NCBI GenBank assembly: GCA_018434945.1
Contig: JAHDOI010000029.1
Span: forward strand, 1 to 64,000
Reading direction: 5' to 3'
Length of the DNA: 64,000 nucleotides
Source: Selenomonadales bacterium
GTDB lineage: Bacteria; Bacillota; Negativicutes; Sporomusales; UBA7701
Numbering within the stretch: position 1 is the first letter of the stretch; every line of letters starts with the position of its first letter. Below, in pieces: positions 1 through 64,000 of this stretch. The notes below the pieces were generated by a model, which did no database searches, had not been told where the DNA came from, and worked only from the letters and a program-made list of their open reading frames with translations. Both the position numbers and the translations under genes were made by a program.

Positions 1-10
1 ATAAAAAAGC

Positions 11-130
11 CAGCCCCTTTAGGGGCTGACTGAGAACGCTATGCGGTTGGCAAACTTTCAGTGAGTCTTGAGACTCAGCTAGTATAATGCCCTTTCAGGG
101 CTAACCCAAGCCACCCGTTTAACGGGTGGC
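11..130. repeat. Cluster of four hairpins, possible IS200/IS605-type end or structured RNA remnant
   Basis: Four inverted repeats lie within 120 bases: 11-17/22-28 (7 bp, loop TTTA), 62-68/71-77 (7 bp), 89-93/97-101 (5 bp, loop TTC) and 110-119/121-130 (GCCACCCGTT against AACGGGTGGC). None is followed by a U-run, so simple terminators are unlikely. Serial subterminal hairpins occur at ends of IS200/IS605 elements and in their TnpB guide RNAs, and a TCAA lies shortly after, at about 146. No transposase gene is visible in the window, so this is a possible remnant or the edge of an element lying to the left. The rest of 1-369 shows no gene. Confidence 0.4.
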
Positions 131-281
131 TCCGTGACTCTGATCAAATTTTTATGGTGTCATAAGTGAATTTTGTTCCCCGGCGGCTTTCGAGACTGAA
201 GTAGCAAGGAAGATGCCGAGCCGGGCATGCGGCAATTAATTGTCGAGCATTCGATGTAGTGTCAAATACGCTTTAAGATGG

Positions 282-310
282 TTGAATAATGTAATAAATT
301 GTCGTACAAT
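282..310 (+). promoter_or_regulatory. Sigma-70-type promoter of the chemoreceptor gene
   Basis: TTGAAT at 282-287 and TACAAT at 305-310 are separated by 17 bases and lie about 60 bases upstream of the chemoreceptor start. Confidence 0.55.
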
Positions 311-369
311 GAGCTGAAAGGCCGGCCACTGAAAGCGGCAAATTATATCGCAAGAAGCTCCGGGAGGTA

Positions 370-2361
370 ATGAAGTTGGGAATGTCATTAGGAATCAAGC
401 AGAAACTATCGGGTTACATCATTGTGTTGGTCGCTGTCGCCGTGCTGGCTACTGCGGTGGCGGCAATATACTTCTTCAACGGTAATATGGAGAGGACGCA
501 CGAAGTTACCGCGGTGCAGGGTATGGAAGGCCTGGCGTCGTTGCTTGAAGATTACAAGGAACAGGCGGCGGCCAACGCGGCGATTATGGCCGGTTATCCC
601 GGCCTCGCCCAAGCCGTGGAGGCGAGGGACGCCGCCGCCGTCGTGAGGCTTTTGGCGCCGATCGCCAAGAACGCTGGGGTAGATTCGGTGACGGTCAGCG
701 ACAGCAAAGGCGTAGTTGTCGGCCGCACGCACGATCCCAAGACCGGCGACAGCGTCGCCAATCAGGCTAATGTCCAGAAGGCGCTTCAGGGAAGTATCCT
801 ATCTACAGTAGAGCAGGGCACAGTTGTTAGGCTGTCCGTCCGCGCCGGGGCGCCGGTGAAGAACGCGGAGGGCAAAATCGTAGGCGTGGTAACACCTGGA
901 TATACGGTCAGCAACGACAAGATCGTCGACCAGGTAAAACTGCTCTTTGGGACTGATGCGACCCTTTTCCAGGGCGACGAGCGGGTATCGACGACGATTG
1001 TCAAGGACGGGAAACGCCAAGTCGGGACGAAGCTCAACGAGCAGATCGCCGCCAAGGTGCTCGGCGAGGGGAAAAAATACACCGGGAAGGCCGAAATCCT
1101 TGGCATGCAGTACATTACCGCCTATATGCCGCTTATGGGGCCCGATAACAAGCCGATCGGCGTAATTTTCGCCGGGGAGAATATCACCGCGATGGTGAAC
1201 GAGCGGAATAAGATGATGGGCATTATCGGCGTCATCGCTGTTATCGCCATGGCGCTGGGGGCGGTTTTCGCCTTTATGCTGGCCAGGGGCATCGCCGGTC
1301 CGATCCAGCGGCTGGTCGAGGGTGTGAACCAGGTGGCCGCCGGCGACCTGACCCGCCTGGTGTCGGTCGAATCCCGCGACGAGATCGGAAAATTGGCGGC
1401 CAGTTTCAACAAAATGGTGACCGATCTGCGGGCCCTTGTCACCCAGGTCAGCAGCCTGGCCGAAAATCTCGCGGCGTCGAGCCAGGAACTGACCGCCAGC
1501 GCGGAACAATCGGCTCAGGCCGCCGGACAGGTGGCCGAATCGATCACCGAGGTGGCGGGCGGCGCCGCAAAACAGCTGGAGGCGGTTACTGTCACCGCCG
1601 GGACGGTTGACCGGATGTCGGCGGGAGTTAGCCGGATGGCCGCCGATGTTCGTACGGCTGCCGACTTCGCCGGCGAGGCCGCCCATTCAGCCGGCGAGGG
1701 CGGGCAGGCGGTCGAGACGGCGGTCTCCCAGATGGCCCGGATCGAGGCGACGGTCAATGATTCGGCGGCGGTTGTAGCCAAGTTGGGCGAAAAGTCCAAA
1801 GAGATAGGCCAGATTATCGATACGATCACCGGCATCGCCGGCCAGACAAACCTCCTTGCCCTCAACGCCGCCATTGAGGCCGCCCGCGCGGGCGAGCAGG
1901 GGAGAGGCTTCGCGGTGGTGGCGGAGGAAGTGCGGAAGCTGGCCGAGCAGTCCCAGGAAGCCGCAGGCCAGATCGCCGCGCTGATCGGCGGAATACAGGC
2001 GGAAACCGCCCAGGCGGTGGCGGCGATGGAAAAGGGCACCAGAGAGGTCGGCGAGGGTGCGCAACTGGTATCTTCCGCCGGACAGGCGTTCCAAAGCATC
2101 ATCCGGCTTGTGGGGGAAGTCTCTTCCCGCTCGGGTGAAGTGGCGGCCGTAATCAACGGATTCGCCGGCGACGGCGAGCAGACGGTCAGGGCTGTCGGCG
2201 GGATCAAGGCCATCAGCCAGGAGGCGATGGTCCAGGCGGAGACGGTATCGGCCGCCACCGAAGAACAGTCGGCGTCGCTGGAGCAAATTGCCTCATCGAG
2301 CCGGGAGCTCGCCACAATGGCGGGCGATCTGCAGGCGGCTGTCGGCAGATTCAAAATATAA
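370..2361 (+). CDS. Methyl-accepting chemotaxis protein with extracellular Cache domain
   Basis: Transmembrane chemoreceptor passing an extracellular ligand signal to CheA/CheW. Two membrane segments (about residues 13-36 and 282-308) bracket a roughly 240-residue Cache-like sensor. A HAMP domain follows (about 305-360), then the cytoplasmic signalling region with the conserved hairpin tip around [19 protein letters not shown]. Length (663 aa) is normal for the family. The ATG at 370 is only two bases from GGAGG at 363-367; an in-frame TTG at 376 has better spacing (8) and could be the true start. It has its own promoter and is closed by a strong terminator, so it is probably monocistronic. 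The ligand cannot be told. Confidence 0.93.
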
Positions 2362-2377
2362 GCATACGGCTGATAAC

Positions 2378-2405
2378 AAAACCCGGGGGAGATTCCCCGG
2401 GTTTT
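2378..2405. terminator. Bidirectional terminator
   Basis: AAAACCCGGGG pairs perfectly over 11 bp with CCCCGGGTTTT. It lies between the convergent chemoreceptor and EVE genes, with A and T runs serving both strands. Confidence 0.85.
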
Positions 2406-2414
2406 CCGCGTTCG

Positions 2415-2828
2415 TCAGGTTTTACCCTGCGCCATGCCAATGATCCGCTGCCATAGTTCCGGCGGCACGGGCATCACCGACAGGCGGGGTATCCGCGCCA
2501 ACTCCCAGTCCGCGAATACCTGGTCGCTCTTGATCTCCCGCAGCGTAACCGGGCGCTGGAGGCGGTAGCGCGGTGCCACGTCAACGACAACGAAGCGCCC
2601 GTCGTCGCCTGCCGGGTCTGGGTAAGCGGGCGTAACCACCTCGGCAACGCCAACGATGGCCTTCTCTTTGCCGGTGTGATAGATAAAGACGAAGTCACCG
2701 ACCGCCATACGCCTCATATGGGCAAGAGCGCGGAAATTGCGCACCCCGTTCCAGCGGTCGCGCCCCAGGCGGACAAGATCGTCGTAACCGAATTCCTCAG
2801 GTTCGGTTTTCAATAACCAGAACGCCAC
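2415..2828 (-). CDS. EVE domain-containing protein
   Basis: A 137-residue protein beginning with the pattern FWLLKTEPEEFGYDDL and containing WNGVRNFRA, both typical of the EVE fold (PUA-like, related to YTH domains, thought to bind modified bases). The chosen start is GTG at 2828, eight bases from GGAGG at 2837-2841; the upstream in-frame ATG at 2972 would add 48 residues foreign to the family. It converges on the chemoreceptor gene with a shared terminator. EVE proteins are small soluble proteins whose cellular role is poorly defined; some occur with restriction systems, but none is seen here. Confidence 0.85.
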   Translation of the reverse strand: MAFWLLKTEPEEFGYDDLVRLGRDRWNGVRNFRALAHMRRMAVGDFVFIYHTGKEKAIVGVAEVVTPAYPDPAGDDGRFVVVDVAPRYRLQRPVTLREIKSDQVFADWELARIPRLSVMPVPPELWQRIIGMAQGKT

Positions 2829-3030
2829 CGGCACCACCTCCGCATTATTCTCTGTTAGTATTCCCCGCGCTGCGGCCGTCAACCTGCAGTATTCCCGGGG
2901 TCTTTTCATGAACCGATAGCTTATCAGGTCATAAGATTCCTCTATGAGTTTGTGATAAAAACCACATATCAAGTCGGAGGGCAGTCTGCTACAATTGAAG
3001 TGAAATAATCAGCACGGGAGGACTGCGCCT

Positions 3031-3975
3031 ATGGGTGACACATTAAGCTGGCTGATCGCCGGTCCCTTCATGTATCTGGCTGTCATCGTCTTTGTCGCCG
3101 CGACTCTGAAGAAAGTAATCACCATTGCTTCGATGCCCCGTCACCTGAGGTGGGATCTTTATCCGATCGCCCACGAAGGGCCGGCGGGCTCGGTTTTCCA
3201 AAAGGTCGAGTTCTGGAAGCAGCCCCGTCACGTCAGCCTTGCCCACGAACTGGCCGAAATGGCTGAAGAAATTTTTCTCCTCAAGCGGACTTTTCTTCAT
3301 AACCGCAGGATGTGGAACTTCTCCTATCCCATGCACGCCGGTTTCTATCTCGTCATCGGCTGGATAGGCCTCGTGAAATTCGGCGCCATCATGGAGCTGA
3401 TAACAGGACTGAAAATTTCCGGCGCCTCGACGGCCTTCTGGGCCCAGGCGTTGAACCTCGCGACGGTCGTAGCCGGAGCCGTCGGTCTAGCCATCGGTCT
3501 CTACGGCTGCCTGGGGCTGCTGTGGATGCGCTATACAGACGAAGACCTCAAAGGCTATTCCTCGCCAGTTACTTTCCTCAACCTCTATCTGCTTATCGCC
3601 TTGTTTGGCGTTGGGCTGGCAGCCTGGCTGATCGAAGACCCCTCTTTCGTCCTCGCCAGGGGATACGCCGTGTCGCTCTACACCTTCAAGCCGATCGCCC
3701 TGCCGCCCATGATGACGCTGGAAGTGCTGCTGTTCGGCATCTTCCTCATCTACCTGCCCTTCAGCCGCATGCTGCATTTCGCCGCCAAATATTTCTTCTA
3801 CCACAACATTATGTGGGACGATGAGCCTGTCGTCGCCGGCGGCGGCCTCGACAAAACGATCGGCGGCTATCTTCATTACAAGGCGCAATGGTCGGCTCCT
3901 CACCTGAAATCCGGCGACTCCTGGCTGGAGCAGGCGACGACCAACCCAGCCAAGCCGAAGGAGGAGGGGAAGTAG
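3031..3975 (+). CDS. DsrM-like membrane cytochrome b subunit (NarI/DsrM family)
   Basis: Integral membrane protein of 314 aa with about five hydrophobic segments (near residues 6-28, 100-125, 140-168, 184-205, 231-255) and several membrane histidines. This fits the haem b subunit that exchanges electrons between menaquinone and a cytoplasmic Fe-S partner. GGGAGGA precedes the ATG. It lies 3 bases upstream of an HdrD/DsrK-like gene, the arrangement of DsrMK and related Hme/Tmc modules. Annotation as respiratory nitrate reductase gamma is a common alternative, but no NarGH is present. Physiological donor and acceptor are unknown. Confidence 0.8.
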   Translation: MGDTLSWLIAGPFMYLAVIVFVAATLKKVITIASMPRHLRWDLYPIAHEGPAGSVFQKVEFWKQPRHVSLAHELAEMAEEIFLLKRTFLHNRRMWNFSYPMHAGFYLVIGWIGLVKFGAIMELITGLKISGASTAFWAQALNLATVVAGAVGLAIGLYGCLGLLWMRYTDEDLKGYSSPVTFLNLYLLIALFGVGLAAWLIEDPSFVLARGYAVSLYTFKPIALPPMMTLEVLLFGIFLIYLPFSRMLHFAAKYFFYHNIMWDDEPVVAGGGLDKTIGGYLHYKAQWSAPHLKSGDSWLEQATTNPAKPKEEGK

Positions 3976-3978
3976 AAT

Positions 3979-5583
3979 ATGAAACATAAAGTCAGTCACA
4001 AAGATATCGCCAAACCGGCTGAAGTGCTGTGTCCGCTGGCCGTAACCGACCTCGACCCGGTTCCCGGCCACGAGGAGAAACCCTTTAAGCCGGCAAAAGC
4101 CGATTGGAAGGAAAAATACGACCTCTCCCTTGACGGCTTCTCGGCTCTCGCTCTTACCCCGCCGGCCACCAAAGAGGCGGAGGAAGAACTTGTCAACAAA
4201 TTTCTCCGCGGCCTGGAAAAACTGTTTTCACAGGAAAGCAACTGGACGTTCATGCAGCCGACCTCGCTCAGCACTGACTACTGCGTACGCTGCAATACCT
4301 GCAACGATGCCTGCCCGGTGTATGTGGAGAGCGGCCGCCAGGATATCTATCGCCCCAACTACCGCTCCGAGCTGTTGCGCAAGATATACCAGCGTTATTT
4401 CACGCCCGAAGGGCGGCTGCTGGGCAGTTTCGTCGGCGCCGACGTCGAACTTAACTGGCGGACGATTTACCGTCTGGCCGAACTTACTTACCGCTGCACC
4501 ATCTGCCGGCGCTGTGCCGCCACCTGCCCGGTGGGGGTCGACAATGGTCTGATGAACCGCGAACTGCGGAAGATTTTCAGCCAGGAGCTCGGGATCGCCG
4601 CAGAGGGCGTGCATAAGGGCGGCACGATGCGCCACCTGCAGACCGGGTCCACGACCGGCATGACGCCGGCGGCGTTCCTCGACACAATCGAGTTCATTGA
4701 GGACGACATCGAGGAGAGAATCGGCCGCAGGATTAAAATTCCCATCGACAAGAAAGGCGCCGATGTCCTCCTCATCCATAATGCCGGGGAATACGTTTCC
4801 TGGCCGGAAAACCCGGCCGCTTTCGCTATCCTGCTCGACGCCGCCGGCATCGACTGGACGCTGTCGAGCGAATCGATGGGTTACGAAGGGGTCAACTACG
4901 GCACATGGTACGACGACTTCCAGTTCGCCCGCGTGGCCGTTGCCCAGGTTCAGGCCGCGAAAAAACTGGGAGTGCGCCGGATTGTCGTCGGCGAGTGCGG
5001 CCATGCCACCAAGGCGCTCGTCGAGATCGCCGACCGGGTGTGCGTGGGCGAGCTGGCCATCCCCCGCGAGGGCTGCCTGCCGCTATTGGAGCAAATCGTC
5101 ACCAGCGGGGCGATCAAGTTCGACCCCGCCAAGAACAACTTCCCGGTTACCCTCCACGACCCGTGCAACATGGTGCGCCTGATGGGCATCGTTTCGCCGC
5201 AGCGCAACGTCCTCAAGGCCATTACTCCCCCCGGCTGCTTCCGCGAGATGCCCAATGCCGGCATCATGAACTACTGCTGTGGCGGCGGCAGCGGCTTCGC
5301 GGTGATGAACTCCATGAACTTCCCGGAATGGCGGGACAGTGTGGCATCGCGCATGAAGGCCAAGCAGGTGCTCGAGGCGTTCAAGGACTGTCTCGATCCC
5401 TCCATCCCCAAATATTACTGCGCTCCCTGCTCCAACTGCAAGGGTGCGGCCCGCGACGCCCTCATGGAGTATTACGGCTTCCGCGACAAGTACAACATCA
5501 TCTACGGCGGCCTGGTCGAACTGATGGTGAACGCGATGGTGGATATCGAGAAGCCGTTCATATCCTGGGAAGACGAATTCTAA
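3979..5583 (+). CDS. DsrK/HdrD-like iron-sulfur protein
   Basis: Cytoplasmic Fe-S protein (534 aa) predicted to work with the DsrM-like subunit in thiol/disulfide-type electron transfer. Two ferredoxin-type motifs are visible, CVRCNTCNDACPVY (about residue 100) and CTICRRCAATCPVG (about 173). A cysteine-rich CCG region follows: GECGHATK, HDPCN, YCCGGGSG and CAPCSNCKGA, the pattern that binds the noncubane cluster in HdrB/D. Length fits DsrK. It starts 3 bases after dsrM with GAGGAGGGGAA as ribosome site and ends at a terminator, so it is a two-gene operon. No dissimilatory sulfite reductase genes (dsrAB) or dsrC are in the window. Confidence 0.85.
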   Translation: MKHKVSHKDIAKPAEVLCPLAVTDLDPVPGHEEKPFKPAKADWKEKYDLSLDGFSALALTPPATKEAEEELVNKFLRGLEKLFSQESNWTFMQPTSLSTDYCVRCNTCNDACPVYVESGRQDIYRPNYRSELLRKIYQRYFTPEGRLLGSFVGADVELNWRTIYRLAELTYRCTICRRCAATCPVGVDNGLMNRELRKIFSQELGIAAEGVHKGGTMRHLQTGSTTGMTPAAFLDTIEFIEDDIEERIGRRIKIPIDKKGADVLLIHNAGEYVSWPENPAAFAILLDAAGIDWTLSSESMGYEGVNYGTWYDDFQFARVAVAQVQAAKKLGVRRIVVGECGHATKALVEIADRVCVGELAIPREGCLPLLEQIVTSGAIKFDPAKNNFPVTLHDPCNMVRLMGIVSPQRNVLKAITPPGCFREMPNAGIMNYCCGGGSGFAVMNSMNFPEWRDSVASRMKAKQVLEAFKDCLDPSIPKYYCAPCSNCKGAARDALMEYYGFRDKYNIIYGGLVELMVNAMVDIEKPFISWEDEF

Positions 5584-5592
5584 CCACGTATA

Positions 5593-5617
5593 AAACCCCG
5601 CCTTGCGGGGTTTCTTC
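5593..5617 (+). terminator. Rho-independent terminator of the dsrMK-like operon
   Basis: AAACCCCGC pairs with GCGGGGTTT across a CTT loop and is followed by a pyrimidine run. Confidence 0.8.
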
Positions 5618-5628
5618 TTTAGACGATA

Positions 5629-5657
5629 TTGCACGCGGCCGGGGCAACCTATATAAT
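5629..5657 (+). promoter_or_regulatory. Consensus sigma-70-type promoter of the yitT-like gene
   Basis: TTGCAC at 5629-5634 and TATAAT at 5652-5657 with a 17-base spacer. Confidence 0.75.
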
Positions 5658-5705
5658 GAAAATCGGTTGGGGGGCCAGCCGAAAAGACGTTCTGGAGGAA
5701 GCAGG

Positions 5706-6602
5706 ATGCAGTTAACGGCAAAGGAAGAGTGGCGCCGCGAGGCGGTGCGGTACATGATTACCGGCATCGGCGGACTCATCTGCGGTGTCGCCATCAACGC
5801 ATTCTTCGTGCCGCATTTCATGCTGAGCGGGGGCATCGCCGGTATCGCCATGATCCTCCATTATCTCGCCGACTGGCCGATCGGCCTGATGATAGCGGTT
5901 TTCAACATCCCCCTTTTCTACGCCGCGTACCGGTTCATGGACAAGGCCTATTTCCTTTGCGCCCTGTACGGTCTCGTAATATTCACCGTCGCCATCGACG
6001 CCACCAGTTTCCTCACCGTCAGGCCGGCGGTAGACGATACGCTGCTGGCAGCCATTTTCGGCGGTCTCGTGTCAGGCGTCGGTTCCGGCATTGTCTTCCG
6101 CGTCAACGGCAGCCTGGGCGGCTCAGATATCATCGTCGTGCTGGTGAAGAAGTTTTTTGCCTTTAACGCCGGTCATGTCATGCTTGCCATCAACGCCGTC
6201 CTGATGACGGTCGCCGCTTTCCTGTTCGGCGCCAAGCCCGCGATGTTCACGCTTGTGTCCATGTATGTCGGGGCTATGACGATCGACAAAGTAATCGCCG
6301 GTTTCAATACAAAAAAGACCGTTTTGATTATTTCCGAGCGCAGCGATGAGATCGCCGAGGCGATAATGAACGAAGTCGGCCGGGGAGTAACGTTCATCAA
6401 GGGACAGGGGGCGTTCACCCGCGAGGACAAGAAGGTGGTGTTCGTGGTCGTTTCTCTCACCCAGATGGCCAAGATCAAGCCGATAGTCGACGCCATAGAC
6501 TCGCACGCCCTGATGATTGTGCAGGATGCCGTGGAAGTTCTCGGGCACGGGTTCAGCCTGCCGAAATATCGAAGCAGCAGCGAAGTAGACAACATAGATT
6601 AG
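5706..6602 (+). CDS. YitT family membrane protein (DUF161 plus DUF2179)
   Basis: A 298-residue protein with about five or six N-terminal membrane segments (DUF161) and a C-terminal soluble domain from about residue 205 with the DUF2179 pattern (VGRGVTFIKGQGAFT, VVVSLTQMAKIKPIV). ATG at 5706 is six bases from GGAGG; the reading frame stays open far upstream but that part only overlaps the dsrK-like gene and is not coding. Own promoter and terminator make it monocistronic. YitT family proteins are widespread in Firmicutes and their function is not established. Confidence 0.88.
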   Translation: MQLTAKEEWRREAVRYMITGIGGLICGVAINAFFVPHFMLSGGIAGIAMILHYLADWPIGLMIAVFNIPLFYAAYRFMDKAYFLCALYGLVIFTVAIDATSFLTVRPAVDDTLLAAIFGGLVSGVGSGIVFRVNGSLGGSDIIVVLVKKFFAFNAGHVMLAINAVLMTVAAFLFGAKPAMFTLVSMYVGAMTIDKVIAGFNTKKTVLIISERSDEIAEAIMNEVGRGVTFIKGQGAFTREDKKVVFVVVSLTQMAKIKPIVDAIDSHALMIVQDAVEVLGHGFSLPKYRSSSEVDNID

Positions 6603-6630
6603 CGACCGCTTTTGACAAAGGCCGGAAAAG

Positions 6631-6660
6631 ACGGCGGGCAAATGCCCGCCGTTTTTGTTT
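6631..6660 (+). terminator. Rho-independent terminator
   Basis: ACGGCGGGC (6631-6639) pairs with GCCCGCCGT (6644-6652), followed by a T-rich run. Confidence 0.85.
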
Positions 6661-6736
6661 ACGCCCCCTCCGGCCGGATATATTACACCTGTCAGGGAAG
6701 AATAGGGGCAGTAATATTTCCCGAAGGTGGAATCCG

Positions 6737-8614
6737 GTGGAAGACAATTCGCTGTTTAAAATAGGCAGGCTGTTAAGGCGGCTGATCGTTTACCGGCCGC
6801 CGGCCGAACCCAGTCGCTTCGTGCTGGGGGAGGGGTTCGACGACGGGCGGGAAGAAGGCACAAAGAGCGAAGACGGTCTGAAGGCCGCTGTCGGTGAACT
6901 GGAGGCTCTTGCCCGATTCGGCCGAAGGCTGGAATTAGCCGTCAACAAGGCCAAAACGGCGCTCGAGGAAGGGGAGTGGGCGGAGAAAGGCGAGGTTCTC
7001 AAAGCGGAATGCGCGGCGCTGGAAAAGCAGTGGGCGGAACTTCGCCCCATTTTGCTGGCATACGACAATCGCTCCGAAAATCTGGCGGAGCGGGCGATCA
7101 GCACCAGCCTTGAGGAGAACCGGAGAATTATCGAAGTGCTGTACAGCCTGCCGGCGAATAAAGATGTCGTGATGCGCCATATCACGCTCGGCACCGAGCC
7201 GCCGTTGAAAGCGACCCTGTTTTTCATGGAAGGCCTGACCGACGGCAATATGATCACACTTGGCATACTGCAGCCGTTGATGCTGCTGGCCGGCGGCCGG
7301 CGCCAGGCGGGCGGCGAGGGACTGCTCAAGCAGATAAGCGAAGAACTGCTGCCCGGCAATCAGGTCAAGCAGGTCAGCAGCTTCCGCGAGGTCCAGTCCG
7401 GCGTCAACAGCGGCGATACGGTCATCTTCTTCGACGGGGCGTCGGAGGCGCTGCTGATCGAAACCAAGGGGTGGGAGCACCGCGGCGTCGGCCGGCCGAT
7501 GACCGAGCAAAGCATCCGCGGCTCGCAGGCGGCGTTCAGCGAGAACCTGCGGGTCAACACCGGGCTTGTGAGGTCGATGCTGCGGGCGACCGATCTTGTC
7601 ACCGAACTCATCCCGGTAGGGAGCCGCACCAGGATGAACTGCGCGGTGATGTACCTGGAGTCGGTCGCAAGCCCGAAGCTGGTCGCCGAAGTGAAGAGGC
7701 GTATCAGCAAGGTCGACAGCGACTACCTCAACGACTCTGGCCATCTCGAACAGTTCATCGAAGACCGCTTCGTCCTGCCGCTCCCGCAGTCCCTGTCTAC
7801 CGAGCGCCCCGACAGGGTAGCGTCCCATCTGGCCGAAGGCCGGGTGGCGGTCATCGTCGAGGGGTCGCCTTTCGCGCTTGTGATGCCGGCCCTCTTTTTC
7901 ACCTTCTTCCATTCGGGCGAGGACTTTAGCCTCCAGCCGGCAGCGGCGAATATGCTCCGCTTTCTGCGGATGTTCGGCACGCTCCTGTCGACCGTTCTCC
8001 CCGGCCTATACATCGCCCTGACCTACTTCCACCAGGAGGCGCTGCCTACCGAGCTGGCGATGGCGATCGCCGCGGCCCGCGAGGAAGTGCCCTTCCCGGC
8101 CTGGTTCGAGATTCTGATGATGGAAATATCTTTCGAGCTTATTCGCGAAGCCGGGATACGCATCCCCGGCATCCTCGGCACGACGATCGGCATCGTGGGG
8201 GCGATCATCCTCGGCCAGGCGGCGGTGGCGGCCCGCATCGTCAGCCCGATAATCGTCATCCTTGTGGCGATAACCGGCCTGGCGTCCTCGATCATCCCCG
8301 AATTCCGGATGGCCTTCTTCGCCCGCCTCAGCCGCTTCGGGCTGCTGCTGGCATCGGTGACCATGGGGCTGGTCGGCCTGGCGAGCGGTTTGCTGGCGAT
8401 GACGGTCGCCCTGTGCAGCATGAAGTCGTTCGGCGTGCCCTATATGGTGCCGATCGGGCCCAAAACGGTCGCAGGGCTCGATGTCGTCACCCGCGGCGCT
8501 GTCTGGCGGCGGGAGCGGCGCCCCGACGCCCTCAACCCTCTCGACCCGAGCAGGCAGGCGGACAAGAGCCGGCGGTGGGAGAAAGAGCCGCCGGTCGGGG
8601 AGGGGGAGAAATGA
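6737..8614 (+). CDS. Spore germination protein, GerA/GerKA family (A subunit)
   Basis: First gene of a gerA-type operon. The A subunit of a germinant receptor sits in the inner spore membrane and recognises nutrients together with B and C subunits. The GerA domain begins around residue 140 (pattern LEENRRIIEVLYSLPANKDVVMRHI) and ends in a block of about five membrane segments (residues 380-570). The 625-aa length exceeds the usual 480-540 because of an extra N-terminal stretch of about 130 charged residues, likely helical. Start is GTG at 6737 with GAAGGTGG six bases upstream. Its stop overlaps the next start (ATGA), suggesting translational coupling. Confidence 0.92.
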   Translation: MEDNSLFKIGRLLRRLIVYRPPAEPSRFVLGEGFDDGREEGTKSEDGLKAAVGELEALARFGRRLELAVNKAKTALEEGEWAEKGEVLKAECAALEKQWAELRPILLAYDNRSENLAERAISTSLEENRRIIEVLYSLPANKDVVMRHITLGTEPPLKATLFFMEGLTDGNMITLGILQPLMLLAGGRRQAGGEGLLKQISEELLPGNQVKQVSSFREVQSGVNSGDTVIFFDGASEALLIETKGWEHRGVGRPMTEQSIRGSQAAFSENLRVNTGLVRSMLRATDLVTELIPVGSRTRMNCAVMYLESVASPKLVAEVKRRISKVDSDYLNDSGHLEQFIEDRFVLPLPQSLSTERPDRVASHLAEGRVAVIVEGSPFALVMPALFFTFFHSGEDFSLQPAAANMLRFLRMFGTLLSTVLPGLYIALTYFHQEALPTELAMAIAAAREEVPFPAWFEILMMEISFELIREAGIRIPGILGTTIGIVGAIILGQAAVAARIVSPIIVILVAITGLASSIIPEFRMAFFARLSRFGLLLASVTMGLVGLASGLLAMTVALCSMKSFGVPYMVPIGPKTVAGLDVVTRGAVWRRERRPDALNPLDPSRQADKSRRWEKEPPVGEGEK

Positions 8615-9708
8615 GTTACCAGCCTGGACGGATGGGCGTCGCCGAGGGTATCGGCCTGACATTCGTGGTAATGCTGCCGCGGGTTTTCCTGACGTCGCCG
8701 GCGGTGACGATCTCATCGGTGCATAATCTCGCCTGGACGGCGCCGCTGATCAACTGGGTGGTCACCCTGGCGGTGTTTTGGCTGCTGGCGAAGTCGACCG
8801 TCCATATGGGGAGCGATCTGTATGACGTAAGCAGACGGCTGCTCGGGCGGCCCGGAGCGTGGGTGCTGGCCTTATCCTACGCCGCCCTCTTTATCCTCGA
8901 TGCCGCGTCGCTGCTGCGCCAGTTCGCCGAGAACACCCTTCTTACCGCGCTGCCTGCGGCCGAATTCCGCCTGATAATTTTCTGGTATATTCTGTTCGCT
9001 GCCGTGCTTGTGTATTTCGGCATCGAGGGAATAGCCCGCGCCGCTTATCTGGTCATGCCCTTCATCGTCGGCGGCGTGGCGGCCGTCGTCCTGCTGCTGG
9101 CGCCGTTTTACGACGTTTACCGCCTGTTCCCCTGGCAGGGGGCCGGCCTGTGGACGGCCGCCCGTCGCGGCCTGGAGCTGGCCGGTCTCAATTTCGGCGT
9201 GCTGTTGCTGCTGGTGTTGGCGCCGAGTTTCCAAAAGCCGTCGACGATAATGACGGCCGCTTTTTTCGGCGGCGGCGTAAGCGCTTTGCTGCGCACGCTT
9301 GTCATCCTTTTCTTCCTGCTCGCTTTCGGGGTGGGCGTGGGGATGGAGAAGATGCTGCCCTTCTTCGAGATGTCGCGGCTCGTTTATCTCAGCCGCTACG
9401 TGCAGCGCATCGAGGCGTTGTTCATCGTCATCTGGGTCATCACCGGTCTGCTGGCGATCGCCATTAACATCTTCGCCGCGCTTTATCTCGTCGCCCGCCC
9501 GCTGGGCCTCCCCAGCCTCCGCCCGCTGGTGCCGGTCATAGCCATGATCGTCGTCAACCTGGCTGTCATACCCTCCGATATCGGCGCGGTCGTAGCGGCC
9601 GACACCCGCCTCGTGGTGCTGCTCAGCGCCGGGGTCTACGGCGGACCGCTGCTGCTGTCCGCTATGGCCTACCGCAAGGGGAGGAGGAAAAAACCATGGT
9701 CCGCCTGA
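8611..9708 (+). CDS. Spore germination permease, GerAB/GerKB family (B subunit)
   Basis: A 365-residue polytopic protein with about ten membrane helices of the amino acid permease-like GerAB family. In characterised receptors this subunit carries the germinant-binding site. The start overlaps the stop of the A subunit gene as ATGA, with GGGGGAG just upstream; an open frame further upstream is antisense noise over the A subunit. Its end overlaps the C subunit gene by 13 bases. The cognate germinant cannot be inferred. Confidence 0.92.
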   Translation: MSYQPGRMGVAEGIGLTFVVMLPRVFLTSPAVTISSVHNLAWTAPLINWVVTLAVFWLLAKSTVHMGSDLYDVSRRLLGRPGAWVLALSYAALFILDAASLLRQFAENTLLTALPAAEFRLIIFWYILFAAVLVYFGIEGIARAAYLVMPFIVGGVAAVVLLLAPFYDVYRLFPWQGAGLWTAARRGLELAGLNFGVLLLLVLAPSFQKPSTIMTAAFFGGGVSALLRTLVILFFLLAFGVGVGMEKMLPFFEMSRLVYLSRYVQRIEALFIVIWVITGLLAIAINIFAALYLVARPLGLPSLRPLVPVIAMIVVNLAVIPSDIGAVVAADTRLVVLLSAGVYGGPLLLSAMAYRKGRRKKPWSA

Positions 9709-10937
9709 CGGCCTTCATCTGCCTGGTCGCCGCGCTGCTTACCCTCGGCTGCAACGGAGCCCGCGAGACGGACGAAGTGACATTTGTCGTATCGGTGGGC
9801 ATCGACGCCGCTCCCGGCGGGCAGGTTAACGTCACCTACCGTGTCGTCAAGCCGTCGGCGACCGGGGGGGAAGGCGGCAAGGGCAGCAGCGAGGCTTCCC
9901 AGGCGATAACGATCACCGCCCCGTCGCTGGCGGTGGCTCGCGACCTGTTGAACTCCCAGGTCGCCCGCGCTCCCAGCCTGTCCCACGTCAAGGTATTCGT
10001 CATCGGCGAGGAGCTGGCCCGCAAGGGGCTGGGGGAGGCCATCGGCCCGCTGCCCCGTTTCCGCGAGTTCCGCGGCTCGATGTATATCCATATCGTCGAC
10101 GGCACAACGGCGGAAAAAGTCATCCGCGCCAACAAGCCGGTGGTCGAAAAGCTGCCGACCCGCTGGGTCGAAGGTACGATGGGCAGCGCCGGCGAAACGG
10201 GCTATTACCTGCGCACCTTCCTCCACGATTTCCTCGTCCGGCTCAAGGCGGGCAGCGGCAGCCCATACGCGGCACTGGTCGGCATCAACTCCGGAACAGG
10301 CGAGGCCCGGCTTTCGGGTCAGCCGGCTGCCGGCGAAAAGACGGGCGAGTACCTGGCCGGCGGGATAGGCACGCGCGGCGGCAACCCCGTCCAGATGATC
10401 GGCACGGCGCTGTTTCGCGGCGACAAGCTTGTGGGCAAGCTCACCAGCGAAGAGACGCGGATGCTGGCGATGCTCACCGGCGATTTCCGGCGGGGCTATA
10501 TAACCATCCAGGATCCCCTTCAGTCCAAAAGCGGCGTCAATATTCACCTCCGTCCCGGCCGCCGGCCGAAAATCGACGTCGATATTGTAGACGGGCAAAT
10601 GATAATCGGCATCGACATTATGCTGGAGGGCGAGGTGACGAGCATCGCCAGCGGCATTAATTACGAGAATCCCGAGTATAATCAGAAGCTCGAGGAGCAA
10701 ATTTCGGCCGTCGTCCGCGCCGACATGGCGAAAATGCTCAGATACACCCAGCAGGTGGGCAGCGACCCGGCCGACATCGGCAAATATTTACGCCCGCGGT
10801 TCAGAACTTACGAAGAGTTCCGCAGGTTCGACTTCACCGCCAAGTACGAGACGGCGCAGGTCGACGTGAAGGTGTCCACCCAGGTGCGCCGCACCGCCCT
10901 GATGCAGAAGACCTCGCCCATCCGCGACCGGCATTAG
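9696..10937 (+). CDS. Spore germination lipoprotein, Ger(x)C family (C subunit)
   Basis: A 413-residue lipoprotein: the N-terminal hydrophobic segment ends in TLGC (Cys19), a lipobox for attachment to the outer face of the inner spore membrane. The remainder fits the three-domain Ger(x)C fold, with the typical start DEVTFVVSVGIDAAPGGQ. AGGAGG lies seven bases before ATG 9696, inside the end of the permease gene. It is the last gene of the germinant receptor operon; a weak AT-rich hairpin (10936-10957) follows its stop. Confidence 0.9.
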   Translation: MVRLTAFICLVAALLTLGCNGARETDEVTFVVSVGIDAAPGGQVNVTYRVVKPSATGGEGGKGSSEASQAITITAPSLAVARDLLNSQVARAPSLSHVKVFVIGEELARKGLGEAIGPLPRFREFRGSMYIHIVDGTTAEKVIRANKPVVEKLPTRWVEGTMGSAGETGYYLRTFLHDFLVRLKAGSGSPYAALVGINSGTGEARLSGQPAAGEKTGEYLAGGIGTRGGNPVQMIGTALFRGDKLVGKLTSEETRMLAMLTGDFRRGYITIQDPLQSKSGVNIHLRPGRRPKIDVDIVDGQMIIGIDIMLEGEVTSIASGINYENPEYNQKLEEQISAVVRADMAKMLRYTQQVGSDPADIGKYLRPRFRTYEEFRRFDFTAKYETAQVDVKVSTQVRRTALMQKTSPIRDRH

Positions 10938-11036
10938 AGTTTTTTTCGCCAAACTCTTTCCCCGGGCGGCAAATTATGCTAAATTTAACATTACGGAGCA
11001 AACGAAGACAGATTATTTCAAGGAGGCTTCTATCGC

Positions 11037-11870
11037 ATGGAACTGTGGTACAGCGAATTCCAGACCAAGGACCTGAGTCTGAGCGCCAGGGTAAAGGAGA
11101 CGCTCTACATGGGCAAGTCCGACTTCCAGGAAATCGCCGTGCTGGATACGTACGAGTTCGGCCGCATGCTGGCCCTGGACGGCGTTTTCCAGACCAGCAT
11201 TTTCGACGAGTTCATCTATCACGAAATGATCGCCCATGTGCCGATGTTCGTTCACCCCGATCCAAAGAGCGTGCTAATCATCGGCGGCGGCGACGGCGGC
11301 ACGGCGAGAGAGGTCGTCCGCCATCCGGGAATCGAACGGGTCGAGATGGTCGAGATCGACGGGGCGGTCGTCGACGTGTGCAAGCGGTTCCTGCCGGAGA
11401 TAAGCACCGTGCTGATAAACGGCCACGACAAGTTCCACCTCAAGATCGGCGACGGCATCGACCATATGGCCCAGGCCGAGAACAGCTACGACGTCATCAT
11501 CGTCGACTGCTCCGACCCGATCGGTCCGGGGGAAGGGCTGTTCACCGGCAAATTCTACGCCGACTGCTACAAGGCGCTCAAGGCCGACGGCCTGTTCGTG
11601 CAGCAGACCGAATCGCCCTTTTATCATCAGCAGCTTCTTACGCGCCTCAGAAAGGATATCGGGGCACTCTTCCCCATCACCAGGACGTATCTCGCCCAGA
11701 TCCCCCTCTATCCGGGAGGCACCCACTGCTTCACCATCGGCTCCAAAAAACACGATCCGCTCGCCGTCGACACGGCCAGGCTCCCGGCCCTGAAGACCCG
11801 CTACTGGAACAGGGACGTGCAGACAAGCTGCTTCGCGCTGCCGACATTCGTCCAGGAACTGTTCAAATAA
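11037..11870 (+). CDS. speE: Polyamine aminopropyltransferase (spermidine synthase)
   Basis: Transfers aminopropyl from decarboxylated S-adenosylmethionine to putrescine. The 277-residue protein starts with MELWYSE and shows the family pattern LALDGVFQTSIFDEF, the nucleotide-binding GGGDGGTAREV, and DCSDPIGPGEGLF with the catalytic aspartate. AAGGAGG precedes the ATG. It is monocistronic, closed by a shared bidirectional terminator. No speD or putrescine-forming gene is in the window. Confidence 0.95.
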   Translation: MELWYSEFQTKDLSLSARVKETLYMGKSDFQEIAVLDTYEFGRMLALDGVFQTSIFDEFIYHEMIAHVPMFVHPDPKSVLIIGGGDGGTAREVVRHPGIERVEMVEIDGAVVDVCKRFLPEISTVLINGHDKFHLKIGDGIDHMAQAENSYDVIIVDCSDPIGPGEGLFTGKFYADCYKALKADGLFVQQTESPFYHQQLLTRLRKDIGALFPITRTYLAQIPLYPGGTHCFTIGSKKHDPLAVDTARLPALKTRYWNRDVQTSCFALPTFVQELFK

Positions 11871-11898
11871 AAAACTGCCGGCTTAGGCCGGCAGTTTT
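11871..11898. terminator. Bidirectional terminator
   Basis: AAAACTGCCGGC (11871-11882) pairs perfectly with GCCGGCAGTTTT (11887-11898). It serves speE and the convergent aminopeptidase gene. Confidence 0.85.
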
Positions 11899-13010
11899 TA
11901 CTTTAAGTTTTCCGGGTTGAGTCCCTGCAGCTCCGCGGGGACGAACCGCCCGTCCTTGCGGACGAGCGTGTCGTCGAAAAAGATTTCGCCGCCGCCGTAG
12001 GCCGGGGTCTGGATGCAGACGAGGTCCCAGTGGATCGCGGACTTATTGCCGTTGAAGGCTTTTTCGTAGGCATTGCCCGGAGTGAAGTGGAAAGAGCCGC
12101 TGATCTTCTCGTCGAAGAGGGTGTCCTTCATCGGCCGTTCGATATGGGGGTTGACGCCGAGGGCGAACTCGCCGATGTAACGGGCGCCGTCGTCCGTGTC
12201 GAGGACCCTGTTGATTTTTTCGCTGTCGTTGGCGGTGGCGCCGACGATTTTGCCGTTGCGGAACTCGAGCCGGATGTTCTCGTAGGTAAAGCCCTGGTAG
12301 ACGGCGGGGGCGTTGTAGCTGATAACGCCGTTGACCGAGTCCTTCACCGGCGCGGTATACACCTCGCCGTCGGGGATGTTGCGGAGGCCGGCGCACTTGA
12401 CGGCCGGGATGCTGCGGATGGAGAAAGCGAGGTCGGTGCCGGGACCGGTTATCTTCACCCGGTCGGTGCGCTCCAGCAGGGCGATGAGGGGTTCCATGGC
12501 GACGGCCATTTTGGCGTAGTCGAGGTTGCAGACGCGGAAATAAAAATCTTCGAACGCTTCGGTGCTCGTGTTGGCCAGCTGGGCCATTGACGGGCCGGGA
12601 TAGCGGAGCACGCACCACTTCGTATTCGGCACACGGATATCGAGATGAACGGGCTTTACCCAATTCTGCTGATAGATCTGGAGCCTGTCGGCGGGAACGT
12701 CGGCCATCTCGCTTACATTGTCGCTGGCTCTTATCGCGATATAGGCATCCATCGCCCTCATGCGCGCCGCTTCCCATTCGCCAGCCAGGGTCAGCTGCTC
12801 CGCCGAGGCGCCGCGGAGCAAAGCGCGGAGGAGTTGGCTGTTCTTGACGCTGACGAAGGGGACGGCGCCGACACGGTAAGCCTCGTCGACAAGCGCTTTC
12901 GCGAGCGGGAGCGCCCCGTCGACCGTCTCGATGAGGAGCTTTTCGCCGGGGGCAAGGGCGGTAGAATAATTCACGAGGTTTTGGGCGAGGATTTTGATGC
13001 GGGCGTCCAT
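11898..13010 (-). CDS. Aminopeptidase, M29 family (AmpS/PepS type)
   Basis: A 370-residue metallopeptidase of the thermophilic aminopeptidase family, releasing N-terminal residues from peptides in the cytoplasm with two divalent metals. C-terminal metal-ligand motifs are visible: GEFALGVNPHI, GSFHFTPGNAYE and IHWDLV. The N-terminus (LAQNLVNYS, GEKLLIE) is typical. ATG 13010 follows GGAGG at correct spacing. It converges on speE and is divergent from the downstream dehydrogenase; the roughly 125-base gap holds the latter's promoter. Confidence 0.92.
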   Translation of the reverse strand: MDARIKILAQNLVNYSTALAPGEKLLIETVDGALPLAKALVDEAYRVGAVPFVSVKNSQLLRALLRGASAEQLTLAGEWEAARMRAMDAYIAIRASDNVSEMADVPADRLQIYQQNWVKPVHLDIRVPNTKWCVLRYPGPSMAQLANTSTEAFEDFYFRVCNLDYAKMAVAMEPLIALLERTDRVKITGPGTDLAFSIRSIPAVKCAGLRNIPDGEVYTAPVKDSVNGVISYNAPAVYQGFTYENIRLEFRNGKIVGATANDSEKINRVLDTDDGARYIGEFALGVNPHIERPMKDTLFDEKISGSFHFTPGNAYEKAFNGNKSAIHWDLVCIQTPAYGGGEIFFDDTLVRKDGRFVPAELQGLNPENLK

Positions 13011-13089
13011 AAGGATTTCCTCCCTTGAATTTTGGTAGCGTTCTATAGTATTGGCTATGAGCGGACCTTATCCTGCCGCCAAGAAGAGG

Positions 13090-13118
13090 TTGGCTGGACC
13101 GGCCGCTTTTGGTACAAT
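13090..13118 (+). promoter_or_regulatory. Sigma-70-type promoter of the hydroxyacid dehydrogenase gene
   Basis: TTGGCT at 13090-13095 and TACAAT at 13113-13118 with a 17-base spacer. Confidence 0.6.
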
Positions 13119-13135
13119 GGAAAAGAGGTGATTTC

Positions 13136-14113
13136 ATGGACAAAGCAACTGTCGTACTAAGCCGCTGGCTGCCGGAGGCATTCACCGGCACGCTGGCGGA
13201 AACATGCCGGATCGTCAGTCCGCCGGAAGACGAGGCATTCAGCCGCGAGGAACTGCTGGCCGCCGTCAGGGGCTGCGACGCGATACTGGCCGTGGGCGAC
13301 CGCATCGACGACGCGGTGTGCGCCGCCGCCGCCCCCACCTGCCGCGTCGTCGCCAACTTCGGTGTCGGCTACAACAATATCGACGTCGCCGCAGCGACTA
13401 ACCGCGGCATCTGGGTGACAAACACGCCCGATGTCGTTACCGACGCTACTGCCGACCTGGCCTGGGCGCTGCTGCTGGCCGCGGCCCGCCGTCTAGGGGA
13501 ATGCGAGCGCCTCGTGCGGGCGGGGCAGTGGAAAAGCTGGGGGCCGCTCTTTATGCTCGGCTGCGACGTTTCCGGCGCCACGCTGGGCATCGTCGGCGGC
13601 GGGCGCATCGGCCTAGCCATGGCCAAACGCGCTCTCGGCTTTAATATGGACATTTTGTATACCGCCAATTCTCCCAAGCCGGACTTCGAAAAAGCCACCG
13701 GCGGCCGGTTCGTTCCGCTCGCCACCCTTCTCCGCGAGGCCGACTTCGTTTCCCTCCATGTGCCGCTGACCGAGCAGACACGCCATCTCATCGGCGCCCC
13801 CGAGCTGGCGATGATGAAAAAGACGGCCGTCCTCGTCAACACGGCCCGCGGCCCGGTTGTCGACGAAAAGGCGCTGGTCGCCGCCCTCGAGGCGCGCGCG
13901 ATCGCCGGCGCCGGCCTCGACGTGTTCGAGAACGAACCGCAGGTGGAACCAGGGCTGCTGAAACTCGACAATGTCGTCCTTGCCCCCCATGTCGGCAGCG
14001 CGACGCTCGAATGCCGCACCGGCATAGCCCGCATGGCCTGTCGCAACATCCTGGCCGCGCTGCGCGGCGAACTGCCGCCCAACTGCATTAATCCCGGGGC
14101 GCGGGACAAATAG
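13136..14113 (+). CDS. D-isomer-specific 2-hydroxyacid dehydrogenase (glyoxylate/hydroxypyruvate reductase-like)
   Basis: NAD(P)-dependent reductase of a 2-oxoacid, 325 aa. The substrate-binding half is followed by the Rossmann motif LGIVGGGRIGLAMAKRA, then NTARGPVVDEKAL (catalytic Arg region), DVFENEPQ (Glu) and LAPHVGSAT (catalytic His). ATG 13136 is five bases from AGAGGTG; an in-frame upstream start at 13109 lies inside the promoter and is unlikely. The fold resembles GyaR/GhrB enzymes; the exact substrate cannot be fixed. Confidence 0.88.
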   Translation: MDKATVVLSRWLPEAFTGTLAETCRIVSPPEDEAFSREELLAAVRGCDAILAVGDRIDDAVCAAAAPTCRVVANFGVGYNNIDVAAATNRGIWVTNTPDVVTDATADLAWALLLAAARRLGECERLVRAGQWKSWGPLFMLGCDVSGATLGIVGGGRIGLAMAKRALGFNMDILYTANSPKPDFEKATGGRFVPLATLLREADFVSLHVPLTEQTRHLIGAPELAMMKKTAVLVNTARGPVVDEKALVAALEARAIAGAGLDVFENEPQVEPGLLKLDNVVLAPHVGSATLECRTGIARMACRNILAALRGELPPNCINPGARDK

Positions 14114-14114
14114 C

Positions 14115-14143
14115 TTGACAGGCACTGGTCGATGGGATATAAT
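14115..14143 (+). promoter_or_regulatory. Consensus promoter of the tRNA-Asn/Glu/Val cluster
   Basis: Perfect TTGACA (14115-14120) and TATAAT (14138-14143) hexamers with a 17-base spacer, 12 bases before the first tRNA. Confidence 0.85.
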
Positions 14144-14155
14144 AATCTACGTTGT

Positions 14156-14230
14156 TCCTCGATAGCTCAATGGTAGAGCACGCGGCTGTTAACCGCGGGG
14201 TTGTAGGTTCGAGTCCTACTCGAGGAGCCA
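14156..14230 (+). tRNA. tRNA-Asn (anticodon GTT)
   Basis: Acceptor TCCTCGA pairs with TCGAGGA. The D arm AGCTCAATGGTAGAGC, anticodon loop CTGTTAA and T-loop GGTTCGAGTCC are all present, and CCA is encoded. Confidence 0.97.
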
Positions 14231-14234
14231 AATC

Positions 14235-14309
14235 GGCCCGTTGGTCAAGCGGTTAAGACACCGCCCTTTCACGGCGGGAACAGGGGTTCGAGTCCCCTAC
14301 GGGTCACCA
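14235..14309 (+). tRNA. tRNA-Glu (anticodon TTC)
   Basis: Acceptor GGCCCGT pairs with ACGGGTC (one G-U). The anticodon loop is CTTTCAC, T-loop GGTTCGAGTCC, CCA encoded. It lies four bases after tRNA-Asn. Confidence 0.97.
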
Positions 14310-14312
14310 CTT

Positions 14313-14388
<76 letters not shown>

Positions 14389-14426
14389 ACTGAGTGAATA
14401 AGGGGCCGCGGCTGTCCGCGGCGCAG

Positions 14427-14458
14427 AAACGGCTTTTCCATAAGGAAAAGCCGTTTTT
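14427..14458 (+). terminator. Terminator of the tRNA cluster
   Basis: AAACGGCTTTTCC pairs over 13 bp with GGAAAAGCCGTTT, followed by a T run. Confidence 0.85.
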
Positions 14459-14594
14459 GTCGTTTTATTGCCGTCAATAGGCACCGTATTGTGCGACGAT
14501 AGCCTATTTTGGGGTAGTTTTGCAGGAAATAGCAGTTTTTTGGCGAAGAAACACAATATGTTGATCTGGGATAATATACCTGGAGGTACATGAT

Positions 14595-15056
14595 ATGAAC
14601 ATATTCGGCATATTGCTCGGCGCGGCGGCCATCAGCTCACTCGGTAAAGGCGAAGCGCGGGAAATCCGCGACCTGAAGGCTCAATTGCCCGAAAATGAGC
14701 GGAAAACTGTCCTGGCGGGCTACAAGCAGCTTTCCGGCCAGGCCAAAAGCGACTTCAAGACAGCCCTGAGAAACGCCGATATGGCGACGGCCAGCCAGAT
14801 CATCGGCCAGGACCTGACCAAATACAACATCGCCGTCGGCAAGAAGGACGAGGCCGCCTTCAACGCTGCGGCCGACGATTCCGCATTGGCGGCCAACGAT
14901 TTCGCCGCCCGCATCGACCGTATCCTTGCCGTGCCGACGAGCATCGACCCCGAACTGGTGGCCGAGGCGGCGAGGCGCTATGAGGCGGCTGTTCCCAGGG
15001 GCAGCAGCGAGAACATCTCCGACAAGACGAGAAAACTGCTCGAACTTAGGGGTTAA
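14595..15056 (+). CDS. Hypothetical protein, 153 aa, alanine-rich and helical
   Basis: Not recognised. A short N-terminal glycine/alanine-rich stretch (IFGILLGAAAISSLGKG) precedes a charged, probably all-helical region with a heptad-like character (about residues 20-150). There is no obvious signal peptidase site, catalytic motif or cysteine cluster. ATG 14595 has GGAGG 8 bases upstream. It is preceded by the tRNA cluster terminator and followed by a 16-bp hairpin, so it is an independent unit. Codon use matches the neighbours. Confidence 0.7.
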   Translation: MNIFGILLGAAAISSLGKGEAREIRDLKAQLPENERKTVLAGYKQLSGQAKSDFKTALRNADMATASQIIGQDLTKYNIAVGKKDEAAFNAAADDSALAANDFAARIDRILAVPTSIDPELVAEAARRYEAAVPRGSSENISDKTRKLLELRG

Positions 15057-15057
15057 A

Positions 15058-15093
15058 GGAGAAAGTGCTCTTTGTATAAAGAGCACTTTCTCC
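15058..15093. terminator. Long hairpin between convergent genes
   Basis: A perfect 16-bp stem (15058-15073 with 15078-15093, loop GTAT) sits between two convergent genes. U-runs are weak on both strands; it probably acts as a bidirectional terminator. Confidence 0.65.
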
Positions 15094-15101
15094 TCAATAA
15101 G

Positions 15102-15746
15102 CTAGAAGCCCAGTTCTTCGCCGACGATGATCACGTGGGTCTCGGTAAACGGCATCCGTTTGCGGATGATGGTGGTAACGTTACAGATGCGGCCGGGGCT
15201 CTGGCAATCCATGCACATGCCGGTGGTGGTGCAGGGGTTGGTCTTGCCCAGCCGCTTGTTGTTGATCGGCGCGGCGTAGAGTTCGATGCGGCGCTCGGCT
15301 TCTTCCACGTCGCGGACGATTTTGTTGACGCCGGCGACGATCACGACTTTTTTCGGCCCGAAGATCATCGCGGCCGCCCGATTGCCGGTGCCGTCGACAT
15401 TGACCAGCTTGCCGTCAAGCGTGACAGCGTTCGTGCCGGTGAGGAAAACGTCGCAGGTGAGCTGCTGACGGCGGATGGATACGGCCTCTTCCGGGGACAG
15501 ACCGGGCTTTCCGTGGTTGTAGACAGTGTTGCCGCGGCCTTCGAGGACGGCGGGCAGACCGAGGTCGGTGCCGGTGGTCCACGACCCGGCGATACCCACG
15601 GAGGCGTCGGCCGGGACAAGACTCAGCACCTTGTCGATGGCTTCCTTGCGCGTCTTGACGTACGTTGCCTGGAAGTTGTTCTTGGCAAGAGCTTCCGCGG
15701 CTTTGGCGCCGAGAGTGTCGTTATGCCAGGCTTTAAAATCGTTCAT
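15102..15746 (-). CDS. LUD domain (DUF162) lactate utilisation-type protein
   Basis: A 214-residue protein of the LutC/LUD family. It shows SVGIAGSWTTGTDLGLP, a central DVFLTGTNAVTLDGKLVNVDGTGNR block and a C-terminal four-cysteine tail (CTTTGMCMDCQSPGRIC) often seen in clostridial stand-alone members. LutC acts with LutA/LutB in lactate oxidation; neither is nearby, so the partner is unknown. ATG 15746 has GGAGG seven bases upstream; the in-frame start at 15788 lies before that ribosome site and is less likely. Confidence 0.85.
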   Translation of the reverse strand: MNDFKAWHNDTLGAKAAEALAKNNFQATYVKTRKEAIDKVLSLVPADASVGIAGSWTTGTDLGLPAVLEGRGNTVYNHGKPGLSPEEAVSIRRQQLTCDVFLTGTNAVTLDGKLVNVDGTGNRAAAMIFGPKKVVIVAGVNKIVRDVEEAERRIELYAAPINNKRLGKTNPCTTTGMCMDCQSPGRICNVTTIIRKRMPFTETHVIIVGEELGF

Positions 15747-15820
15747 AATGTTTCCTCCTTTGGAAATAGATAACGGTTTATTCGGCATTCGGGGGAGAAT
15801 ACCCTTTCGAGGTGAACCCC

Positions 15821-16808
15821 ATGGCAGCGGACCGGTTGAAAATTATTTTGGCGGCCTTTTTCTTTCTCCTGGCGCTCGGCACGTTAGGTTTTATGGCGGT
15901 GGAGGACCTGCCGCCGCTGGACGCCTTTTATATGACTGTCATCACTGTTGCCACCGTGGGCTACGGCGATATCGTGCCCAAGACAGACGCCGGCCGGATT
16001 TTCACGATGGTTCTGACCGTCCTGGGGGTCGGCACGACCTACTATTCGTTCACATACCTTTTCAGCCTGGTGGTCGAAGGTCAGCTGAAAAATTTGATGG
16101 GGAGACGGGGCATGAACCGGAAGATCGCTTCGCTGGAAAACCATATCATCGTCTGCGGCGCAGGAAGGGTCGGCGGCAACGTGGCCAGGCATCTCAAGCA
16201 CGAAACCGTCGATGTCGTCGTCATCGACAACAGCCTGGAAACATACAGACTGCTCATAGAGGAAAAGATTACGGCGGTGCACGGCGCGTGACGAGGTGCT
16301 GCTGGCCGCCGGCGTAAAGCGGGCTAGGGGAATTATAACGACACTGTCCCACGATGCGGACAACGTCTACGTCACCCTGACCGCCAAGAGTCTCAACCCT
16401 CGGGTCAGCGTGGTGTCCCGGGCCGAACGGCCTGAGGCCGAGGAGAAGCTGCGACGCGCCGGGGCGGATAACGTGATTTTCCCGTCAGTGATGGGCGGGC
16501 GGCAGATGGTGTCGGCCGTCACAAAACCGGTCATCATGGACTTCGTGGAGAATGTCTTTTACAACAAGGAACTCCACCTCGACATCGCCGAAATCGCCGT
16601 TTCTCCGGGATCGGCGCTCGCGGGGGTCAAGCTCGCCGCCAGCGGCATCAAGGAAAAGTTCGACTCGATCGTCGTGGCCGTCAAGCGCGGCAACGAGCTC
16701 ATCACAACCCCCAACGCCGACCTGGTCATCAGCGCCGGTGACATCATGATCGTGCTCGGCCATCGCGCTGCCCTGGGAGAACTTGTGGCGACGGCGAAAG
16801 GCGGCTAG
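15821..16808 (+). pseudogene. Potassium channel with TrkA-N/TrkA-C (RCK) domains, interrupted by a frameshift
   Basis: The first part encodes two membrane helices around the selectivity filter TVATVGYGD and the start of a Rossmann RCK domain (IIVCGAGRVGGNVARHL), then stops at TGA 16289-16291. The rest of the RCK domain and TrkA-C continue in another frame from about 16280 to 16808 (RDEVLLAAGVKRARG onward). Joining the frames gives a normal MthK-like channel of about 330 aa. The junction GGCGCGTGACGAG can be explained by loss of about 8 bases from a family-typical GDATRDEVL coding stretch rich in GCGACG-like repeats. Start ATG 15821 has GAGGTGA upstream. It is either a recent inactivation or a sequencing/assembly error. 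Confidence 0.85.
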
Positions 16809-16822
16809 ATAGGGTCGCACCA

Positions 16823-16858
16823 AAAAGGAGACGCATCCATAGGGATGCGTCTCCTTTT
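16823..16858. terminator. Bidirectional terminator
   Basis: A perfect 16-bp stem, AAAAGGAGACGCATCC with GGATGCGTCTCCTTTT, lies between convergent genes. Confidence 0.85.
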
Positions 16859-16867
16859 GTCTATATG

Positions 16868-18067
16868 CTAGGACGCGGACGGGTTGTCGCGTTTGAACCA
16901 GCCGCCGGGAAGCAGCGCGGCGAGGGCGATGGTGGCCGCCGGCAGGAAGGAGATGACGGTGAAGACGCTGGGGACGCCGAAATGGTCGGCTACATAGCCT
17001 AACACCGTAACGCCGATGCCGCCGAGGCCGATGCTGAAACCGATCGTGAGGCCGGCTGCCATCGCCTCGTATCCTGGCATTATTTCCTGGGCGAGCACCA
17101 GCAGGGGCGAGAAGCTCGCGATGAGGGCAAAACCGGTCGTCGCCACAAGCACTACCGTCGTGAAGCCGCTGGTGAACTGGAACAGGGCGAGCAGCGGCCA
17201 GGTTACCAGCATCGAGCCGACGATGAGCGTCTTGCGGCCGAACCTGTCGCTGAGGGTGCCGCCGACAAAAGTGCCGAACACGCCGGCCACCAGGAAGGCT
17301 GACAGCAGATAGCCGGCATAGATGGCGCTGCCTCCCAGATAATTGACATAGTAAAGGGGGATGAAGGTGGTAAGTCCGACCTGGATGGTGGTGCGGACAA
17401 GGATAAACGCCAGGAGGACGGTGATCAGGAACACCGGCAGCGCGGCGGCGGTGCGGCTTTTTCTGCCGGCGGCCGCAGTCTGGGCCATAGGCGAGACGCG
17501 GGGCAGGTTAAGCCAGAGGAGGGCGGCGGTTATGCCGGCCGGCAGGAGAAACCACGGGGTATTGGCCATCGTTCCCGGCAAGGTGAGCAGCAAACCCATG
17601 CAGATCGTTCCCAGGGCGATGCCGAGGTTGCCGCCGACGGAGAATACCGCCATGCTCTGGCCGCGCCGGCTGCTGGCGCTGACGAAATGGGCGCTTTTCG
17701 ACCCTTGGGGGTGGAAAGCCGCGACCCCCAGGCCGGTAACGACGACGATGGCCAGCAGAGATGCGTAGGAACTGACGAGACCGGTGGCGGCGATGCCGAT
17801 GCCCGAAATGAGCACACCCGCCGGGATCAGCCACGGCAGGGAAAGGCGGTCCGCCACATAGCCGAAGGCGGGTTGGATTACCGACGATGTGATATTCTGG
17901 GCCAGCACGATCATACCTACCTGGGCATACGTCAGGTCGAAAGCGTTCTTGAGAAAGGGCAGCAGCACGGGCAGCGCCCCCTGGCTGAGGTCGGTGACGG
18001 CGTGGCTGATGGCAAGGAGAATCAACGGCAGAGTCAGGACGGGTTCTTTGGCAGTTTGTTCGGACAT
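16868..18067 (-). CDS. MFS transporter, fosmidomycin-resistance (Fsr)-like
   Basis: A 399-residue major facilitator protein with about 12 membrane helices. The N-terminal SHAVTDLSQGALPVLLPFL and GLGVAAFHPQGSKSAHF patterns are characteristic of Fsr-type drug/sugar exporters. ATG 18067 has AGGAG upstream. It is monocistronic, ending at the bidirectional terminator shared with the channel gene. The substrate cannot be stated; the family name reflects an E. coli member exporting fosmidomycin. Confidence 0.85.
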   Translation of the reverse strand: MSEQTAKEPVLTLPLILLAISHAVTDLSQGALPVLLPFLKNAFDLTYAQVGMIVLAQNITSSVIQPAFGYVADRLSLPWLIPAGVLISGIGIAATGLVSSYASLLAIVVVTGLGVAAFHPQGSKSAHFVSASSRRGQSMAVFSVGGNLGIALGTICMGLLLTLPGTMANTPWFLLPAGITAALLWLNLPRVSPMAQTAAAGRKSRTAAALPVFLITVLLAFILVRTTIQVGLTTFIPLYYVNYLGGSAIYAGYLLSAFLVAGVFGTFVGGTLSDRFGRKTLIVGSMLVTWPLLALFQFTSGFTTVVLVATTGFALIASFSPLLVLAQEIMPGYEAMAAGLTIGFSIGLGGIGVTVLGYVADHFGVPSVFTVISFLPAATIALAALLPGGWFKRDNPSAS

Positions 18068-18149
18068 TTGTTCAACTCCTTATGGCGTACAGTAATAATA
18101 TACTACAGCGGACAAGCGCTTGCCAGCGCCGGGAACTAGAAAAAAGGTG

Positions 18150-18178
18150 TTGAAATTATCTGTAAATTCTGTTAAAAT
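18150..18178 (+). promoter_or_regulatory. Sigma-70-type promoter of the micropeptide gene
   Basis: TTGAAA at 18150-18155 and TAAAAT at 18173-18178 with a 17-base spacer. Confidence 0.65.
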
Positions 18179-18211
18179 ACAATTGCTAATCATGGAAAAG
18201 GTGGTGGAAGC

Positions 18212-18307
18212 ATGAAAGCGACATTCGGCGATATCGGCAGACTGTTGATGCAGAGTATCGGCACCGCTTTGATCCTGTCGCTGCTTTTCTGGACCGCCGT
18301 GCCGTGA
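18212..18307 (+). CDS. Single-pass membrane micropeptide, 31 aa
   Basis: A short gene with complete signals: promoter at 18150-18178, AAAGGTGG ribosome site before ATG 18212, stop TGA 18305-18307 and a terminator at 18324-18348. The peptide has an amphipathic charged N-terminus (MKATFGDIGRLLMQ) followed by one hydrophobic helix (IGTALILSLLFWTAV) and ends right after it, like many regulatory small membrane proteins. I do not recognise a family. The compact, self-contained unit argues that it is real; function unknown. Confidence 0.65.
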   Translation: MKATFGDIGRLLMQSIGTALILSLLFWTAVP

Positions 18308-18323
18308 CGACTTGACGAATATG

Positions 18324-18348
18324 AGCCGCGCCTTTGAGCGCGGCTTTT
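18324..18348 (+). terminator. Terminator of the micropeptide unit
   Basis: AGCCGCGC (18324-18331) pairs with GCGCGGCT (18338-18345) and is followed by a short T run. Confidence 0.75.
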
Positions 18349-18351
18349 ATG

Positions 18352-18380
18352 TTGCCTGCGACGCTGCCGGATGCTATAAT
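18352..18380 (+). promoter_or_regulatory. Sigma-70-type promoter of the zinc-ribbon gene
   Basis: TTGCCT at 18352-18357 and TATAAT at 18375-18380 with a 17-base spacer, immediately after the preceding terminator. Confidence 0.7.
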
Positions 18381-18420
18381 CGAAGAGGATATTTGGCCGC
18401 ACATGAGGGGGAGACATCGT

Positions 18421-18807
18421 ATGTGGATGACCATCAGCATGCTTATTGCCGCCTTTGCCGCTTACTGGGTGTTCAACGACTCGCGCCGTCTCGGCCACGA
18501 AACGGGAACATCCCTGATGTGGGCGCTGGGTACCTTTGCTTTTATGATCCTCTTCCTCCCGCTCTACCTAGTGTTCGGCCGCAAGCCCAAGGCCGTGAAG
18601 CGTCCCGCCGAGGTTATCGACATCGACGCCGTGCCTGTAGAGGAGACGATGCACTGCCCGATGTGCGGCGGACGGGTCAAGGAAGAATTCAAAAACTGTC
18701 CGTACTGCGGATATACGTTGAAACCGAAGTGCGAAAAATGCGGCCAGGAACTCAGAAGGGACTGGAAGACCTGCCCCTACTGCGAGACGCCGGCCGTGCC
18801 CAAGTAA
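18421..18807 (+). CDS. Membrane-anchored double zinc-ribbon protein
   Basis: A 128-residue protein with two N-terminal membrane segments (about residues 3-16 and 29-48) and a cytoplasmic tail with four CxxC knuckles (CPMC, CPYC, CEKC, CPYC), i.e. two zinc ribbons. ATG 18421 has GAGGGGGAG upstream; a longer in-frame version would begin before the promoter's likely transcript start. Such proteins are common in Firmicutes with no assigned function. A tRNA-Arg promoter follows directly. Confidence 0.8.
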   Translation: MWMTISMLIAAFAAYWVFNDSRRLGHETGTSLMWALGTFAFMILFLPLYLVFGRKPKAVKRPAEVIDIDAVPVEETMHCPMCGGRVKEEFKNCPYCGYTLKPKCEKCGQELRRDWKTCPYCETPAVPK

Positions 18808-18836
18808 AACTTGACAAAAAAACTTGTCCCGATTCA

Positions 18837-18866
18837 TTAGACATAGGGCTGGCGGTGTGTTATAAT
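18837..18866 (+). promoter_or_regulatory. Promoter of tRNA-Arg(CCG)
   Basis: TTAGAC (18837-18842), an 18-base spacer and TATAAT (18861-18866) lie 24 bases before the tRNA. Confidence 0.6.
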
Positions 18867-18890
18867 ACTATCTGTCGCACAACGATAAAC

Positions 18891-18965
<75 letters not shown>

Positions 18966-19019
18966 GAAATGACACTAAATTGCATGCCTGACGGCGTGCT
19001 TTTTTTATAGGGGTCTGAT

Positions 19020-20378
19020 ATGGAAATAAATGCCTGGGGGAAACTGGTCGGCCTGGTTGAGAAACGGCGCTGGCTGATCATGGTACCGCTTGCGTGCGCC
19101 TTTATCTTTTCTCACTTTCACCGCTTCGCCATGGGGGTGGTAGCGGAGGACGTGTCGCGCGATTTCGGGCTTACGCATGCCGCCGAACTGGGTCTGCTGT
19201 CCTCGATTTACTTTTATACATACGCCGTGCTCCAGGTGCCGGCCGGCGTGGCCGCAGATACCTGGGGCCCGCGCCGCACAATCGTCGCCGCCCTGCTGGT
19301 GACCGCCGCCGGCACCGTGATGTTCGGCTTGGCGCCCAGCCTGGCGTGGCTGTTCGCGGGCCGCTTCCTCACCGCCGCCGGTGTGGCGTTCATCTACATA
19401 AATATCGTCAAAATCTACGCCACCTGGTTTCGCAGCCGGGAATTCGGCATGATGTGCGGGCTGTCGTCCTTCATCGGCAACCTCGGGTTCGCCCTTGCGG
19501 CCGCGCCGCTGGCGCTGATGGTTGAAAATGCCGGCTGGCGGGCATCATTCTCAATAATAGCGGTTATTACCCTTATAGTGGCCGCCTACTGTTGGCTGAC
19601 GGTGCGCGACCGCCCGAAGGCCCTTGGCTGGCCGTCGATCGAAGAGATCGAGACAGCCGAGGGGATACCGCTGGCTGCCGGCGCCGGCGAAAAAAGCAAA
19701 ATCGGGGAGAGCCTCCGCACCGTCGCCGCCAACTGGTACACCTGGCCGCCCTTCGTCGCAGGGACGGCTGCGTACGGCGTTTTCACCACCTTCGCCGGTA
19801 TCTGGGGCGTGCCTTACCTCATGCAGATCCATGGCCTGTCGCGGGTCGAAGCGGCAAATCACATGGTCGCGGTTTCGGTCGGCTATATGGTCACGGGACC
19901 GATAGTGGGGTATCTGTCCGACCGCTTCTGCTCGCGCCGCTGGCCTTTCGCCCTTAATTTGATGCTTTTCCTGGGCGTCTGGGTCCTGTTTACTGTCTGG
20001 GACGGTGGCAAGCCGCCGGCTGCCGCTCTCTATCCCCTGTGCGTCATCCTGGGGGTAGGCGGGGCGGGGATGACCCTGACCATGGCGTGTGCCAAGGAAG
20101 TCAATCCGCCTCATATGACCGGCATCGCCACCGGGCTTGTCAACGCCGGCCCCTTCCTGGGAGCGGCGCTTGTCCAGCCGTTGTTCGGCCTGGTGCTTGA
20201 TTTCGGCTGGCAGGGCGCTTACCAGCAGGGGGTAAAGGTATATCCCCTGGAAGCTTTCCAGCTTGCGTTCTGGCTGTGCGCCGGCCTGCTCGCCTTGGCG
20301 ACGGCGGCGGCCTTCCTCGTCAAAGAGACCGGCTGCGTCAACATCGCCCGCAAATTGATCACCAGCCGCGAGTCATAA
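19020..20378 (+). CDS. MFS transporter
   Basis: A 452-residue major facilitator protein with about 12 membrane helices. The first loop signature is visible (GVAADTWGPRRTIV), and the N-terminus has FSHFHRFAMGVVAEDVSRDFGL, similar to anion or organic acid permeases of the ACS/OPA-like branches. Start ATG 19020 has only a weak AGGGG upstream, 55 bases after tRNA-Arg. The next gene follows after 34 bases with its own ribosome site and may be cotranscribed. Substrate unknown. Confidence 0.85.
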   Translation: MEINAWGKLVGLVEKRRWLIMVPLACAFIFSHFHRFAMGVVAEDVSRDFGLTHAAELGLLSSIYFYTYAVLQVPAGVAADTWGPRRTIVAALLVTAAGTVMFGLAPSLAWLFAGRFLTAAGVAFIYINIVKIYATWFRSREFGMMCGLSSFIGNLGFALAAAPLALMVENAGWRASFSIIAVITLIVAAYCWLTVRDRPKALGWPSIEEIETAEGIPLAAGAGEKSKIGESLRTVAANWYTWPPFVAGTAAYGVFTTFAGIWGVPYLMQIHGLSRVEAANHMVAVSVGYMVTGPIVGYLSDRFCSRRWPFALNLMLFLGVWVLFTVWDGGKPPAAALYPLCVILGVGGAGMTLTMACAKEVNPPHMTGIATGLVNAGPFLGAALVQPLFGLVLDFGWQGAYQQGVKVYPLEAFQLAFWLCAGLLALATAAAFLVKETGCVNIARKLITSRES

Positions 20379-20412
20379 TGCCAGGGAAATATTTTCAAGA
20401 AGGTGATTTTGG

Positions 20413-20838
20413 ATGATTATCGCCGTAGTTGACGGAATGGGCGGAGGCCTGGGGGCGCAGCTTATAACCCAGTTGACGGCCCATCTCGGGAATAAGGCCG
20501 AGGTCATAGCCCTCGGGACCAATGCCCTTGCCACCAGTAACATGGTGCGCGCCGGCGCCGCCCGCGGCGCCACCGGCGAAAACGCTGTCGTGGTATCGCT
20601 GCCGAAGGCGGCTATTGTCGCCGGCCCGATCGGCATCGTCATCGCCAACGCCATGATGGGCGAGATAACGCCGCGGATTGCCGAGACCGTCGCCGGCTGC
20701 GACGCCCGCAAGGTGCTGCTGCCGGTGAACCAGAGCCATTTCGAAATCGTCGGTCTCGAAAGCCGCCCGTTGGGGGCCGTCATCAAGGACGCCGTCAACA
20801 GGATCGCCGTGCTGGTCCGCGAGCAGGAAGGCGTATGA
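20413..20838 (+). CDS. DUF3842 family protein
   Basis: A 141-residue protein beginning IIAVVDGMGGGLG, a glycine-rich nucleotide-binding-like loop, with ALGTNALATSNMVRAGA and GPIGIVIANAMMGEITP; this is the pattern of the DUF3842 family found in anaerobic Firmicutes. The fold is probably Rossmann-like; no function is known. AAGGTGAT precedes the ATG. The thioesterase gene begins one base after its stop, so the two are likely cotranscribed. Confidence 0.85.
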   Translation: MIIAVVDGMGGGLGAQLITQLTAHLGNKAEVIALGTNALATSNMVRAGAARGATGENAVVVSLPKAAIVAGPIGIVIANAMMGEITPRIAETVAGCDARKVLLPVNQSHFEIVGLESRPLGAVIKDAVNRIAVLVREQEGV

Positions 20839-20839
20839 G

Positions 20840-21256
20840 ATGGTTACGATCAAAGACCGGGTAAGGTTTGTCGAAACGGACATGATGGGAGTCGTCCATC
20901 ACGCCAACTATTTCCGCTGGTTTGAGATGGGGCGGGTGGAGTACCTAAAGCAAGCGGGGGTATATCTTCTGGAGCTCATGGCTGAGGGCATCCTCTTCCC
21001 GATCACCGACGTCAGCTGTTCATACAGGGCTTCGGCCCGGTTCGACGACTGCCTGGCGATCGAGACGACCATGGAGGAGCTCTCGAAGGTGAAAATGGTG
21101 TTCACCTATCGGGTCGTGCGCGATACGGACGGCTTGCTGCTCGCCACCGGGCGAACCCAAAACGCCTTTACCGACGAAGCCGGTAAGATCATCCGCCTGC
21201 CTGCGGCCTACTACGACCGCCTGCAAGCGATGTTCGCCGCGGAGGCAAAACAGTAG
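20840..21256 (+). CDS. Acyl-CoA thioesterase (YbgC/4-hydroxybenzoyl-CoA thioesterase family)
   Basis: A 138-residue hot-dog-fold thioesterase. The catalytic signature is FVETDMMGVVHHANYFRWFE, with the aspartate and the HHxNY motif characteristic of the YbgC/FadM group. It would hydrolyse short or medium acyl-CoA in the cytoplasm. It precedes murI, as the related ysmA gene precedes racE in B. subtilis. A GC-rich hairpin without U-run (21257-21276) follows. Confidence 0.9.
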   Translation: MVTIKDRVRFVETDMMGVVHHANYFRWFEMGRVEYLKQAGVYLLELMAEGILFPITDVSCSYRASARFDDCLAIETTMEELSKVKMVFTYRVVRDTDGLLLATGRTQNAFTDEAGKIIRLPAAYYDRLQAMFAAEAKQ

Positions 21257-21347
21257 CCGCCGGCTTTACGGCGGCATCGCGCCGCGTGGCTGAAACCGCA
21301 TAAGATAAATGGCGCCCGGCCGATAATAACCTGGAGGAGGTGGCGCC

Positions 21348-22160
21348 ATGAACGATGAAGCTGCCATTGGAGTGTTCGACTCCGGCATCGGCGGCCTGAC
21401 GGTAATCAAAGAATTAACCTGGCTTATGCCTGCGGAGAACTACATCTATTTCGGCGACACCGCCAGGGCGCCCTATGGTTCGCGGCCGCCGGCCCAGATC
21501 CTGGGCTTCATGCATCAAATCCTCGGCTTCTTCGCCGACCGGCGGGTGAAGATGGCCGTGTTCGCATGCAACACCATGACGGCTCTCGGCCTGGAGGAAG
21601 CCCGCTGCCACTATCCCTTCCCGCTGGTGGGGATGAACACCGGCGCACGGGTGGCGGTCAGGACGACCCGCAACAAACATATCGGCGTAATCGCCACCCA
21701 GGCCACCGTCGCCAGCGGCAAACACGGCAAAGCGATGAAGGCCCTCGACCCCGATGTTACGGTATATCCCCAGGCGTGCCCCAAGTTCGTGCCGTGCATC
21801 GAGCAGGGTGTGCTTGACGGCGGCCCGATCGAGGAAGCCGCGCTGGAATACCTGGCGCCGCTTAAGGAAGAGCAGGTCGACACCCTCATCCTCGGCTGCA
21901 CCCACTACCCGTTTATCAGTCCGCTCATTCGCCGGGTCATGGGTCCGGGGGTAGAACTCGTCGATCCGGCCTGCGAGACGGCGATGGATGCCCGTCGTTG
22001 TCTCACCAAACGTGACTCCTTGGCCGGCCCCGGCCGCGGCTCCGTACGTCTGTGCTTTTCCGGCGGGCTCGACAGGGCCGAGCGGTTGGCGGCAACCATC
22101 ATCGGCGACCGGCTGGCGGAGTTCGAATATGTCAATTTGCAGGATTACGCCCATCCCTGA
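21348..22160 (+). CDS. murI: Glutamate racemase
   Basis: Interconverts L- and D-glutamate for peptidoglycan synthesis, without cofactor. The 270-aa protein shows GVFDSGIGGLTV, YFGDTARAPYG, the first catalytic cysteine in FACNTMTAL and the second in LGCTHYPF. A strong GGAGGAGG precedes ATG 21348. The neighbours (thioesterase upstream; rph-rdgB-phosphodiesterase 6 kb downstream) match the B. subtilis racE neighbourhood apart from the intervening genes. Confidence 0.96.
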   Translation: MNDEAAIGVFDSGIGGLTVIKELTWLMPAENYIYFGDTARAPYGSRPPAQILGFMHQILGFFADRRVKMAVFACNTMTALGLEEARCHYPFPLVGMNTGARVAVRTTRNKHIGVIATQATVASGKHGKAMKALDPDVTVYPQACPKFVPCIEQGVLDGGPIEEAALEYLAPLKEEQVDTLILGCTHYPFISPLIRRVMGPGVELVDPACETAMDARRCLTKRDSLAGPGRGSVRLCFSGGLDRAERLAATIIGDRLAEFEYVNLQDYAHP

Positions 22161-22193
22161 CGTATATCCTGTGGTAAGAGAGGAAGATGATAG

Positions 22194-22730
22194 GTGGAAT
22201 TATTGCTGTTTTTTGCAGTGGCGGCCGCGGCGCTGGCGGTCGCGGTATGGCTTTTCATCGCCCGCCAGGGCGATGCCGAGTTCGAGTTTCTCGTCGACCA
22301 GCGCACCGACTTCAAACTTGAGGAGCTGAGCGGCAACCGGGCCGTTTTTTCCTGTGTCGTGCCGTTCGTCAACAAAGGCACGCAGGACGGCACGATTATG
22401 GACTGTTTTACCCGCCATCTGCTGCCCCAGGAACAGTTTGACGCTGTCGAAGCCTTCTCGCGGCTTGAACTGGAGTCGCGCCGGCGCAGCGACGGCTATT
22501 TCGAAGCGCTTATCGTTCCCAAAACCGACGGCAACGCGGTAATCGTCACCGTAGCTTTCGCCGCCAAGCAGGGCGACATCCGGCAGGCTCTCACCGGCAT
22601 GGTTGATATGCCTGTAGAGATTTACTTTCAGGTCGTCGCCCGCGGCAAATGGTACGTAGACAAGCAGCGCATCGTAATGATGGCCGATGAAGTGGCCGCA
22701 GCGCTCAAACCGGCCTTGGCCGGGGCATAG
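22194..22730 (+). CDS. Hypothetical protein with N-terminal membrane anchor, 178 aa
   Basis: Not recognised. One N-terminal transmembrane helix (about residues 2-22) is followed by a soluble domain with many beta-prone stretches (FSCVVPFVNKGTQDGTI, VIVTVAFAAKQGD, EIYFQVVARGKWYVD). No signal peptidase motif is clear, so it may be anchored with the domain facing out. Start GTG 22194 has GAGAGGAAG upstream. It ends 12 bases before the CofE-like gene and is probably in the same transcript. Confidence 0.72.
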   Translation: MELLLFFAVAAAALAVAVWLFIARQGDAEFEFLVDQRTDFKLEELSGNRAVFSCVVPFVNKGTQDGTIMDCFTRHLLPQEQFDAVEAFSRLELESRRRSDGYFEALIVPKTDGNAVIVTVAFAAKQGDIRQALTGMVDMPVEIYFQVVARGKWYVDKQRIVMMADEVAAALKPALAGA

Positions 22731-22742
22731 GAGGGACAAGCC

Positions 22743-23408
22743 ATGGCAATTGTAGAACTGGTGCCCGTCAAGACCCGCATCCTCACCCCCCAGGACAATA
22801 TCGTCGAAGCAATCGCCGCCTACGCGGGCGATAATATCGGTCCCGACGACGTCGTTTCCGTGGCCGAGAGCGTCGTGGCCATAACCCAGGGCCGCATCGT
22901 CAGGCCGGAGGATATGGACCCCTGCTTCCTGGCCAGGATAATCTGCCGCCTTGTGCCCCAGAAAGGCAGCCTGTCGAGCGCCTATGGCATGCAGGCCGCG
23001 ATGGACGCCGAAGGCAAGTGGCGGGTAACGTTCGCCATGATAATGGGCATACTGGCCAAGCTCGTCGGCCGGAACGGCGTCTTCTACGAACTGGCAGGCG
23101 AGCAGGCCGCCCTCATCGACGATGTCACCGGCACAATGCCGCCATTCGACAAGCACATCGTTTACGGCCCGGACAACCCCAACGGCGTTGCCGAGGCCAT
23201 AAAGGCGCGGTTCGGCTGCCACGGGGCGGCTGTGGCCGATGTCAACGACCTCAAAATGGCTGCAATCCTCGGCGTGACCGCCGGCCTGAACCCGGCCGAC
23301 CTTGCCCAGATCCTCATCGACAACCCTTTCGGCAACGCCAGCCAAAGGACGCCGATCGTGGTAATTAAAAATTATGCCCAAGCCGCCCGCGAGCTTGCGG
23401 CCGGGTAA
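22743..23408 (+). CDS. F420-0:gamma-glutamyl ligase (CofE)-like protein
   Basis: A 221-residue member of the CofE-like family, whose founder adds glutamate to coenzyme F420-0. Typical features are the N-terminal LVPVKTRIL, GDDVVSVAESVVAITQGR and the C-terminal LGVTAGLNPADLA. GGAGGG precedes ATG 22743. No F420 genes are evident, and many anaerobic Firmicutes without F420 carry such homologues, so the amide acceptor is unknown. The first repeat copy begins 9 bases after its stop. Confidence 0.82.
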   Translation: MAIVELVPVKTRILTPQDNIVEAIAAYAGDNIGPDDVVSVAESVVAITQGRIVRPEDMDPCFLARIICRLVPQKGSLSSAYGMQAAMDAEGKWRVTFAMIMGILAKLVGRNGVFYELAGEQAALIDDVTGTMPPFDKHIVYGPDNPNGVAEAIKARFGCHGAAVADVNDLKMAAILGVTAGLNPADLAQILIDNPFGNASQRTPIVVIKNYAQAARELAAG

Positions 23409-23416
23409 TTAGGCGC

Positions 23417-23533
23417 CCGTTGATAAGCGCCCGTCTGCGGCGTTGCTCCTCAGAGCGCTTGCTAGCGTACGCCCATAGTACGCGTCGCGGCGCGCTCTTC
23501 CGGTGCGCCTTGCATCTGGGCGCTTCTGAACGG
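23417..23533. repeat. Palindromic interspersed repeat, copy A
   Basis: A 117-base element opening with CCGTTGATAAG and closing with CTTCTGAACGG, near-inverted ends. Its interior is nearly identical to copy B (CTGCGGCGTTGCTCCTCAGA near the left, GGTGCGCCTTGCATCTGGG near the right). Short frames inside it are not genes. See copies at 25328 and 55046. Confidence 0.85.
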
Positions 23534-23568
23534 TCGCTGCGCGTTTCATAAGAATTGGGGATACGAAG

Positions 23569-24543
23569 ATGGATAAGATTGGCATTACCACCACCATACC
23601 GGCGGAGATCGTCTTCGCTGCCGGGCATACGCCGGTGGACCTCAACAACATCCTCATCAGCAACCCCGAAGCCGTCCGGTTGACCGAAGCCGCCGAGGAG
23701 GCCGGCTACCCCCGCAATATCTGCGGCTGGATCAAGGGGCTGTATTCCGTCGTCATCCAGGGCGACATCGACACGGTCATCGCCGTCACTCAGGGGGACT
23801 GCAGCAACACCCATGCACTGATGGAGACCTACGAGTTGGCCGGCGTCAGAACTATCCCGTTCGCCTACCCTTTCGACCGCGACTACGATCTGCTGAAGCT
23901 GCAGATGGAGAAGCTTACGGCCAGTCTCGGAACGGACTGGGACGCGGTCAACGCCGTCAAACGCCGCCTGGACGGCGTCAGGGCCAAGGTGGCCGAGATC
24001 GACCGGCTCACCTGGCAGGAGGGGACGGTCAGCGGCTGGCACAACCATCTCTACCAGGTGAGCTGCAGCGACTTCAACGGCGACGTCGACGTGTTCGAAC
24101 AGGAGATCGACGCGTTCCTGGCCGACGCCCAAAACGCCGCCGAATACGCCGAGGACGTACGTCTCGGCTTTATCGGCGTGCCGCCCATCCTGACCGATCT
24201 TTACGACTATGTCGAGAAGATGGGGGCGAGGATCGTTTTCAACGAGGTGCAGCGCCAGTTCGCCATGCCTTTTGACACCGACGACATCGTCGAGCAGTAC
24301 CGACTCTATACATACCCCTATGGCGTATTCGGACGCATCGAGGACATTCGGCGGGAGATCGAGCGCCGCAATATTGACGGTATTATCCATTATGTGCAGA
24401 GTTTTTGCTTCCGTCAGATCGAAGACATGATTTTCCGTGAGAAGCTGGACGTGCCCATCCTCACGATTGAGGGCGACAAGCCGAGCAAGGTGGACGCCCG
24501 TACCCGCCTGCGGCTCGACAGTTTCCTGGAAATGTTGAGGTGA
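23569..24543 (+). CDS. 2-hydroxyacyl-CoA dehydratase-like protein (HgdB/D-component family)
   Basis: A 324-residue protein of the family of HgdB, BcrB/C and the double-cubane-cluster proteins, which perform ATP-driven low-potential reductions with an Fe-S cluster. Cysteines at 52 (NICGW), 78 (QGDCSN), 166 (QVSCSD) and 280 (QSFCFRQ) fall where the family binds its cluster. The activase gene follows at once. Only one D-component-like gene is present rather than the alpha/beta pair of classic dehydratases, so the active form may be a homodimer. Start ATG 23569 has GGGGA upstream. The two genes are bracketed by direct repeat copies. Confidence 0.82.
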   Translation: MDKIGITTTIPAEIVFAAGHTPVDLNNILISNPEAVRLTEAAEEAGYPRNICGWIKGLYSVVIQGDIDTVIAVTQGDCSNTHALMETYELAGVRTIPFAYPFDRDYDLLKLQMEKLTASLGTDWDAVNAVKRRLDGVRAKVAEIDRLTWQEGTVSGWHNHLYQVSCSDFNGDVDVFEQEIDAFLADAQNAAEYAEDVRLGFIGVPPILTDLYDYVEKMGARIVFNEVQRQFAMPFDTDDIVEQYRLYTYPYGVFGRIEDIRREIERRNIDGIIHYVQSFCFRQIEDMIFREKLDVPILTIEGDKPSKVDARTRLRLDSFLEMLR

Positions 24544-24548
24544 GGCCG

Positions 24549-25328
24549 ATGTTGTGCGGAATCGATCTCGGCAGCCGCAGCGTCAAGATCGTGCTGATGG
24601 CTAACGGACGCATTGTGACTGAGAAAGTGCTTGAGACTGTCGAATTCTACCGCGACTACGGCCGACGCCAAAATGGGGAGATGGCGGTCGACTTCGCGGC
24701 CCTCGGCCTTGGGGAGAGCGAGGCGGTGGTGGCCACCGGCTACGGACGCAACACGCTGGCCATCGCCGGCGCGACCGTCATCCCCGAGCTTAAGGCCCAC
24801 GCCATCGGCGCCGTATGGCAGACGGGGCTGACCGATTTCACCCTTCTGGACCTCGGCGGCCAGGACAGCAAGGTCATCAAGGTGCGCCGGGGAAAGATGG
24901 TCGACTTTCAGACAAACGACAAGTGCGCCGCCAGCACGGGGCGTTATCTGGAGAACATGGCCGCGGTGCTGGGGATAAGCCTGGAAGAACTCAGCCGCCA
25001 CAGTGAAAATCCCGTCGAACTCAGCGCCACTTGTGCGATTTTCGGCGAATCGGAGCTCATTGGCCGCATCGTCGAGGGCTACACCGTGTCAGAACTGGCG
25101 GCCGGGGTCAACTATACCATCTTCAAACGGGTGCGGCCGATGCTGGCCGCCCTCGCCGGCGTGGGCGAAACCGTCGTTTTCACCGGCGGAGTGGCCATCG
25201 GCGGAGCTTTGCCGCGGATCATCGAACAGGAGATGGGCGTGAAGGTTGTCGTGCCCGAGAGGCCGCAGCTGAACGGGGCGATCGGCTGCGCCGTGCATGC
25301 TCTAAGTCTTGTGGTGAAAAAAGAGTAG
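24549..25328 (+). CDS. Acyl-CoA dehydratase activase (HgdC/BadF family ATPase)
   Basis: ATP-dependent electron donor for the preceding protein, 259 aa, ASKHA fold. Visible are GIDLGSRSVKIVL, TGYGRNTL, LDLGGQDSKVIK, and the two cysteines expected to bridge a [4Fe-4S] cluster between subunits, in NDKCAASTGRYLE and SATCAIFGESE. ATG 24549 is eight bases from GAGG; the frame also has a GTG at 24540. The stop abuts repeat copy B. The pairing indicates a functional ATP-driven reductase module. Confidence 0.9.
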   Translation: MLCGIDLGSRSVKIVLMANGRIVTEKVLETVEFYRDYGRRQNGEMAVDFAALGLGESEAVVATGYGRNTLAIAGATVIPELKAHAIGAVWQTGLTDFTLLDLGGQDSKVIKVRRGKMVDFQTNDKCAASTGRYLENMAAVLGISLEELSRHSENPVELSATCAIFGESELIGRIVEGYTVSELAAGVNYTIFKRVRPMLAALAGVGETVVFTGGVAIGGALPRIIEQEMGVKVVVPERPQLNGAIGCAVHALSLVVKKE

Positions 25329-25449
25329 GCCGTTGATAAGACCCCATCTGCGGCGTTGCTCCTCAGAGCGCTTGCTAGCGTACGCAACCATGTACGCGTC
25401 GCGGCGCGCTCTTCCGGTGCGCCTTGCATCTGGGGCCTTCTGAACGGCC
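25328..25449. repeat. Palindromic interspersed repeat, copy B
   Basis: A 122-base element. Its left end GGCCGTTGATAAGACCCCA is mirrored by the complement of its right end, GGCCGTTCAGAAGGCCCCA, giving terminal inverted repeats of about 19 bases with three mismatches. It lies in the same orientation as copy A. Confidence 0.88.
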
Positions 25450-25488
25450 TAGTGCAATTAGGGAATTAGCGAGGAAGGGGGGATAACC

Positions 25489-27144
25489 ATGCTGCTGGGC
25501 ATCGATGTTGGTGGGACGTACACCGACGCGGTCGTGGTGGCCGGGGGCAAGGTGTTGTCACAGGCCAAGGCGCCGACCACCCACGACGACCTCCTGCACG
25601 GCATCCTGGGGGCTCTCGACCAGGTGCTCGCCGGGGTCGATCCCGCCGCAATAGGGCGGGTGGCCCTGTCCACCACCATTGTCACCAACGCCGTCGTCGA
25701 AGGGCGACTGGAAAAGGTGGGGCTTCTTCTTCTGCCCGGCCCCGGTATGGACATCAGTTCTCTCGTACCCGAGCGCCCCTGGCTGCTGTCGGGTTATATC
25801 GACCATCGCGGCCGTGAGACGTCGCCGCCCAAGGAGGCGGAGGTTGCGGCCGCCTGCCGCGACCTGGCGGATCGCGAGGTTTTCGCTGTCGCTGGCAAAT
25901 TCGCCATCCGCAACCCCCTCCATGAGCAGGCGGTTGCCGACTGGCTGCGCCGGCACACTGGACCCGCGCACATAACCCTAGGCTCGGCTGTCGCCGGTTC
26001 GCTCAATTTCTGGCGGCGGGCCAATTCGGCGTATTACAACGCCGCCGTCTGGCGCCACTTCGGCCGCTTCGCCCGCGCGGCGCAGGCGGCCGTGGCCGGC
26101 CGCGGCGTGACCGCGCCTGTCCACATCCTCAAGGCCGACGGCGGCACCATGCCGCTGGCGGCGGCCGGGTCAAGGCCGGTCGAGGCGGTATTCACCGGCC
26201 CGGCGGCCAGCGTGCTCGGCATCATGGCTCTTGCGGCGCCGCAGGGCGAAGCGGTTTCGCTCGACATCGGCGGCACGACGACCGACATCGCCCTGTGGCG
26301 GGACGGCGCACCGCTGTTCGCCGAACGGGGTGCCAAAATCGGCGATTATCCGACGGCTGTCCGCTCCTTCTGGCTGCGCTCTATCGGCGTGGGCGGCGAC
26401 AGCTGCGTCCGCCGGGAAGGCGGTCGCCTGACCGTAGGGCCCGAACGACGGGGCCCGGCGATGGCGCTGGGCGGCCCTGTCCCCACCGTGTCCGACGCGA
26501 TGATCGTCGCCGGTGCGGCCGATTTCGGCGACAAGGGCAAGGCCATTGAGGCCATGCGTATTACGGCCGCCGGCGGCGAAAGCGTGCAGGACGCGGCGCG
26601 GGCCGTGCTGGCGGTGGCTGCCGACGCCATATATACCGCCATCGGAAAAATGATCGACGAACGGGCGGCCGAGCCCGTCTACCGGGTGGAAGACGCCGTC
26701 CGCGACCGTCGACCCCAGCCCGCCGTTCTCGTCGGGGTAGGCGGCGCGTCCGCCGGTCTCGCGCCCCTGGTGGCTGAGCGCCTCGGCGTCCGCTGCAGCG
26801 TGCCCGCAGGCGCGATGGTGGCCAATGCGGTCGGTGCCGCTGCGGCCCGGCCGACGATCGAGGTGACCCTCCGCGCCGACACCGCCCAGGGCTACTACAC
26901 TGTCGCCGAGCTCGGCCTACGAGCCACCCTGCCTTCCCGCCGCTTTTCCCTTGCCGACGCGCGGGACCTGGCGTCCAGCCACCTGGCCGAACGCGCCGCC
27001 GCCGCCGGCATCCCGGTGGTGGACGTCGAATCGGTCTATGACGAGGAATTTAACCTGGTACGCGGATTCAGCACAACCGGCAAGATCATCGCCTGCCGGC
27101 TGCAGATAAAACCTGGCGTCTTCACCACCCAGGAGGGAGCGTGA
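25489..27144 (+). CDS. Hydantoinase/oxoprolinase family protein (HyuA-like)
   Basis: A 551-residue protein of the N-methylhydantoinase A/oxoprolinase family, ASKHA fold. It has GIDVGGTYTDAVVV at the N-terminus, STTIVTNAVVEG, SLDIGGTTTDIALW (phosphate loop) and GVGGASAGLAP near the C-terminus. Members use ATP to open a cyclic amide, or act as paralogues of unknown function. No HyuB partner is visible. Start ATG 25489 has GGGGGA upstream. Its stop overlaps the start of the next gene (TGATG). Confidence 0.85.
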   Translation: MLLGIDVGGTYTDAVVVAGGKVLSQAKAPTTHDDLLHGILGALDQVLAGVDPAAIGRVALSTTIVTNAVVEGRLEKVGLLLLPGPGMDISSLVPERPWLLSGYIDHRGRETSPPKEAEVAAACRDLADREVFAVAGKFAIRNPLHEQAVADWLRRHTGPAHITLGSAVAGSLNFWRRANSAYYNAAVWRHFGRFARAAQAAVAGRGVTAPVHILKADGGTMPLAAAGSRPVEAVFTGPAASVLGIMALAAPQGEAVSLDIGGTTTDIALWRDGAPLFAERGAKIGDYPTAVRSFWLRSIGVGGDSCVRREGGRLTVGPERRGPAMALGGPVPTVSDAMIVAGAADFGDKGKAIEAMRITAAGGESVQDAARAVLAVAADAIYTAIGKMIDERAAEPVYRVEDAVRDRRPQPAVLVGVGGASAGLAPLVAERLGVRCSVPAGAMVANAVGAAAARPTIEVTLRADTAQGYYTVAELGLRATLPSRRFSLADARDLASSHLAERAAAAGIPVVDVESVYDEEFNLVRGFSTTGKIIACRLQIKPGVFTTQEGA

Positions 27145-28466
27145 TGGCCGTCAAACCGTTCGGTCTTGTCTTCTTTCCGGCGTTCGACTGGGCCCTGACG
27201 CCGACCCACCCCGAGAGGGAGGAACGGCTGCTCTACACCCGCGACCAGATCGTCGAGGAGGGGCTGCTCGACATCCCCGGCATCCGCGAATACAAACCCC
27301 GTCTGGCGACCCTCCGCGACGCCGACCGGGTCCACATCGGCGTGCCCGATATCGCCTCGCATATCACCGACGCACACCTGGTATCGGCCGGCGGGGCGAT
27401 AACCGCCGCCGAGGCGGTGATAAAAGGCGAGGTTGCGCGGGCGTTCGCCCTCGTGCGTCCGCCCGGACACCACGCCATGCGGGTCGTCCACGGCACGCGG
27501 GGCTTCTGCACCATCAACATCGAAGCGGTGATGGCCGAGCACCTGCGTCGCCACCACGGCGTGCGGCGGGTGGCGATCGTCGATACCGACGTCCACCACG
27601 GCGACGGCACCCAGGACATCTTCTACCACGACCCCGACACGCTGTTCATCTCCTTTCATCAGGACGGCCGCACCCTCTACCCCGGCAGCGGGTTCACCGA
27701 CGAAGCCGGCAGTCCGCGCGCCTACGGCACCACTCTCAACCTGCCCCTGCCGCCGGGTACCACCGACGAGGGACTCCACTACGTGCTCGACAACCTGATA
27801 ATCCCGGTGCTGGAAGATTTCCGCCCCGATATCGTTATCAATTCCGCCGGCCAGGACAACCATTACAGCGACCCGCTGGCCAACATGGCCATCACCGCCC
27901 AGGGCTACGCCTCGCTGGCCGCCAAACTTAAGGCCGATATCGCCGTTCTCGAAGGCGGCTACTCGATCGAGGACGCGCTGCCCTACGTCAACACCGGCAT
28001 CATCCTCGCCATGGCCGGCCTCGATTACAGCCGGGTGGTCGAGCCCGACATCGCTGCCGCACCGCACGGCCTCACGGACGGCGCCCGGGCTTACCTCAGG
28101 GAGTTGGTCGCCAGGCAGTCCGCCCTGTGGCGGGACCGCGAACAGCTCGGCACCGTTGCTGCCGCCAAGGCGGGCGACTTCTGGACGCGCCGCCGGGGTA
28201 TCTACTATGACGACAGCGGCATCAGCGAACAGCAGGTCGAAAAACTGCGCATCTGCCCCCGCTGCCATGGTTACCTCACCGTCGCGAGCGAAGCGGAGGG
28301 ACACCACTGCGGCTACCAGTCGGCCTTCGCCGCCGTCGTGCCGCGCGAACCCTGCCCGGCGTGCCGGCAGGGCGCCAAGGATGCGGTGCTGGCAGCCAAA
28401 CGCCAGGGAAAATATCAGCATTATATCATCCAGGACAAAGAAAACGACTTGTTGGAGCGGGTCTGA
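27144..28466 (+). CDS. Histone deacetylase family amidohydrolase with C-terminal Cys-rich tail
   Basis: A 440-residue protein of the HDAC/AcuC/acetylpolyamine amidohydrolase superfamily. Catalytic elements are RPPGHHAMR (His pair), [13 protein letters not shown] (zinc ligands) and [11 protein letters not shown]. After the catalytic domain (about residues 1-340) comes a tail with CPRC, HHCGY and CPAC, probably a small zinc-binding unit not usual in AcuC. ATG 27144 overlaps the hydantoinase-like stop, seven bases from AGGAGGG. Substrate unknown; an acetylated amine or amide is likely. Confidence 0.87.
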
Positions 28467-28483
28467 CCCGCGGGGAGGCAAAT

Positions 28484-29221
28484 ATGACAAGATGCGACGG
28501 CCGCCAGGCCCTTGATCTTCGCCGGGTGAAAATCGTCCGCAACTATCTGAAATACGCCGAGGGCTCGGTGCTGGTAGAGTTCGGCGACACTAAGGTTATC
28601 TGCGCCGCCAGTGTCGAAGAGAGGGTGCCGCCCTTCCTTAAGGGAACGGGTGAAGGATGGGTGACGGCCGAATACTCGCTCCTGCCGCGCTCCACCCAGG
28701 TCCGCAACATCCGCGAGGTGGCCAAAGGCAAACCCAGCGGCCGCACCCACGAGATTCAGCGGCTCATCGGCAGGGCTCTGCGCAGCGTCACCGACCTCAA
28801 AGCCCTCGGAGAACGTTCCGTGACCATCGACTGTGATGTCGTCCAGGCCGACGGCGGCACGCGCACCACCTCGATCACCGGCGCATACGTGGCGCTTGTC
28901 GACGCCGTGAACACATTCTACGCCCCTGAAAAACCCTTTCCGGTGATCGACTTTCTCGCGGCCGTCAGCGTCGGCGTCGTCGACGGCGAAGTGCTGCTCG
29001 ACCTGTGCTATGAGGAAGATTCCCGGGCGTATGTCGACCTAAACCTCGTCATGACCGGCGAGGGCCATTTCGTGGAGGTGCAGGGCACCGGCGAGAAGGC
29101 GCCCTTCAGCAAGGAGCAGCTCAAACAAATGCTGACCGCCGGCGAAAAAGGCGTCACCGAACTCATCGATTACCAGAAAGACGTGCTGGGTCAACTGGCC
29201 TGGAGGATTGGGCGGGCATGA
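28484..29221 (+). CDS. rph: Ribonuclease PH
   Basis: Phosphate-dependent 3'-5' exonuclease that trims tRNA 3' ends. The 245 residues include [27 protein letters not shown], the RSTQVRN and [15 protein letters not shown] active-site arginines, and [16 protein letters not shown] 28484 has GGGGAGG upstream. Its stop overlaps the next start (ATGA). rph-rdgB-phosphodiesterase is the conserved Firmicute order. Confidence 0.96.
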
Positions 29222-29829
29222 CGGCGTTAGTAGTGGCTACCCGCAACAAGGGCAAGGTAACGGAAATAGCCGCCGTCCTCGCCGCCCTGCCTGTCGAGGT
29301 AATGTCCCTCGACGGGTTCCCCGGCGTGCCCGAGGCGGAGGAAAGCGGCGACACCTTTGCCGCCAACGCCATCCTCAAGGCCACCCACTACGCCCTTCAT
29401 ACCGGTTTGCCGTGTCTGGCCGACGATTCCGGGCTGGAGGTCGACGCTTTAGGCGGGGCGCCTGGCGTATATTCCGCCCGTTACGCCGGCCCGGAAGCCA
29501 GCGACGCCGATTGCAACGCCAAACTGCTGGCCGAGCTCGAAGGCGTGCCCGACGACCGGCGAACCGCCCGCTTCCGCTGCGTTCTGGCCTATGTCGACCC
29601 GGACGGGACACTGCTGACAGCCGAAGGCACCTGCGAAGGGATTATCCTCAGAGAGCCGCGGGGTTCGGGCGGCTTCGGCTACGATCCCCTCTTTCACATG
29701 CCGGGAGCGGAAAAGACGCTGGCCGAAATGACGGTGGCGGACAAGAACGCCGTCAGCCACCGCGGCCAGGCGCTCCGCAACATGGCGACTACGCTGGCGA
29801 GGTTCTACCATGAGAATAGGCGTGCTTAG
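29218..29829 (+). CDS. rdgB: XTP/dITP diphosphatase
   Basis: Hydrolyses non-canonical purine nucleotides such as dITP and XTP to keep them out of DNA. The 203-aa HAM1-type protein shows [50 protein letters not shown] and VSHRGQAL. It overlaps rph upstream and the phosphodiesterase gene downstream by 20 bases. Confidence 0.95.
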
Positions 29830-30283
29830 CGACAGCCATGGTTCGCAGTCGGCGATCGCGCGGGCCGTGGCGGCGGCCGGACCGGTGTCTATGTGGCTGC
29901 ATGCCGGCGACTACAGCCGGGACGCACGCCTCCTCGCCGCCCTCACCGGCCTGCCGGTGACAACGGTCGCCGGCAACTGCGACGGCGTAACGGACGCAAA
30001 AATAGACGAATTCATCGCGGCCGGCGGCCGGAAAATCTGGCTTACCCACGGCCACCGCTACCAGGCCAAGGAGCGGAGCGGCGAACTCTTATGGTGGGGG
30101 CGCCAGTACGGTGTCGACGTCGTCGTATACGGACACTCCCACGTTCCCGACGTCAGCCGGCACGACGGCGTGCTGCTCTTCAATCCCGGCGGCGCCGTTC
30201 ACCCCCGTGGCGGCCACCCGCCCAGCTGCGGCGTGCTCACCATCGACAGGGACAAAGTCGCGGCCGAGATAATAGAGATTTAG
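29810..30283 (+). CDS. YfcE/MJ0936-type metallophosphodiesterase
   Basis: A 157-residue calcineurin-like phosphoesterase. Metal-ligand motifs are visible: SDSHG, HAGD, AGNCDG, THGHRY and YGHSHVP. ATG 29810 lies inside the end of rdgB with GAGG upstream. It corresponds in position to B. subtilis ysnB. The physiological substrate is not known. Confidence 0.9.
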   Translation: MRIGVLSDSHGSQSAIARAVAAAGPVSMWLHAGDYSRDARLLAALTGLPVTTVAGNCDGVTDAKIDEFIAAGGRKIWLTHGHRYQAKERSGELLWWGRQYGVDVVVYGHSHVPDVSRHDGVLLFNPGGAVHPRGGHPPSCGVLTIDRDKVAAEIIEI

Positions 30284-30342
30284 AGATGCGATTTCGTGAT
30301 CGCCGCTAGGGCGGCGGATCGCGATTATGGGACGGAGAAACA

Positions 30343-31653
30343 ATGTCAGTGGAATTGCTCAGGATTGTGAGACGGGAGTATAAATCCATCCTGGTAGTCG
30401 TCCTGTTGGTTGGACTGGCCGGCCTCGCCTACATATACCCCTTCCATACCCATTTCCGCTTCACGGTCAGCGTAGCCGTCCTGGCGACGCTGCTTCTCTA
30501 TTTCCCGCGCCTGCCCATCTTTACGACTGCCGTCCTCTCCGGTATAGCGATCGCCGTCGGCCGCAGCACCGTCCAGCTCACCTTCGACCCGGTCGGATTC
30601 ATCGACGTCGTCATGATAAACTCGCCGGCGATCATCTACTACATCTCCTATGGGGCCTGCTTCCAGGCCCTTGGCATCCGCCGGATGGTGGACAACCTGC
30701 CCGCCCTTGTCCTTCTGCTCAGTGTCAGCGACGTTTTCAGCAACCTCGTCGAACTTCTTGCCCGCGGCGACCCCCTCAAGGGCAACCCGGAAACCGTTTT
30801 CTCCAGCCTGGTGGGGGTGGCGGTGCTGCGCGCCGTCCTTGCCGTCGGTGCCTACTACGCGCTCCGTCGTTACCAGACATTCGTCCTGGCCGAGGAACAG
30901 GTGGCCCGCTACACCGAGCTGACCGTCATGATCGCCCAACTAAAAGCCGAACTCTATTATCTGAAGAAATCCTCCCAGGATATCGAACAGGTCATGGAAG
31001 ACAGCTACTGGCTGTATAAACGGCTTTACGCCCGCGACAGCACCGACCAGGATGCCGCCCAGGCACTGGCGGTCGCCCGCAACATCCATGAAGTGAAAAA
31101 AGATTACTCCCGCGTGGTGACAGGCATCGAGAACATTCTCCACCCCTCATCCACCCTCCATGGGCTCAGCCTTGCGGAGATATTCTTCATCATCGAACAG
31201 AACACCAGGCGTTACCTGGCCGGCATCGACAAGAACATCACCATCTCGTTCGCGCACGAGGTCGATTTCGTAACCGACAAGCACTACGCCATCGTATCAA
31301 TCCTCGACGACCTGATAATCAATGCCATCGAGGCCTGCGGCGACACAGGCATGATACGGGTGACCGAGAAGGCGTCGGCAGGGGAAATCGTCTTCACCGT
31401 TGAAGATAACGGATGCGGTATCAAGGCAGAGGATTTCGACCTGCTGTTCGAGGTGGGCTATTCGACCAAGTTCTGCCCCGCTACCGGCAAAATGTCCACC
31501 GGGCTCGGGCTGTCCCACGTGAAAAATCTTACCGAAATGCTTGCTGGGACGGTGACAGTCGAGTCGGGCATCGGCCGCCTTACTAAGTTTACGGTGACGC
31601 TGCCCCTGCGAAGTATAGCGCGGTCCGGCGAATGGACGGGAGGAGGAGACTGA
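30343..31653 (+). CDS. Membrane sensor histidine kinase (GlnK/YcbA-like)
   Basis: A 436-residue kinase. Several N-terminal membrane helices (about residues 15-190) act as the sensor region, followed by a helical linker, a probable phospho-acceptor His249 in NIHEVKKDY, and an ATPase domain with NAIEAC (N box), VEDNGCGI and GLGLSHVKNL. Its response regulator gene overlaps it by one base. The H-box form and partner type recall B. subtilis GlnK-GlnL, which senses glutamine; by sequence alone the ligand is uncertain. Confidence 0.88.
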   Translation: MSVELLRIVRREYKSILVVVLLVGLAGLAYIYPFHTHFRFTVSVAVLATLLLYFPRLPIFTTAVLSGIAIAVGRSTVQLTFDPVGFIDVVMINSPAIIYYISYGACFQALGIRRMVDNLPALVLLLSVSDVFSNLVELLARGDPLKGNPETVFSSLVGVAVLRAVLAVGAYYALRRYQTFVLAEEQVARYTELTVMIAQLKAELYYLKKSSQDIEQVMEDSYWLYKRLYARDSTDQDAAQALAVARNIHEVKKDYSRVVTGIENILHPSSTLHGLSLAEIFFIIEQNTRRYLAGIDKNITISFAHEVDFVTDKHYAIVSILDDLIINAIEACGDTGMIRVTEKASAGEIVFTVEDNGCGIKAEDFDLLFEVGYSTKFCPATGKMSTGLGLSHVKNLTEMLAGTVTVESGIGRLTKFTVTLPLRSIARSGEWTGGGD

Positions 31654-32534
31654 TGTCGTTGAGGTTTGTTGTCGTCGACGATGATGTCAGTATACGCAAA
31701 ATAATCCGCAACATCATCGAGCAAAATGACCTGGGGACGGTTGTCGCCGAAAGCGCCGAGGGGATTGCGGCCGAGAAGCTCATCGCCGAATACCTGCCTG
31801 ACATCGCCGTGATCGATCTGCCGCTGCCCGGGCAGGATGGGGTCGAGCTTATCCGTAAACTTAAGGATCAGGGGCTTACCGCATCGTTCATCATGATTTC
31901 CGAATCGCGCAGCCAGCCGATGATAACCCAGGCCTACCAACACGGCATCGAGTTCTATATACATAAGCCGGTCAACGTATCAGAGATTATCACCGTCATC
32001 AACAAGGTCAGGGAGAGCCGCGAATTAAAAAAAGCAATGTCCCTCATCTCGCAGACCACAGCCCTCTATGCGGCTCCTGCCGCCGGGACGGCCGCGCCGC
32101 CTGTCGAGCGCCGGCCCCCGAAAAGCGTACTCTACAAAGTATTCTCCGACCTCGGCATCCTGGGCGAAGCAGGGGCGAAGAGCATCTACCAGATGGCGAA
32201 GCTCCTCGCCGACAGCGGACGCCTGGCCGGCGATTTGCCCTATCAGCTCAACGAAATCTACCAGCAGATGGCCCAGGACGCCGGACAGGACACCAAAACC
32301 ATCGAGCAGCGGGTGAGGCGGGCAATCGCCAAGGCGCTTCAGAACCTGGCCAACATCGGTATTGAGGATTATCACAACGACCGCTTCCAGACATACAGCA
32401 CCGCCCTGTTCGACTTCAGCGAGGTGCGCCAGGAGATGAACTTCGTCCAGGAGAAAAGCCCCTACCACGGCAAGATAAACGTGAAAAAGTTCGTCGAAGG
32501 CCTCGTTTTCCTAGCGTCAAGCGAGCGTTCCTGA
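31653..32534 (+). CDS. Response regulator with YcbB-type DNA-binding domain (GlnL-like)
   Basis: A 293-residue regulator. The receiver domain (about residues 1-122) has Asp55 as phosphorylation site (AVIDLPLP), with acidic pocket VVDDD and Lys in IHKPVN. The C-terminal YcbB domain (about 155-290) includes KSVLYKVFSDLGILGEAGAKSIY and a helical DNA-binding region. ATG 31653 follows GGAGGAGG and overlaps the kinase stop. No glutaminase or transporter target is adjacent. Confidence 0.88.
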   Translation: MSLRFVVVDDDVSIRKIIRNIIEQNDLGTVVAESAEGIAAEKLIAEYLPDIAVIDLPLPGQDGVELIRKLKDQGLTASFIMISESRSQPMITQAYQHGIEFYIHKPVNVSEIITVINKVRESRELKKAMSLISQTTALYAAPAAGTAAPPVERRPPKSVLYKVFSDLGILGEAGAKSIYQMAKLLADSGRLAGDLPYQLNEIYQQMAQDAGQDTKTIEQRVRRAIAKALQNLANIGIEDYHNDRFQTYSTALFDFSEVRQEMNFVQEKSPYHGKINVKKFVEGLVFLASSERS

Positions 32535-32545
32535 AATAAGGCAAC

Positions 32546-32584
32546 AAAAAAGCGACCTGCGCTTAACGCGCGGTCGCTTTTTGT
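32546..32584. terminator. Bidirectional terminator
   Basis: AAAAAGCGACC pairs with GGTCGCTTTTT around a secondary small stem, between the convergent response regulator and GntR genes. Confidence 0.8.
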
Positions 32585-32593
32585 GTTTAAAGC

Positions 32594-33292
32594 CTACTCG
32601 CCGGCTTTGCGGCGTTCCTGATTCTTTTCGCTCATATGCAGCAGCAGCGTCTGTTCGGCGTTGTCGATGTGTTTGCGGGCCAGTTGCTGGGCTAGGGCCG
32701 GGTTGCGCCTGGCCAGCGCCTCGACGATGCGGCGGTGTTCCTCCAGCGAACGCTTCGCTCGCCCCGGGTATCCGTAGGAGATGGTCCGGAAGACGGTCAA
32801 TTTTTCCCGCAGATTGCTGATGATGGCGGCCAGCGTTTTATTGTTGGTGGCGCCATACAGGATATCGTGGAAACGACAGTCGGCCTCGACGATTTTCGCG
32901 GTGTCGCCCTTTTCTATGTATTCGCCGATCTCTACCAGCATTCTTTCCAAATGCTCAAGGTCGTCCTCGCCGATCCGTTCGGCCGCCAGGCCGGCTGCGA
33001 GCACCTCGAGGGCGGAGCGGATCTCGAACACCTCGTTGATGTCGCGGATGGAAATATCGGCGACATAGGTGCCGCGGCGGGGCGCCATGACGACGAACCC
33101 TTCCTGCTCAAGCTTGCGGATCGCCTCGCGGACCGGGGTGCGGCTGACCCGGAGCTGCTCGGCCAACTGGTTCTCCATGAGGCGCTCCCCGGGCTGCAGC
33201 AGGCCGCTGGTGATAGCGTTGCGCAGTACGTCGAATACGACTTCGCGGAGCGGTTTGTAATTATCGAGATGGATTGGCGACATGCTGCCCAT
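32594..33292 (-). CDS. GntR family transcriptional regulator, FadR/FCD subfamily
   Basis: A 232-residue repressor. The winged helix (about residues 10-75) contains LAEQLRVSRTPVREAIRKLEQEGFV, the GntR recognition helix, followed by an FCD helical ligand domain (EIRSALE, CRFHDILYGATNN with metal-ligand-type D/H, EHRRIVEAL). ATG 33292 has GGAGG seven bases upstream. FCD members usually bind organic acids. A FadR/PdhR-type half-site pair lies about 200 bases upstream at 33493. Confidence 0.9.
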   Translation of the reverse strand: MGSMSPIHLDNYKPLREVVFDVLRNAITSGLLQPGERLMENQLAEQLRVSRTPVREAIRKLEQEGFVVMAPRRGTYVADISIRDINEVFEIRSALEVLAAGLAAERIGEDDLEHLERMLVEIGEYIEKGDTAKIVEADCRFHDILYGATNNKTLAAIISNLREKLTVFRTISYGYPGRAKRSLEEHRRIVEALARRNPALAQQLARKHIDNAEQTLLLHMSEKNQERRKAGE

Positions 33293-33492
33293 GGGTTTAT
33301 TCCTCCTCGGATCGTACGTGCCGGCTTAATCGCAAATTTCTACAGAAAAATATACAGATATAAAATATCACAGTTTTTCGCCTGCGGTCAACATTTTTGC
33401 CGAGTTGGCGGTTTTTGCAACCGGAAATCGCTTTTGAGACAAGCGAAAGTTATAAAAACTAGAAGAATTATAAATATTAGAACAACGGTATG

Positions 33493-33509
33493 TTGGTCAG
33501 ACCGACCAG
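33493..33509. promoter_or_regulatory. Dyad operator, candidate GntR/FCD site or sigma-54 activator site
   Basis: TTGGTCAGACCGACCAG contains GGTC-A-GACC and TGGTC-N5-GACCA. It resembles TTGGTNNNACCAA-type operators of FCD regulators with one mismatch. It also sits about 120 bases upstream of the sigma-54 promoter, a usual activator position. The remainder of 33293-33629 is AT-rich with no gene seen. Confidence 0.45.
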
Positions 33510-33629
33510 CAGGCGACCCCCTGGCGCCGGCGGTTGCCCGCAGGCTTGTCACACGGCGGCTTCTATTTTTTATAACTGCGGTCGCGGTAAGGTTCGCCCC
33601 AAAGCCTGCAAACACTGAAAAAGTCTTGC

Positions 33630-33645
33630 TGGCACGCTTTTTGCA
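33630..33645 (+). promoter_or_regulatory. Sigma-54 (RpoN) -24/-12 promoter
   Basis: TGGCACG, four bases, then TTGCA, an essentially perfect match to the TGGCACG-N4-TTGCW consensus with the GG and GC dinucleotides 12 bases apart. The 63-residue protein gene starts 43 bases further on. Confidence 0.85.
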
Positions 33646-33687
33646 ATATACTGCTGCGAGTTGATTAATGTGGGGAGGGTTTATAGA

Positions 33688-33879
33688 ATGAAGAAAACCC
33701 ATTGGTGTGAGCATCTCGAGAAAGCATCCAAGTATACTACGGTAGGATATGATTTCAACGACCGCAGGATGACGCTGAGGGTCCAGACGTGGCTGTGTCC
33801 CGAATGCGGGGTTTACGGCGCCCACAGCGAGATAATCGATACGCCGCCCGGTGGACGCGACCCGGCCGAAAGGGAGTAA
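33688..33879 (+). CDS. Hypothetical Cys/His-containing small protein, 63 aa, sigma-54 controlled
   Basis: Not recognised. Possible metal ligands are Cys7 and His9 in HWCEH and Cys37/Cys40 in LCPECG, consistent with one zinc or Fe-S site. Between them is a beta-prone stretch (YTTVGYDFNDRRMTLRVQTW). ATG 33688 has GGGGAGG eight bases upstream; a TTG at 33661 is in frame but precedes the ribosome site. A perfect sigma-54 promoter upstream and a terminator downstream make it a monocistronic unit, next to a sigma-54 activator gene that may control it. Confidence 0.75.
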   Translation: MKKTHWCEHLEKASKYTTVGYDFNDRRMTLRVQTWLCPECGVYGAHSEIIDTPPGGRDPAERE

Positions 33880-33893
33880 ACGGCAAATCATCC

Positions 33894-33924
33894 ACCTCGC
33901 CAACGCAGGTTGGTGAGGTTTTTT
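33894..33924 (+). terminator. Terminator of the sigma-54 micro-operon
   Basis: ACCTCGCCAAC pairs over 11 bp (one G-U) with GTTGGTGAGGT and is followed by a six-base T run. Confidence 0.85.
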
Positions 33925-34095
33925 ACCGCCGGAAACATCGTTTCCCCGTAACGGATATAAGCGGCATTCCAGGCCGTTATTCCTGCCCGGGGAGATGCCG
34001 CTGACGACATCGCTGACCTAGCTCAACCGCGAGGCCAGCGTTTTGCTTTCAGTCGCCTCCCCGGCGGCTGGGGGCACGTTCCAAAAAGAACTTTG

Positions 34096-34124
34096 TTGTC
34101 ACCGGGTGTAAGGTAAAATATAAT
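34096..34124 (+). promoter_or_regulatory. Sigma-70-type promoter of the sigma-54 activator gene
   Basis: TTGTCA (34096-34101) and TATAAT (34119-34124) with a 17-base spacer, in the otherwise featureless 33925-34157 interval. Confidence 0.65.
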
Positions 34125-34157
34125 GATTTATAATAATTAGAACGCAGGAGCTGTGAT

Positions 34158-35864
34158 GTGTACAAAGTTGCAATAATCGGTCTGGGCAAGGGCGGCACGG
34201 TTGTGTACCAGACTCTGAAAACAACGAAAAACGTCAGCATCCTCGGTGTCGCCGATATAGACCCCGAAGCGCCCGGAGCGTTGCTGGCCCGCCAGGACGG
34301 GGTTTTCGTCACAACCGATTTCACCGCGCTCCTCGCCCTTCCCGACGTTAACATCTACATCGAAGCCACCGGCCGTCCGGAAGTGCGTGAGAAGCTGCTG
34401 GCCCGCAAACCGGCAAACGCGGCCATCATGGACGGCAAAGCGGCGGAACTGATGCTCACCATCCTTGATGAGACACAGCAGCTGATCGAGATCAAGAACA
34501 TCAAAGGCCAACTCGACGCTATCCTCAATTCAGTGCAGGAAGGCATCGAGGTTGCCGACACCGACGGCACGGTAAAATACGTTAACCCCTCATCAGCGAA
34601 AATATCCGGCATCAGCGCCGCAGACCGCATCGGCCAAAACATCTTCCAGGCATCGCCAAACGGGGCGTTGGCCCGCTGCCTCCGCACCCGCCAACCGGTA
34701 TTCGGCCACCGCAGCGTCATCAGCGGCACGAAAATCGAAGTCGTCTCCAACGCAGCCCCCATTTACGCCGGCGACGGCGGCGAGGTGGTGGGCGCCGTAG
34801 TCGTCTTCCAGCCCCTCACAGACGTCATGCGCCTCATGGAACAGCTCCAGCGCCAGTCGCGGCTCCTTGAGCGCCTGTCGGTCAAATTCGGCGAAGTGAC
34901 CAGCGCGAAATACTCCTTCGACGATGTGCTCGGCACAAACCCCGTGCTGCGGCAGGTCGTCGAGATGGCCCGCAAAATCGCCGATACCAACTCAACGGTG
35001 CTCATCATGGGCGAGAGCGGCACCGGCAAAGAGCTTTTCGCCCACGCCATCCACAACACCAGCAGCCGGCGGAACTTCCCCTTCATCCGCGTCAACTGCG
35101 CCGCCGTCCCGGAAACGCTCCTGGAGAGCGAATTCTTCGGCTACGAGAAAGGAGCCTTCACCGGAGCCACCGAAAGCAAGATGGGCAAATTCGAACTCGC
35201 CAACCGCGGGACGATCTTTCTTGACGAAATCGGCGACATGCCCCACCAGCTCCAGGGCAAGCTCCTCCGTGTCCTGCAGGAGAGGGAGATCGAAAGGGTG
35301 GGAGGCACGCAGCCTAAACCGGTCGACGTCCGGGTCATCGCCGCCACCAACCGCGACTTGGCAAAACTGATCGCCGCCGGCACCTTCCGCGAGGACCTCT
35401 ACTACCGACTCAAGGTCATCGAGTTGACCATGCCGCCCCTCAGGGACCGCAAGGAGGATATCCCCTTGCTGGTCGACAGCGCTTTAGCACGCTTTAACCG
35501 TCTGCTCGGCAAACGCATCCGCAGCTTCTCCGCCGGGGCCCTGGCAGAGATGAAACGCTACGATTGGCCCGGAAACCTGCGTGAGCTGGAAAACGTCGTC
35601 GAACGGGCGGTAGTAACCGCGGACGGCGACACGATCACCGCCGAGAAGCTCGGACCGCTGGCCGATTTCCCCAAACGCGACCTTAGCCTGCGCGACACCG
35701 ACGTCATGACCTTCGAAGAAATGGAGCGCCGGCTGATCGGCCTGGCGATCGCCAAATACGGCCACAACCTCGACGGCAAAAAACAAGCGGCGGGGGCGCT
35801 CGGCATCTCTCTGGCCACCCTGTACAACAAACTGCGCAAATACGGCCTGGGAGATGCGCAATAA
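34158..35864 (+). CDS. Sigma-54-dependent activator: Rossmann + PAS + AAA+ + Fis-type HTH
   Basis: A 568-residue enhancer-binding protein. It begins with a nucleotide-binding fold (VAIIGLGKGGTVVYQTL, ADID, EATGRPEV; about residues 1-105) like those of homoserine dehydrogenase-type proteins, followed by a PAS domain (about 115-225). The AAA+ domain (about 250-490) has Walker A GESGTGKE, the sigma-54-contacting GAFTGA, and the switch FLDEIGDM. A Fis-like HTH ends the protein (GKKQAAGALGISLATLYNKLRKY). Start is GTG 34158 with GGAG upstream. It lies between the sigma-54 micro-operon and the fumarase genes. The redox-nucleotide sensing role of the N-terminal domain is inferred. Confidence 0.9.
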   Translation: MYKVAIIGLGKGGTVVYQTLKTTKNVSILGVADIDPEAPGALLARQDGVFVTTDFTALLALPDVNIYIEATGRPEVREKLLARKPANAAIMDGKAAELMLTILDETQQLIEIKNIKGQLDAILNSVQEGIEVADTDGTVKYVNPSSAKISGISAADRIGQNIFQASPNGALARCLRTRQPVFGHRSVISGTKIEVVSNAAPIYAGDGGEVVGAVVVFQPLTDVMRLMEQLQRQSRLLERLSVKFGEVTSAKYSFDDVLGTNPVLRQVVEMARKIADTNSTVLIMGESGTGKELFAHAIHNTSSRRNFPFIRVNCAAVPETLLESEFFGYEKGAFTGATESKMGKFELANRGTIFLDEIGDMPHQLQGKLLRVLQEREIERVGGTQPKPVDVRVIAATNRDLAKLIAAGTFREDLYYRLKVIELTMPPLRDRKEDIPLLVDSALARFNRLLGKRIRSFSAGALAEMKRYDWPGNLRELENVVERAVVTADGDTITAEKLGPLADFPKRDLSLRDTDVMTFEEMERRLIGLAIAKYGHNLDGKKQAAGALGISLATLYNKLRKYGLGDAQ

Positions 35865-35942
35865 AGAGAGCAGTTAAACTACGCGGGAGAAAATCCGGAC
35901 AGGGCCTGTGAGGCAATACTGTAAAAGTAAAGGAGGCCATTC

Positions 35943-36788
35943 ATGCGTACTGTGGAAGCTGGTCAGATCACCGCGGCGGTGGCGAAGCTCGCCATCGACG
36001 CCAACTACTACCTGGCCGAGGATATCTTCGGCGCCTTGAAGAACGGGCAGAATACGGAGGAATCGCCGCTCGGCCGGGAAATCTTCGGACAACTGGTGAC
36101 GAATGCCTGCATCGCCCGCGAGCAGGATATGCCCATCTGTCAGGATACCGGCATGGCGGTCGTCTTCATGGAAATCGGCCAGGACGTCCGCATCGTCGGC
36201 GGCGACCTCGAAACAGCCGTCAACGCCGGCGTCGCCGAAGGCTATACCGGAGGCTACCTGCGCAAGTCAGTCGTCGACGACCCGGTTTTCATCCGCAGGA
36301 ATACCGGCGACAACACGCCCGCCATCCTCCATATCGCCATCGTCCCCGGCGACAAAATCAAAATAACCCTCGCCCCGAAGGGCTTTGGCAGCGAGAACAT
36401 GAGCGCCCTGAAGATGTTCCCGCCCTCAGCCGGAGTCGCCGGCATCAAGAAGTTTGCCGTCGACACCGTGAGCGCCGCGGGCTCAAATCCTTGCCCGCCG
36501 ATCGTTATAGGCATGGGCATCGGCGGCACGATGGAAAAGGCGGCCCTGCTGGCCAAAAAGGCTTTGACAAGGCCGATAAGCGAGCGTAATGCCAACCCGG
36601 AATACGCTAAACTCGAGACGGAAATTCTCGAACTTGTCAACAAGACGGGTGTCGGCCCGCAGGGGTTGGGCGGCACCGTCACCGCCCTGGCGGTCAACAT
36701 CGAGTATTTCCCAACCCACATCGCCGGCATGCCGGTCGCGATCAACATCAACTGCCATGCCACCAGGCATGCGGAAATCGAAATATAG
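35943..36788 (+). CDS. Fumarate hydratase class I, alpha subunit
   Basis: [4Fe-4S] hydratase interconverting fumarate and malate; the alpha part carries the cluster. The 281 aa include ICQDTGMAVVF (cluster Cys), NTGDNTPAILH, KGFGSENMS, PPIVIGMGIGGTMEKAA and GPQGLGGTVTALAV. GGAGG precedes ATG 35943. It is followed after 13 bases by the beta subunit, the split form common in anaerobes. It could also be tartrate dehydratase alpha, a close relative. Confidence 0.9.
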   Translation: MRTVEAGQITAAVAKLAIDANYYLAEDIFGALKNGQNTEESPLGREIFGQLVTNACIAREQDMPICQDTGMAVVFMEIGQDVRIVGGDLETAVNAGVAEGYTGGYLRKSVVDDPVFIRRNTGDNTPAILHIAIVPGDKIKITLAPKGFGSENMSALKMFPPSAGVAGIKKFAVDTVSAAGSNPCPPIVIGMGIGGTMEKAALLAKKALTRPISERNANPEYAKLETEILELVNKTGVGPQGLGGTVTALAVNIEYFPTHIAGMPVAININCHATRHAEIEI

Positions 36789-36801
36789 GGGGACTGAGAG
36801 C

Positions 36802-37359
36802 ATGGCCGAACCTATCCGCATCACAACCCCGCTCAGCGCGGACTTTGCCCGGAAACTGCGGGCCGGCGACAGCGTTCTCATCACCGGTGACATCTATACC
36901 GCCCGCGACGCCGCCCACAAACGCATGATCGAGGCCCTCGACCGGGGGGAAAGGCTCCCCATCGATATGCGTGACCAAGTCATCTACTATGTCGGGCCGA
37001 GCCCGGCGAAGCCCGGACAGCCTATCGGTTCGGCCGGACCGACGACCAGCGGCCGCATGGACGCCTATACCCCCAGGATGCTGGCCGAGGGGCTCAGAGG
37101 CATGATCGGCAAAGGATACCGCAGCGCCGAGGTTGTCGAGGCCATGAAAAAGCACGGCGCGGTCTACTTCGCCGCCACCGGCGGGGCCGCAGCCCTAATC
37201 GCCCGCGCGGTTAAGGGTTACGAGGTCGTGGCCTACCAGGATCTGGGCGCCGAGGCATTTGCCAAAATGACTGTCGAGGATTTCCCGGCAATCGTCGTCA
37301 TCGACAGCGAGGGACGCAACTATTACGAGGAAGGTCAGAAACAATACCGACGGCTGTGA
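36802..37359 (+). CDS. Fumarate hydratase class I, beta subunit
   Basis: A 185-residue swivelling domain partner of the alpha subunit. It shows LRAGDSVLITGDIYTARDAAH, YYVGPSPAKPGQPIGSAGPTTSGRMD (substrate-binding block) and TGGAAALIA. ATG 36802 has GGGGGACTGAGAG upstream; the frame is open further back only as a shadow of the alpha gene. It forms an operon with the alpha gene. Confidence 0.92.
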   Translation: MAEPIRITTPLSADFARKLRAGDSVLITGDIYTARDAAHKRMIEALDRGERLPIDMRDQVIYYVGPSPAKPGQPIGSAGPTTSGRMDAYTPRMLAEGLRGMIGKGYRSAEVVEAMKKHGAVYFAATGGAAALIARAVKGYEVVAYQDLGAEAFAKMTVEDFPAIVVIDSEGRNYYEEGQKQYRRL

Positions 37360-37442
37360 TAGCGGCGACCGGCCGGCACCATGAACCTTCTTGCGGCCGA
37401 CGGTAACTGAGGCAACAACCCGATATTATGTTTACTTTGCGC

Positions 37443-37472
37443 TTGACACCGCCGCAAACCATATAGTATAAT
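37443..37472 (+). promoter_or_regulatory. Promoter of the tRNA-Pro/Gly pair
   Basis: TTGACA (37443-37448), an 18-base spacer, then TATAAT (37467-37472), 16 bases before tRNA-Pro. Confidence 0.8.
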
Positions 37473-37487
37473 ACTTCTTGCGGTTCA

Positions 37488-37564
37488 CGGGGCGTGGCTC
37501 AGCTTGGTAGAGCACCTGGCTTGGGACCAGGGGGTCGCAGGTTCAAATCCTGCCGCTCCGACCA
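37488..37564 (+). tRNA. tRNA-Pro (anticodon TGG)
   Basis: Acceptor CGGGGCG pairs with CGCTCCG (one G-U). The anticodon loop is CTTGGGA, T-loop GGTTCAAATCC, CCA encoded. Confidence 0.97.
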
Positions 37565-37577
37565 TGCTTTTTACACT

Positions 37578-37651
37578 GCGGGTGTAGCTCAATGGTAGAG
37601 CCCCAGCCTTCCAAGCTGGTTGTGTGGGTTCGATTCCCATCACCCGCTCCA
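37578..37651 (+). tRNA. tRNA-Gly (anticodon TCC)
   Basis: Acceptor GCGGGTG pairs with CACCCGC. The anticodon loop is CTTCCAA, T-loop GGTTCGATTCC, CCA encoded. Confidence 0.97.
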
Positions 37652-37662
37652 ATGTTTCCATA

Positions 37663-37691
37663 AAACCGTCCGGCGATAACCCGGGCGGTTT
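37663..37691 (+). terminator. Terminator of the tRNA-Pro/Gly unit
   Basis: AAACCGTCCGG pairs with CCGGGCGGTTT over 11 bp with one G-U; an AT-rich tail follows. Confidence 0.65.
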
Positions 37692-37792
37692 AGTTATTAT
37701 ACAGCCAGTGCGGTTCACGTACTGCGGAAAAGGGTTTTGAGCGAACGGAGCGAATTAACAATAATAAATAAAGTCGCACGGAGGTGGATGTC

Positions 37793-37984
37793 TTGACGGC
37801 TGTGGCGGCGCAAAAGCTCATGATCCAGTTTGTCTGCCCCAAATGCGGCCGCGACCTCGCCTGGGCGTACGAAAATGCCAGCGTCTACTGCCGGGCCTGC
37901 GACCGGTGGATTTTTGCGCGGGAGATGAAGCATATCAACCCGGCCAAGATAGATCCGGATCAGGACCAGCTGCAACTCTTCTGA
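37793..37984 (+). CDS. Small zinc-ribbon protein, 63 aa
   Basis: Two CxxC knuckles (FVCPKCGRDLAW and YCRACDRWI) form a single zinc ribbon. No further domain is seen. The best start is TTG 37793, eight bases after GGAGG; ATG 37820 lacks a ribosome site and an upstream GTG overlaps it. It is closed by a strong terminator. Function unknown. Confidence 0.7.
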   Translation: MTAVAAQKLMIQFVCPKCGRDLAWAYENASVYCRACDRWIFAREMKHINPAKIDPDQDQLQLF

Positions 37985-38017
37985 CAATATCCTGGACAAT
38001 CGGCTCTTGTAATAATA

Positions 38018-38047
38018 AAAAGCGGGCCGCTGTAGCGGACCGCTTTT
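38018..38047. terminator. Bidirectional terminator
   Basis: AAAAGCGG pairs with CCGCTTTT, enclosing an inner CCGCT/AGCGG stem. It lies between the zinc-ribbon gene and the convergent chemoreceptor. Confidence 0.8.
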
Positions 38048-38082
38048 CGCTTGGTCTAATGGCCAGGCCAAATAATAGGATA

Positions 38083-38958
38083 TTAGCCGCCGATACCCGT
38101 GCTTTTCTCGGCTACCGCTATCAGATCCTGGCCGACACTGCGCAAGCCTTCAATCATGCGGGCGATTTCCTGGGTGGATTTGGCCTGTTCCTGGGTAATG
38201 ATGCTGTTTTGTTCAACATTCTTCAGAACCTGCTCCACGGATGCCCGGAACTGGTTTAGCATCGCGTTTATCTCTCCGACCGACCGGCTGCTCTCGTCGG
38301 CCAGCTTGCGCACTTCGTCGGCGACGACCGCGAAACCGCGGCCCAGCTCTCCCGCCCTGGCTGCCTCGATAGCGGCGTTCAGCCCGAGCAGGTTGGTCTG
38401 TTGGGCGACCCGTTTGATAAGCTCGAGGATTTCAGTGGTATTATTGACTTTTTCTGAGGCTTCTCTAGACAGTGACGCCGCCTCCTGGCTTGTGGAAGCC
38501 AGTTCCTGCGACGAAGCGGATAGCTCCTCGATGGCGGCCGCCGCCTGCTCCAACGAAGCATAAAGACTGTTAACCAACATGCTGATCCTGGCTGTAGTTT
38601 CTTTATCCTGCAACCGGGAAAGGACGAGGCCGGCGGCAATCTTAACGATGGGTTCGACGACCTGCGGGTTGCCGGCGATGCCGAAGGAGCCGATTTTCTC
38701 CCCGCCGTCCTTGATAGCCATATTCGCGCCTGGCTTCATTTTGCCGTCGGAAGCAGCGGCGTCTTCTTCGGTGACGATTATTGCATCGATATCCGTTGTC
38801 AGTATTTTCTTGGCACCACCGTGCACGGTTCCGACTCGGGTTTTGGCCGAATCGGCTATTATCGTGCCGGTGGTGTCACAGACAATGGTGTGATACCCCG
38901 TCCGGCCGTAAATAAAATCGACCAGTTCGTTGGCAACAGCTTGATCCATTTTTAGCAT
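38083..38958 (-). CDS. Soluble chemoreceptor with sugar-diacid-recognition-like sensor
   Basis: A 291-residue methyl-accepting-type protein without membrane segments. The N-terminus (about residues 1-130) resembles the putative sugar diacid recognition domain of CdaR ([44 protein letters not shown]). It is followed by a short signalling domain with [19 protein letters not shown]. It should act in the cytoplasm with CheA/CheW. ATG 38958 follows a GGAGGGGGTGGAG tract; a second Met at 38949 is possible. No other chemotaxis genes are adjacent. Confidence 0.85.
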
Positions 38959-39137
38959 GACTCCACCCCCTCCATATTGGCCATTATATCTAAATTGAGT
39001 ACTTTTTCGACACGAATACGGTAAACCCTTTCGTAAGCACACGGTATATCCTGTCTATCAAAAGAAGTTGGTAATACAGGTATCGCCCAGCACTTATGGC
39101 ACGGCGGCCGGTGGTCAATAATGGCAGCGGGGCTTTA

Positions 39138-39167
39138 TTGACACGGGTCCGGCAGAAATGCTATAAT
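39138..39167 (+). promoter_or_regulatory. Promoter of tRNA-Arg(TCT)
   Basis: Consensus TTGACA (39138-39143) and TATAAT (39162-39167) with an 18-base spacer. Confidence 0.8.
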
Positions 39168-39207
39168 CTTTCGGTAAGTACGGGTAACGTGACAGTAATA
39201 AACATAT

Positions 39208-39283
39208 GCGCCTGTAGCTCAGGGGATAGAGCAACGGACTTCTAATCCGTTGGTCGCACGTTCGAATCGTGCCAGGCGCGCCA
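39208..39283 (+). tRNA. tRNA-Arg (anticodon TCT)
   Basis: Acceptor GCGCCTG pairs with CAGGCGC. The anticodon loop is CTTCTAA, T-loop GTTCGAATC, CCA encoded. Confidence 0.97.
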
Positions 39284-39295
39284 ATAAGTACAAGG

Positions 39296-39317
39296 CTCCG
39301 CGCGATGCGGAGTTTTT
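39296..39317 (+). terminator. Terminator after tRNA-Arg
   Basis: CTCCGC pairs with GCGGAG over a five-base loop and is followed by five T. Confidence 0.8.
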
Positions 39318-39364
39318 GTTTTTACTGGCGTACTGGATAACGAGCATCATTACTGGGTAATAAA

Positions 39365-39379
39365 TAATAATTATTATTA
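39365..39379. promoter_or_regulatory. PerR-like operator upstream of ferritin
   Basis: TAATAATTATTATTA is a perfect dyad matching the PerR consensus TTATAATNATTATAA at 12 of 14 specified bases. It lies 19 bases upstream of the ferritin -35 hexamer. Confidence 0.5.
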
Positions 39380-39397
39380 AAAAACAGTAAAATGCCA

Positions 39398-39427
39398 TTG
39401 CATAATCGTCAACAATCATGCTAAAAT
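39398..39427 (+). promoter_or_regulatory. Promoter of the ferritin gene
   Basis: TTGCAT (39398-39403), an 18-base spacer, then TAAAAT (39422-39427). Confidence 0.55.
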
Positions 39428-39460
39428 TATCCTTGAAAACACACAAGGAGGTAGATACAT

Positions 39461-39946
39461 ATGCTTTCGAAAAAAGTGCAAGATGCTTTCAACGACCAGA
39501 TTCAGGCTGAGATGGCTTCCGCGTACCTCTATCTGTCGATGGCGGCCTACTGTGAAGGGAAAAACCTCAAGGGGTTCGGCCATTGGCTTCGGGCGCAGTA
39601 CAACGAGGAAGTCAGCCATGCCATGAAGATGTTCGATTTCGTGCTCGAACGCGGTGGTCAGGTCGCGCTTAAGGCAATCGAAGCTCCCGCGGTTGATTTC
39701 GGGACCCCGCTGGCTGTTTTTGAAAAGGTTCTGGCTCATGAACAGCACGTGACGGCTCGTATAAACAGCCTTTACGAGCTGGCTCTGGCGGAGAAGGACT
39801 ACCCCAGCCAGATATTCCTGCAATGGTTCATCACCGAACAAGTCGAAGAAGAAGCGTCCGCTTCGGAAATCATCGAGAGCATGAAAATTGCCGGCGATAA
39901 AGGCAACTCCCTGGTCTGGATGGACAAGGAGCTCGGCAAGCGCTAA
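39461..39946 (+). CDS. Non-haem bacterial ferritin
   Basis: Iron-storage protein of 161 aa forming a 24-mer cage. Ferroxidase-centre residues are visible in [13 protein letters not shown] (Glu) and [13 protein letters not shown] (Glu and His), with a later Glu/Gln-rich helix [13 protein letters not shown] strong AAGGAGG precedes ATG 39461. It is monocistronic with its own terminator. A PerR-like dyad upstream suggests induction by peroxide or derepression under iron/oxidant signals (inference). Confidence 0.95.
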
Positions 39947-39968
39947 GATCAAATCGATACTGGTCACG

Positions 39969-40026
39969 AAAAGCTGGGGTGCCGCGGGCAGGTTCGATCA
40001 GGCCGCGGGAAAGCCCCGGCTTTTTT
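39969..40026 (+). terminator. Terminator after ferritin
   Basis: AAAAGCTGGGG pairs over 11 bp (one G-U) with CCCCGGCTTTT around an inner CCGCGG stem, ending in a T run. Confidence 0.75.
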
Positions 40027-40128
40027 CTTTCAGGCAATTAAAAAGGGAAAAAGAATGACTTGTAGAAAAGAATAATCTATTGATTGAAGGAAAAAAGCGG
40101 CGGAAAGCCGCGCGAGGAGATGATCGCA

Positions 40129-40716
40129 ATGTATAATGTCGGTATTTTCCTGTTCAAGGATGTCGAACTTCTCGATTATGCCGGTCCCTATGAGGTATTT
40201 TCGGTTACGTCCGAACTGAACGAACACAAGCTGTTCAAAGTCTTCACGGTATCGGAAGACGGGGCGGCGGTGCGGTCGGTCAACGGCCTGCGGGCATTGC
40301 CGGATTACAGCTTTGCCGATCATCCGCCGATCGACATCCTGGTAGTTCCCGGCGGCATCGGCACCAGGATCGCCTATAAAAACGACATGGTCTTGGACTG
40401 GATTAAAAATGTATCCGCCAACGCCCAGATAGTAATGTCCGTATGCTCGGGGGCGAGAATCCTCGGCGCCGTAGGCCTGTTAGACGGGAAGGAAGCCGTT
40501 ACCCACCACAGTGTGGCCGGCCATCTGCGGGAGACGGCGCCCGGTGCTATCGTTCTCGATGATAAACGATATACCGATAACGGCAAGGTAATGACTTCCG
40601 GGGGGATATCGGCCGGCATCGACCTGTCCCTCCACATCGTGACGAAGCTTTATGGGCAAGAAATCGCCAACAAAACGATCAAATACATGGAATACGGCGA
40701 CTGGCGGTCGCTGTAG
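40129..40716 (+). CDS. DJ-1/PfpI family protein (glutamine amidotransferase-like)
   Basis: A 195-residue class I glutamine amidotransferase-like protein of the isonitrile hydratase/AraC-sensor subgroup. It has the N-terminal VGIFLFKDVELLDYAGPYEVF, and the nucleophile elbow VMSVCSGARILG with the catalytic Cys. THHSVAGHLRE and TSGGISAGIDLSLH follow. The ATG at 40129 has GAGGAG eight bases upstream; a TTG upstream in frame is less likely. It is monocistronic, followed by a terminator. Its reaction cannot be assigned from sequence. Confidence 0.87.
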   Translation: MYNVGIFLFKDVELLDYAGPYEVFSVTSELNEHKLFKVFTVSEDGAAVRSVNGLRALPDYSFADHPPIDILVVPGGIGTRIAYKNDMVLDWIKNVSANAQIVMSVCSGARILGAVGLLDGKEAVTHHSVAGHLRETAPGAIVLDDKRYTDNGKVMTSGGISAGIDLSLHIVTKLYGQEIANKTIKYMEYGDWRSL

Positions 40717-40730
40717 CGCGAAGTCAGAAA

Positions 40731-40765
40731 CCCGGAAGTCCGCAAGACTTCCGGGCTCTGTTTTT
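40731..40765 (+). terminator. Rho-independent terminator
   Basis: CCCGGAAGTC (40731-40740) pairs with GACTTCCGGG (40746-40755); a T-rich run follows at 40760. Confidence 0.8.
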
Positions 40766-40805
40766 CTTCTGCCAGCCGGCTGAATTCGCCTAACCTCCTT
40801 ATTGC

Positions 40806-41492
40806 CTATAGTCCCAAGTGATGCGGGCATATTCTGCGGCATAGATTACAAGCATAGACGAACCCTCCGCCAGGGGTTTGCTTCCCGCACACGCTGCGGC
40901 ATTTTCGCTGATTGATCGTCACGCCGTCCAGCGCCTTGGCCGGACAGGCATCCAGGCAGATCCGGCAATCGGGCCTGCACGTCCCGTATGTGGCCACGGG
41001 ATCGTCCTCAAGCTCCTTGTCGACAAGTACGGCACCCAGGCAGAGCATGTTGCCTAGTTTGTCGTTAACAAGCAATGTGTTTTTGCCCATTCTGCCCAGG
41101 CCCGCCCTTACGGCCGCGTGCTTCAGCGACAATATCCCCTGACCGTGCCGTCTGCTATCGTCCCAGTAGTCGTAAGGGTCGCGGGACGGTACTGCCACCG
41201 CGCTGCCGCCCAGCCTGTCGAGCTCCGACGCGATCCGGTAGGCGATTGCGTCGATCCGGTCGGCAGCCTTGAATATGGCAAAAGTGTACGCCGCTGCCGA
41301 CGGTGATGCGAGAATGCCTGTGGGAAAACGCTCCGCGATCACTATCACGCTTCGGCAAGTCCCGAGGACATCGGTAGGGTGGAACCCGGTCGGCGCATCC
41401 GCGAACCGTTCCACCGGGGCTATCCCGCAAAGGTCTGCCCCCAAATCTGCCGTCCGCCGCTTAATGTCGGCCGCATTGATTGCTCTTAACAC
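40806..41492 (-). CDS. Epoxyqueuosine reductase (QueG)-like Fe-S protein
   Basis: A roughly 228-residue protein with a cobalamin-binding-type N-terminal half as in QueG and reductive dehalogenase relatives, then cysteine motifs CRPDCRICLDACPAKAL and, later, CRSVCG and CNLCRRICPHH for two [4Fe-4S] clusters. It lacks the HEAT-like C-terminus of full QueG (about 370 aa), so the substrate may not be tRNA. GTG 41492 has GGGAGGG six bases upstream; an in-frame ATG at 41537 has no ribosome site. Confidence 0.75.
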   Translation of the reverse strand: MLRAINAADIKRRTADLGADLCGIAPVERFADAPTGFHPTDVLGTCRSVIVIAERFPTGILASPSAAAYTFAIFKAADRIDAIAYRIASELDRLGGSAVAVPSRDPYDYWDDSRRHGQGILSLKHAAVRAGLGRMGKNTLLVNDKLGNMLCLGAVLVDKELEDDPVATYGTCRPDCRICLDACPAKALDGVTINQRKCRSVCGKQTPGGGFVYACNLCRRICPHHLGL

Positions 41493-41633
41493 ACTTTTCC
41501 CTCCCGGCAGAGGCAGGATTTCCCCTTGACCTCCCATGAAATTCCCTGATTATGGCTGTGCCGGGCCTCCATGGAACCTTGAAGTTTGCTAGGCGGCCCC
41601 AGCGGACATGCTATCGCTCTATTCGGCAGCCGC

Positions 41634-42476
41634 TTACAATAATTCCTTCTGAAAGGCAGCGAGCCCGATGCGGTTCACCACGTCGCCGATACGCTCGCCC
41701 TTATTAGCAAGGCGATTATAAGCGCAAAGGATGCCTTCGATGCAGGAAACGGCTTCCCGCTCCGGGATAAACGGCAAGACCTTGTTGCCGAGCATTGACC
41801 TTTTACCGATTTTACCGCCGATATAGACGGCATAGCCGTGTTTTTCGACCGCTAAAGCCTGTTTGGGGCAGCTTTTCACGCATAGCCCGCAGCCCACACA
41901 TTTATCGGCGGAAACTGACGGCACGCATCCGCTTACCGTCATTGCGCCGACTTTACAGACGGCGACGCAGTTATTGCAGCCGTCGCAGCCGTCAACTACA
42001 GCCGGGACAACAACGCCATGCAGGCCGATGTCGTTAATCTGCGGTTTCGCGCAGGAGTTAGGACAACCGCTCAGAGCGATCTTTGTTTTCCCCGGCTGTT
42101 CCCGTCCCACCAATAAGGCATCCAACTGGGCGGCCAAATCCGTCGTATCGCAGACACCCTGTTTGCATAGAGCTATCCCCGGGCAACCGATCGTAGTCAA
42201 TATCCGCGGTCCGCGCACCGCGAGAAGCAATCCCGAATCATGTGTCTCGCGAAAAACGCATGCCAGTTGTTTTTCCTGCACCCAATGAATCTCAACCGAC
42301 TGCCGGGTTGTAATATGCAGTTGCCCATTGCCGTACTTATCGGACAGATCCGCCAGCTTACGCATTTGAGCACTGGTCAGGTTACCGGCGATCGTGCGAA
42401 CCCTCACCGCGAAAAAATCCTTTTGCTGCTGCTCAAGAAGACCGTGGTGCTTACTGAAGCTGAATTGCCCGTTCAT
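41634..42476 (-). CDS. Siroheme sulfite/nitrite reductase-like protein with ferredoxin domain
   Basis: A 280-residue protein with an N-terminal ferredoxin-like half-domain, the siroheme-[4Fe-4S] ligands in TTIGCPGIALCKQGVC and ALSGCPNSCAKPQ, and an inserted ferredoxin with CDGCNNCVAVC and CVGCGLCVKSCP. It resembles AsrC-type and small clostridial sulfite reductases. AsrA and AsrB partners are absent. Base composition is visibly lower in GC than the bulk of the window. The start ATG 42476 lacks a strong ribosome site. A dyad-rich leader lies upstream. Confidence 0.82.
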   Translation of the reverse strand: MNGQFSFSKHHGLLEQQQKDFFAVRVRTIAGNLTSAQMRKLADLSDKYGNGQLHITTRQSVEIHWVQEKQLACVFRETHDSGLLLAVRGPRILTTIGCPGIALCKQGVCDTTDLAAQLDALLVGREQPGKTKIALSGCPNSCAKPQINDIGLHGVVVPAVVDGCDGCNNCVAVCKVGAMTVSGCVPSVSADKCVGCGLCVKSCPKQALAVEKHGYAVYIGGKIGKRSMLGNKVLPFIPEREAVSCIEGILCAYNRLANKGERIGDVVNRIGLAAFQKELL

Positions 42477-42490
42477 ACCCCTCGAACCCC

Positions 42491-42544
42491 CAGTAAAGAA
42501 TTTCTTTTACTGTATAATTGTAACACAACAATGGTTATGTTGTG
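42491..42544. promoter_or_regulatory. Two dyads upstream of the siroheme protein gene
   Basis: A near-perfect palindrome at 42491-42512 (CAGTAAAGAA against TTCTTTTACTG) is followed by CACAACA at 42524-42530 and TGTTGTG at 42538-42544, separated by seven bases. They lie just upstream of the minus-strand start and could be operators; the regulator is unknown. The rest of 42545-42743 shows nothing else. Confidence 0.4.
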
Positions 42545-42743
42545 ATGAAGAGAAAAAACTCCACGGCGACAGACACGCTAGTGGAGCTTCAGCCAATCTC
42601 GGGGAGCATACTTCACCCGCGGTCACCACGGACCAAGGAGATATTTGTAAATAACGATTATATATGATATATATTTTTATGGGGAATGTATGAGACTGTG
42701 GTTGAAGAGAACCGGGTGCAGATAATTAAGCAAGGAGAAGTTC

Positions 42744-43946
42744 ATGGAGAGAAATCTATCGACGGCAATCAAAATTGTCTTTTGCGGCGGACTGGCGTTT
42801 TTCTGCTCATTCATCGACCGACTTTCCTGGCCGCCGGTCATGCCCATGGCGTCGAGGGAATTGGGCCTCACGGCGGCGCAGGCCGGCGGATTCATGAGCG
42901 CCTTTTTTTTGGGGTATTTATTGACCCAGTTGCCGGGAGGAATGTTGGCCGACCGGCTTGGCACAAGAAAGGTGCTGTTGGGCTCTCTTTTTTTTATGGG
43001 AATTTTCACGATTGGAATGGCCTGGATTCCGGGATACTGGACAGGGACGGTTCTGCGTTTCTTCGCCGGCATCGGGTCAGGGGCGGTACTCGCCGCATCT
43101 GTAAAAGGAGTATATGACCATTTCGGCCCCGACCGGCGGGCAACGGCGATGGGGTTCTTCATGGCCTCGTCTCCTCTCGGACTACTTATGGCCAATCTTT
43201 TGTCTCCGATGATCGCAGCCAGCTATGGCTGGCGTTCGTCCTTCACGGCAGCCGGAGGCTTTACTTTGCTGGTGCTGGCTATATCCTGGCTGGTTCTCCC
43301 CCGGCAGACGAAAGCGCGTCACCAGGCTACGAGTACTGCCGTTGCCGGCGGGAATACCTTAAGGACACTTGTCGGCAACCGCGATCTGATGCTTACTGCT
43401 GCTGCGGGCTTTTTCGCAATGTGGGGGACCTGGGGAACTTTAACCTGGGCAAATACATACATGAACCAATGTTTAGGACTCTCTTTGCAGCAGTCCGGCC
43501 AAATTATGGCCATGTTCGGCCTGGGAGCTTTGATCGGCCAACCCTTGGCCGGTTGGCTGGCCGACTTCCTTCCCCGGTCCCGCCGGCAAGTCGGCATGAC
43601 CATTTTGGCCCTGTTTGCGGTTCTATTATGGGTGTTCGGCAACAACCAGGATTCGGGACAATTGGTTGTCTTAGCACCGTTGCTGGGCGCAGGAGCATTT
43701 GTTTTCGGCCCTGTCATAAACACATTAATAAGTGAACTGGTTTCAGCGCCCCAGGTCGGTACCGCCATAGGCTTATGTAACGGCGTCTGGCAGCTGGGGT
43801 CGGTTATTTCACCGCTAACGGCAGGCTTCTTCCTGGATATTACCGGTAATTATACCTGGGCGTTTGCGGTGCTGGCAGCCGGTCCGTTCTTGGCAGTCCT
43901 GCTGTTTGCCTTTGTTCGGTCCAGCGGAGTACACGAAAGCCGCTAA
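42744..43946 (+). CDS. MFS transporter
   Basis: A 400-residue major facilitator protein with about 12 membrane segments and the loop signature GGMLADRLGTRKVLLGS. Its N-terminus (SFIDRLSWPPVMPMASRELGL) resembles organic anion permeases such as the nitrate/sulfonate or hexuronate branches. AAGGAG precedes ATG 42744. It is divergent from the siroheme protein gene, sharing its regulatory interval and relatively low GC, so the two may be co-acquired and coregulated (inference). It is closed by a 16-bp terminator. Confidence 0.85.
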   Translation: MERNLSTAIKIVFCGGLAFFCSFIDRLSWPPVMPMASRELGLTAAQAGGFMSAFFLGYLLTQLPGGMLADRLGTRKVLLGSLFFMGIFTIGMAWIPGYWTGTVLRFFAGIGSGAVLAASVKGVYDHFGPDRRATAMGFFMASSPLGLLMANLLSPMIAASYGWRSSFTAAGGFTLLVLAISWLVLPRQTKARHQATSTAVAGGNTLRTLVGNRDLMLTAAAGFFAMWGTWGTLTWANTYMNQCLGLSLQQSGQIMAMFGLGALIGQPLAGWLADFLPRSRRQVGMTILALFAVLLWVFGNNQDSGQLVVLAPLLGAGAFVFGPVINTLISELVSAPQVGTAIGLCNGVWQLGSVISPLTAGFFLDITGNYTWAFAVLAAGPFLAVLLFAFVRSSGVHESR

Positions 43947-43961
43947 AAGGTTTCGCTAACA

Positions 43962-43999
43962 AAGAACACCCGGAACATTGCTGTTCCGGGTGTTCTTAT
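43962..43999. terminator. Bidirectional terminator
   Basis: A perfect 16-bp stem, AAGAACACCCGGAACA with TGTTCCGGGTGTTCTT, lies between the MFS gene and the convergent SASP gene. Confidence 0.85.
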
Positions 44000-44199
44000 T
44001 CCGCGTTCTGATGCGCCAACCCGTTTGCCTTTGCCTCCTCGGCCATCGCCTGTTCGCCGCGCTGTATCGCTTCCCGTACCATGGAGCCGACCTCGCCTGT
44101 GGTCACGTCAGACCAGTCGCCGTCGGCCACCTTGTCGCCAAACCCCAGGTCATTGGCCAGTTGCACCTTCGTTTGTTCCGACATTACCCCTTCTCCCAT
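43996..44199 (-). CDS. Alpha/beta-type small acid-soluble spore protein-like
   Basis: A 67-residue protein whose body (LANDLGFGDKVADGDWSDVTTGEVGSMVREAI) follows the divergent alpha/beta SASP pattern of clostridial spore formers, with the EVGSMV segment around the germination protease site. It would coat and protect spore DNA. ATG 44199 has a full GGAGGTG seven bases upstream. It should be expressed in the forespore; a possible AATACTA -10 for a forespore sigma factor is present upstream but no convincing -35 was found. Confidence 0.78.
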   Translation of the reverse strand: MGEGVMSEQTKVQLANDLGFGDKVADGDWSDVTTGEVGSMVREAIQRGEQAMAEEAKANGLAHQNAE

Positions 44200-44413
44200 G
44201 GTTTCACCTCCAGCGTTTTTTCAGCAGGGGCACAAATATAGTATTACCCGGCCCGCGCTTGCTAGCCCCGGTCGATTTTGGACATAATAGCCTGATTATG
44301 GCGCCATTAGCATCCCGCGTAGGAAAGGCCCGGCGCTCACGCCGGGCGGCAGGATGAAACGGTGCGGGTGGCGAAAGATGGTAAACGAAAGCTTTCACAT
44401 AAGGAGTGGCGGG

Positions 44414-45034
44414 ATGGACAAATTAGCGTACAGAAAAGGCATTCTGGCAATTTTGGCGGACCTGATGCAGGCGCCCACCGACGAGCTTGTGGGCGAACTG
44501 CCGGCGACGGTCAAATATCTTCACGAGGCATTCTCGGCACTCGATTATCCAGTGCCGATGCTTGCTTACAACGATTGGCCGAGGCTGGCCGGCGACTGCG
44601 AAACCCTCGCCCGGGCGTATAACCAGAGCTTCGTATTCCCGCCGGAAACCCGGGTGGTGCCGGTGGAGTCGGTATACCGGCAATGGACGGGCGACAGCAG
44701 CGCCCAGGTGCCCTTTGCCAAAGAGAAAGGCTACCTGATGAGCGACGCGGCCCTGCACATGAAGGCGCTGTACGAAAGATACGGCCTGGAAATGCCCCCC
44801 GATTTCGGCGCCACACCCGACCATCTGGGGCTCGAGCTCGAGTTCGCCGGCTTTTTGCTTGAGAATGAAACGGCGGAACGTCAGGCTATTTTCTGGCGGG
44901 AGCATCTCGACTGGGTAGATGAACTGACGGCCGATGCGGAGGAGAAAGGCATTCCCCAGTTCTATCGCCAGGTGCTAAGAGTGATTGCCGCTTTTCTCCG
45001 CGCCGACCGGGAGAGCTACGAACAGGGTAAGTGA
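44414..45034 (+). CDS. TorD/DmsD-family molybdoenzyme chaperone
   Basis: An all-helical 206-residue protein of the TorD family, which holds molybdoenzyme precursors until cofactor insertion and Tat export. Key features are the C-terminal half DHLGLELEFAGFLL and FWREHLDWVDEL, typical of the family's HLxxELxF core. ATG 44414 has AAGGAGTGG upstream. A GC hairpin (44328-44347) sits in the leader. moeA follows 15 bases later, supporting a role in molybdoenzyme maturation; the client reductase is outside the window. Confidence 0.87.
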   Translation: MDKLAYRKGILAILADLMQAPTDELVGELPATVKYLHEAFSALDYPVPMLAYNDWPRLAGDCETLARAYNQSFVFPPETRVVPVESVYRQWTGDSSAQVPFAKEKGYLMSDAALHMKALYERYGLEMPPDFGATPDHLGLELEFAGFLLENETAERQAIFWREHLDWVDELTADAEEKGIPQFYRQVLRVIAAFLRADRESYEQGK

Positions 45035-45049
45035 TTGGAGGCGAGCCGT

Positions 45050-46264
45050 ATGGCTGTTTCTTTGGATAGTGCTCAGGATAAGCTGCTCAAGACCGTTCGC
45101 ACGTTGGCTGCCGAGGAGATAGCGCTGGCGGATTGCTGGCGACGGGTGCTGGCCGACCAAATTGTGGCCGAAGCAGACTTTCCTCCTTTTGACCGGTCGC
45201 CGCTGGACGGCTACGCGCTAATCGCCGCGGACGTGGCCGAAGCCACCCCGGAGCGGCCGGCCGTACTCGAGGTAGTCGACGACATTCCGGCGGGCAGTGT
45301 GCCGCGTGTCGCGGTGCGGCCGGGCACGGCCGCCAAGATCATGACCGGTGCGCCGGTGCCGCAGGGGGCGACAGGCGTAGTGCGGCGGGAAGATGTCCGT
45401 GAGGAGCAAGGCCGGGCGACCGTTTTCGCCGGCGCCGGCGCGGCCGCAAACCTCTGCCGGCGCGGCGAGGAGATTGCCGCCGGCGAAAAGGTTCTCGCGG
45501 GCGGGACGGTTATCAACGCCGGGGTCATGGGGCTGCTGGCCCTGCTTGGGATTTCCCGGCCGCGGGTATACAAAAGGCCGCGGGTCGCCCTGCTCGCCAC
45601 CGGCAGCGAGGTTACCGACATCGAAGCGCCGCTGCCCCCGGGCGCCATCCGCAATTCCAACAGCTATATGCTCGCCGCCCAGGTGCGCGACGCCGGCGCG
45701 GAGCCGATCATGTTCGGCATCGCCCGCGACGAGGTGGCGGTGATTATCTCCCGGCTGGCGGCAGCCGCCGCCTGCGATATGATCGTCACCACCGGCGGCG
45801 TCTCCGCCGGCGATTACGACCTGTTGGCCGACGTTTATCGGGAACTGGGCATAAGCGTAATGTTCGACCGGGTAGGGATAAAGCCGGGCATGCCGGTACT
45901 GGCCGGCCACAAGGACGGCAAGCTTTACGTCGGGTTGTCCGGTAACCCGGCCGCGGCCAGCGTGGCATTCGAACAGATCGTCCGCCCGGCATTGCTTAAG
46001 ATGGGCGGCAGGATCGATTGGTGGCGTCCGCGGGCTAAAGCTCTGCTGACAGCCCCCTTTACGAAAGCCTCGGGAGCGACGCGCTTCGTATGGGCGAGCT
46101 GCCGGCCTGAAAACGGAAGCCTGACGGTCGAACCGCTGCCTCTGCAGGGGAACGGGATGCTCAAATCGGCGGTTACCGCCAACGCCATGATCGTTATCCC
46201 GGCCGGCAGTCCGCCCCTGGCGGCCGGCACCACCGTGGAAGTCTGCCTGCTGGCCGACCTATAA
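45050..46264 (+). CDS. moeA: Molybdopterin molybdenumtransferase
   Basis: Inserts molybdate into adenylated molybdopterin. The 404 aa include DFPPFDRSPLDGYAL, GTAAKIMTGAPVPQGA, TGSEVTDIE, IRNSNSYML, TTGGVSAGDYDL and GLSGNPAAASVAFE. ATG 45050 is eight bases from GGAGG; it forms an operon with torD. The N-terminal and central MoCF domains and the C-terminal beta domain are all present. Confidence 0.95.
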   Translation: MAVSLDSAQDKLLKTVRTLAAEEIALADCWRRVLADQIVAEADFPPFDRSPLDGYALIAADVAEATPERPAVLEVVDDIPAGSVPRVAVRPGTAAKIMTGAPVPQGATGVVRREDVREEQGRATVFAGAGAAANLCRRGEEIAAGEKVLAGGTVINAGVMGLLALLGISRPRVYKRPRVALLATGSEVTDIEAPLPPGAIRNSNSYMLAAQVRDAGAEPIMFGIARDEVAVIISRLAAAAACDMIVTTGGVSAGDYDLLADVYRELGISVMFDRVGIKPGMPVLAGHKDGKLYVGLSGNPAAASVAFEQIVRPALLKMGGRIDWWRPRAKALLTAPFTKASGATRFVWASCRPENGSLTVEPLPLQGNGMLKSAVTANAMIVIPAGSPPLAAGTTVEVCLLADL

Positions 46265-46317
46265 ACTTTTTCTAATGTAGGAATAAGAAAATCGATACGC
46301 TAATTCCGAGCGATTTA

Positions 46318-46347
46318 TTGACTTTAAACAAGCGTACGACATACAAT
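46318..46347 (+). promoter_or_regulatory. Promoter of the CoA-disulfide reductase gene
   Basis: TTGACT (46318-46323), an 18-base spacer, then TACAAT (46342-46347). Confidence 0.6.
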
Positions 46348-46382
46348 CGTAGATGAAATCCATCGGCGAAGGGGGTTAATTG

Positions 46383-48062
46383 ATGAATATCGTGATTATC
46401 GGCGGCGTCGCCGCCGGGCTTAAGGCTGCGGCCAAAGCCAGACGCGTCGACCCGAACGCCCGGATTACCGTGGTTGAAAAAGGCAAGATGATTTCTTACG
46501 GGGCGTGCGGGCTGCCTTATTATGTGGCCGGCGACGTCCAGGACATCAACCAACTTATGACTACCCCTGCCGGCGCGGTGCGCAATCAGGCGTTCTTCAA
46601 GAGCGTGAAAGATATCGACGTCTTGACCGAGACGCTGGCCACCGGCATCGACAGAACCGCCAAGGAAGTAACCGTTAAGGATCTCGCCAGCGGCGAGGAA
46701 CGGAAACTCCCTTACGACAAGCTGGTGATCGCCACCGGCGCCGTACCGGTGAAACCGCCGCTGCCGGGGATAGAACTCGGCAACATCTTCCAGCTCTGGC
46801 ATCCCGATGACGCCAAAACGGTGCGGGCGGGGCTCGAGCGGGGCAAATTCGAGAACGCCGTCATCATCGGCGCCGGCCTCGTGGGGCTGGAAATGGCCGA
46901 AGCCCTCAAATTGTGGGAAGTCAATGTGACCGTCATCGAAATGCAGCACCAGATATTCCCCGCGTTCCTCGACGAGGAAATCGCCGGCTCGGTGGCCAAA
47001 TACGCCCGCGAACAGGGCCTGACCCTCCTGACCGGCGAAAAAGTCGAGAAATTCACCGGCGACGGTGTTGTGTCAGCCGTGGTCACCGACCAGCGGACCA
47101 TCCCGGCAGATCTCGTCATCCTCGCCATCGGCGTTCGGCCGAACGTCGAGCTGGCTAAAAACGCCGGCCTCGCCATCGGCCCGACAGGCGCGATCGCGGT
47201 CAACGAAAACCTGCTCACCAGCGACCCCGACATCTTCGCCGGCGGCGACTGCGTGGAAAACACCCACATAATCTCCGGCGAGAAGATCTTCACGCCGATG
47301 GGCTCCACGGCGAACAAGCACGGCCGGGTGATCGGCGATAACCTGCTCGGCGGCGACGAGAAATTCCGCGGCGTCCTCGGCACGGTCGTCGTCAAAGTGC
47401 TCGACATGAACGTCGGCAAGACCGGCCTGAGCGAACGGGACGCCAAACGCCTCGGCTACGATTACGTAACCGCCATGGTAGGCGGCCACGACCGTCCCCA
47501 CTACATGCCGGGCGCAAAAATCATCACCGTCAAACTAATCGCCGAAGCAAACACCGGCCGTATCCTCGGCGCCCAGGCATTCGGCGAGGGCGAGATCGCC
47601 AAGCGCATCGACATCGTCGCCACCGCCATCACTCTCGGCGGGACGGTCGGCGACCTCTTCGACATCGACGTAGCCTACGCACCGCCATTTAACTCGCCGA
47701 TCGACAATGTGGCGGTCGCCGCGCTGGCCGTTCTCAACAAGCTGGCCGGCAGGCTCAAGGGCATCACCTCGCTGACGGCCAAAGAGAAGATTGCTGCCGG
47801 CAAAACGGTCTTCCTAGATGTCCGCACCCCCGACGAATGCAAGCAGCAGGGGCGGTTGGCCTGTCCGAACGTCAAATACATCCCGCTAGGCCAGCTCCGC
47901 AGCAGGCTGGCGGAACTCAGCAAGGACGACGAGATCGTCGCTTTCTGCAAGATAAGTCTCAGGGGCTACGAAGCGGCCCTCATCCTCGAGGGCGAAGAAT
48001 TCAAGAACGTGCAGGTCATGGAGGGCGGCATCAACGCCTGGCCCTTCGAGTGCGAGAAATAG
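46383..48062 (+). CDS. CoA-disulfide reductase/polysulfide reductase with C-terminal rhodanese domain
   Basis: A 559-residue FAD-dependent enzyme. The FAD motif is IVIIGGVAAGLKAAAKARR and the single active-site Cys42 lies in SYGACGLPYYVAGD, as in CoA-disulfide reductases. The NAD(P)H fold is AVIIGAGLVGLEMAEAL, and IFAGGDCVE follows. A rhodanese domain (about residues 455-558) carries FLDVRTPDE and a cysteine in VAFCKISLRGYEA. Such fusions reduce CoA disulfides, per- and polysulfides. ATG 46383 is seven bases from GGGGG. It is monocistronic with promoter and terminator. Confidence 0.92.
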   Translation: MNIVIIGGVAAGLKAAAKARRVDPNARITVVEKGKMISYGACGLPYYVAGDVQDINQLMTTPAGAVRNQAFFKSVKDIDVLTETLATGIDRTAKEVTVKDLASGEERKLPYDKLVIATGAVPVKPPLPGIELGNIFQLWHPDDAKTVRAGLERGKFENAVIIGAGLVGLEMAEALKLWEVNVTVIEMQHQIFPAFLDEEIAGSVAKYAREQGLTLLTGEKVEKFTGDGVVSAVVTDQRTIPADLVILAIGVRPNVELAKNAGLAIGPTGAIAVNENLLTSDPDIFAGGDCVENTHIISGEKIFTPMGSTANKHGRVIGDNLLGGDEKFRGVLGTVVVKVLDMNVGKTGLSERDAKRLGYDYVTAMVGGHDRPHYMPGAKIITVKLIAEANTGRILGAQAFGEGEIAKRIDIVATAITLGGTVGDLFDIDVAYAPPFNSPIDNVAVAALAVLNKLAGRLKGITSLTAKEKIAAGKTVFLDVRTPDECKQQGRLACPNVKYIPLGQLRSRLAELSKDDEIVAFCKISLRGYEAALILEGEEFKNVQVMEGGINAWPFECEK

Positions 48063-48084
48063 AACCTGTCGCTTAAAGCAACGT

Positions 48085-48115
48085 AAAAAAGAGCCGTCAA
48101 CGGCTCTTTTTTGTG
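48085..48115. terminator. Bidirectional terminator
   Basis: AAAAAAGAGCCG pairs with CGGCTCTTTTTT over a TCAA loop. Confidence 0.85.
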
Positions 48116-48116
48116 C

Positions 48117-48584
48117 TTAAAAATACGGTTCGGCCACCGGCGCCGCCTGCTGGGGGTCCCAGACGATGGCCGCGGACAGGATGGTAAGGGTCTTCATCTC
48201 GGGGGTGTCCTTGACGATATCGAGGACGGCGGCACGGAATTCGGGCACCTCCATCAGCTTGAGGATGGCGGCCCGCATTTCGGGCGACTGGATGTTTTCC
48301 GACAGGGCCTTGACCATCTCCGGCGATTTAATCATTTCCGCCAGTCGGGCCTTGCCCTCCGGCGAGCGCAGGTAGAGCATGACCTGGTGCTTGACCGCCG
48401 CCTGGACCTCGGGATTGTTGAGGCCTGTTTCGATGAGCGCCGCCACCATTTTCTGGTCCGGAGCGACGCGCTGGCCGATGATGAAGGTATTGAAAAAAAT
48501 GGCTGCCGAAAGCCATAGCCCCAGGGTGACGACGAGCCCGGTGGTTAGCCCGGCCGCCAGCCAGGGCGATAATTTCTGCAACAC
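48117..48584 (-). CDS. Hypothetical membrane-anchored helical-repeat protein, 155 aa
   Basis: Not firmly recognised. One N-terminal membrane helix (about residues 8-33) is followed by a series of short repeated helices punctuated by acidic-proline turns: SPEGKARLAEMIK, SPEMVKALSENIQ, SPEMRAAILKLME, VPEFRAAVLDIVK, TPEMKTLTILS. This periodic design recalls the spore germination protein GerD, but that is a visual likeness only. Start GTG 48584 has AAGGAGTT eight bases upstream; a much longer frame upstream is antisense to the rhomboid gene. It lies 56 bases downstream of the rhomboid gene and is likely cotranscribed. Confidence 0.72.
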   Translation of the reverse strand: MLQKLSPWLAAGLTTGLVVTLGLWLSAAIFFNTFIIGQRVAPDQKMVAALIETGLNNPEVQAAVKHQVMLYLRSPEGKARLAEMIKSPEMVKALSENIQSPEMRAAILKLMEVPEFRAAVLDIVKDTPEMKTLTILSAAIVWDPQQAAPVAEPYF

Positions 48585-48640
48585 AGCGCCAACTCCTTTG
48601 CCGTTTGCAGATAGGTTGGCCGGGAAGGGGGCCGAATATA

Positions 48641-49300
48641 CTACTCCTTGACGAATCTGACCAGTACGAAGCCGGCGGCGAAGCCGCCGATATGCGCCCA
48701 CCAGGCGATATTCGTGCCGGCCATGAAGAGGGAAGCGGCACCCTGGTAAAGCTGAAGGAAGAACCACAGCGGCAGGAAGAGCAGGGCAGGTATCTGCAGG
48801 ATAGGAAAGATGGGGAAAAGGGGTACGAGGGTGGCGATGCGGGCCCGCGGGAAAAGCATCAGATAGCCGCCCAGCACGCCGGAAATGGCGCCGCTGGCCC
48901 CCACAGTGGGGATCGTGGAACCGGGGTCGACGACGATCTGGGCCGCGTTGGCGATTACCCCGCACAGAATATAGAAAAGCAGAAAACGGGCCTTGCCCAG
49001 CCTGTCTTCGATATTGTCGCCGAAGATCCACAGATACCACATATTGCCGAGGATGTGCATCCAGCCGCCGTGGAGGAAGAGGTTGGCGAAGAGCGGCACA
49101 TACGTGGCGGGCTGGAAGGGCTCGCGGATCAAGCGGGCAATGAAGTCCGCCGGCACGAGGCCCCAGGTGTTGATGAAGCTGGCCAGCGCGGCGTCGCTGA
49201 GAATAAGCTCCTGGTAGAAGAAATAAAAGTTGGCGACGATCAGCGCGACGGTCACCAGCGGCCAGGAGCGGGACGGGATGTTGTCGCGGAGGGGAAACAC
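48641..49300 (-). CDS. Rhomboid family intramembrane serine protease
   Basis: A 219-residue membrane protein with six or seven helices. The catalytic serine is in GASGAISGVLGGY, the catalytic histidine in WWAHIGGFAAGF, and the HGGWMHILGNMWYL loop is typical of the family. It cleaves substrates within the membrane. Start GTG 49300 has AGGAGG at suitable spacing. The helical-repeat protein gene follows in the same direction. Confidence 0.93.
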   Translation of the reverse strand: MFPLRDNIPSRSWPLVTVALIVANFYFFYQELILSDAALASFINTWGLVPADFIARLIREPFQPATYVPLFANLFLHGGWMHILGNMWYLWIFGDNIEDRLGKARFLLFYILCGVIANAAQIVVDPGSTIPTVGASGAISGVLGGYLMLFPRARIATLVPLFPIFPILQIPALLFLPLWFFLQLYQGAASLFMAGTNIAWWAHIGGFAAGFVLVRFVKE

Positions 49301-49427
49301 AGCTCGAACCTCCTGTCAGGATGCTTATTACTATTCTATAGCCCTGCCGGCACTTTCGCCAGTACTGACGGAAATTTTCCTCCCGCAAGGGGATACTATC
49401 AGCGAAAAAAGCGCGAGGGGTGGACGC

Positions 49428-50453
49428 ATGCAACGCTTTGTTCCCGTCAGGGCCTATTTCGAGCCGGCATCCATGGATTATCCTCTTGGGCGCAAGCTTT
49501 ACGACAGCCTGCGGTCGGTGAAAGTGCCGGTTCAGCTGACCGGCTCTCATAACCGGGTGACCGGGATTCCGGGCAAAACCGCCGCGGAGGCCTACCGCGA
49601 GGCAAAAAGGACCCTCGTTGTCGGGGTGAGAAAAAGCGTCGACTTCGCGACCTGCAAGCCGTCGGCCCACTACCAGCTGCCGCTCAACACCAGTTGCCCG
49701 GGAATGTGCGAATACTGCTACCTCGCCACCACCCTGGGCCGGCGGCCATACCTGAGGGTATACGTCAACATCGGGGAAATCCTGGCCAAAGCCGGCGAAT
49801 ATATTGGGGAGCGTGCCCCGGAAATAACGGTGTTCGAGGGAGCGGCGACCTCCGACCCCATCCCCACCGAATACCTGACCGGCCTATTGCGCACCACCAT
49901 CGAACACTTCGGCCGCGAGCCCCTTGGGCGCTTCCGCTTTGTCACCAAACACGACGACGTAGGGCCCCTTTTGGGCGCCGAGCACAACGGCCACACCCGC
50001 TTCCGCTTCAGCCTCAACGCTGCGGCCGTCATCCGCCGGTACGAGCATCGCACCCCCGGACTGGAGGAAAGGGTGGCGGCCGCAGCGCAGGTCGCCCGAG
50101 CCGGGTACCCGCTGGGCTTCATTATCGCCCCCATCTTCCACTACCCCGCCTGGCGGGAGGATTACGCCGACCTTTTCCGCAGCCTGGCCGCGGCTCTGCC
50201 GGAGTCGGCCGCGCAGGACCTGACCTTCGAATTCATCACCCACCGTTTCACCAAACGGGCCAAGGCCAACATCGCCGCCGTCTTCCCCGAAACCGGCCTG
50301 CCCATGGACGAGGAAGAGCGCAAATATAAATTCGGCCAGTTCGGCTACGGCAAATACGTCTACGACGCCGACACGATGCGCGCCATCCGCGACTTCATGC
50401 ACGAGCAGGCGGGCCGGTTTTTCCCGGCGGCCAAAGTAGAATATTTCGTATGA
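49428..50453 (+). CDS. splB: Spore photoproduct lyase
   Basis: Radical-SAM enzyme that reverses the thymine dimer formed in UV-irradiated spore DNA. The 341 aa contain the cluster motif CPGMCEYC (Cys90, 94, 97). In B. subtilis SplB the H-atom-donating Cys141 lies in an AACTSD context; here the matching position is Ala140 (GAATSD), while Cys76 occurs in FATCKPSAHY, where B. subtilis has Ser. This points to the clostridial form of the enzyme. ATG 49428 has GAGGGG upstream; the longer open frame is not coding. Confidence 0.93.
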   Translation: MQRFVPVRAYFEPASMDYPLGRKLYDSLRSVKVPVQLTGSHNRVTGIPGKTAAEAYREAKRTLVVGVRKSVDFATCKPSAHYQLPLNTSCPGMCEYCYLATTLGRRPYLRVYVNIGEILAKAGEYIGERAPEITVFEGAATSDPIPTEYLTGLLRTTIEHFGREPLGRFRFVTKHDDVGPLLGAEHNGHTRFRFSLNAAAVIRRYEHRTPGLEERVAAAAQVARAGYPLGFIIAPIFHYPAWREDYADLFRSLAAALPESAAQDLTFEFITHRFTKRAKANIAAVFPETGLPMDEEERKYKFGQFGYGKYVYDADTMRAIRDFMHEQAGRFFPAAKVEYFV

Positions 50454-50482
50454 AAAGAAGCCCTTGCGTCAGCAAGGGCTTC
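50453..50482 (-). terminator. Terminator of the DUF2680 gene
   Basis: GAAGCCCTTGC pairs with GCAAGGGCTTC; on the minus strand it is followed by TTTT. Confidence 0.65.
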
Positions 50483-50493
50483 ACCTTCAATCG

Positions 50494-50892
50494 CTACTGA
50501 TTTACGGCCGGCTGCTGCGGCTGCTGGAAGCAGGGGCCGCGTCCGCCCTGGCCGAAGCCGGGGCCCTTGCCGTGGCCTCTCCCGAAGCCTTTGCCCATCA
50601 TGCCGGGGCCGTATCCCTGGCTCATGCGCTCTTTCATCCAGGCTATGCGCTGGTCGGCCTGCTCCTGGGTCATGTAGCCGAAGTTCACATACTTCTGCAT
50701 GATCTCTTTCCTGGTCTCGAACATCTTTTCATAGAGAGGGGCGAGTTCCTTCTTCTGGTCATCGGTCAGGGTGATGGCCTGGCGCTGCGGGCCGAGGGGC
50801 GGGTTCTGGCCCGGGGCGGCGCTCGCCACCAGCGAAGCGGCGACCACCAGAATCATGGCTACGAGGGTGACGATGGCGATAGTTTTTTTCAT
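50494..50892 (-). CDS. Secreted DUF2680 family protein
   Basis: A 132-residue exported protein with a signal peptide (about residues 1-25, cleavage near ASAAPG). A helical segment matches DUF2680 (LTDDQKKELAPLYEKMFETRKEI, VNFGYMTQEQADQRIAWMKER). The tail is Gly/Met/His-rich (GYGPGMMGKGFGRGHGKG) and could bind metal. AGGAGG precedes ATG 50892. Function unknown; the helical part also recalls Spy/CpxP-like periplasmic proteins. Confidence 0.8.
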   Translation of the reverse strand: MKKTIAIVTLVAMILVVAASLVASAAPGQNPPLGPQRQAITLTDDQKKELAPLYEKMFETRKEIMQKYVNFGYMTQEQADQRIAWMKERMSQGYGPGMMGKGFGRGHGKGPGFGQGGRGPCFQQPQQPAVNQ

Positions 50893-51075
50893 GACATGTT
50901 CCTCCTTGAGGTTTATTTGCTTTTATTATAAAAAACCAATTTGGCGAAAATATGGCGCAGTTGTGACAAAAATGTGAAACATGCGGGCCGGCAGGGAAAA
51001 ATAACCATGATGCAGGGAATGCGCCGCCCAAAACGGAATAATAGACCCATAACACTGCGAAGCGAGGTGGCCCGC

Positions 51076-51459
51076 GTGATAGTGGGTATCGGCATCGACA
51101 TAATCGAGATCGAGCGCATCGGAGCGGCCGTAGAGCGGGATGGTTTCGTCCGCCGCGTCTTCACCGCCGCCGAGCGCGAATATTGCGACGGGCGGGGCGT
51201 GCAGCGGCCGGCCTCCTACGCCGCCCGTTTCGCCGGCAAGGAAGCGGTCATGAAAGCCTTCGGCACCGGCCTGTCGGCAGGCACCTGGCAGGACGTCGAG
51301 ATACTCGCGGATGCAAACGGACGGCCGGAGGTCAAACTCAGCGGCCGCTTCGGAGAACTGGCCGCGAAAATGAGCGTGTCAGCTGTCCACATCTCACTGA
51401 CCCATGCCCGCGAATACGCGGCCGCGCAGGCTGTCCTGCTGGGAGGCGAACAAAGATGA
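51076..51459 (+). CDS. acpS: Holo-[acyl-carrier-protein] synthase
   Basis: Transfers the 4'-phosphopantetheine arm from CoA to ACP. The 127 aa show VGIGIDIIEIERI (Mg-binding Asp), RFAGKEAVMKAFGTGL and HISLTHAREYAAA. Start GTG 51076 has GCGAGGTGG upstream. It overlaps nnrD/E by four bases, the conserved Firmicute pairing. Confidence 0.95.
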   Translation: MIVGIGIDIIEIERIGAAVERDGFVRRVFTAAEREYCDGRGVQRPASYAARFAGKEAVMKAFGTGLSAGTWQDVEILADANGRPEVKLSGRFGELAAKMSVSAVHISLTHAREYAAAQAVLLGGEQR

Positions 51460-53006
51460 AGGTGGCTACGGCGGCGGAGATGCGCCGGATCGACGAACGG
51501 GCCATGAAAGAATACGGCCTCGCCGGCATTGCCCTGATGGAAAACGCCGGCGGCGAGGTGGCCCGCAGGGTCGCCGCCATCCTCGGCGGCGCGGCCGACA
51601 AGAAAGTTTGCATATTCTGCGGAAAAGGGAACAACGGCGGCGACGGCTTCGTAGCCGCCCGCCACCTGGCCGCCCGCGGGGCCAAAGTCAAGCTCTTCCT
51701 GCTGGGGGCGAAAAGCGCCGTTGGCGGCGACGCCCTCGCAAACCTCGAAATCCTTCTCAAAATGGGGACCGAGGTCATCGAAATCACCGGCGAGCGCGAC
51801 TGCGACAAAGCGGCGCTGGCGACAGCCTTCGCCGACCTCCTGGTTGACGCCCTCCTCGGCACGGGATTCAGCGGCGAAATCAGCGGCGACCTCGCCGCGA
51901 TTGTAAAGATAATCAACGCTTCCGGCAAGCCCGTCGTCGCCGTCGACATCCCCACCGGCATCGACGCCGACACCGGCCGCGTTCGGGGAGCGGCCGTCTG
52001 TGCGGCCCATACCGTCACCTTCGGACTGCCCAAACCGGGCCTCATCTTCCAGCCCGGTGCTTCCCATGCCGGCTCACTGACCGTCGCCGACATCGGACTG
52101 CCGGCCGCACTCCTCGCCGACGCCGCCATCCGGCAAAACACCGTCACCGCCGGCCTTGTCCGCCGTCTACTGCCGACTCGCGCCCCCTGGGCCCACAAAG
52201 GCACGGGCGGCCGGGCCGCGCTCGTCGCCGGCTCGCCGGGGCTCACCGGCGCCGCCGCCCTCGCCGCGATGGCGGCGGTGCGCGCCGGGGCGGGCCTTGT
52301 CACGCTGGGGATTGCCGCCGGCCTCAACGCCATAATGGAAATCAAGCTGACCGAAGTCATGACAAAGCCGCTGCCCGAAGAGACCGACGGCGTCGTCGGG
52401 CAGGCGGCCATCGAAGAAATCGCCGTCATGGCGCAAAATGCCGACGTACTCGCCCTGGGGCCGGGCCTCGGACGTGCCGGGGAAACCTTCGCCGCCGTGC
52501 GGGAAATCGTGCGCACCGTCCCCTGCCCGCTCGTCATCGACGCCGACGGTCTGAATGCCCTTGCCGGCCACACCGAGATCCTGCTCGAAACCGAAGCCAT
52601 CGCCGTCCTGACACCCCATCCGGGCGAACTTGCTCGTCTGACGGGGCGCCCCCTGCCCGTCATCAACGCAGACAGGCTCGGGGCTGCACGCGACGCGGCC
52701 GCCAGCCTGGGCTCAATCGTCGTACTCAAAGGGCCGGGCACAGTGATAGCGTATCCTGACGGCGAAGTATTCATCAACACCAGCGGCAACGCCGCCTTGG
52801 CCACCGGCGGCACCGGCGACGTACTGACAGGCGTCATCGCCGCCCTCATCGCTCAGGGCCTCACCAGCCACGACGCTGCCGTCGCCGGCGTATTCCTCCA
52901 CGGCCTGGCAGGCGAGACGGCATCCAGCGCGGGACTGGTCGGTATGGCGGCCGGCGACCTTCTCGCGGCCCTGCCGGCGGCTATCGCCTCGCTGCACAAC
53001 ACCTGA
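51456..53006 (+). CDS. nnrD: Bifunctional NAD(P)H-hydrate epimerase / ADP-dependent NAD(P)H-hydrate dehydratase
   Basis: Repairs hydrated NAD(P)H. The N-terminal YjeF epimerase domain (about residues 1-215) has MENAGGEVARR and CGKGNNGGDGFVAARHL. The C-terminal ribokinase-like dehydratase domain (about 225-510) has HKGTGGRAALVAGSPG, TPHPGELARL and the GTGDVLTG anion hole. ATG 51456 overlaps the acpS stop. A 516-aa fused protein is the normal form. Confidence 0.94.
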   Translation: MKVATAAEMRRIDERAMKEYGLAGIALMENAGGEVARRVAAILGGAADKKVCIFCGKGNNGGDGFVAARHLAARGAKVKLFLLGAKSAVGGDALANLEILLKMGTEVIEITGERDCDKAALATAFADLLVDALLGTGFSGEISGDLAAIVKIINASGKPVVAVDIPTGIDADTGRVRGAAVCAAHTVTFGLPKPGLIFQPGASHAGSLTVADIGLPAALLADAAIRQNTVTAGLVRRLLPTRAPWAHKGTGGRAALVAGSPGLTGAAALAAMAAVRAGAGLVTLGIAAGLNAIMEIKLTEVMTKPLPEETDGVVGQAAIEEIAVMAQNADVLALGPGLGRAGETFAAVREIVRTVPCPLVIDADGLNALAGHTEILLETEAIAVLTPHPGELARLTGRPLPVINADRLGAARDAAASLGSIVVLKGPGTVIAYPDGEVFINTSGNAALATGGTGDVLTGVIAALIAQGLTSHDAAVAGVFLHGLAGETASSAGLVGMAAGDLLAALPAAIASLHNT

Positions 53007-53136
53007 GCGCAGCTGGCAATATTTGCGTTTGACGGCATAATTTGCGTCTTGCCAATGCATACTTAACCATGATACAGTACAAGCGGATATCCAGCCATTG
53101 ACAGGCATAAAACGCCTATCCGGTATATCAACATCG

Positions 53137-53166
53137 TTGACATTAGTATATCAATACTCATATAAT
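53137..53166 (+). promoter_or_regulatory. Consensus promoter of the mazEF-like operon
   Basis: TTGACA (53137-53142), an 18-base spacer, then TATAAT (53161-53166). The surrounding AT-rich stretch has several short dyads that may bind the antitoxin. Confidence 0.7.
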
Positions 53167-53216
53167 GATTATATATTATGTTTATCTTGTGCATAACCTG
53201 AGGCGGGGGTGATGGT

Positions 53217-53492
53217 GTGGCCGAGTTAAAGCGTATCATGATAAGCATCCCTAACAGCTTGCTCCAGGAAGTCGACGGCTTTATAGCCATGGAGAAGCTT
53301 AGCCGCAGTCAATTCGTGCGGGAAGCCATGCGCCTCTACATCGAGGAACGCAAACGCAAGGCTGTTAGAGATATGATGCGCAAAGGCTACCAGGAGATGG
53401 CCGTCATAAACCTGGCCCTGGCTGAGGAAGGCCTCACCGCCGACGTGGAAGTGTACGAGATGATGCCCACCTTGCTAGTGGAGCGTGAATAG
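53217..53492 (+). CDS. Ribbon-helix-helix antitoxin (MazE/EndoAI-like)
   Basis: A 91-residue protein with an N-terminal CopG/Arc ribbon-helix-helix DNA-binding domain ([37 protein letters not shown]) and a C-terminal toxin-binding tail. Start GTG 53217 has GGCGGGGGTGA upstream. The toxin gene starts two bases after its stop. It likely represses its own operon together with the toxin. Confidence 0.9.
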
Positions 53493-53493
53493 G

Positions 53494-53844
53494 ATGATCG
53501 TTAAGCGCGGGGATATTTATTATGCAAACCTGAGCCCGGTGGTCGGATCGGAACAGGGGGGGCACCGGCCCGTGCTGGTCATTCAAAACGATGTTGGCAA
53601 TAAGTACAGTCCCACCGTTATCGTCGCCGCTATCACATCCCAGATATCCAAGGCGAAATTGCCGACACACGTTGAGATCAGCGCCAAACAGTTCAACCTC
53701 GACAAAGATTCGGTCATACTGCTGGAACAGCTCAGAACAATCGATAAACGCCGCTTGAAAGAGAAAATCACTCATTTGAGCGAAGAAGTCATGGCAAAAG
53801 TCGACGAGGCCACCAGGATAAGCCTGGGGCTCATTATGCTTTGA
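53494..53844 (+). CDS. mazF: MazF/EndoA-type mRNA interferase toxin
   Basis: A 116-residue endoribonuclease of the PemK/MazF fold: [31 protein letters not shown] is the hallmark N-terminus, with IVAAITSQ and [13 protein letters not shown] further on. ATG 53494 has a close upstream site. Toxin-antitoxin order and spacing match B. subtilis ndoAI-ndoA. A terminator follows. Confidence 0.95.
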
Positions 53845-53851
53845 TTTGCGG

Positions 53852-53878
53852 ATAGGCGCTCGTGTGCCTATTTTTTTA
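53852..53878 (+). terminator. Terminator of the mazEF-like operon
   Basis: ATAGGC pairs with GCCTAT over a short loop and is followed by a run of T. Confidence 0.8.
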
Positions 53879-53954
53879 ATGTCCGCCCGGTTAACACTAA
53901 TAAGCGATGTATCATAATAAGCTGCCGACAACGCAAATACCGAGGAGGAAAAAG

Positions 53955-54824
53955 ATGCAGTTCAGACGAAGCTGGGCATTCGCCCTGGCAGCGCTGGCGC
54001 TGTCGCTGGCCATCGCGGCCGGGTGCGGCGCGCCTGCGGCCGACCGGGCAAAGGTGGACAACCTGGTAGTCAACGTCATCGACGTCGGACAGGGGGACGC
54101 CATCCTCATCCGCACCCCCGGTCAGGTCACCCTGATCGACAGCGGCGACGTTCCGGCCAGGGACAAACTTGTTGCCTACATAAAGAAACAGGGCGTAAAA
54201 ACCATCGACACACTCATCGTCACCCATCCTCACGCCGACCATATCGGCGGGGCCGTCGCCATCCTCGACAACTTTGCAGTCAAGCGGGTTTACGACAGCG
54301 GGCAGGTGACGACCAGCAGCCTCTACCGCCAATACCTCGCAACCGTGCAGAAAAAGAACATCGCCTTCGCGCTGCTTGCCGACGGCAAAGAAATCGACAT
54401 CGGCGGCGGCACGCTCAAGATATTGAACCCACCCGTGCCGCCTTTCGCAAGCGAAGCCGGCCTCAACAACAACTCGATCGTCGCCCGGCTCGTATACGGC
54501 AACTTCGCGCTGCTGCTCGCCGCCGACGCCGAGCAGGAAGCCGAGGCGGGCATGGTCAAGAAATACGGCTCCGGCCTGAAAAGCCAGGTGCTCAAAAGCG
54601 GCCACCATGGCAGCCGCACCTCGTCCTCGCCCGCCTTCCTTAAGGCTGTCGCCCCCGAAGCGGCCGTAATCTCCGTAGGTGCCAACAACGAGTATCACCA
54701 TCCCCACCCCTCGGTCCTGAAGCGTTACGGAGACCGCAAAATCAAAGTCTACCGCACCGACACCGACGGCGCGGTCACGATCGCCAGCGACGGTAAAACC
54801 TATACAATCACCAAGGAGAGATGA
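53955..54824 (+). CDS. ComEC-type metallo-beta-lactamase-fold lipoprotein
   Basis: A 289-residue exported hydrolase. The signal segment ends in IAAGC, a lipobox. The catalytic domain shows DVGQGDAILIRTP, the metal-binding THPHADHIGG, a later GHHGSRTSSS and HHPHPSVLKRY, as in the C-terminal domain of competence protein ComEC and its free-standing relatives. GGAGG precedes ATG 53955. A DUF3006 gene follows immediately, a common pairing. Likely acts on extracellular nucleic acid or another phosphodiester (family inference). Confidence 0.88.
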   Translation: MQFRRSWAFALAALALSLAIAAGCGAPAADRAKVDNLVVNVIDVGQGDAILIRTPGQVTLIDSGDVPARDKLVAYIKKQGVKTIDTLIVTHPHADHIGGAVAILDNFAVKRVYDSGQVTTSSLYRQYLATVQKKNIAFALLADGKEIDIGGGTLKILNPPVPPFASEAGLNNNSIVARLVYGNFALLLAADAEQEAEAGMVKKYGSGLKSQVLKSGHHGSRTSSSPAFLKAVAPEAAVISVGANNEYHHPHPSVLKRYGDRKIKVYRTDTDGAVTIASDGKTYTITKER

Positions 54825-54825
54825 C

Positions 54826-55044
54826 ATGCGCGTAAGGGTGGTACTGGACAGGTTCGAAGGCGACAAGGCCGTGCTCCTCGTCGGCGACGCCGAACAAAGC
54901 GTCGCCTGGCCGCGGGCGTTTCTCCCGGACGGCGCCGCGGAGGGCGACGTCCTGTGGCTGGCGCTGAGCATCGACAGCGAAGCGACCCGCGTAGCCAAGG
55001 AGGAGGCGGAAGACCTATTGCGCAAATTATTGAACGGCGGCTAA
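54826..55044 (+). CDS. DUF3006 domain protein
   Basis: A 72-residue protein (VVLDRFEGDKAVLLVGD, PDGAAEGDVLWLALS), matching the small beta-barrel-like DUF3006 family usually encoded next to ComEC-type hydrolases. It starts one base after the preceding stop, so it is translationally coupled. Its role is unknown. Repeat copy C begins directly after it. Confidence 0.87.
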   Translation: MRVRVVLDRFEGDKAVLLVGDAEQSVAWPRAFLPDGAAEGDVLWLALSIDSEATRVAKEEAEDLLRKLLNGG

Positions 55045-55045
55045 C

Positions 55046-55241
55046 GGCCGTTGATAAAGCCCCATCTGCTGCGTACCCGCAAGGGGCAGGCCGCAATTCT
55101 AAGCGCTGAAGCGCTAAGAATTCGCGCACTTGCTCCTCCGGTGCGCCCCGCACAAAATTCGTATCGCCAATCGCCACAAGATTTATCGCGCTGGCCAGGC
55201 TGACGTAATCAGGACGTGCATCTGGAGCTTTCTGAACGGCC
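55046..55241. repeat. Palindromic interspersed repeat, copy C (long variant)
   Basis: A 196-base relative of the elements at 23417 and 25328. The left end GGCCGTTGATAAAGCCCCAT and the complement of the right end GGCCGTTCAGAAAGCTCCAG match with few differences. The interior differs and holds its own hairpin (ATTCTAAGCGCT against AGCGCTAAGAAT, one mismatch). Confidence 0.82.
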
Positions 55242-55299
55242 TTGGGCTCCGGTGGCAACAAACGCCGGTCGCCCATAAAGCACAATCTGCGGCGCTAAG

Positions 55300-55326
55300 A
55301 GGCGGCATTGCCGCCTCCTTATTTTT
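55300..55326 (+). terminator. Rho-independent terminator
   Basis: AGGCGGC (55300-55306) pairs with GCCGCCT (55310-55316), then a T-rich run. The remaining interval to 55456 is AT-rich and shows no gene. Confidence 0.65.
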
Positions 55327-55456
55327 CCTTTTTAGCTTTAAATAAAGAGTTTACAGACAAGTTGTGAGCGTAACATAAAAAATCCGACATGAAACTGGCA
55401 GGAATTTGGCTATGGAAGGCGAATTGTAACATAACACGTCGCAATAGGGAGGTGTT

Positions 55457-56605
55457 GTGTTGCGCCGCGTCCTCTGTTTCCTGGTAATTTGTGCCGTACT
55501 GGCCGTCTCTTCGGCGGGCTACGCGGCCAAGGCTCCGTCTCCTATGGCCAACCAGCCCGGCAACAGGCTGCTGGCCGTCGTCGGCAAGACTGCCGGTGCC
55601 TCGGTCACCCCCGGTGGCCAACAACTCACCCAGATCCGCTGGGCCAATCACATCGACGCCGTAACCGGCGCCGGCCGGCTTCGCCTTGTCATCGACACGA
55701 CCGGCCCCGTTCAGGCCAGCGGCAAGGTAACCGTCTCACCCACGCCACGCCTGGTCGTCAACGTCAAAGGCGCGGTCCCGGGACAGACAGACACCGATAT
55801 CGACCTCGACGGCCGGATTGCCGACAGTATCAGCATGAAATCCGAAGACGACCGGAACACCGTCATAACGGTGGAACTGCCGCTTATGGTCGAAGAAGGG
55901 GAATACAAGGTATTCACCCTGCCGAAGGACATCCCCAACAAGAAACCGAATCGCGTGGTTATCGATATCAACCAGCCCCTGCCCCCTGCGAAATTCAGCT
56001 TCACCGCGGGGCTGAAAGACAAACTGATCGTCCTTGATCCCGGCCACGGCGGCAGCGATCCAGGTGCGGTCGGCCTGGCGGGCAACAGGGAAAAAACCGT
56101 CAACCTCGCCGTCGCCCTCAGAGTCAAAGCACTGCTCGACAAGGCGGGAGCCAAGGTCATCATGACCCGCCAGGACGACCGCGACGTCTTCGGGCCCAAC
56201 GCATCGGCCGTCGATGAACTCAAGGCGAGAGCCACCATCGCCAACGTCAAAAAAGCCGACATATTCGTCAGCATCCACTCCAACGCCGCTACAAACCGCA
56301 GCGCCGAAGGCACCTCTACATATTTCTACCAAAAGACCCGCTACGATTACCTGCTGGCAAACAATCTCCAGGCAGGTATGCTGCAAGCCGGCGGTCTAAA
56401 GGACAAAGGAACATTGTCGGCGAATTTCTACGTGATCAAGCGCACCACCATGCCGGCTGCGCTCGTCGAGATGGCGTTTCTGTCCAATCCGGCCGAGGAA
56501 AAACTGCTGGCCGGTCCCCAGTTCCAGCAGAAGATGGCCGAAGGCATCGTCCGGGGCATCGAGAGTTTCTTCGCCCAGGCAGCCACCAAGGGGGGTGAAT
56601 GGTGA
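55457..56605 (+). CDS. N-acetylmuramoyl-L-alanine amidase with AMIN domain
   Basis: Zinc amidase cleaving the bond between MurNAc and the stem peptide. The 382 residues comprise a signal peptide (about 1-23), an AMIN domain (about 65-175) for wall targeting, and an Amidase_3 domain (about 190-375) with DPGHGGSDPGA (His), the zinc-binding Glu in NREKTVNLA, SIHSNAA (His) and the catalytic Glu in ALVEMAFLSNP. Start GTG 55457 (or TTG 55460) lies after GGGAGG. Coupled to the GerMN gene, suggesting a sporulation or cortex role. Confidence 0.92.
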   Translation: MLRRVLCFLVICAVLAVSSAGYAAKAPSPMANQPGNRLLAVVGKTAGASVTPGGQQLTQIRWANHIDAVTGAGRLRLVIDTTGPVQASGKVTVSPTPRLVVNVKGAVPGQTDTDIDLDGRIADSISMKSEDDRNTVITVELPLMVEEGEYKVFTLPKDIPNKKPNRVVIDINQPLPPAKFSFTAGLKDKLIVLDPGHGGSDPGAVGLAGNREKTVNLAVALRVKALLDKAGAKVIMTRQDDRDVFGPNASAVDELKARATIANVKKADIFVSIHSNAATNRSAEGTSTYFYQKTRYDYLLANNLQAGMLQAGGLKDKGTLSANFYVIKRTTMPAALVEMAFLSNPAEEKLLAGPQFQQKMAEGIVRGIESFFAQAATKGGEW

Positions 56606-57168
56606 TGTCCAATCGCAGCAGATATATCGCATTAGTGGCCATTCTGCTCATCGCGCTGTTCGCGGCAGGCTGTGAACCAGATCAGGCCGTCACCGGACAA
56701 CCGCCCGCTGTCAAGCCGCCCGAGAAGCTGGCGGGCCCACCTGCCGCCGAGACGATGTCCGTAACCGTTTACCACGCCACAAAAGACGCCGCATACCTTG
56801 TGGCGGAAACCTACACACTCCCGAAAACCGACAAACCCGTCCAGGCCGCCGTCGAGCAACTGCTGACCGGGCCGAAAAACCCCGAACTGATCCGCGCCCT
56901 GCCTGAAGGAACAAAACTCAAGGGCATAACCGTCAAGGATCATATAGCCTACGTGGACTTCAACGACAAAATTATCAAGAACGGCAGCGGCGGATCAGCC
57001 GGCGAAATCATGGCCGTGAGCGCCATCGTCAACACCGTGACCGAGTTCGCTGATATCTACAAAGTCCAGATCATGGTCGAAGGCAGAAAGATACACACCC
57101 TCTACGGCCATATGGACACCAGCGAACCGCTAAGCAGGTCGGAAAAGATCATAAAAAAGTCCTTGTGA
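56605..57168 (+). CDS. GerMN domain lipoprotein
   Basis: A 187-residue lipoprotein (signal ending FAAGC) with a GerMN domain (about residues 50-165: VQAAVEQLLTGPKNPELIRALPEGTKL, VDFNDKI, IVNTVTEFADIYKVQI). In B. subtilis GerM contributes to spore cortex and germination. The start is probably ATG 56605, overlapping the amidase stop; upstream ATG 56599 and GTG 56602 are closer to the GGGGG site. The promoter of thiC overlaps its end. Confidence 0.88.
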   Translation: MSNRSRYIALVAILLIALFAAGCEPDQAVTGQPPAVKPPEKLAGPPAAETMSVTVYHATKDAAYLVAETYTLPKTDKPVQAAVEQLLTGPKNPELIRALPEGTKLKGITVKDHIAYVDFNDKIIKNGSGGSAGEIMAVSAIVNTVTEFADIYKVQIMVEGRKIHTLYGHMDTSEPLSRSEKIIKKSL

Positions 57169-57191
57169 GCAGCATACTCATCTGGTAAAAT
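57163..57191 (+). promoter_or_regulatory. Promoter of the thiC riboswitch transcript
   Basis: TTGTGA (57163-57168) and TAAAAT (57186-57191) with a 17-base spacer, about 20 bases upstream of the aptamer. The -35 overlaps the gerMN stop codon. Confidence 0.6.
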
Positions 57192-57210
57192 AATACTGCA
57201 ACCAAATACC

Positions 57211-57298
57211 AAACCACTAGGGGAGCGTAATGCTGAGAGGCGCAAGCCGACCCTTGGAACCTGATTTCTGGTTAATACCAGCGTAGGGAAGTGGGTTT
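57211..57298 (+). promoter_or_regulatory. TPP (THI-box) riboswitch aptamer
   Basis: The conserved blocks GGGGAGC, GCTGAGA, ACCCTTGGAACCTGAT and GGTTAATACCAGCGTAGGGAA appear in the right order, enclosed by a P1 stem of AAACCAC with GTGGGTTT. It binds thiamine pyrophosphate and controls the downstream thiC. Confidence 0.97.
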
Positions 57299-57312
57299 CA
57301 CCAGGCAACTGG

Positions 57313-57348
57313 CAGCCATCTAACCGTTCGTTGGGTGGCTGTTTTTTA
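57313..57348 (+). terminator. Riboswitch expression platform terminator
   Basis: CAGCCATCTAAC pairs over 12 bp (two G-U) with GTTGGGTGGCTG, followed by six T, directly after the TPP aptamer. TPP binding should favour it and shut off thiC. Confidence 0.85.
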
Positions 57349-57378
57349 TTGCATAAACGAACAGTAGGAGGCTTTGCA

Positions 57379-58680
57379 ATGGCAATTCAGATGAAACTTG
57401 CCCGGAGCGGGCAGATTACCCCGGCGATGGCGGCGGTGGCAAGCGAGGAAGGATTGGCCCCTGAGATTATCCGCGAACGGGTGGCGGACGGCACGGTCAC
57501 GATATGCGCCAACATCAACCACGCCAGCCTGAAACCGCGGGGCTTCGGGCTCGGCCTGAAAACAAAGGTCAACGCCAACATCGGCACATCGAGCGCCTTT
57601 CCCGCCGTCGAACCAGAACTGGCCAAACTCCGGGCGGCCATCGACGCCGGCGCCGACGCCGTCATGGACCTTAGCACCGGCGACGACATCGACCACTCCC
57701 GCCGAGAGATCATCAAGCACTCTACCGTCCCGGTCGGTACGGTGCCCATCTACCAGGCCACTGTCGAGGCGATCAAAAACAGAGGTTCGATCGTTGCCAT
57801 GACAGGCGACGACATCTTCAACACCATCGAAAAACACGCCAAAGACGGCGCCGACTTCATGACCATCCATTGCGGCATCACCCAGGCCAGCATCGCCAGG
57901 CTTCGCCAGCAGGGACGGGTCACCGACATCGTCAGCCGCGGCGGTTCCTTCATCACCGGCTGGATGCTCCATAACGACAAAGAAAACCCTCTTTACGAGC
58001 GCTACGACGAACTGATGGATATCTGCGCCGCTTACGACGTCACCATCAGCCTCGGCGATGGCCTGCGGCCCGGCTGTCTCGCCGACGCCACCGACCGCGC
58101 CCAGCTCGAAGAACTGCTCACCCTCGGCGAACTAGTCGATCGGGCGTGGGCCAAAGGCGTCCAGGTGCTTGTCGAAGGTCCTGGCCACGTGCCTTACAAT
58201 CAGATCGAGGCCAATATCAAACTGCAGAAACAGATCTGCAAAGGCGCGCCTTTCTATGTCCTCGGCCCGCTCGTCACCGACGTTGCGCCCGGCTACGACC
58301 ATATAACTGCCGCCATAGGCGGCACGCTGGCCGCCGCCGCCGGTGCCGACTTCCTCTGCTACGTCACTCCGGCCGAGCACCTCGGTCTGCCCAGCCTCGA
58401 CGACGTGCGCGAAGGGGTCATCGCCTCCCGCATCGCCGGCCACGCCGCCGACATCGTCAAAGGCGTAAAGGGCGCCTGGGAATGGGACCTGTCAATGGCC
58501 AAAGCCCGCAAAGCCCTCGACTGGGAAAAACAGATCGAACTCGCCATCGACCCCGTCAAGGCGGGCCGCTACCGCAAGGAGCGCAACCCCGGCGGCGCCG
58601 AGGCGTGTTCGATGTGCGGCAACTACTGCGCGATGAAAATAGTGAGCGAGTATCTCGGCAAACCGATCGAAAGGTGCTGA
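57379..58680 (+). CDS. thiC: Phosphomethylpyrimidine synthase
   Basis: Radical-SAM enzyme converting aminoimidazole ribotide to HMP-P for thiamine. The 433-residue form lacks the N-terminal extension of proteobacterial ThiC. Visible are [68 protein letters not shown] and the unusual cluster motif CSMCGNYC near the end. ATG 57379 has TAGGAGG. It is controlled by the TPP riboswitch. Confidence 0.97.
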
Positions 58681-58682
58681 TT

Positions 58683-58717
58683 AAAAGAGCGCCCCGCATT
58701 TGCGGGGCGCTCTTTTT
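58683..58717. terminator. Bidirectional terminator
   Basis: AAAAGAGCGCCCCGCA pairs perfectly with TGCGGGGCGCTCTTTT between the convergent thiC and alr genes. Confidence 0.87.
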
Positions 58718-58723
58718 CCTTTA

Positions 58724-59836
58724 TTATTCGTTCACATACACCCGCGGGACCCTCGCGCTTACCGCACAGGCCAGCTCGTAGTTTATCGTCCCGGCCAGAT
58801 CGGCAAGTTCGGTCAGCGTAATCTCCTCCTTGCCCTGACGGCCGATGAGGACGGCCTCGTCGCCGACAACCGCATCGCCGTCGGCACCCAGGTCGACCAC
58901 GACCTGATCCATGCACACCCGCCCAACCACCGGCCGGCGCTTTTCGCCGATGAGGACGGCGGCCTTGTTCGAAAGGTGGCGGCTATAGCCATCGGCGTAG
59001 CCCACCGGGAGCGTGGCGAGGAACGTGGGCCGTTCGGTCTTGTATGTGCACCCGTAGCTTACAGCTGTGCCGGCCGAAACCTCCTTGATATACGCGATAC
59101 GGGTCTTAAGCTGCATAGCGGGACGGAGGTCGAGGGTCCTGTGCATATTGTGGGAAGGCGGCAGGCCGTAGATGACAATGCCCGGCCGGACTGTGTTGAA
59201 GCGGCCCTGCGGCAGATCGATGGCGGTGGCGCTGTTGGCGGCAGAAATATAAGTCAGGTTGGCTTTGGCGGCCAGACGGTCGACAGCGGCCCGGAAGGCG
59301 GCGAGCTGTCGCTCCGCGTATGTTTTATCGGCCGCGTCGGCCGTCGCCAGATGGGTGAAGACACCGACCAGTTCCACGCCTGGACTGGCCTGGATGTACT
59401 GGCGGAACTCCTCGAGCTGCACGGGGGCAACGCCGATGCGCCCCATGCCGGTATCGGTCTTGAGCACGACGCGGCAGCGGCGGCCGGCGTCGCGGGCGGC
59501 GTGGGAAAGGGCCCTGATGCTGTCCATGGTGGCCACCGTAGCCGTAAGATGGTAATCGACAACCAACTTTGCCTGGTCCGGGAGGGTGAGGCCGAGGACG
59601 AAGATCGGTACCGCCAGGCCTGCGCTCCTGAGCTCGGCTCCTTCTTCCGGGATAGCCACCGCCAGGCAGTCGGCCCCGGCCTCCAGGGCCGCGCGGCTTG
59701 CCTTGACGGCCCCGTGGCCATACGCGTTCGCCTTTACGACCGCAACGAGCTTGACACCCGGACCGGCCGCTTCGCGCACCTGGCGAATGTTGTGGCGGAT
59801 GGCCGCCAGATCGATCTCGGCGTGGGTAGGTCGCAT
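58724..59836 (-). CDS. alr: Alanine racemase
   Basis: PLP enzyme making D-alanine for peptidoglycan; D-alanine also keeps spores dormant. The 370 aa have the cofactor lysine in AVVKANAYGHGA, TDTGMGRIG, the catalytic tyrosine in SYGCTYKTERP, and RVCMDQVVVDLG. It lies 11 bases downstream of the sigma-54 activator gene on the same strand, so the two may be cotranscribed. It converges on thiC. Confidence 0.96.
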   Translation of the reverse strand: MRPTHAEIDLAAIRHNIRQVREAAGPGVKLVAVVKANAYGHGAVKASRAALEAGADCLAVAIPEEGAELRSAGLAVPIFVLGLTLPDQAKLVVDYHLTATVATMDSIRALSHAARDAGRRCRVVLKTDTGMGRIGVAPVQLEEFRQYIQASPGVELVGVFTHLATADAADKTYAERQLAAFRAAVDRLAAKANLTYISAANSATAIDLPQGRFNTVRPGIVIYGLPPSHNMHRTLDLRPAMQLKTRIAYIKEVSAGTAVSYGCTYKTERPTFLATLPVGYADGYSRHLSNKAAVLIGEKRRPVVGRVCMDQVVVDLGADGDAVVGDEAVLIGRQGKEEITLTELADLAGTINYELACAVSARVPRVYVNE

Positions 59837-59847
59837 GCTAACCCCTT

Positions 59848-61407
59848 CTATCGCTTTTTTTCCCCAATAGACAGTCCGTGTTTACGCAGTTTCTTGAGAA
59901 CGGCGGTGTGGGAGAGGCCGAGCACGGCCCCGATCTGCCGCGAAGTACGGTAGCGTTTTAGGGCTTGCAGCAGCACTTCCCGCTCCACCTCGTCCAACGT
60001 TTCCTCCAGCGGACGTTCGGGAACGGCTGGGCCGCGCGGCAGGGGGATTTGACCATGGTCGAGGACGACATGGCTTGTGAGGATAATCTTGTCGCTGACG
60101 ATGTTGACCGCCCGCTCGATGACGTTTTCCAGCTCGCGGATGTTGCCTGGCCAGTGGTAGGCGGTCAGCTTGGCGAGCGCCGTCTCGCTGATGGCGTCGA
60201 CGGGCTTCTGGAGCTTGGCGGCGAACCTCTTCAGAAAGTACTGCGCGAGGATGGGGATAACCTCCTGCCGTTCACGTAAAGGCGGGAGAAAAAGGGGGAT
60301 GACGTTGAGCCGGTAATAAAGGTCTTCGCGAAAGGCGCCTTTGGCGATCATCTCTTCGAGATGGCGGTTAGTTGCCGCCAGTATCCTGACATTTACGGTA
60401 TTCTCCCGCGTTCCGCCCAGGCGGCGGACTTTGCCGTCCTGCAGCACCCGCAGCAGCTTGGCCTGGAGGTGGGACGACAGTTCGCCGATCTCGTCGAGGA
60501 AGAGGGTGCCGTTGTTGGCAAACTCGAACAACCCCTGCTTGCCGCCCTTGACCGCACCGGTGAAAGAGCCTTCCTCGTAGCCGAACAGTTCGCTCTCCAG
60601 CAGCGTGTCGGGGACGGCCGCGCAATTAAGGGGCACGAACACCTTGTCGGCCCGCGGCGAAGCGGCATGGATGGCGCGGGCGAATAACTCCTTGCCGGTG
60701 CCCGTCTCGCCGCGGATAAGCACGGTGGAGTCGCCGCGGGCGATGGTTTCCGCCACCGCGACCACCTGGCGCATGGCGGCGCTGGTATATAGTATCTCGT
60801 CGAAGGTGAACGTCATCTGTCCGGTCACGGTATAGACGAGTTCCCGCACATCGCTGATATCCTTGAGGACGGCCACCGCGCCGATAATCCGGCCCCGCGC
60901 GCCCATGATGGGGCGGCCGCTGGCCAGATAGTGGCTCTTCGTCCGTTCGAGGACGATCTCGCGGTTGTTGTAGACCGCTCCCGTCCGCAGCGTCTCCAAC
61001 AGAGGCAGGTCGGGGGAGATCTTGGCCAGGGGGCGGCCGATCACTTCCTGGTAGGGGAGGCGGACGATCGTTTCCGCCGCCGGGTTATAGTGGGTAACCT
61101 CGCCGTGGTGATTTATAGCGACGATGCCCTCGCCCACCGAGGCTAGCACCGCCTTGATCTGCTCGGCCTTCTCCTGGTGGGGCATAAGATCGATCTCGAC
61201 CGCGTCGATGACCTGGGGGATGGATTTGAGGGCGGCAAGGACGGAGGCCTTGTCGTCCGGCACGGTCATCTCCGTTTCCAGAAAAACGGTGTTGGGCTCG
61301 ACCTCCATCGTCAGGATATTGAAACGGCGGGCGGCCAGCACCTGCGAGATATCGAGCACCAGACCGACCCGGTCGATATTGGGGATGCGCAGACGGAGCA
61401 GCTGCAT
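59848..61407 (-). CDS. Sigma-54-dependent activator with ACT and PAS domains (TyrR-like)
   Basis: A 519-residue enhancer-binding protein: ACT domain (about residues 1-75; LRIPNIDRVGLVLDIS) for small-ligand sensing, PAS (about 82-190), AAA+ (about 205-435) with GETGTGKE and the sigma-54-contact loop as GSFTGA, then a Fis-like HTH (RTSRQIGAVLGLSHTAVLKKL). The domain order is that of TyrR, but unlike TyrR the GSFTGA loop is intact, so it should act with RpoN. Amino acid ligand inferred. ATG 61407; no clear sigma-54 promoter adjoins it. Confidence 0.9.
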   Translation of the reverse strand: MQLLRLRIPNIDRVGLVLDISQVLAARRFNILTMEVEPNTVFLETEMTVPDDKASVLAALKSIPQVIDAVEIDLMPHQEKAEQIKAVLASVGEGIVAINHHGEVTHYNPAAETIVRLPYQEVIGRPLAKISPDLPLLETLRTGAVYNNREIVLERTKSHYLASGRPIMGARGRIIGAVAVLKDISDVRELVYTVTGQMTFTFDEILYTSAAMRQVVAVAETIARGDSTVLIRGETGTGKELFARAIHAASPRADKVFVPLNCAAVPDTLLESELFGYEEGSFTGAVKGGKQGLFEFANNGTLFLDEIGELSSHLQAKLLRVLQDGKVRRLGGTRENTVNVRILAATNRHLEEMIAKGAFREDLYYRLNVIPLFLPPLRERQEVIPILAQYFLKRFAAKLQKPVDAISETALAKLTAYHWPGNIRELENVIERAVNIVSDKIILTSHVVLDHGQIPLPRGPAVPERPLEETLDEVEREVLLQALKRYRTSRQIGAVLGLSHTAVLKKLRKHGLSIGEKKR

Positions 61408-61559
61408 CGGCGGACGTCCTTCCCGAAAGGAATAATATTACAGAATTAAACAGCGGTCAGGCATAATCCTTCGCCTGGTACAACTTTTTTTGCCGGCGTG
61501 GTATACTAGACGGTGAAATGGTAGTATAAACCAAACACGGATTTTTATGAGACGGTGAT

Positions 61560-62546
61560 ATGATGCATCTCAAGGAAATCGGCGAATTCGGCCTCATTGA
61601 CCGCATAAAGGAAGGCGCCATCGTCGAGCCGGCCGACGTCGTGGTGGGGATCGGCGACGATGCCGCCGCGTATCGCCCGGGGCAGGGGCTGCTGCAACTG
61701 ATCACGACCGACATGCTGGTCGAAAACGTCCACTTCCTGCTCGATAAAACGACGCCCTGGCAGCTCGGGTACAAGGCGATCGCCGTCAACCTCAGCGATA
61801 TCGCCGCCATGGGCGGCCGCCCGCGGCAAGCCGTCGTCTCCGTCGGCCTGCCCGCACACCTGCCGGTGGAGTTCGTCATCGACCTATATCAGGGAATGAA
61901 AGAAATCTGCCGCGAGTTTGCCGTCAACATCATCGGCGGCGACACCGTCGCCAGCCCCCGCGGGCTGGTCGTCAACGCCGCCGTCACCGGCGAAGTGGCC
62001 CCGGCCGGCCTTTTGAGGCGCTCCGGGTCCCGACCCGGCGATCTTGTCGTGGTCACAGGCACCCTCGGTGATTCGGCCTGCGGTCTCGACCTTATCCGCG
62101 CACCGGGCTGGGAGGAGCATGAATTCGCCTGGCCGCTCGTCACCGCCCACCTTACGCCGCGCCCGCAGATCGCCACCGGCCTGCGGCTGGCCGGCTGGGG
62201 AGCCACCAGCGCCGACGACATCAGCGACGGCCTTGCCAGCGAGGCCAACGAACTCGCCAAAGCCGGCGGGGTCGGCATAAAAATCTACGCCGACCGTATC
62301 CCCCTTTCCCCGCAGCTTGTCGAGGCGGCGGCCCTCCTCGGCCGGCAGCCGCTGGAATACGCCCTGTTCGGCGGCGAAGATTTCGAGCTTGTGTTCACCA
62401 TCGGTCCGGAAAAGTTCGAGCGGATCACCTACCGCGGCGGCCTCACGGTAGTCGGCGAGGTTACCGGCCAGGAGCACGGCGTCTCGCTTGTCGCCGGCGG
62501 CGCAGCCACTCCCCTTGAACCCCGCGGCTACAACCATTTTCGCTAA
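61560..62546 (+). CDS. thiL: Thiamine-monophosphate kinase
   Basis: Phosphorylates TMP to the active cofactor TPP. The 328 aa show VVGIGDDAAAYRP, TTDMLVENVHF, AVNLSDIAAMGGRP, GGDTVASP and SDGLASE, the ATP/Mg-binding motifs of the family. ATG 61560 or 61563, with a weak GACGGTGA upstream. It heads thiL-tsaE-tsaB-rimI, a common clostridial order. Confidence 0.95.
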   Translation: MMHLKEIGEFGLIDRIKEGAIVEPADVVVGIGDDAAAYRPGQGLLQLITTDMLVENVHFLLDKTTPWQLGYKAIAVNLSDIAAMGGRPRQAVVSVGLPAHLPVEFVIDLYQGMKEICREFAVNIIGGDTVASPRGLVVNAAVTGEVAPAGLLRRSGSRPGDLVVVTGTLGDSACGLDLIRAPGWEEHEFAWPLVTAHLTPRPQIATGLRLAGWGATSADDISDGLASEANELAKAGGVGIKIYADRIPLSPQLVEAAALLGRQPLEYALFGGEDFELVFTIGPEKFERITYRGGLTVVGEVTGQEHGVSLVAGGAATPLEPRGYNHFR

Positions 62547-62558
62547 AGGGAGCAAACA

Positions 62559-63029
62559 ATGCTGACAATAAAAACCCACGACCCTGACGCCACGTTTGCG
62601 TGCGGCCGCACTCTCGGCCGGCTGCTGGCGGCCGGCGACGTCCTCTGCCTGACCGGCGACCTGGGGGCCGGCAAAACCGTCCTCGTCCAGGGCATAGCCG
62701 CCGGCCTCGACATCGGCGATGACGTAACCAGCCCGACCTTCACCATCCTGCAGGTATACGAAACCGGGCGCCTGCCCCTCTATCACTTCGACCTTTACCG
62801 GCTGGACAACGAAAACCAGCTCGACGATATCGGCTTCGCCGATTATACCGGCGGCGACGGCGTGGCCGTCGTCGAGTGGGCGGACAAGTTCCCCGCCGCC
62901 ATGCCGGACGAGCATCTTCTCATCGAACTGACAGGCGGCGCCGGCGGCGAATCGGACCGCCTCATCGAACTGACGCCGGTGGGCGGGCGATACCGCCTTA
63001 TGTGCGAGGAGCTGAGCGACAAATGCTGA
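62559..63029 (+). CDS. tsaE: tRNA threonylcarbamoyladenosine biosynthesis ATPase TsaE
   Basis: ATPase helper of the t6A37 tRNA modification complex. The 156 aa contain Walker A GDLGAGKTVLVQG, SPTFTILQVY, HFDLYRL and VVEWADKF. AAGGGAG precedes ATG 62559. It overlaps tsaB by seven bases. Confidence 0.95.
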   Translation: MLTIKTHDPDATFACGRTLGRLLAAGDVLCLTGDLGAGKTVLVQGIAAGLDIGDDVTSPTFTILQVYETGRLPLYHFDLYRLDNENQLDDIGFADYTGGDGVAVVEWADKFPAAMPDEHLLIELTGGAGGESDRLIELTPVGGRYRLMCEELSDKC

Positions 63030-63727
63030 TACTGGCCCTGGACACCGCCACGCTGGTATCGAGCGTGGCCCTGGCCGGCCCCGGAAGACTGCTGGCCGAG
63101 CTCACCATCCAGACGAAAAAGACCCACTCCGAACGGCTCATGCCGCATATCGAACAGCTTCTCGCCCTCGCCGACACGGACAAATCCGCCGTCGGCGCCA
63201 TCGCCGCCAGCATCGGACCGGGCTCGTTCACCGGCCTGAGGATCGGCCTGGCGACAGCCAAAGCTCTGGCTTACGCCCTCAATATCCCGATAGTCGGCGT
63301 ACCCACCCTGGCCGCGCTGGCCTACGGCTGTCCCGTTCCCGGAGCAATCCTCGCGCCCACCATGGACGCCCAGAAAGGCAACATCTATATAGCCCTCTAC
63401 CGGTGGCTGGCCGGCAGCCTCGACGAAGTCGCGCCGCCGGCCGTCATGACCCGCGACGCTGCCGCCGCCCTGCTGTCAGCACGCCCTGAGCCGGCACTGG
63501 TCCTCGGCGAAGCGGCCGAACTCTACGCCGACACCTTCCGCCAGGCGGGGGTCGCCCTGGCCGAGCCTCACGTCGCCATGCCGCGGGCCGGCAGCGTCGC
63601 CCTGCTTGGTGCCAGGCTCCTCGCCGGCGGCGAACCACACGACGTCATGGCCCTCGAACCCTTATACATAAGACGGTCGGAAGCGGAGGAACTATGGGAG
63701 AAACGACAGGGCTGCCGGCCGCGCTGA
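63023..63727 (+). CDS. tsaB: tRNA threonylcarbamoyladenosine biosynthesis protein TsaB
   Basis: ASKHA-fold partner of TsaD in t6A synthesis, 234 aa. It has ILALDTATLVSSVALA, THSERLMPHIEQLL, GPGSFTGLRIGLATAKALA and PTMDAQKGNIYIALY. ATG 63023 lies inside the tsaE end. The rimI gene begins within its 3' end. Confidence 0.95.
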   Translation: MLILALDTATLVSSVALAGPGRLLAELTIQTKKTHSERLMPHIEQLLALADTDKSAVGAIAASIGPGSFTGLRIGLATAKALAYALNIPIVGVPTLAALAYGCPVPGAILAPTMDAQKGNIYIALYRWLAGSLDEVAPPAVMTRDAAAALLSARPEPALVLGEAAELYADTFRQAGVALAEPHVAMPRAGSVALLGARLLAGGEPHDVMALEPLYIRRSEAEELWEKRQGCRPR

Positions 63728-64000
63728 ACATCCGTGCGATGGAAATGACCGACATTGACGCCGTACTGGCTGTGGAAGAGGCGTCGTTCATCACCCCCTG
63801 GTCCCGGTCGGCGTTCGTCGCCGAGGTGGAGGACAACGACCTCGCCTGCTACCTTGTCGCTGAAGCCGGGGGGAAAGTCGTCGGTTACGCCGGCATGTGG
63901 GTAATCCTCGACGAAGCCCACGTCACCAACGTCGCCCTGCTGCCGGCCTGCCGCGGACAGGGTCTGGGAATGAGGCTTATGAATGCGCTGTGCCGGATCG
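63694..64000 (+). CDS. rimI: Ribosomal protein S18-alanine N-acetyltransferase (partial)
   Basis: The first 102 residues of a GNAT acetyltransferase, cut by the window end. Visible are IRAMEMTDIDAVLAVEEASF, TPWSRSAFVAEV, VGYAGMWVILDEAHVTNVAL and the acetyl-CoA loop CRGQGLGMRLM. ATG 63694 has GGAGG five bases upstream and overlaps tsaB. tsaB-rimI adjacency is typical. Confidence 0.92.
   Translation, partial: MGETTGLPAALNIRAMEMTDIDAVLAVEEASFITPWSRSAFVAEVEDNDLACYLVAEAGGKVVGYAGMWVILDEAHVTNVALLPACRGQGLGMRLMNALCRI

Follow-up and report, generated by a model that had tools for sequence, protein, structure and literature searches.

Comparison of ten related genomes indicates that the 31-codon frame described here is a real protein-coding gene, and it probably constitutes a monocistronic gene with its own promoter whose putative translation product is a 31-residue single-pass inner-membrane peptide. 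The product is most likely a regulatory membrane micropeptide, its regulatory role being inferred. Positions are those of the window, the whole stretch of 64,000 nucleotides that was analysed, and the elements of the unit and its surroundings are as follows.

16868-18067, minus strand: MFS transporter gene, upstream and divergent
18150..18155, plus strand: -35 element TTGAAA (mean pairwise identity 0.94, n=10 genomes)
18156..18172, plus strand: promoter spacer of 17 bases, operator-like (mean pairwise identity 0.83, n=10 genomes)
18173..18178, plus strand: -10 element TAAAAT, preceded by an extended TG (identity 0.94, n=10 genomes)
18179..18211, plus strand: leader, holding the ribosome-binding site AAAGGTGG at 18197-18204
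18212..18307, plus strand: 31-codon ORF for the predicted single-pass membrane peptide MKATFGDIGRLLMQSIGTALILSLLFWTAVP (ATG at 18212, TGA to 18307)
18323..18346, plus strand: terminator hairpin of 9 pairs with a short T-rich tail, TTATGTT (stem identity 0.83-0.88, loop 0.36)
18352..18380, plus strand: promoter of the next gene, TTGCCT-17-TATAAT (context, outside the unit)
18421..18807, plus strand: gene for a membrane protein with a double zinc ribbon (Pfam Zn_ribbon_3/DZR), adjoining the unit in 10/10 genomes

All the elements that a preliminary description of this DNA had reported within 18150-18348 (a TTGAAA-17-TAAAAT promoter, a ribosome site, a frame of 31 codons and a terminator) were found where it had placed them. 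Its term 'self-contained' is upheld by the unit's own promoter and terminator and by the separate, conserved promoter of the next gene. Taken alone, the promoter, the terminator and the open frame are weak: scans of the window gave 4 promoter-like sites versus 1.4 expected and 7 terminator-like sites versus 4.1, and five of the six frames are free of stops across the 31-codon stretch in the window's genome. What raises the unit above chance is its conservation in ten genomes. The distance from the -10 element to the ATG is 32-39 bases in these genomes, and the ribosome-site region (18199-18206) has an identity of 0.72 in the ten-row alignment, versus 0.46 for the preceding leader. An Rfam search of the window returned no RNA family at the micropeptide unit. 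Elsewhere in the window, the same search found a three-tRNA cluster (14156-14385) and a TPP riboswitch (57209-57306), and a further tRNA lies at 18891-18962, just 3' of the zinc-ribbon gene.

Coding evidence

Identity figures are based on an alignment (A2) of ten rows, one per carrier genome. Mean pairwise identity at codon positions 1, 2 and 3 was 0.65, 0.86 and 0.44, respectively; outside the ORF, it was 0.30 in the gap before the terminator and 0.37 in the 42 bases upstream of the promoter. Pooled pN/pS was 0.41 in frame, whereas the remaining sense frames gave 0.93 and 1.85. Pairwise pN/pS ranged from 0.21 to 0.85 (45 pairs). The synonymous-biased changes that had been proposed as a check in relatives are thus present as coding-type substitutions. 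On the antisense strand, the pooled ratios were 0.98, 0.48 and 2.35; the frame at 0.48, which we take to be the one sharing third positions with the sense frame, is interrupted by a stop in 3 of the 10 genomes. The sense frame contains no stop in any of the ten and keeps 30-31 codons throughout, and one other sense frame has 1-5 stops per genome. The adverse outcome named in advance was a frame that is not conserved, or one disrupted by indels although the hairpin is kept; all ten frames are intact. The locus illustrates cleanly how a gene below the size range of the usual callers can be recognised from the sequence itself and afterwards confirmed in relatives.

The peptide and its predicted helix

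The ten members share the consensus M-[KRN]-[AV]-[TS]-x-x-[DE]-[IV]-[GW]-x-L-L-x-x-S-x-[GA]-x-A-x-x-L, in which positions 1, 11, 12, 15, 19 and 22 are invariant in 10/10 and positions 4, 9 and 17 are nearly so. The peptide had been described as a charged amphipathic start followed by one hydrophobic helix. The helix part agrees with an AlphaFold2 prediction from the single sequence, which gave one helix over residues 3-29 with a mean pLDDT of 90.7; the start is only partly as described, with a net charge over the first ten residues of +1 in three genomes and 0 in seven. The best 17-residue Kyte-Doolittle mean was 1.83-2.44 across the ten members. A coding ORF of under about 50 codons and one hydrophobic helix, the features by which we assign small single-pass membrane proteins, are both found here. 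The conservation moment at 100 degrees gave permutation p values of 0.020, 0.037, 0.024 and 0.047 in all four windows tried, a modest signal from ten related sequences that is suggestive, not strong, of a conserved helix face. Ser15 and Ala19 are spaced as a small-xxx-small pair, a pattern known from helix packing, and the invariant Leu, Ser and Ala residues suggest packing against a partner helix.

No family in Pfam, NCBIfam or PHROGs was matched above its cut-off or below E 0.05. The best Pfam match of the window peptide was DUF6903 (12.7 bits versus a cut-off of 24.2), 0/12 members matched NCBIfam, and matches to PDB sequences were at chance level (best E 0.6). A literature search on small proteins by ribosome profiling in Sporomusa found nothing, and one on Negativicutes small membrane proteins and sporulation had as its sole match a paper concerning spores.

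The promoter spacer

The spacer between the hexamers has an identity of 0.83, little below that of the hexamers themselves (0.94 each). The best internal control is the spacer of the zinc-ribbon promoter, for which those ten rows give an identity of 0.41, falling to 0.32 once its last three bases are left out. This difference between neighbouring spacers suggests that something besides the sigma factor reads that of the micropeptide gene. At 0-1 mismatches, the 26-base motif occurs once per genome in the ten carriers, always at this gene, and is absent from the other 18 genomes of the order; at up to 3 mismatches, 15 further places appear, every one of them at 3 mismatches. Together, spacer conservation and confinement of the motif to the micropeptide gene suggest a private operator. 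The core AATTATCNNTNAATTCTG, at up to 1 mismatch, was found at 14 places in the ten genomes, 9 of them at the micropeptide gene (the site in genome G002 exceeds the 1-mismatch limit), and by our own estimate the 5 extra places are about what chance would give. No second copy of the operator that would define a regulon is visible.

By eye, the spacer element might be read either as TTATC-N10-GATAA (6/10) or as a pair of AATT-type units at a distance of 11 bases. Reading it as a Fur-type box was rejected, again by eye only, on the different order of its half-sites. A regulator binding the spacer would probably be specific to the micropeptide gene. The conserved spacer is thus a direct handle on the peptide's regulation, and finding the regulator would show when the peptide is wanted.

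Distribution among genomes

The unit occupies the same chromosomal place in 10 of the 28 genomes of the order, in four families, according to a 12-row profile search. The profile (A1) matched 11 of the 28 at E <= 0.1, from which G019 (E 0.08) was dropped as its match belongs to a different, look-alike peptide. The ten carriers are G000, G001, G002, G004 and G005 (family f1), G007 (f3), G009 and G014 (f5), and G010 and G015 (f6). The unit was not found in families f2 (2 genomes), f4 (1), f7 (12) and f8 (1), nor in G003 and G017, genomes that are 87% and 65% complete. In a single-peptide search of 60 relatives, matches ran from 97% down to about 40% identity.

The look-alike is a 30-31-residue peptide of similar design, MSxVRFRDVLxLLLQ...ALL...FWP, with a GTG start. 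It occurs in 3 of the 28 genomes, G019 (L011), G011 (L014) and G003 (L012); the fourth match of that search is the G002 copy of the window's own peptide family. Both f5 carriers hold a second copy of the micropeptide elsewhere in the genome. That of G009 (L042:4938-5604, C73) is preceded, at a distance of 57 bases, by an exact TGATWATNATTATCA, a Fur-box consensus, and is followed by a gene for a Fur-family regulator. That of G014 (L041:5022-5102, C28) apparently has a GTG start, and a Fur-box-like site, sought with the same TGATWATNATTATCA pattern, is absent from it.

When the profile was run over the class at E <= 0.01, 19 of the 380 genomes matched, and nine of the 19 lie outside the order. 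These nine were dismissed and are not counted, since all are short stretches within frames of 343-606 residues. In a phylum sample of 398 genomes (E <= 0.001), the window's own genome was the sole match, and we conclude that the peptide is not convincingly present outside the order in the 380 class and 398 sampled phylum genomes.

A search with the promoter pattern gave nine matches, five of which are carriers with the peptide: Lucifera butyrica, Sporomusaceae bacterium UBA7701, Selenomonadales bacterium D180_maxbin.015 and two 'Bacillota' MAGs. The peptide is absent downstream of the other four (two Nostoc, a Prevotellaceae MAG and an 'Atribacteria' MAG). As Lucifera butyrica is a carrier with a named genome record, tests may be practical. 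In a 15-row tree of the transporter, peptide-bearing rows do not form one clade (p-AU 0.068), and the peptide may have arisen once or more than once.

The terminator hairpin

Across the ten rows, the stem arms have identities of 0.83-0.88 versus 0.36 for the loop, and 93.1% of cells in the stem alignment are paired versus 33-60% when the arms are slid. These pairing statistics support the predicted hairpin. In two of the nine stem pairs both bases have changed, and five pairs are invariant. A pattern made from the stem matched 8 places in the 28 genomes, of which 6 are at the micropeptide locus; it was drawn from these loci and misses 4 of the 10. With its pattern so nearly confined to the locus, the hairpin does not seem to be a terminator in general use in these genomes.

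These features would fit a dual-function transcript of about 160-170 bases that encodes the peptide and has a second role as a regulatory RNA, exerted by the conserved 3' hairpin. The stem is kept in sequence, with more than half of its pairs unchanging, and most matches to its pattern fall at the locus, though that pattern was shaped on these same loci. Ordinary terminators can also be conserved, however, neither the leader (0.46) nor the third codon positions (0.44) are conserved, and covariation is weak, its score being reached by 26 of 500 shuffles. We therefore hold this reading to be possible but unlikely. Its combination with the operator, in which a regulator with essentially a single genomic target, acting at a private operator, controls an order-specific micropeptide and the same transcript acts as an RNA via the 3' hairpin, strikes us as somewhat less likely still; if it were true, a single membrane response would work through both the peptide and the RNA.

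Neighbouring genes

The unit adjoins the zinc-ribbon gene in all ten carriers, and relatives of that gene occur in 26 of the 28 genomes of the order, some as weak, ribbon-only matches. At six loci outside the window's genus, the unit lies just downstream of an MFS gene, between the transporter and the zinc-ribbon gene. The syntenic transporter has about 440 residues and matches Pfam Sugar_tr (one scanned). We take it to be NiaP-like because, at locus L043, the MFS gene is adjoined by what is presumably the gene of a NiaR-type regulator with a 3H domain.

Such constancy of place could mean that the peptide serves the MFS transporter or the zinc-ribbon membrane protein beside it as a dedicated subunit or modulator, and both the invariable zinc-ribbon neighbour and the position between the two genes at the six loci speak for it. 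The window's genus, however, keeps the peptide while its best homologues of the syntenic transporter are only 60-61% identical and lie elsewhere (syntenic ones are 68-75% identical). The peptide thus outlives the transporter, and the adjacent NiaP-like protein is an unlikely partner. Moreover, in the region upstream of the zinc-ribbon gene in 15 genomes that lack the unit, nine have an MFS gene beside it with no peptide between (one of them, G016, has an extra stretch), and the unit and its neighbours have separate promoters. The other six (G006, G011, G013, G019, G020 and G025, the last at a contig edge) have different neighbours there. We regard a dedicated subunit of either neighbour as improbable.

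Toxin and chance readings

Size, a single hydrophobic helix and its own promoter and terminator would also suit a type I toxin, a membrane-damaging peptide restrained by an antisense or adjacent small RNA. In two of the ten genomes (G005 and G007), a leader ACCACC could moreover pair with the ribosome site GGTGGT. That pairing is not conserved, being missing from the other eight; with clear pairing in only 2/10, concealment of the ribosome site by the leader was rejected as a general feature. The unit also sits at one fixed place across four families under protein-level purifying selection, a consensus scan placed no minus-strand promoter-like site inside it, and searches with the peptide gave no phage match and four weak plasmid matches (best E 0.6). 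A toxin is accordingly a rather remote reading.

That the frame arose by chance between promoter and terminator, in a non-coding small RNA or in nothing at all, could appeal to its shortness and to the several frames open in the window's genome, yet the frame kept in 10/10 genomes, the pN/pS of 0.41 and the codon-position pattern make this extremely improbable and, unless the alignments are wrong, already refute it on sequence evidence.

Proposed mechanism

Under our preferred reading of a regulatory membrane micropeptide, the gene would be driven by its own sigma-A-type promoter, with a conserved operator-like element held between the -35 and -10 hexamers. A regulator bound at this spacer may repress or gate the gene. 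The peptide would then insert into the membrane as one helix, whose face of Leu12, Ser15, Ala19 and Leu22 might pack either against a second copy of the peptide or against a helix in a larger membrane protein; in the latter case, packing could modulate the activity of that larger protein.

Comparison with known systems

Prli42, a mini-protein of the Listeria stressosome, is 31 residues long. Its Pfam family is presumably DUF4044, to which none of the 12 members matched up to E = 10, subject to HMMER's filters. PMC6614362 describes Prli42 as very short, with one membrane span, an important cytosolic N-terminus and a highly basic N-terminal tail. On that description, the two are alike in being very short with one membrane span, whereas the N-terminus of the micropeptide has a net charge of only 0 to +1 and retains an acidic residue at position 7.

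The type I toxins of E. coli are mostly 18-51 residues long, according to PMC7667032, and TisB, DinQ and others, and also TimP, are, like the micropeptide, small hydrophobic peptides. In contrast to them, no conserved antisense feature was seen for the micropeptide, which keeps a single conserved chromosomal place.

AcrZ, KdpF and SgrT of E. coli are tiny, mostly membrane-spanning proteins that bind a larger membrane protein and alter its activity, according to PMC7267776. The micropeptide shares with this group, as so described, its tiny size and membrane span, while partner binding is here only proposed; at 31 residues, it is shorter than AcrZ (49 residues), and Pfam and NCBIfam searches found no sequence relation. 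What is new in the present case is the conserved spacer, as a candidate private operator, the terminator stem kept in sequence, and the invariant Leu, Ser and Ala residues suggesting packing against a partner.

Follow-up and report, generated by a model that had tools for sequence, protein, structure and literature searches.

Why would a bacterium keep a gene of only 63 codons under a sigma-54 promoter of its own, next to a gene for a sigma-54 activator, and what might such a small protein do? This arrangement was originally predicted from the bare letters of a contig from a Selenomonadales bacterium. It is considered here within the whole stretch of 64,000 nucleotides that was analysed (the window) and by comparison with related genomes.

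The unit and its activator

The original prediction described a complete unit of promoter, ribosome site, 63-codon frame and terminator, and every one of these parts is present on the forward strand. The sigma-54 promoter TGGCACG-N4-TTGCA (TGGCACGCTTTTTGCA, positions 33630-33645), recognized by pattern match and conservation, is followed by a ribosome-binding site (GGGGAGGG, 33672-33679), whose GGGGAG core recurs in similar form in all four relatives, and by the gene itself (33688-33879), which runs from an ATG at 33688 through 63 codons to a TAA stop at 33877-33879 and encodes a zinc-ribbon-type protein with HWCEH and CPECG motifs (C7-x-H9 ... C37-x2-C40). An intrinsic terminator, consisting of an 11-pair hairpin and a T tract, closes the unit (33894-33924; predicted fold -19.3 kcal/mol); it is shared with two other genomes of the genus (G001 and G004) and has been lost in a third (G003).

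The promoter is far beyond chance. From base composition, TGGCACG-N4-TTGCW is expected 0.018 times per window and about once per genome; it was observed 16 times in the genome, and the same pattern read backwards 0 times. Relative to the sigma-54 consensus TGGCAC-N5-TTGCW (GG at -24, GC at -12, fixed spacing), the site at 33630-33645 matches in 11 of 11 positions, as do its counterparts in three relatives, and no other site in the 64-kb window matches at 10 or more of these positions. The perfect -24/-12 element lies 58-63 bp 5' of the small-gene ATG in the window genome (G000) and in G001, G003 and G004, while each of the five genus genomes encodes rpoN (RpoN profile TIGR02395, 460 bits, cut-off 277). 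The majority of the remaining genomic sigma-54 sites are close to sigma-54 activator genes, transporters or enzymes. One sigma-54-like site, TGGCATGTTTCTTGCT (L136:7883; G000:C100:71882), lies 5' of a 106-residue Cys-containing frame downstream of groEL.

Promoter and frame are both kept in four of the five genus genomes, so that the loss of the frame in close relatives, which the prediction had named as its own refutation, is not seen there. The orthologous proteins in these four genomes are 74-83% identical, and dN/dS values of 0.09-0.16 (six pairwise comparisons) indicate purifying selection. At the level of sequence, the window is therefore confirmed to carry a complete and conserved sigma-54-type unit of a known regulatory type. 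The same values bear on the proposal that the RNA is the functional product and the frame incidental, in the manner of the sigma-54-driven regulatory RNA CrcZ near its activator genes. Sigma-54-driven small RNAs such as CrcZ and CrcY do exist (PMC6292655), and a short transcript, a strong terminator and an adjoining activator would all suit one. Yet selection acts at the protein level, the untranslated leader is poorly conserved, and the protein family occurs in many Negativicutes under other promoters, which makes a functional RNA highly improbable.

The adjacent gene (34158-35864, forward strand) encodes a sigma-54 activator, or EBP, with a Rossmann-like N-terminus, a PAS domain, an AAA+ domain with GAFTGA, which is visible in the translation, and HTH_8 (Sigma54_activat profile match, 2e-74). 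It has a sigma-A type promoter, TTGTCA-17-TATAAT (34096-34124, forward strand), conserved in all four genomes. Full-length orthologs are confined to the four genus genomes that carry the small gene: none with the Rossmann-like N-terminus was found outside them among 250 genomes of the class, and the closest match to the full activator in G002, the fifth genus genome, is 43% identical. The Rossmann-like domain (GLGKGG, 34158-34490) precedes the PAS domain, a combination found in this genus only. Sequence searches with the activator N-terminus returned acetaldehyde dehydrogenase at a weak E of 0.001 only, and a structure model of the N-terminal 231 residues was poor (pLDDT 48). A 254-residue frame elsewhere in G002 (G002:C90:100873) is a 26% look-alike of activator residues 1-144. 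The GLGKGG-containing start and the PAS domain suggest that the activator may respond to an internal redox or metabolite signal.

Given this linkage, the adjacent activator likely switches on the small-gene promoter. The original prediction had gone further, suggesting that this might be a sensor-response pair of a kind not yet described; the link to the neighbouring activator stands, but the pairing of a sensor with a response goes beyond the sequence evidence, and an EBP with one neighbouring target operon turns out to be ordinary. In Clostridiales, activators are mostly encoded beside their targets and many control one target operon (PMC6615313). Those systems have in common with the window a -24/-12 promoter, a PAS-containing activator beside the likely target, and a single target operon; they differ in that the target here is a lone 63-residue zinc-ribbon-type gene rather than a transport or enzyme operon, and in that the activator has a Rossmann-like N-terminus and sits downstream of the promoter.

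A candidate site for the activator lies at 33486-33504, in a palindromic block (CGGTATGTTGGTCAGACCG / CGGTATRTTGGTCAGACCG) picked out by its conservation. The block contains a GGTC-A-GACC palindrome about 125-145 bp 5' of the promoter and matches the -24/-12 element in conservation (identity across four genomes in 15 of 16 columns, mean 6.9); together with that element and the gntR promoter, it heads the conserved elements of the interval between gntR and the small gene. As a palindrome ahead of the promoter and within the cassette described below, it fits an upstream activating sequence. It could alternatively be a candidate operator of the FCD GntR protein, as the block also resembles operators of FCD-type GntR regulators. 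No further WTTGGTCNGACCRA palindromes were found with a search pattern that misses even the copy in the window.

Our preferred reading, to which we would give a probability of about 60%, is that of a sigma-54-dependent small zinc-ribbon gene switched on by the activator encoded beside it. The activator would be made from its own sigma-A promoter at 34096-34124, bind near 33486-33504 and open the RNA polymerase-sigma-54 complex at 33630-33645, and the resulting transcript would be about 270 bases long, ending at 33924.

A small zinc-ribbon-like family of the Negativicutes

Homologs of the small protein were found in 36 of 100 related genomes, although the weakest of these matches (E above about 0.005) are probably chance. 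In a scan covering genomes of 84,980 species, the family (WCEH...LRVQTWxCPECG) was confined to Negativicutes (Pelosinus, Sporomusa, Anaerospora, Lucifera and uncultured relatives); the only exceptions were three matches in genomes of the Ktedonobacteria type (Dictyobacter, Ktedonobacter), all short and partial. When 398 genomes of the phylum were searched, only the window genome's own two copies came up, a result of limited weight because the class in which the family is common was sparsely represented among them. Across 26 aligned members, W6, C7, E8, H9, W35, C37, C40, G41 and G44 are invariant. Literature searches on Negativicutes and Sporomusa turned up nothing on this small-protein family.

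Two types of copy occur in the genus: group a, which includes the window gene and carries the sigma-54 element, and group b, which lacks such an element and is represented in the window genome at G000:C82:99328-99486. A tree of 62 columns, to be read with caution for such short sequences, places group a with Pelosinus sequences and puts group b among other members of the order. By-eye reading of the neighbouring translations puts the group b gene divergent from an FtsA-like gene, with cyclohydrolase, DegV or related genes behind it in several families; it likewise puts a family gene directly upstream of formate-tetrahydrofolate ligase in Sporomusa and related genomes, at a distance of about 20-60 bp (L025, L028, L031, L033-L035, L052). 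Neighbours as varied as these point to no single pathway for the family. Because the second copy has no sigma-54 site, the window gene appears to be a duplicate, placed under regulation, of a zinc-ribbon protein that is generally made, and its product would be used whenever the activator is active. A TAGTACCAG / CTGGTACTA motif recurs upstream of the group b gene (L039, L041, L043, L045 and L046; also in G005, G013 and G046), which may be an operator common to several families.

An AlphaFold2 model of the small protein has three strands and a core pLDDT of about 90. Its structural matches are weak: they include the zinc-ribbon domains of ZPR1 (Z 4.8, the best; 2.1 A over 44 residues) and NrdR (Z 3.6), at scores that unrelated beta proteins also reach, and Foldseek returned nothing at E of 0.001 or below. 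The protein is best called zinc-ribbon-like, outside any named family. It would fold as a zinc ribbon in which C7, H9, C37 and C40 hold one metal ion, and its role would probably be that of an adaptor that binds protein or nucleic acid while dicarboxylates (fumarate/succinate) are metabolized.

Two named families resemble it in part. A sequence search of the PDB gave local rubredoxin-like matches only: the WLCPECG of the window protein resembles the C-terminal rubredoxin knuckle (WxCPxCG), but the similarity is confined to about 10-20 residues, and of the two CxxC knuckles of rubredoxin only the second has a counterpart, the first being CEH in the window protein. The second resemblance is to MqsA/YgiT-type zinc fingers (TIGR03830, PF15731), with which the protein shares a predicted beta hairpin between two metal knuckles that stand about 30 residues from each other; it raises the possibility of a stand-alone antitoxin of that kind, since all 26 members give weak matches to TIGR03830, the best at 7e-5. 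The window protein nevertheless scores 15.2 bits, whereas the cut-off is 61.8. Where MqsA/YgiT has CxxC ... CxxC ligands, C7-E-H9 ... CPEC is invariant in the 26 members, so that a CxH replaces the first CxxC; its 63 residues include no C-terminal HTH domain, and the identified neighbours, GntR and the activator, include no MqsR-type toxin gene as partner. An antitoxin role is accordingly very hard to credit.

A cassette beside enzymes of fumarate and succinate metabolism

The upstream block, promoter, small gene, terminator, the remnant of sdhB described below and the activator together occupy a cassette with approximate boundaries at 33398-35930. It is flanked by a GntR/FCD regulator gene (32594-33292, reverse strand) and by fumA, for the fumarate hydratase alpha subunit (35943-36788, forward strand), which is followed by fumB for the beta subunit (36802-37359, forward strand; named from its position beside fumA and synteny, not from a family search). 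Between fumB and a gene for a chemotaxis receptor with a diacid-recognition domain lies a frame for a 66-residue double-CxxC protein (CPKCG...CRACD, 37784-37984). G002, from the same genus, and G005, from a sister genus, have a response regulator gene, gntR and fumAB in the order of the window, with a gntR-fumA gap of about 290 bp and neither small gene nor activator; homology to the empty G002 site stops near 33397, and homology to G005 restarts near 35931.

Promoter, small gene and activator are present together in four genus genomes and absent together in G002, and this joint presence and the empty gntR-fumAB sites indicate that they come and go together, a linkage that is based on five closely related genomes. 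The simpler reading of these sequences is a gain of the cassette in one subclade, with a loss in G002 as a formal alternative. No plasmid or phage-family relatives were found. Unlike fumA of G002, which is preceded by TTGCCA-17-TATAAT as read from the sequence, fumA in the window has no obvious promoter of its own, and fumAB may therefore now be transcribed together with the activator.

The cassette was once larger. In the sister species G004, intact sdhC, sdhA and sdhB (succinate dehydrogenase/fumarate reductase) lie between the small-gene terminator and the activator, and at 33993-34067 (forward strand) the window retains a decayed remnant of the sdhB 3' end, disrupted by an in-frame TAG and a frameshift and 82% identical to the intact gene of G004 (E 1e-14 when the whole window is searched; 168 bits with flank, the best of 50 shuffles giving 23.8 bits). 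The micro-operon has thus not always stood alone: sdhCAB followed the small gene in the ancestor, and the present unit is a remnant. No sigma-A type promoter was seen in the interval between the small gene and sdhC of G004, and sdhCAB was therefore probably transcribed from the sigma-54 promoter by read-through of the terminator. The ancestor would thus have had sdhCAB behind the small gene, possibly under the same promoter, and the lineage of the window would have lost sdhCAB while retaining the small gene. No SdhA is encoded in G000-G003. A similar sdhB relic is present in G003 and none in G001, so that sdhCAB was likely lost on more than one occasion.

The enzymes that flank the cassette suggest a tie to fumarate/succinate metabolism. 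They also invite the idea of the cassette as a dicarboxylate module in which the small protein would serve succinate dehydrogenase/fumarate reductase and fumarase as a dedicated helper or regulator, either by assisting their assembly or by switching their activity. The position of sdhCAB directly behind the gene in G004 and the ancestor, and of fumAB behind the activator, would agree with this, as would a family member about 1 kb from a fumAB-sdhCAB cluster in G040, from another family. However, that member is convergent with the cluster and sits behind ndk, so its proximity is probably chance; no member is encoded near 20 other fumAB-sdhCAB clusters, the second copy has other genes as neighbours, and selection on the small gene has continued in three genomes that lack sdhCAB. 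On balance we regard such a helper as doubtful. The persistence of selection after the loss also speaks against a leftover leader gene, its purpose gone with the sdhCAB deletion and now drifting. The sdhB relic directly downstream, the loss of the terminator in G003 and the want of a known function would be expected of such a leftover; but dN/dS is about 0.1 also among the genomes that lost sdhCAB, the invariant family residues are intact and the promoter is perfect throughout, and drift thus seems decidedly unlikely.

Beyond the preferred reading of a small gene switched on by its neighbour, we tentatively consider, as less likely, a self-contained cassette in which a dinucleotide-sensing activator (Rossmann-PAS-AAA+) would control one tiny zinc-ribbon protein, an inducible duplicate that would adjust a central enzyme or transcription directly. 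If true, this would be a small-protein response system not described before. Inferred sigma-54 targets are mostly transport and enzyme operons; here the sole target seen beside the activator encodes a tiny protein whose family is undescribed and restricted to one class, and it was retained when the enzyme operon behind it was lost. The function of the family is thereby open to direct test, since the promoter is known, there is one likely activator and a single product of 63 residues, and the cassette is present in some natural genomes and absent from others.

Elsewhere in Negativicutes, the enzymes that flank or once flanked the cassette form clusters in the order fumAB-sdhCAB that lack both the small gene and an immediately preceding sigma-54 promoter, and a scan of 20 such loci gave no site that clearly stands as a sigma-54 promoter for fumAB-sdhCAB. 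In G013 (L141:3575), the transporter gene directly upstream of fumAB-sdhCAB (TIGR00366, AtoE-like) has a sigma-54-like site and an AtoC-type activator in front of it; this is another module. In G042 (L145:4181), TGGCACCGCGATTGCT fits the sigma-54 pattern perfectly and is located about 950 bp 5' of fumA in a fumAB-sdhCAB cluster.
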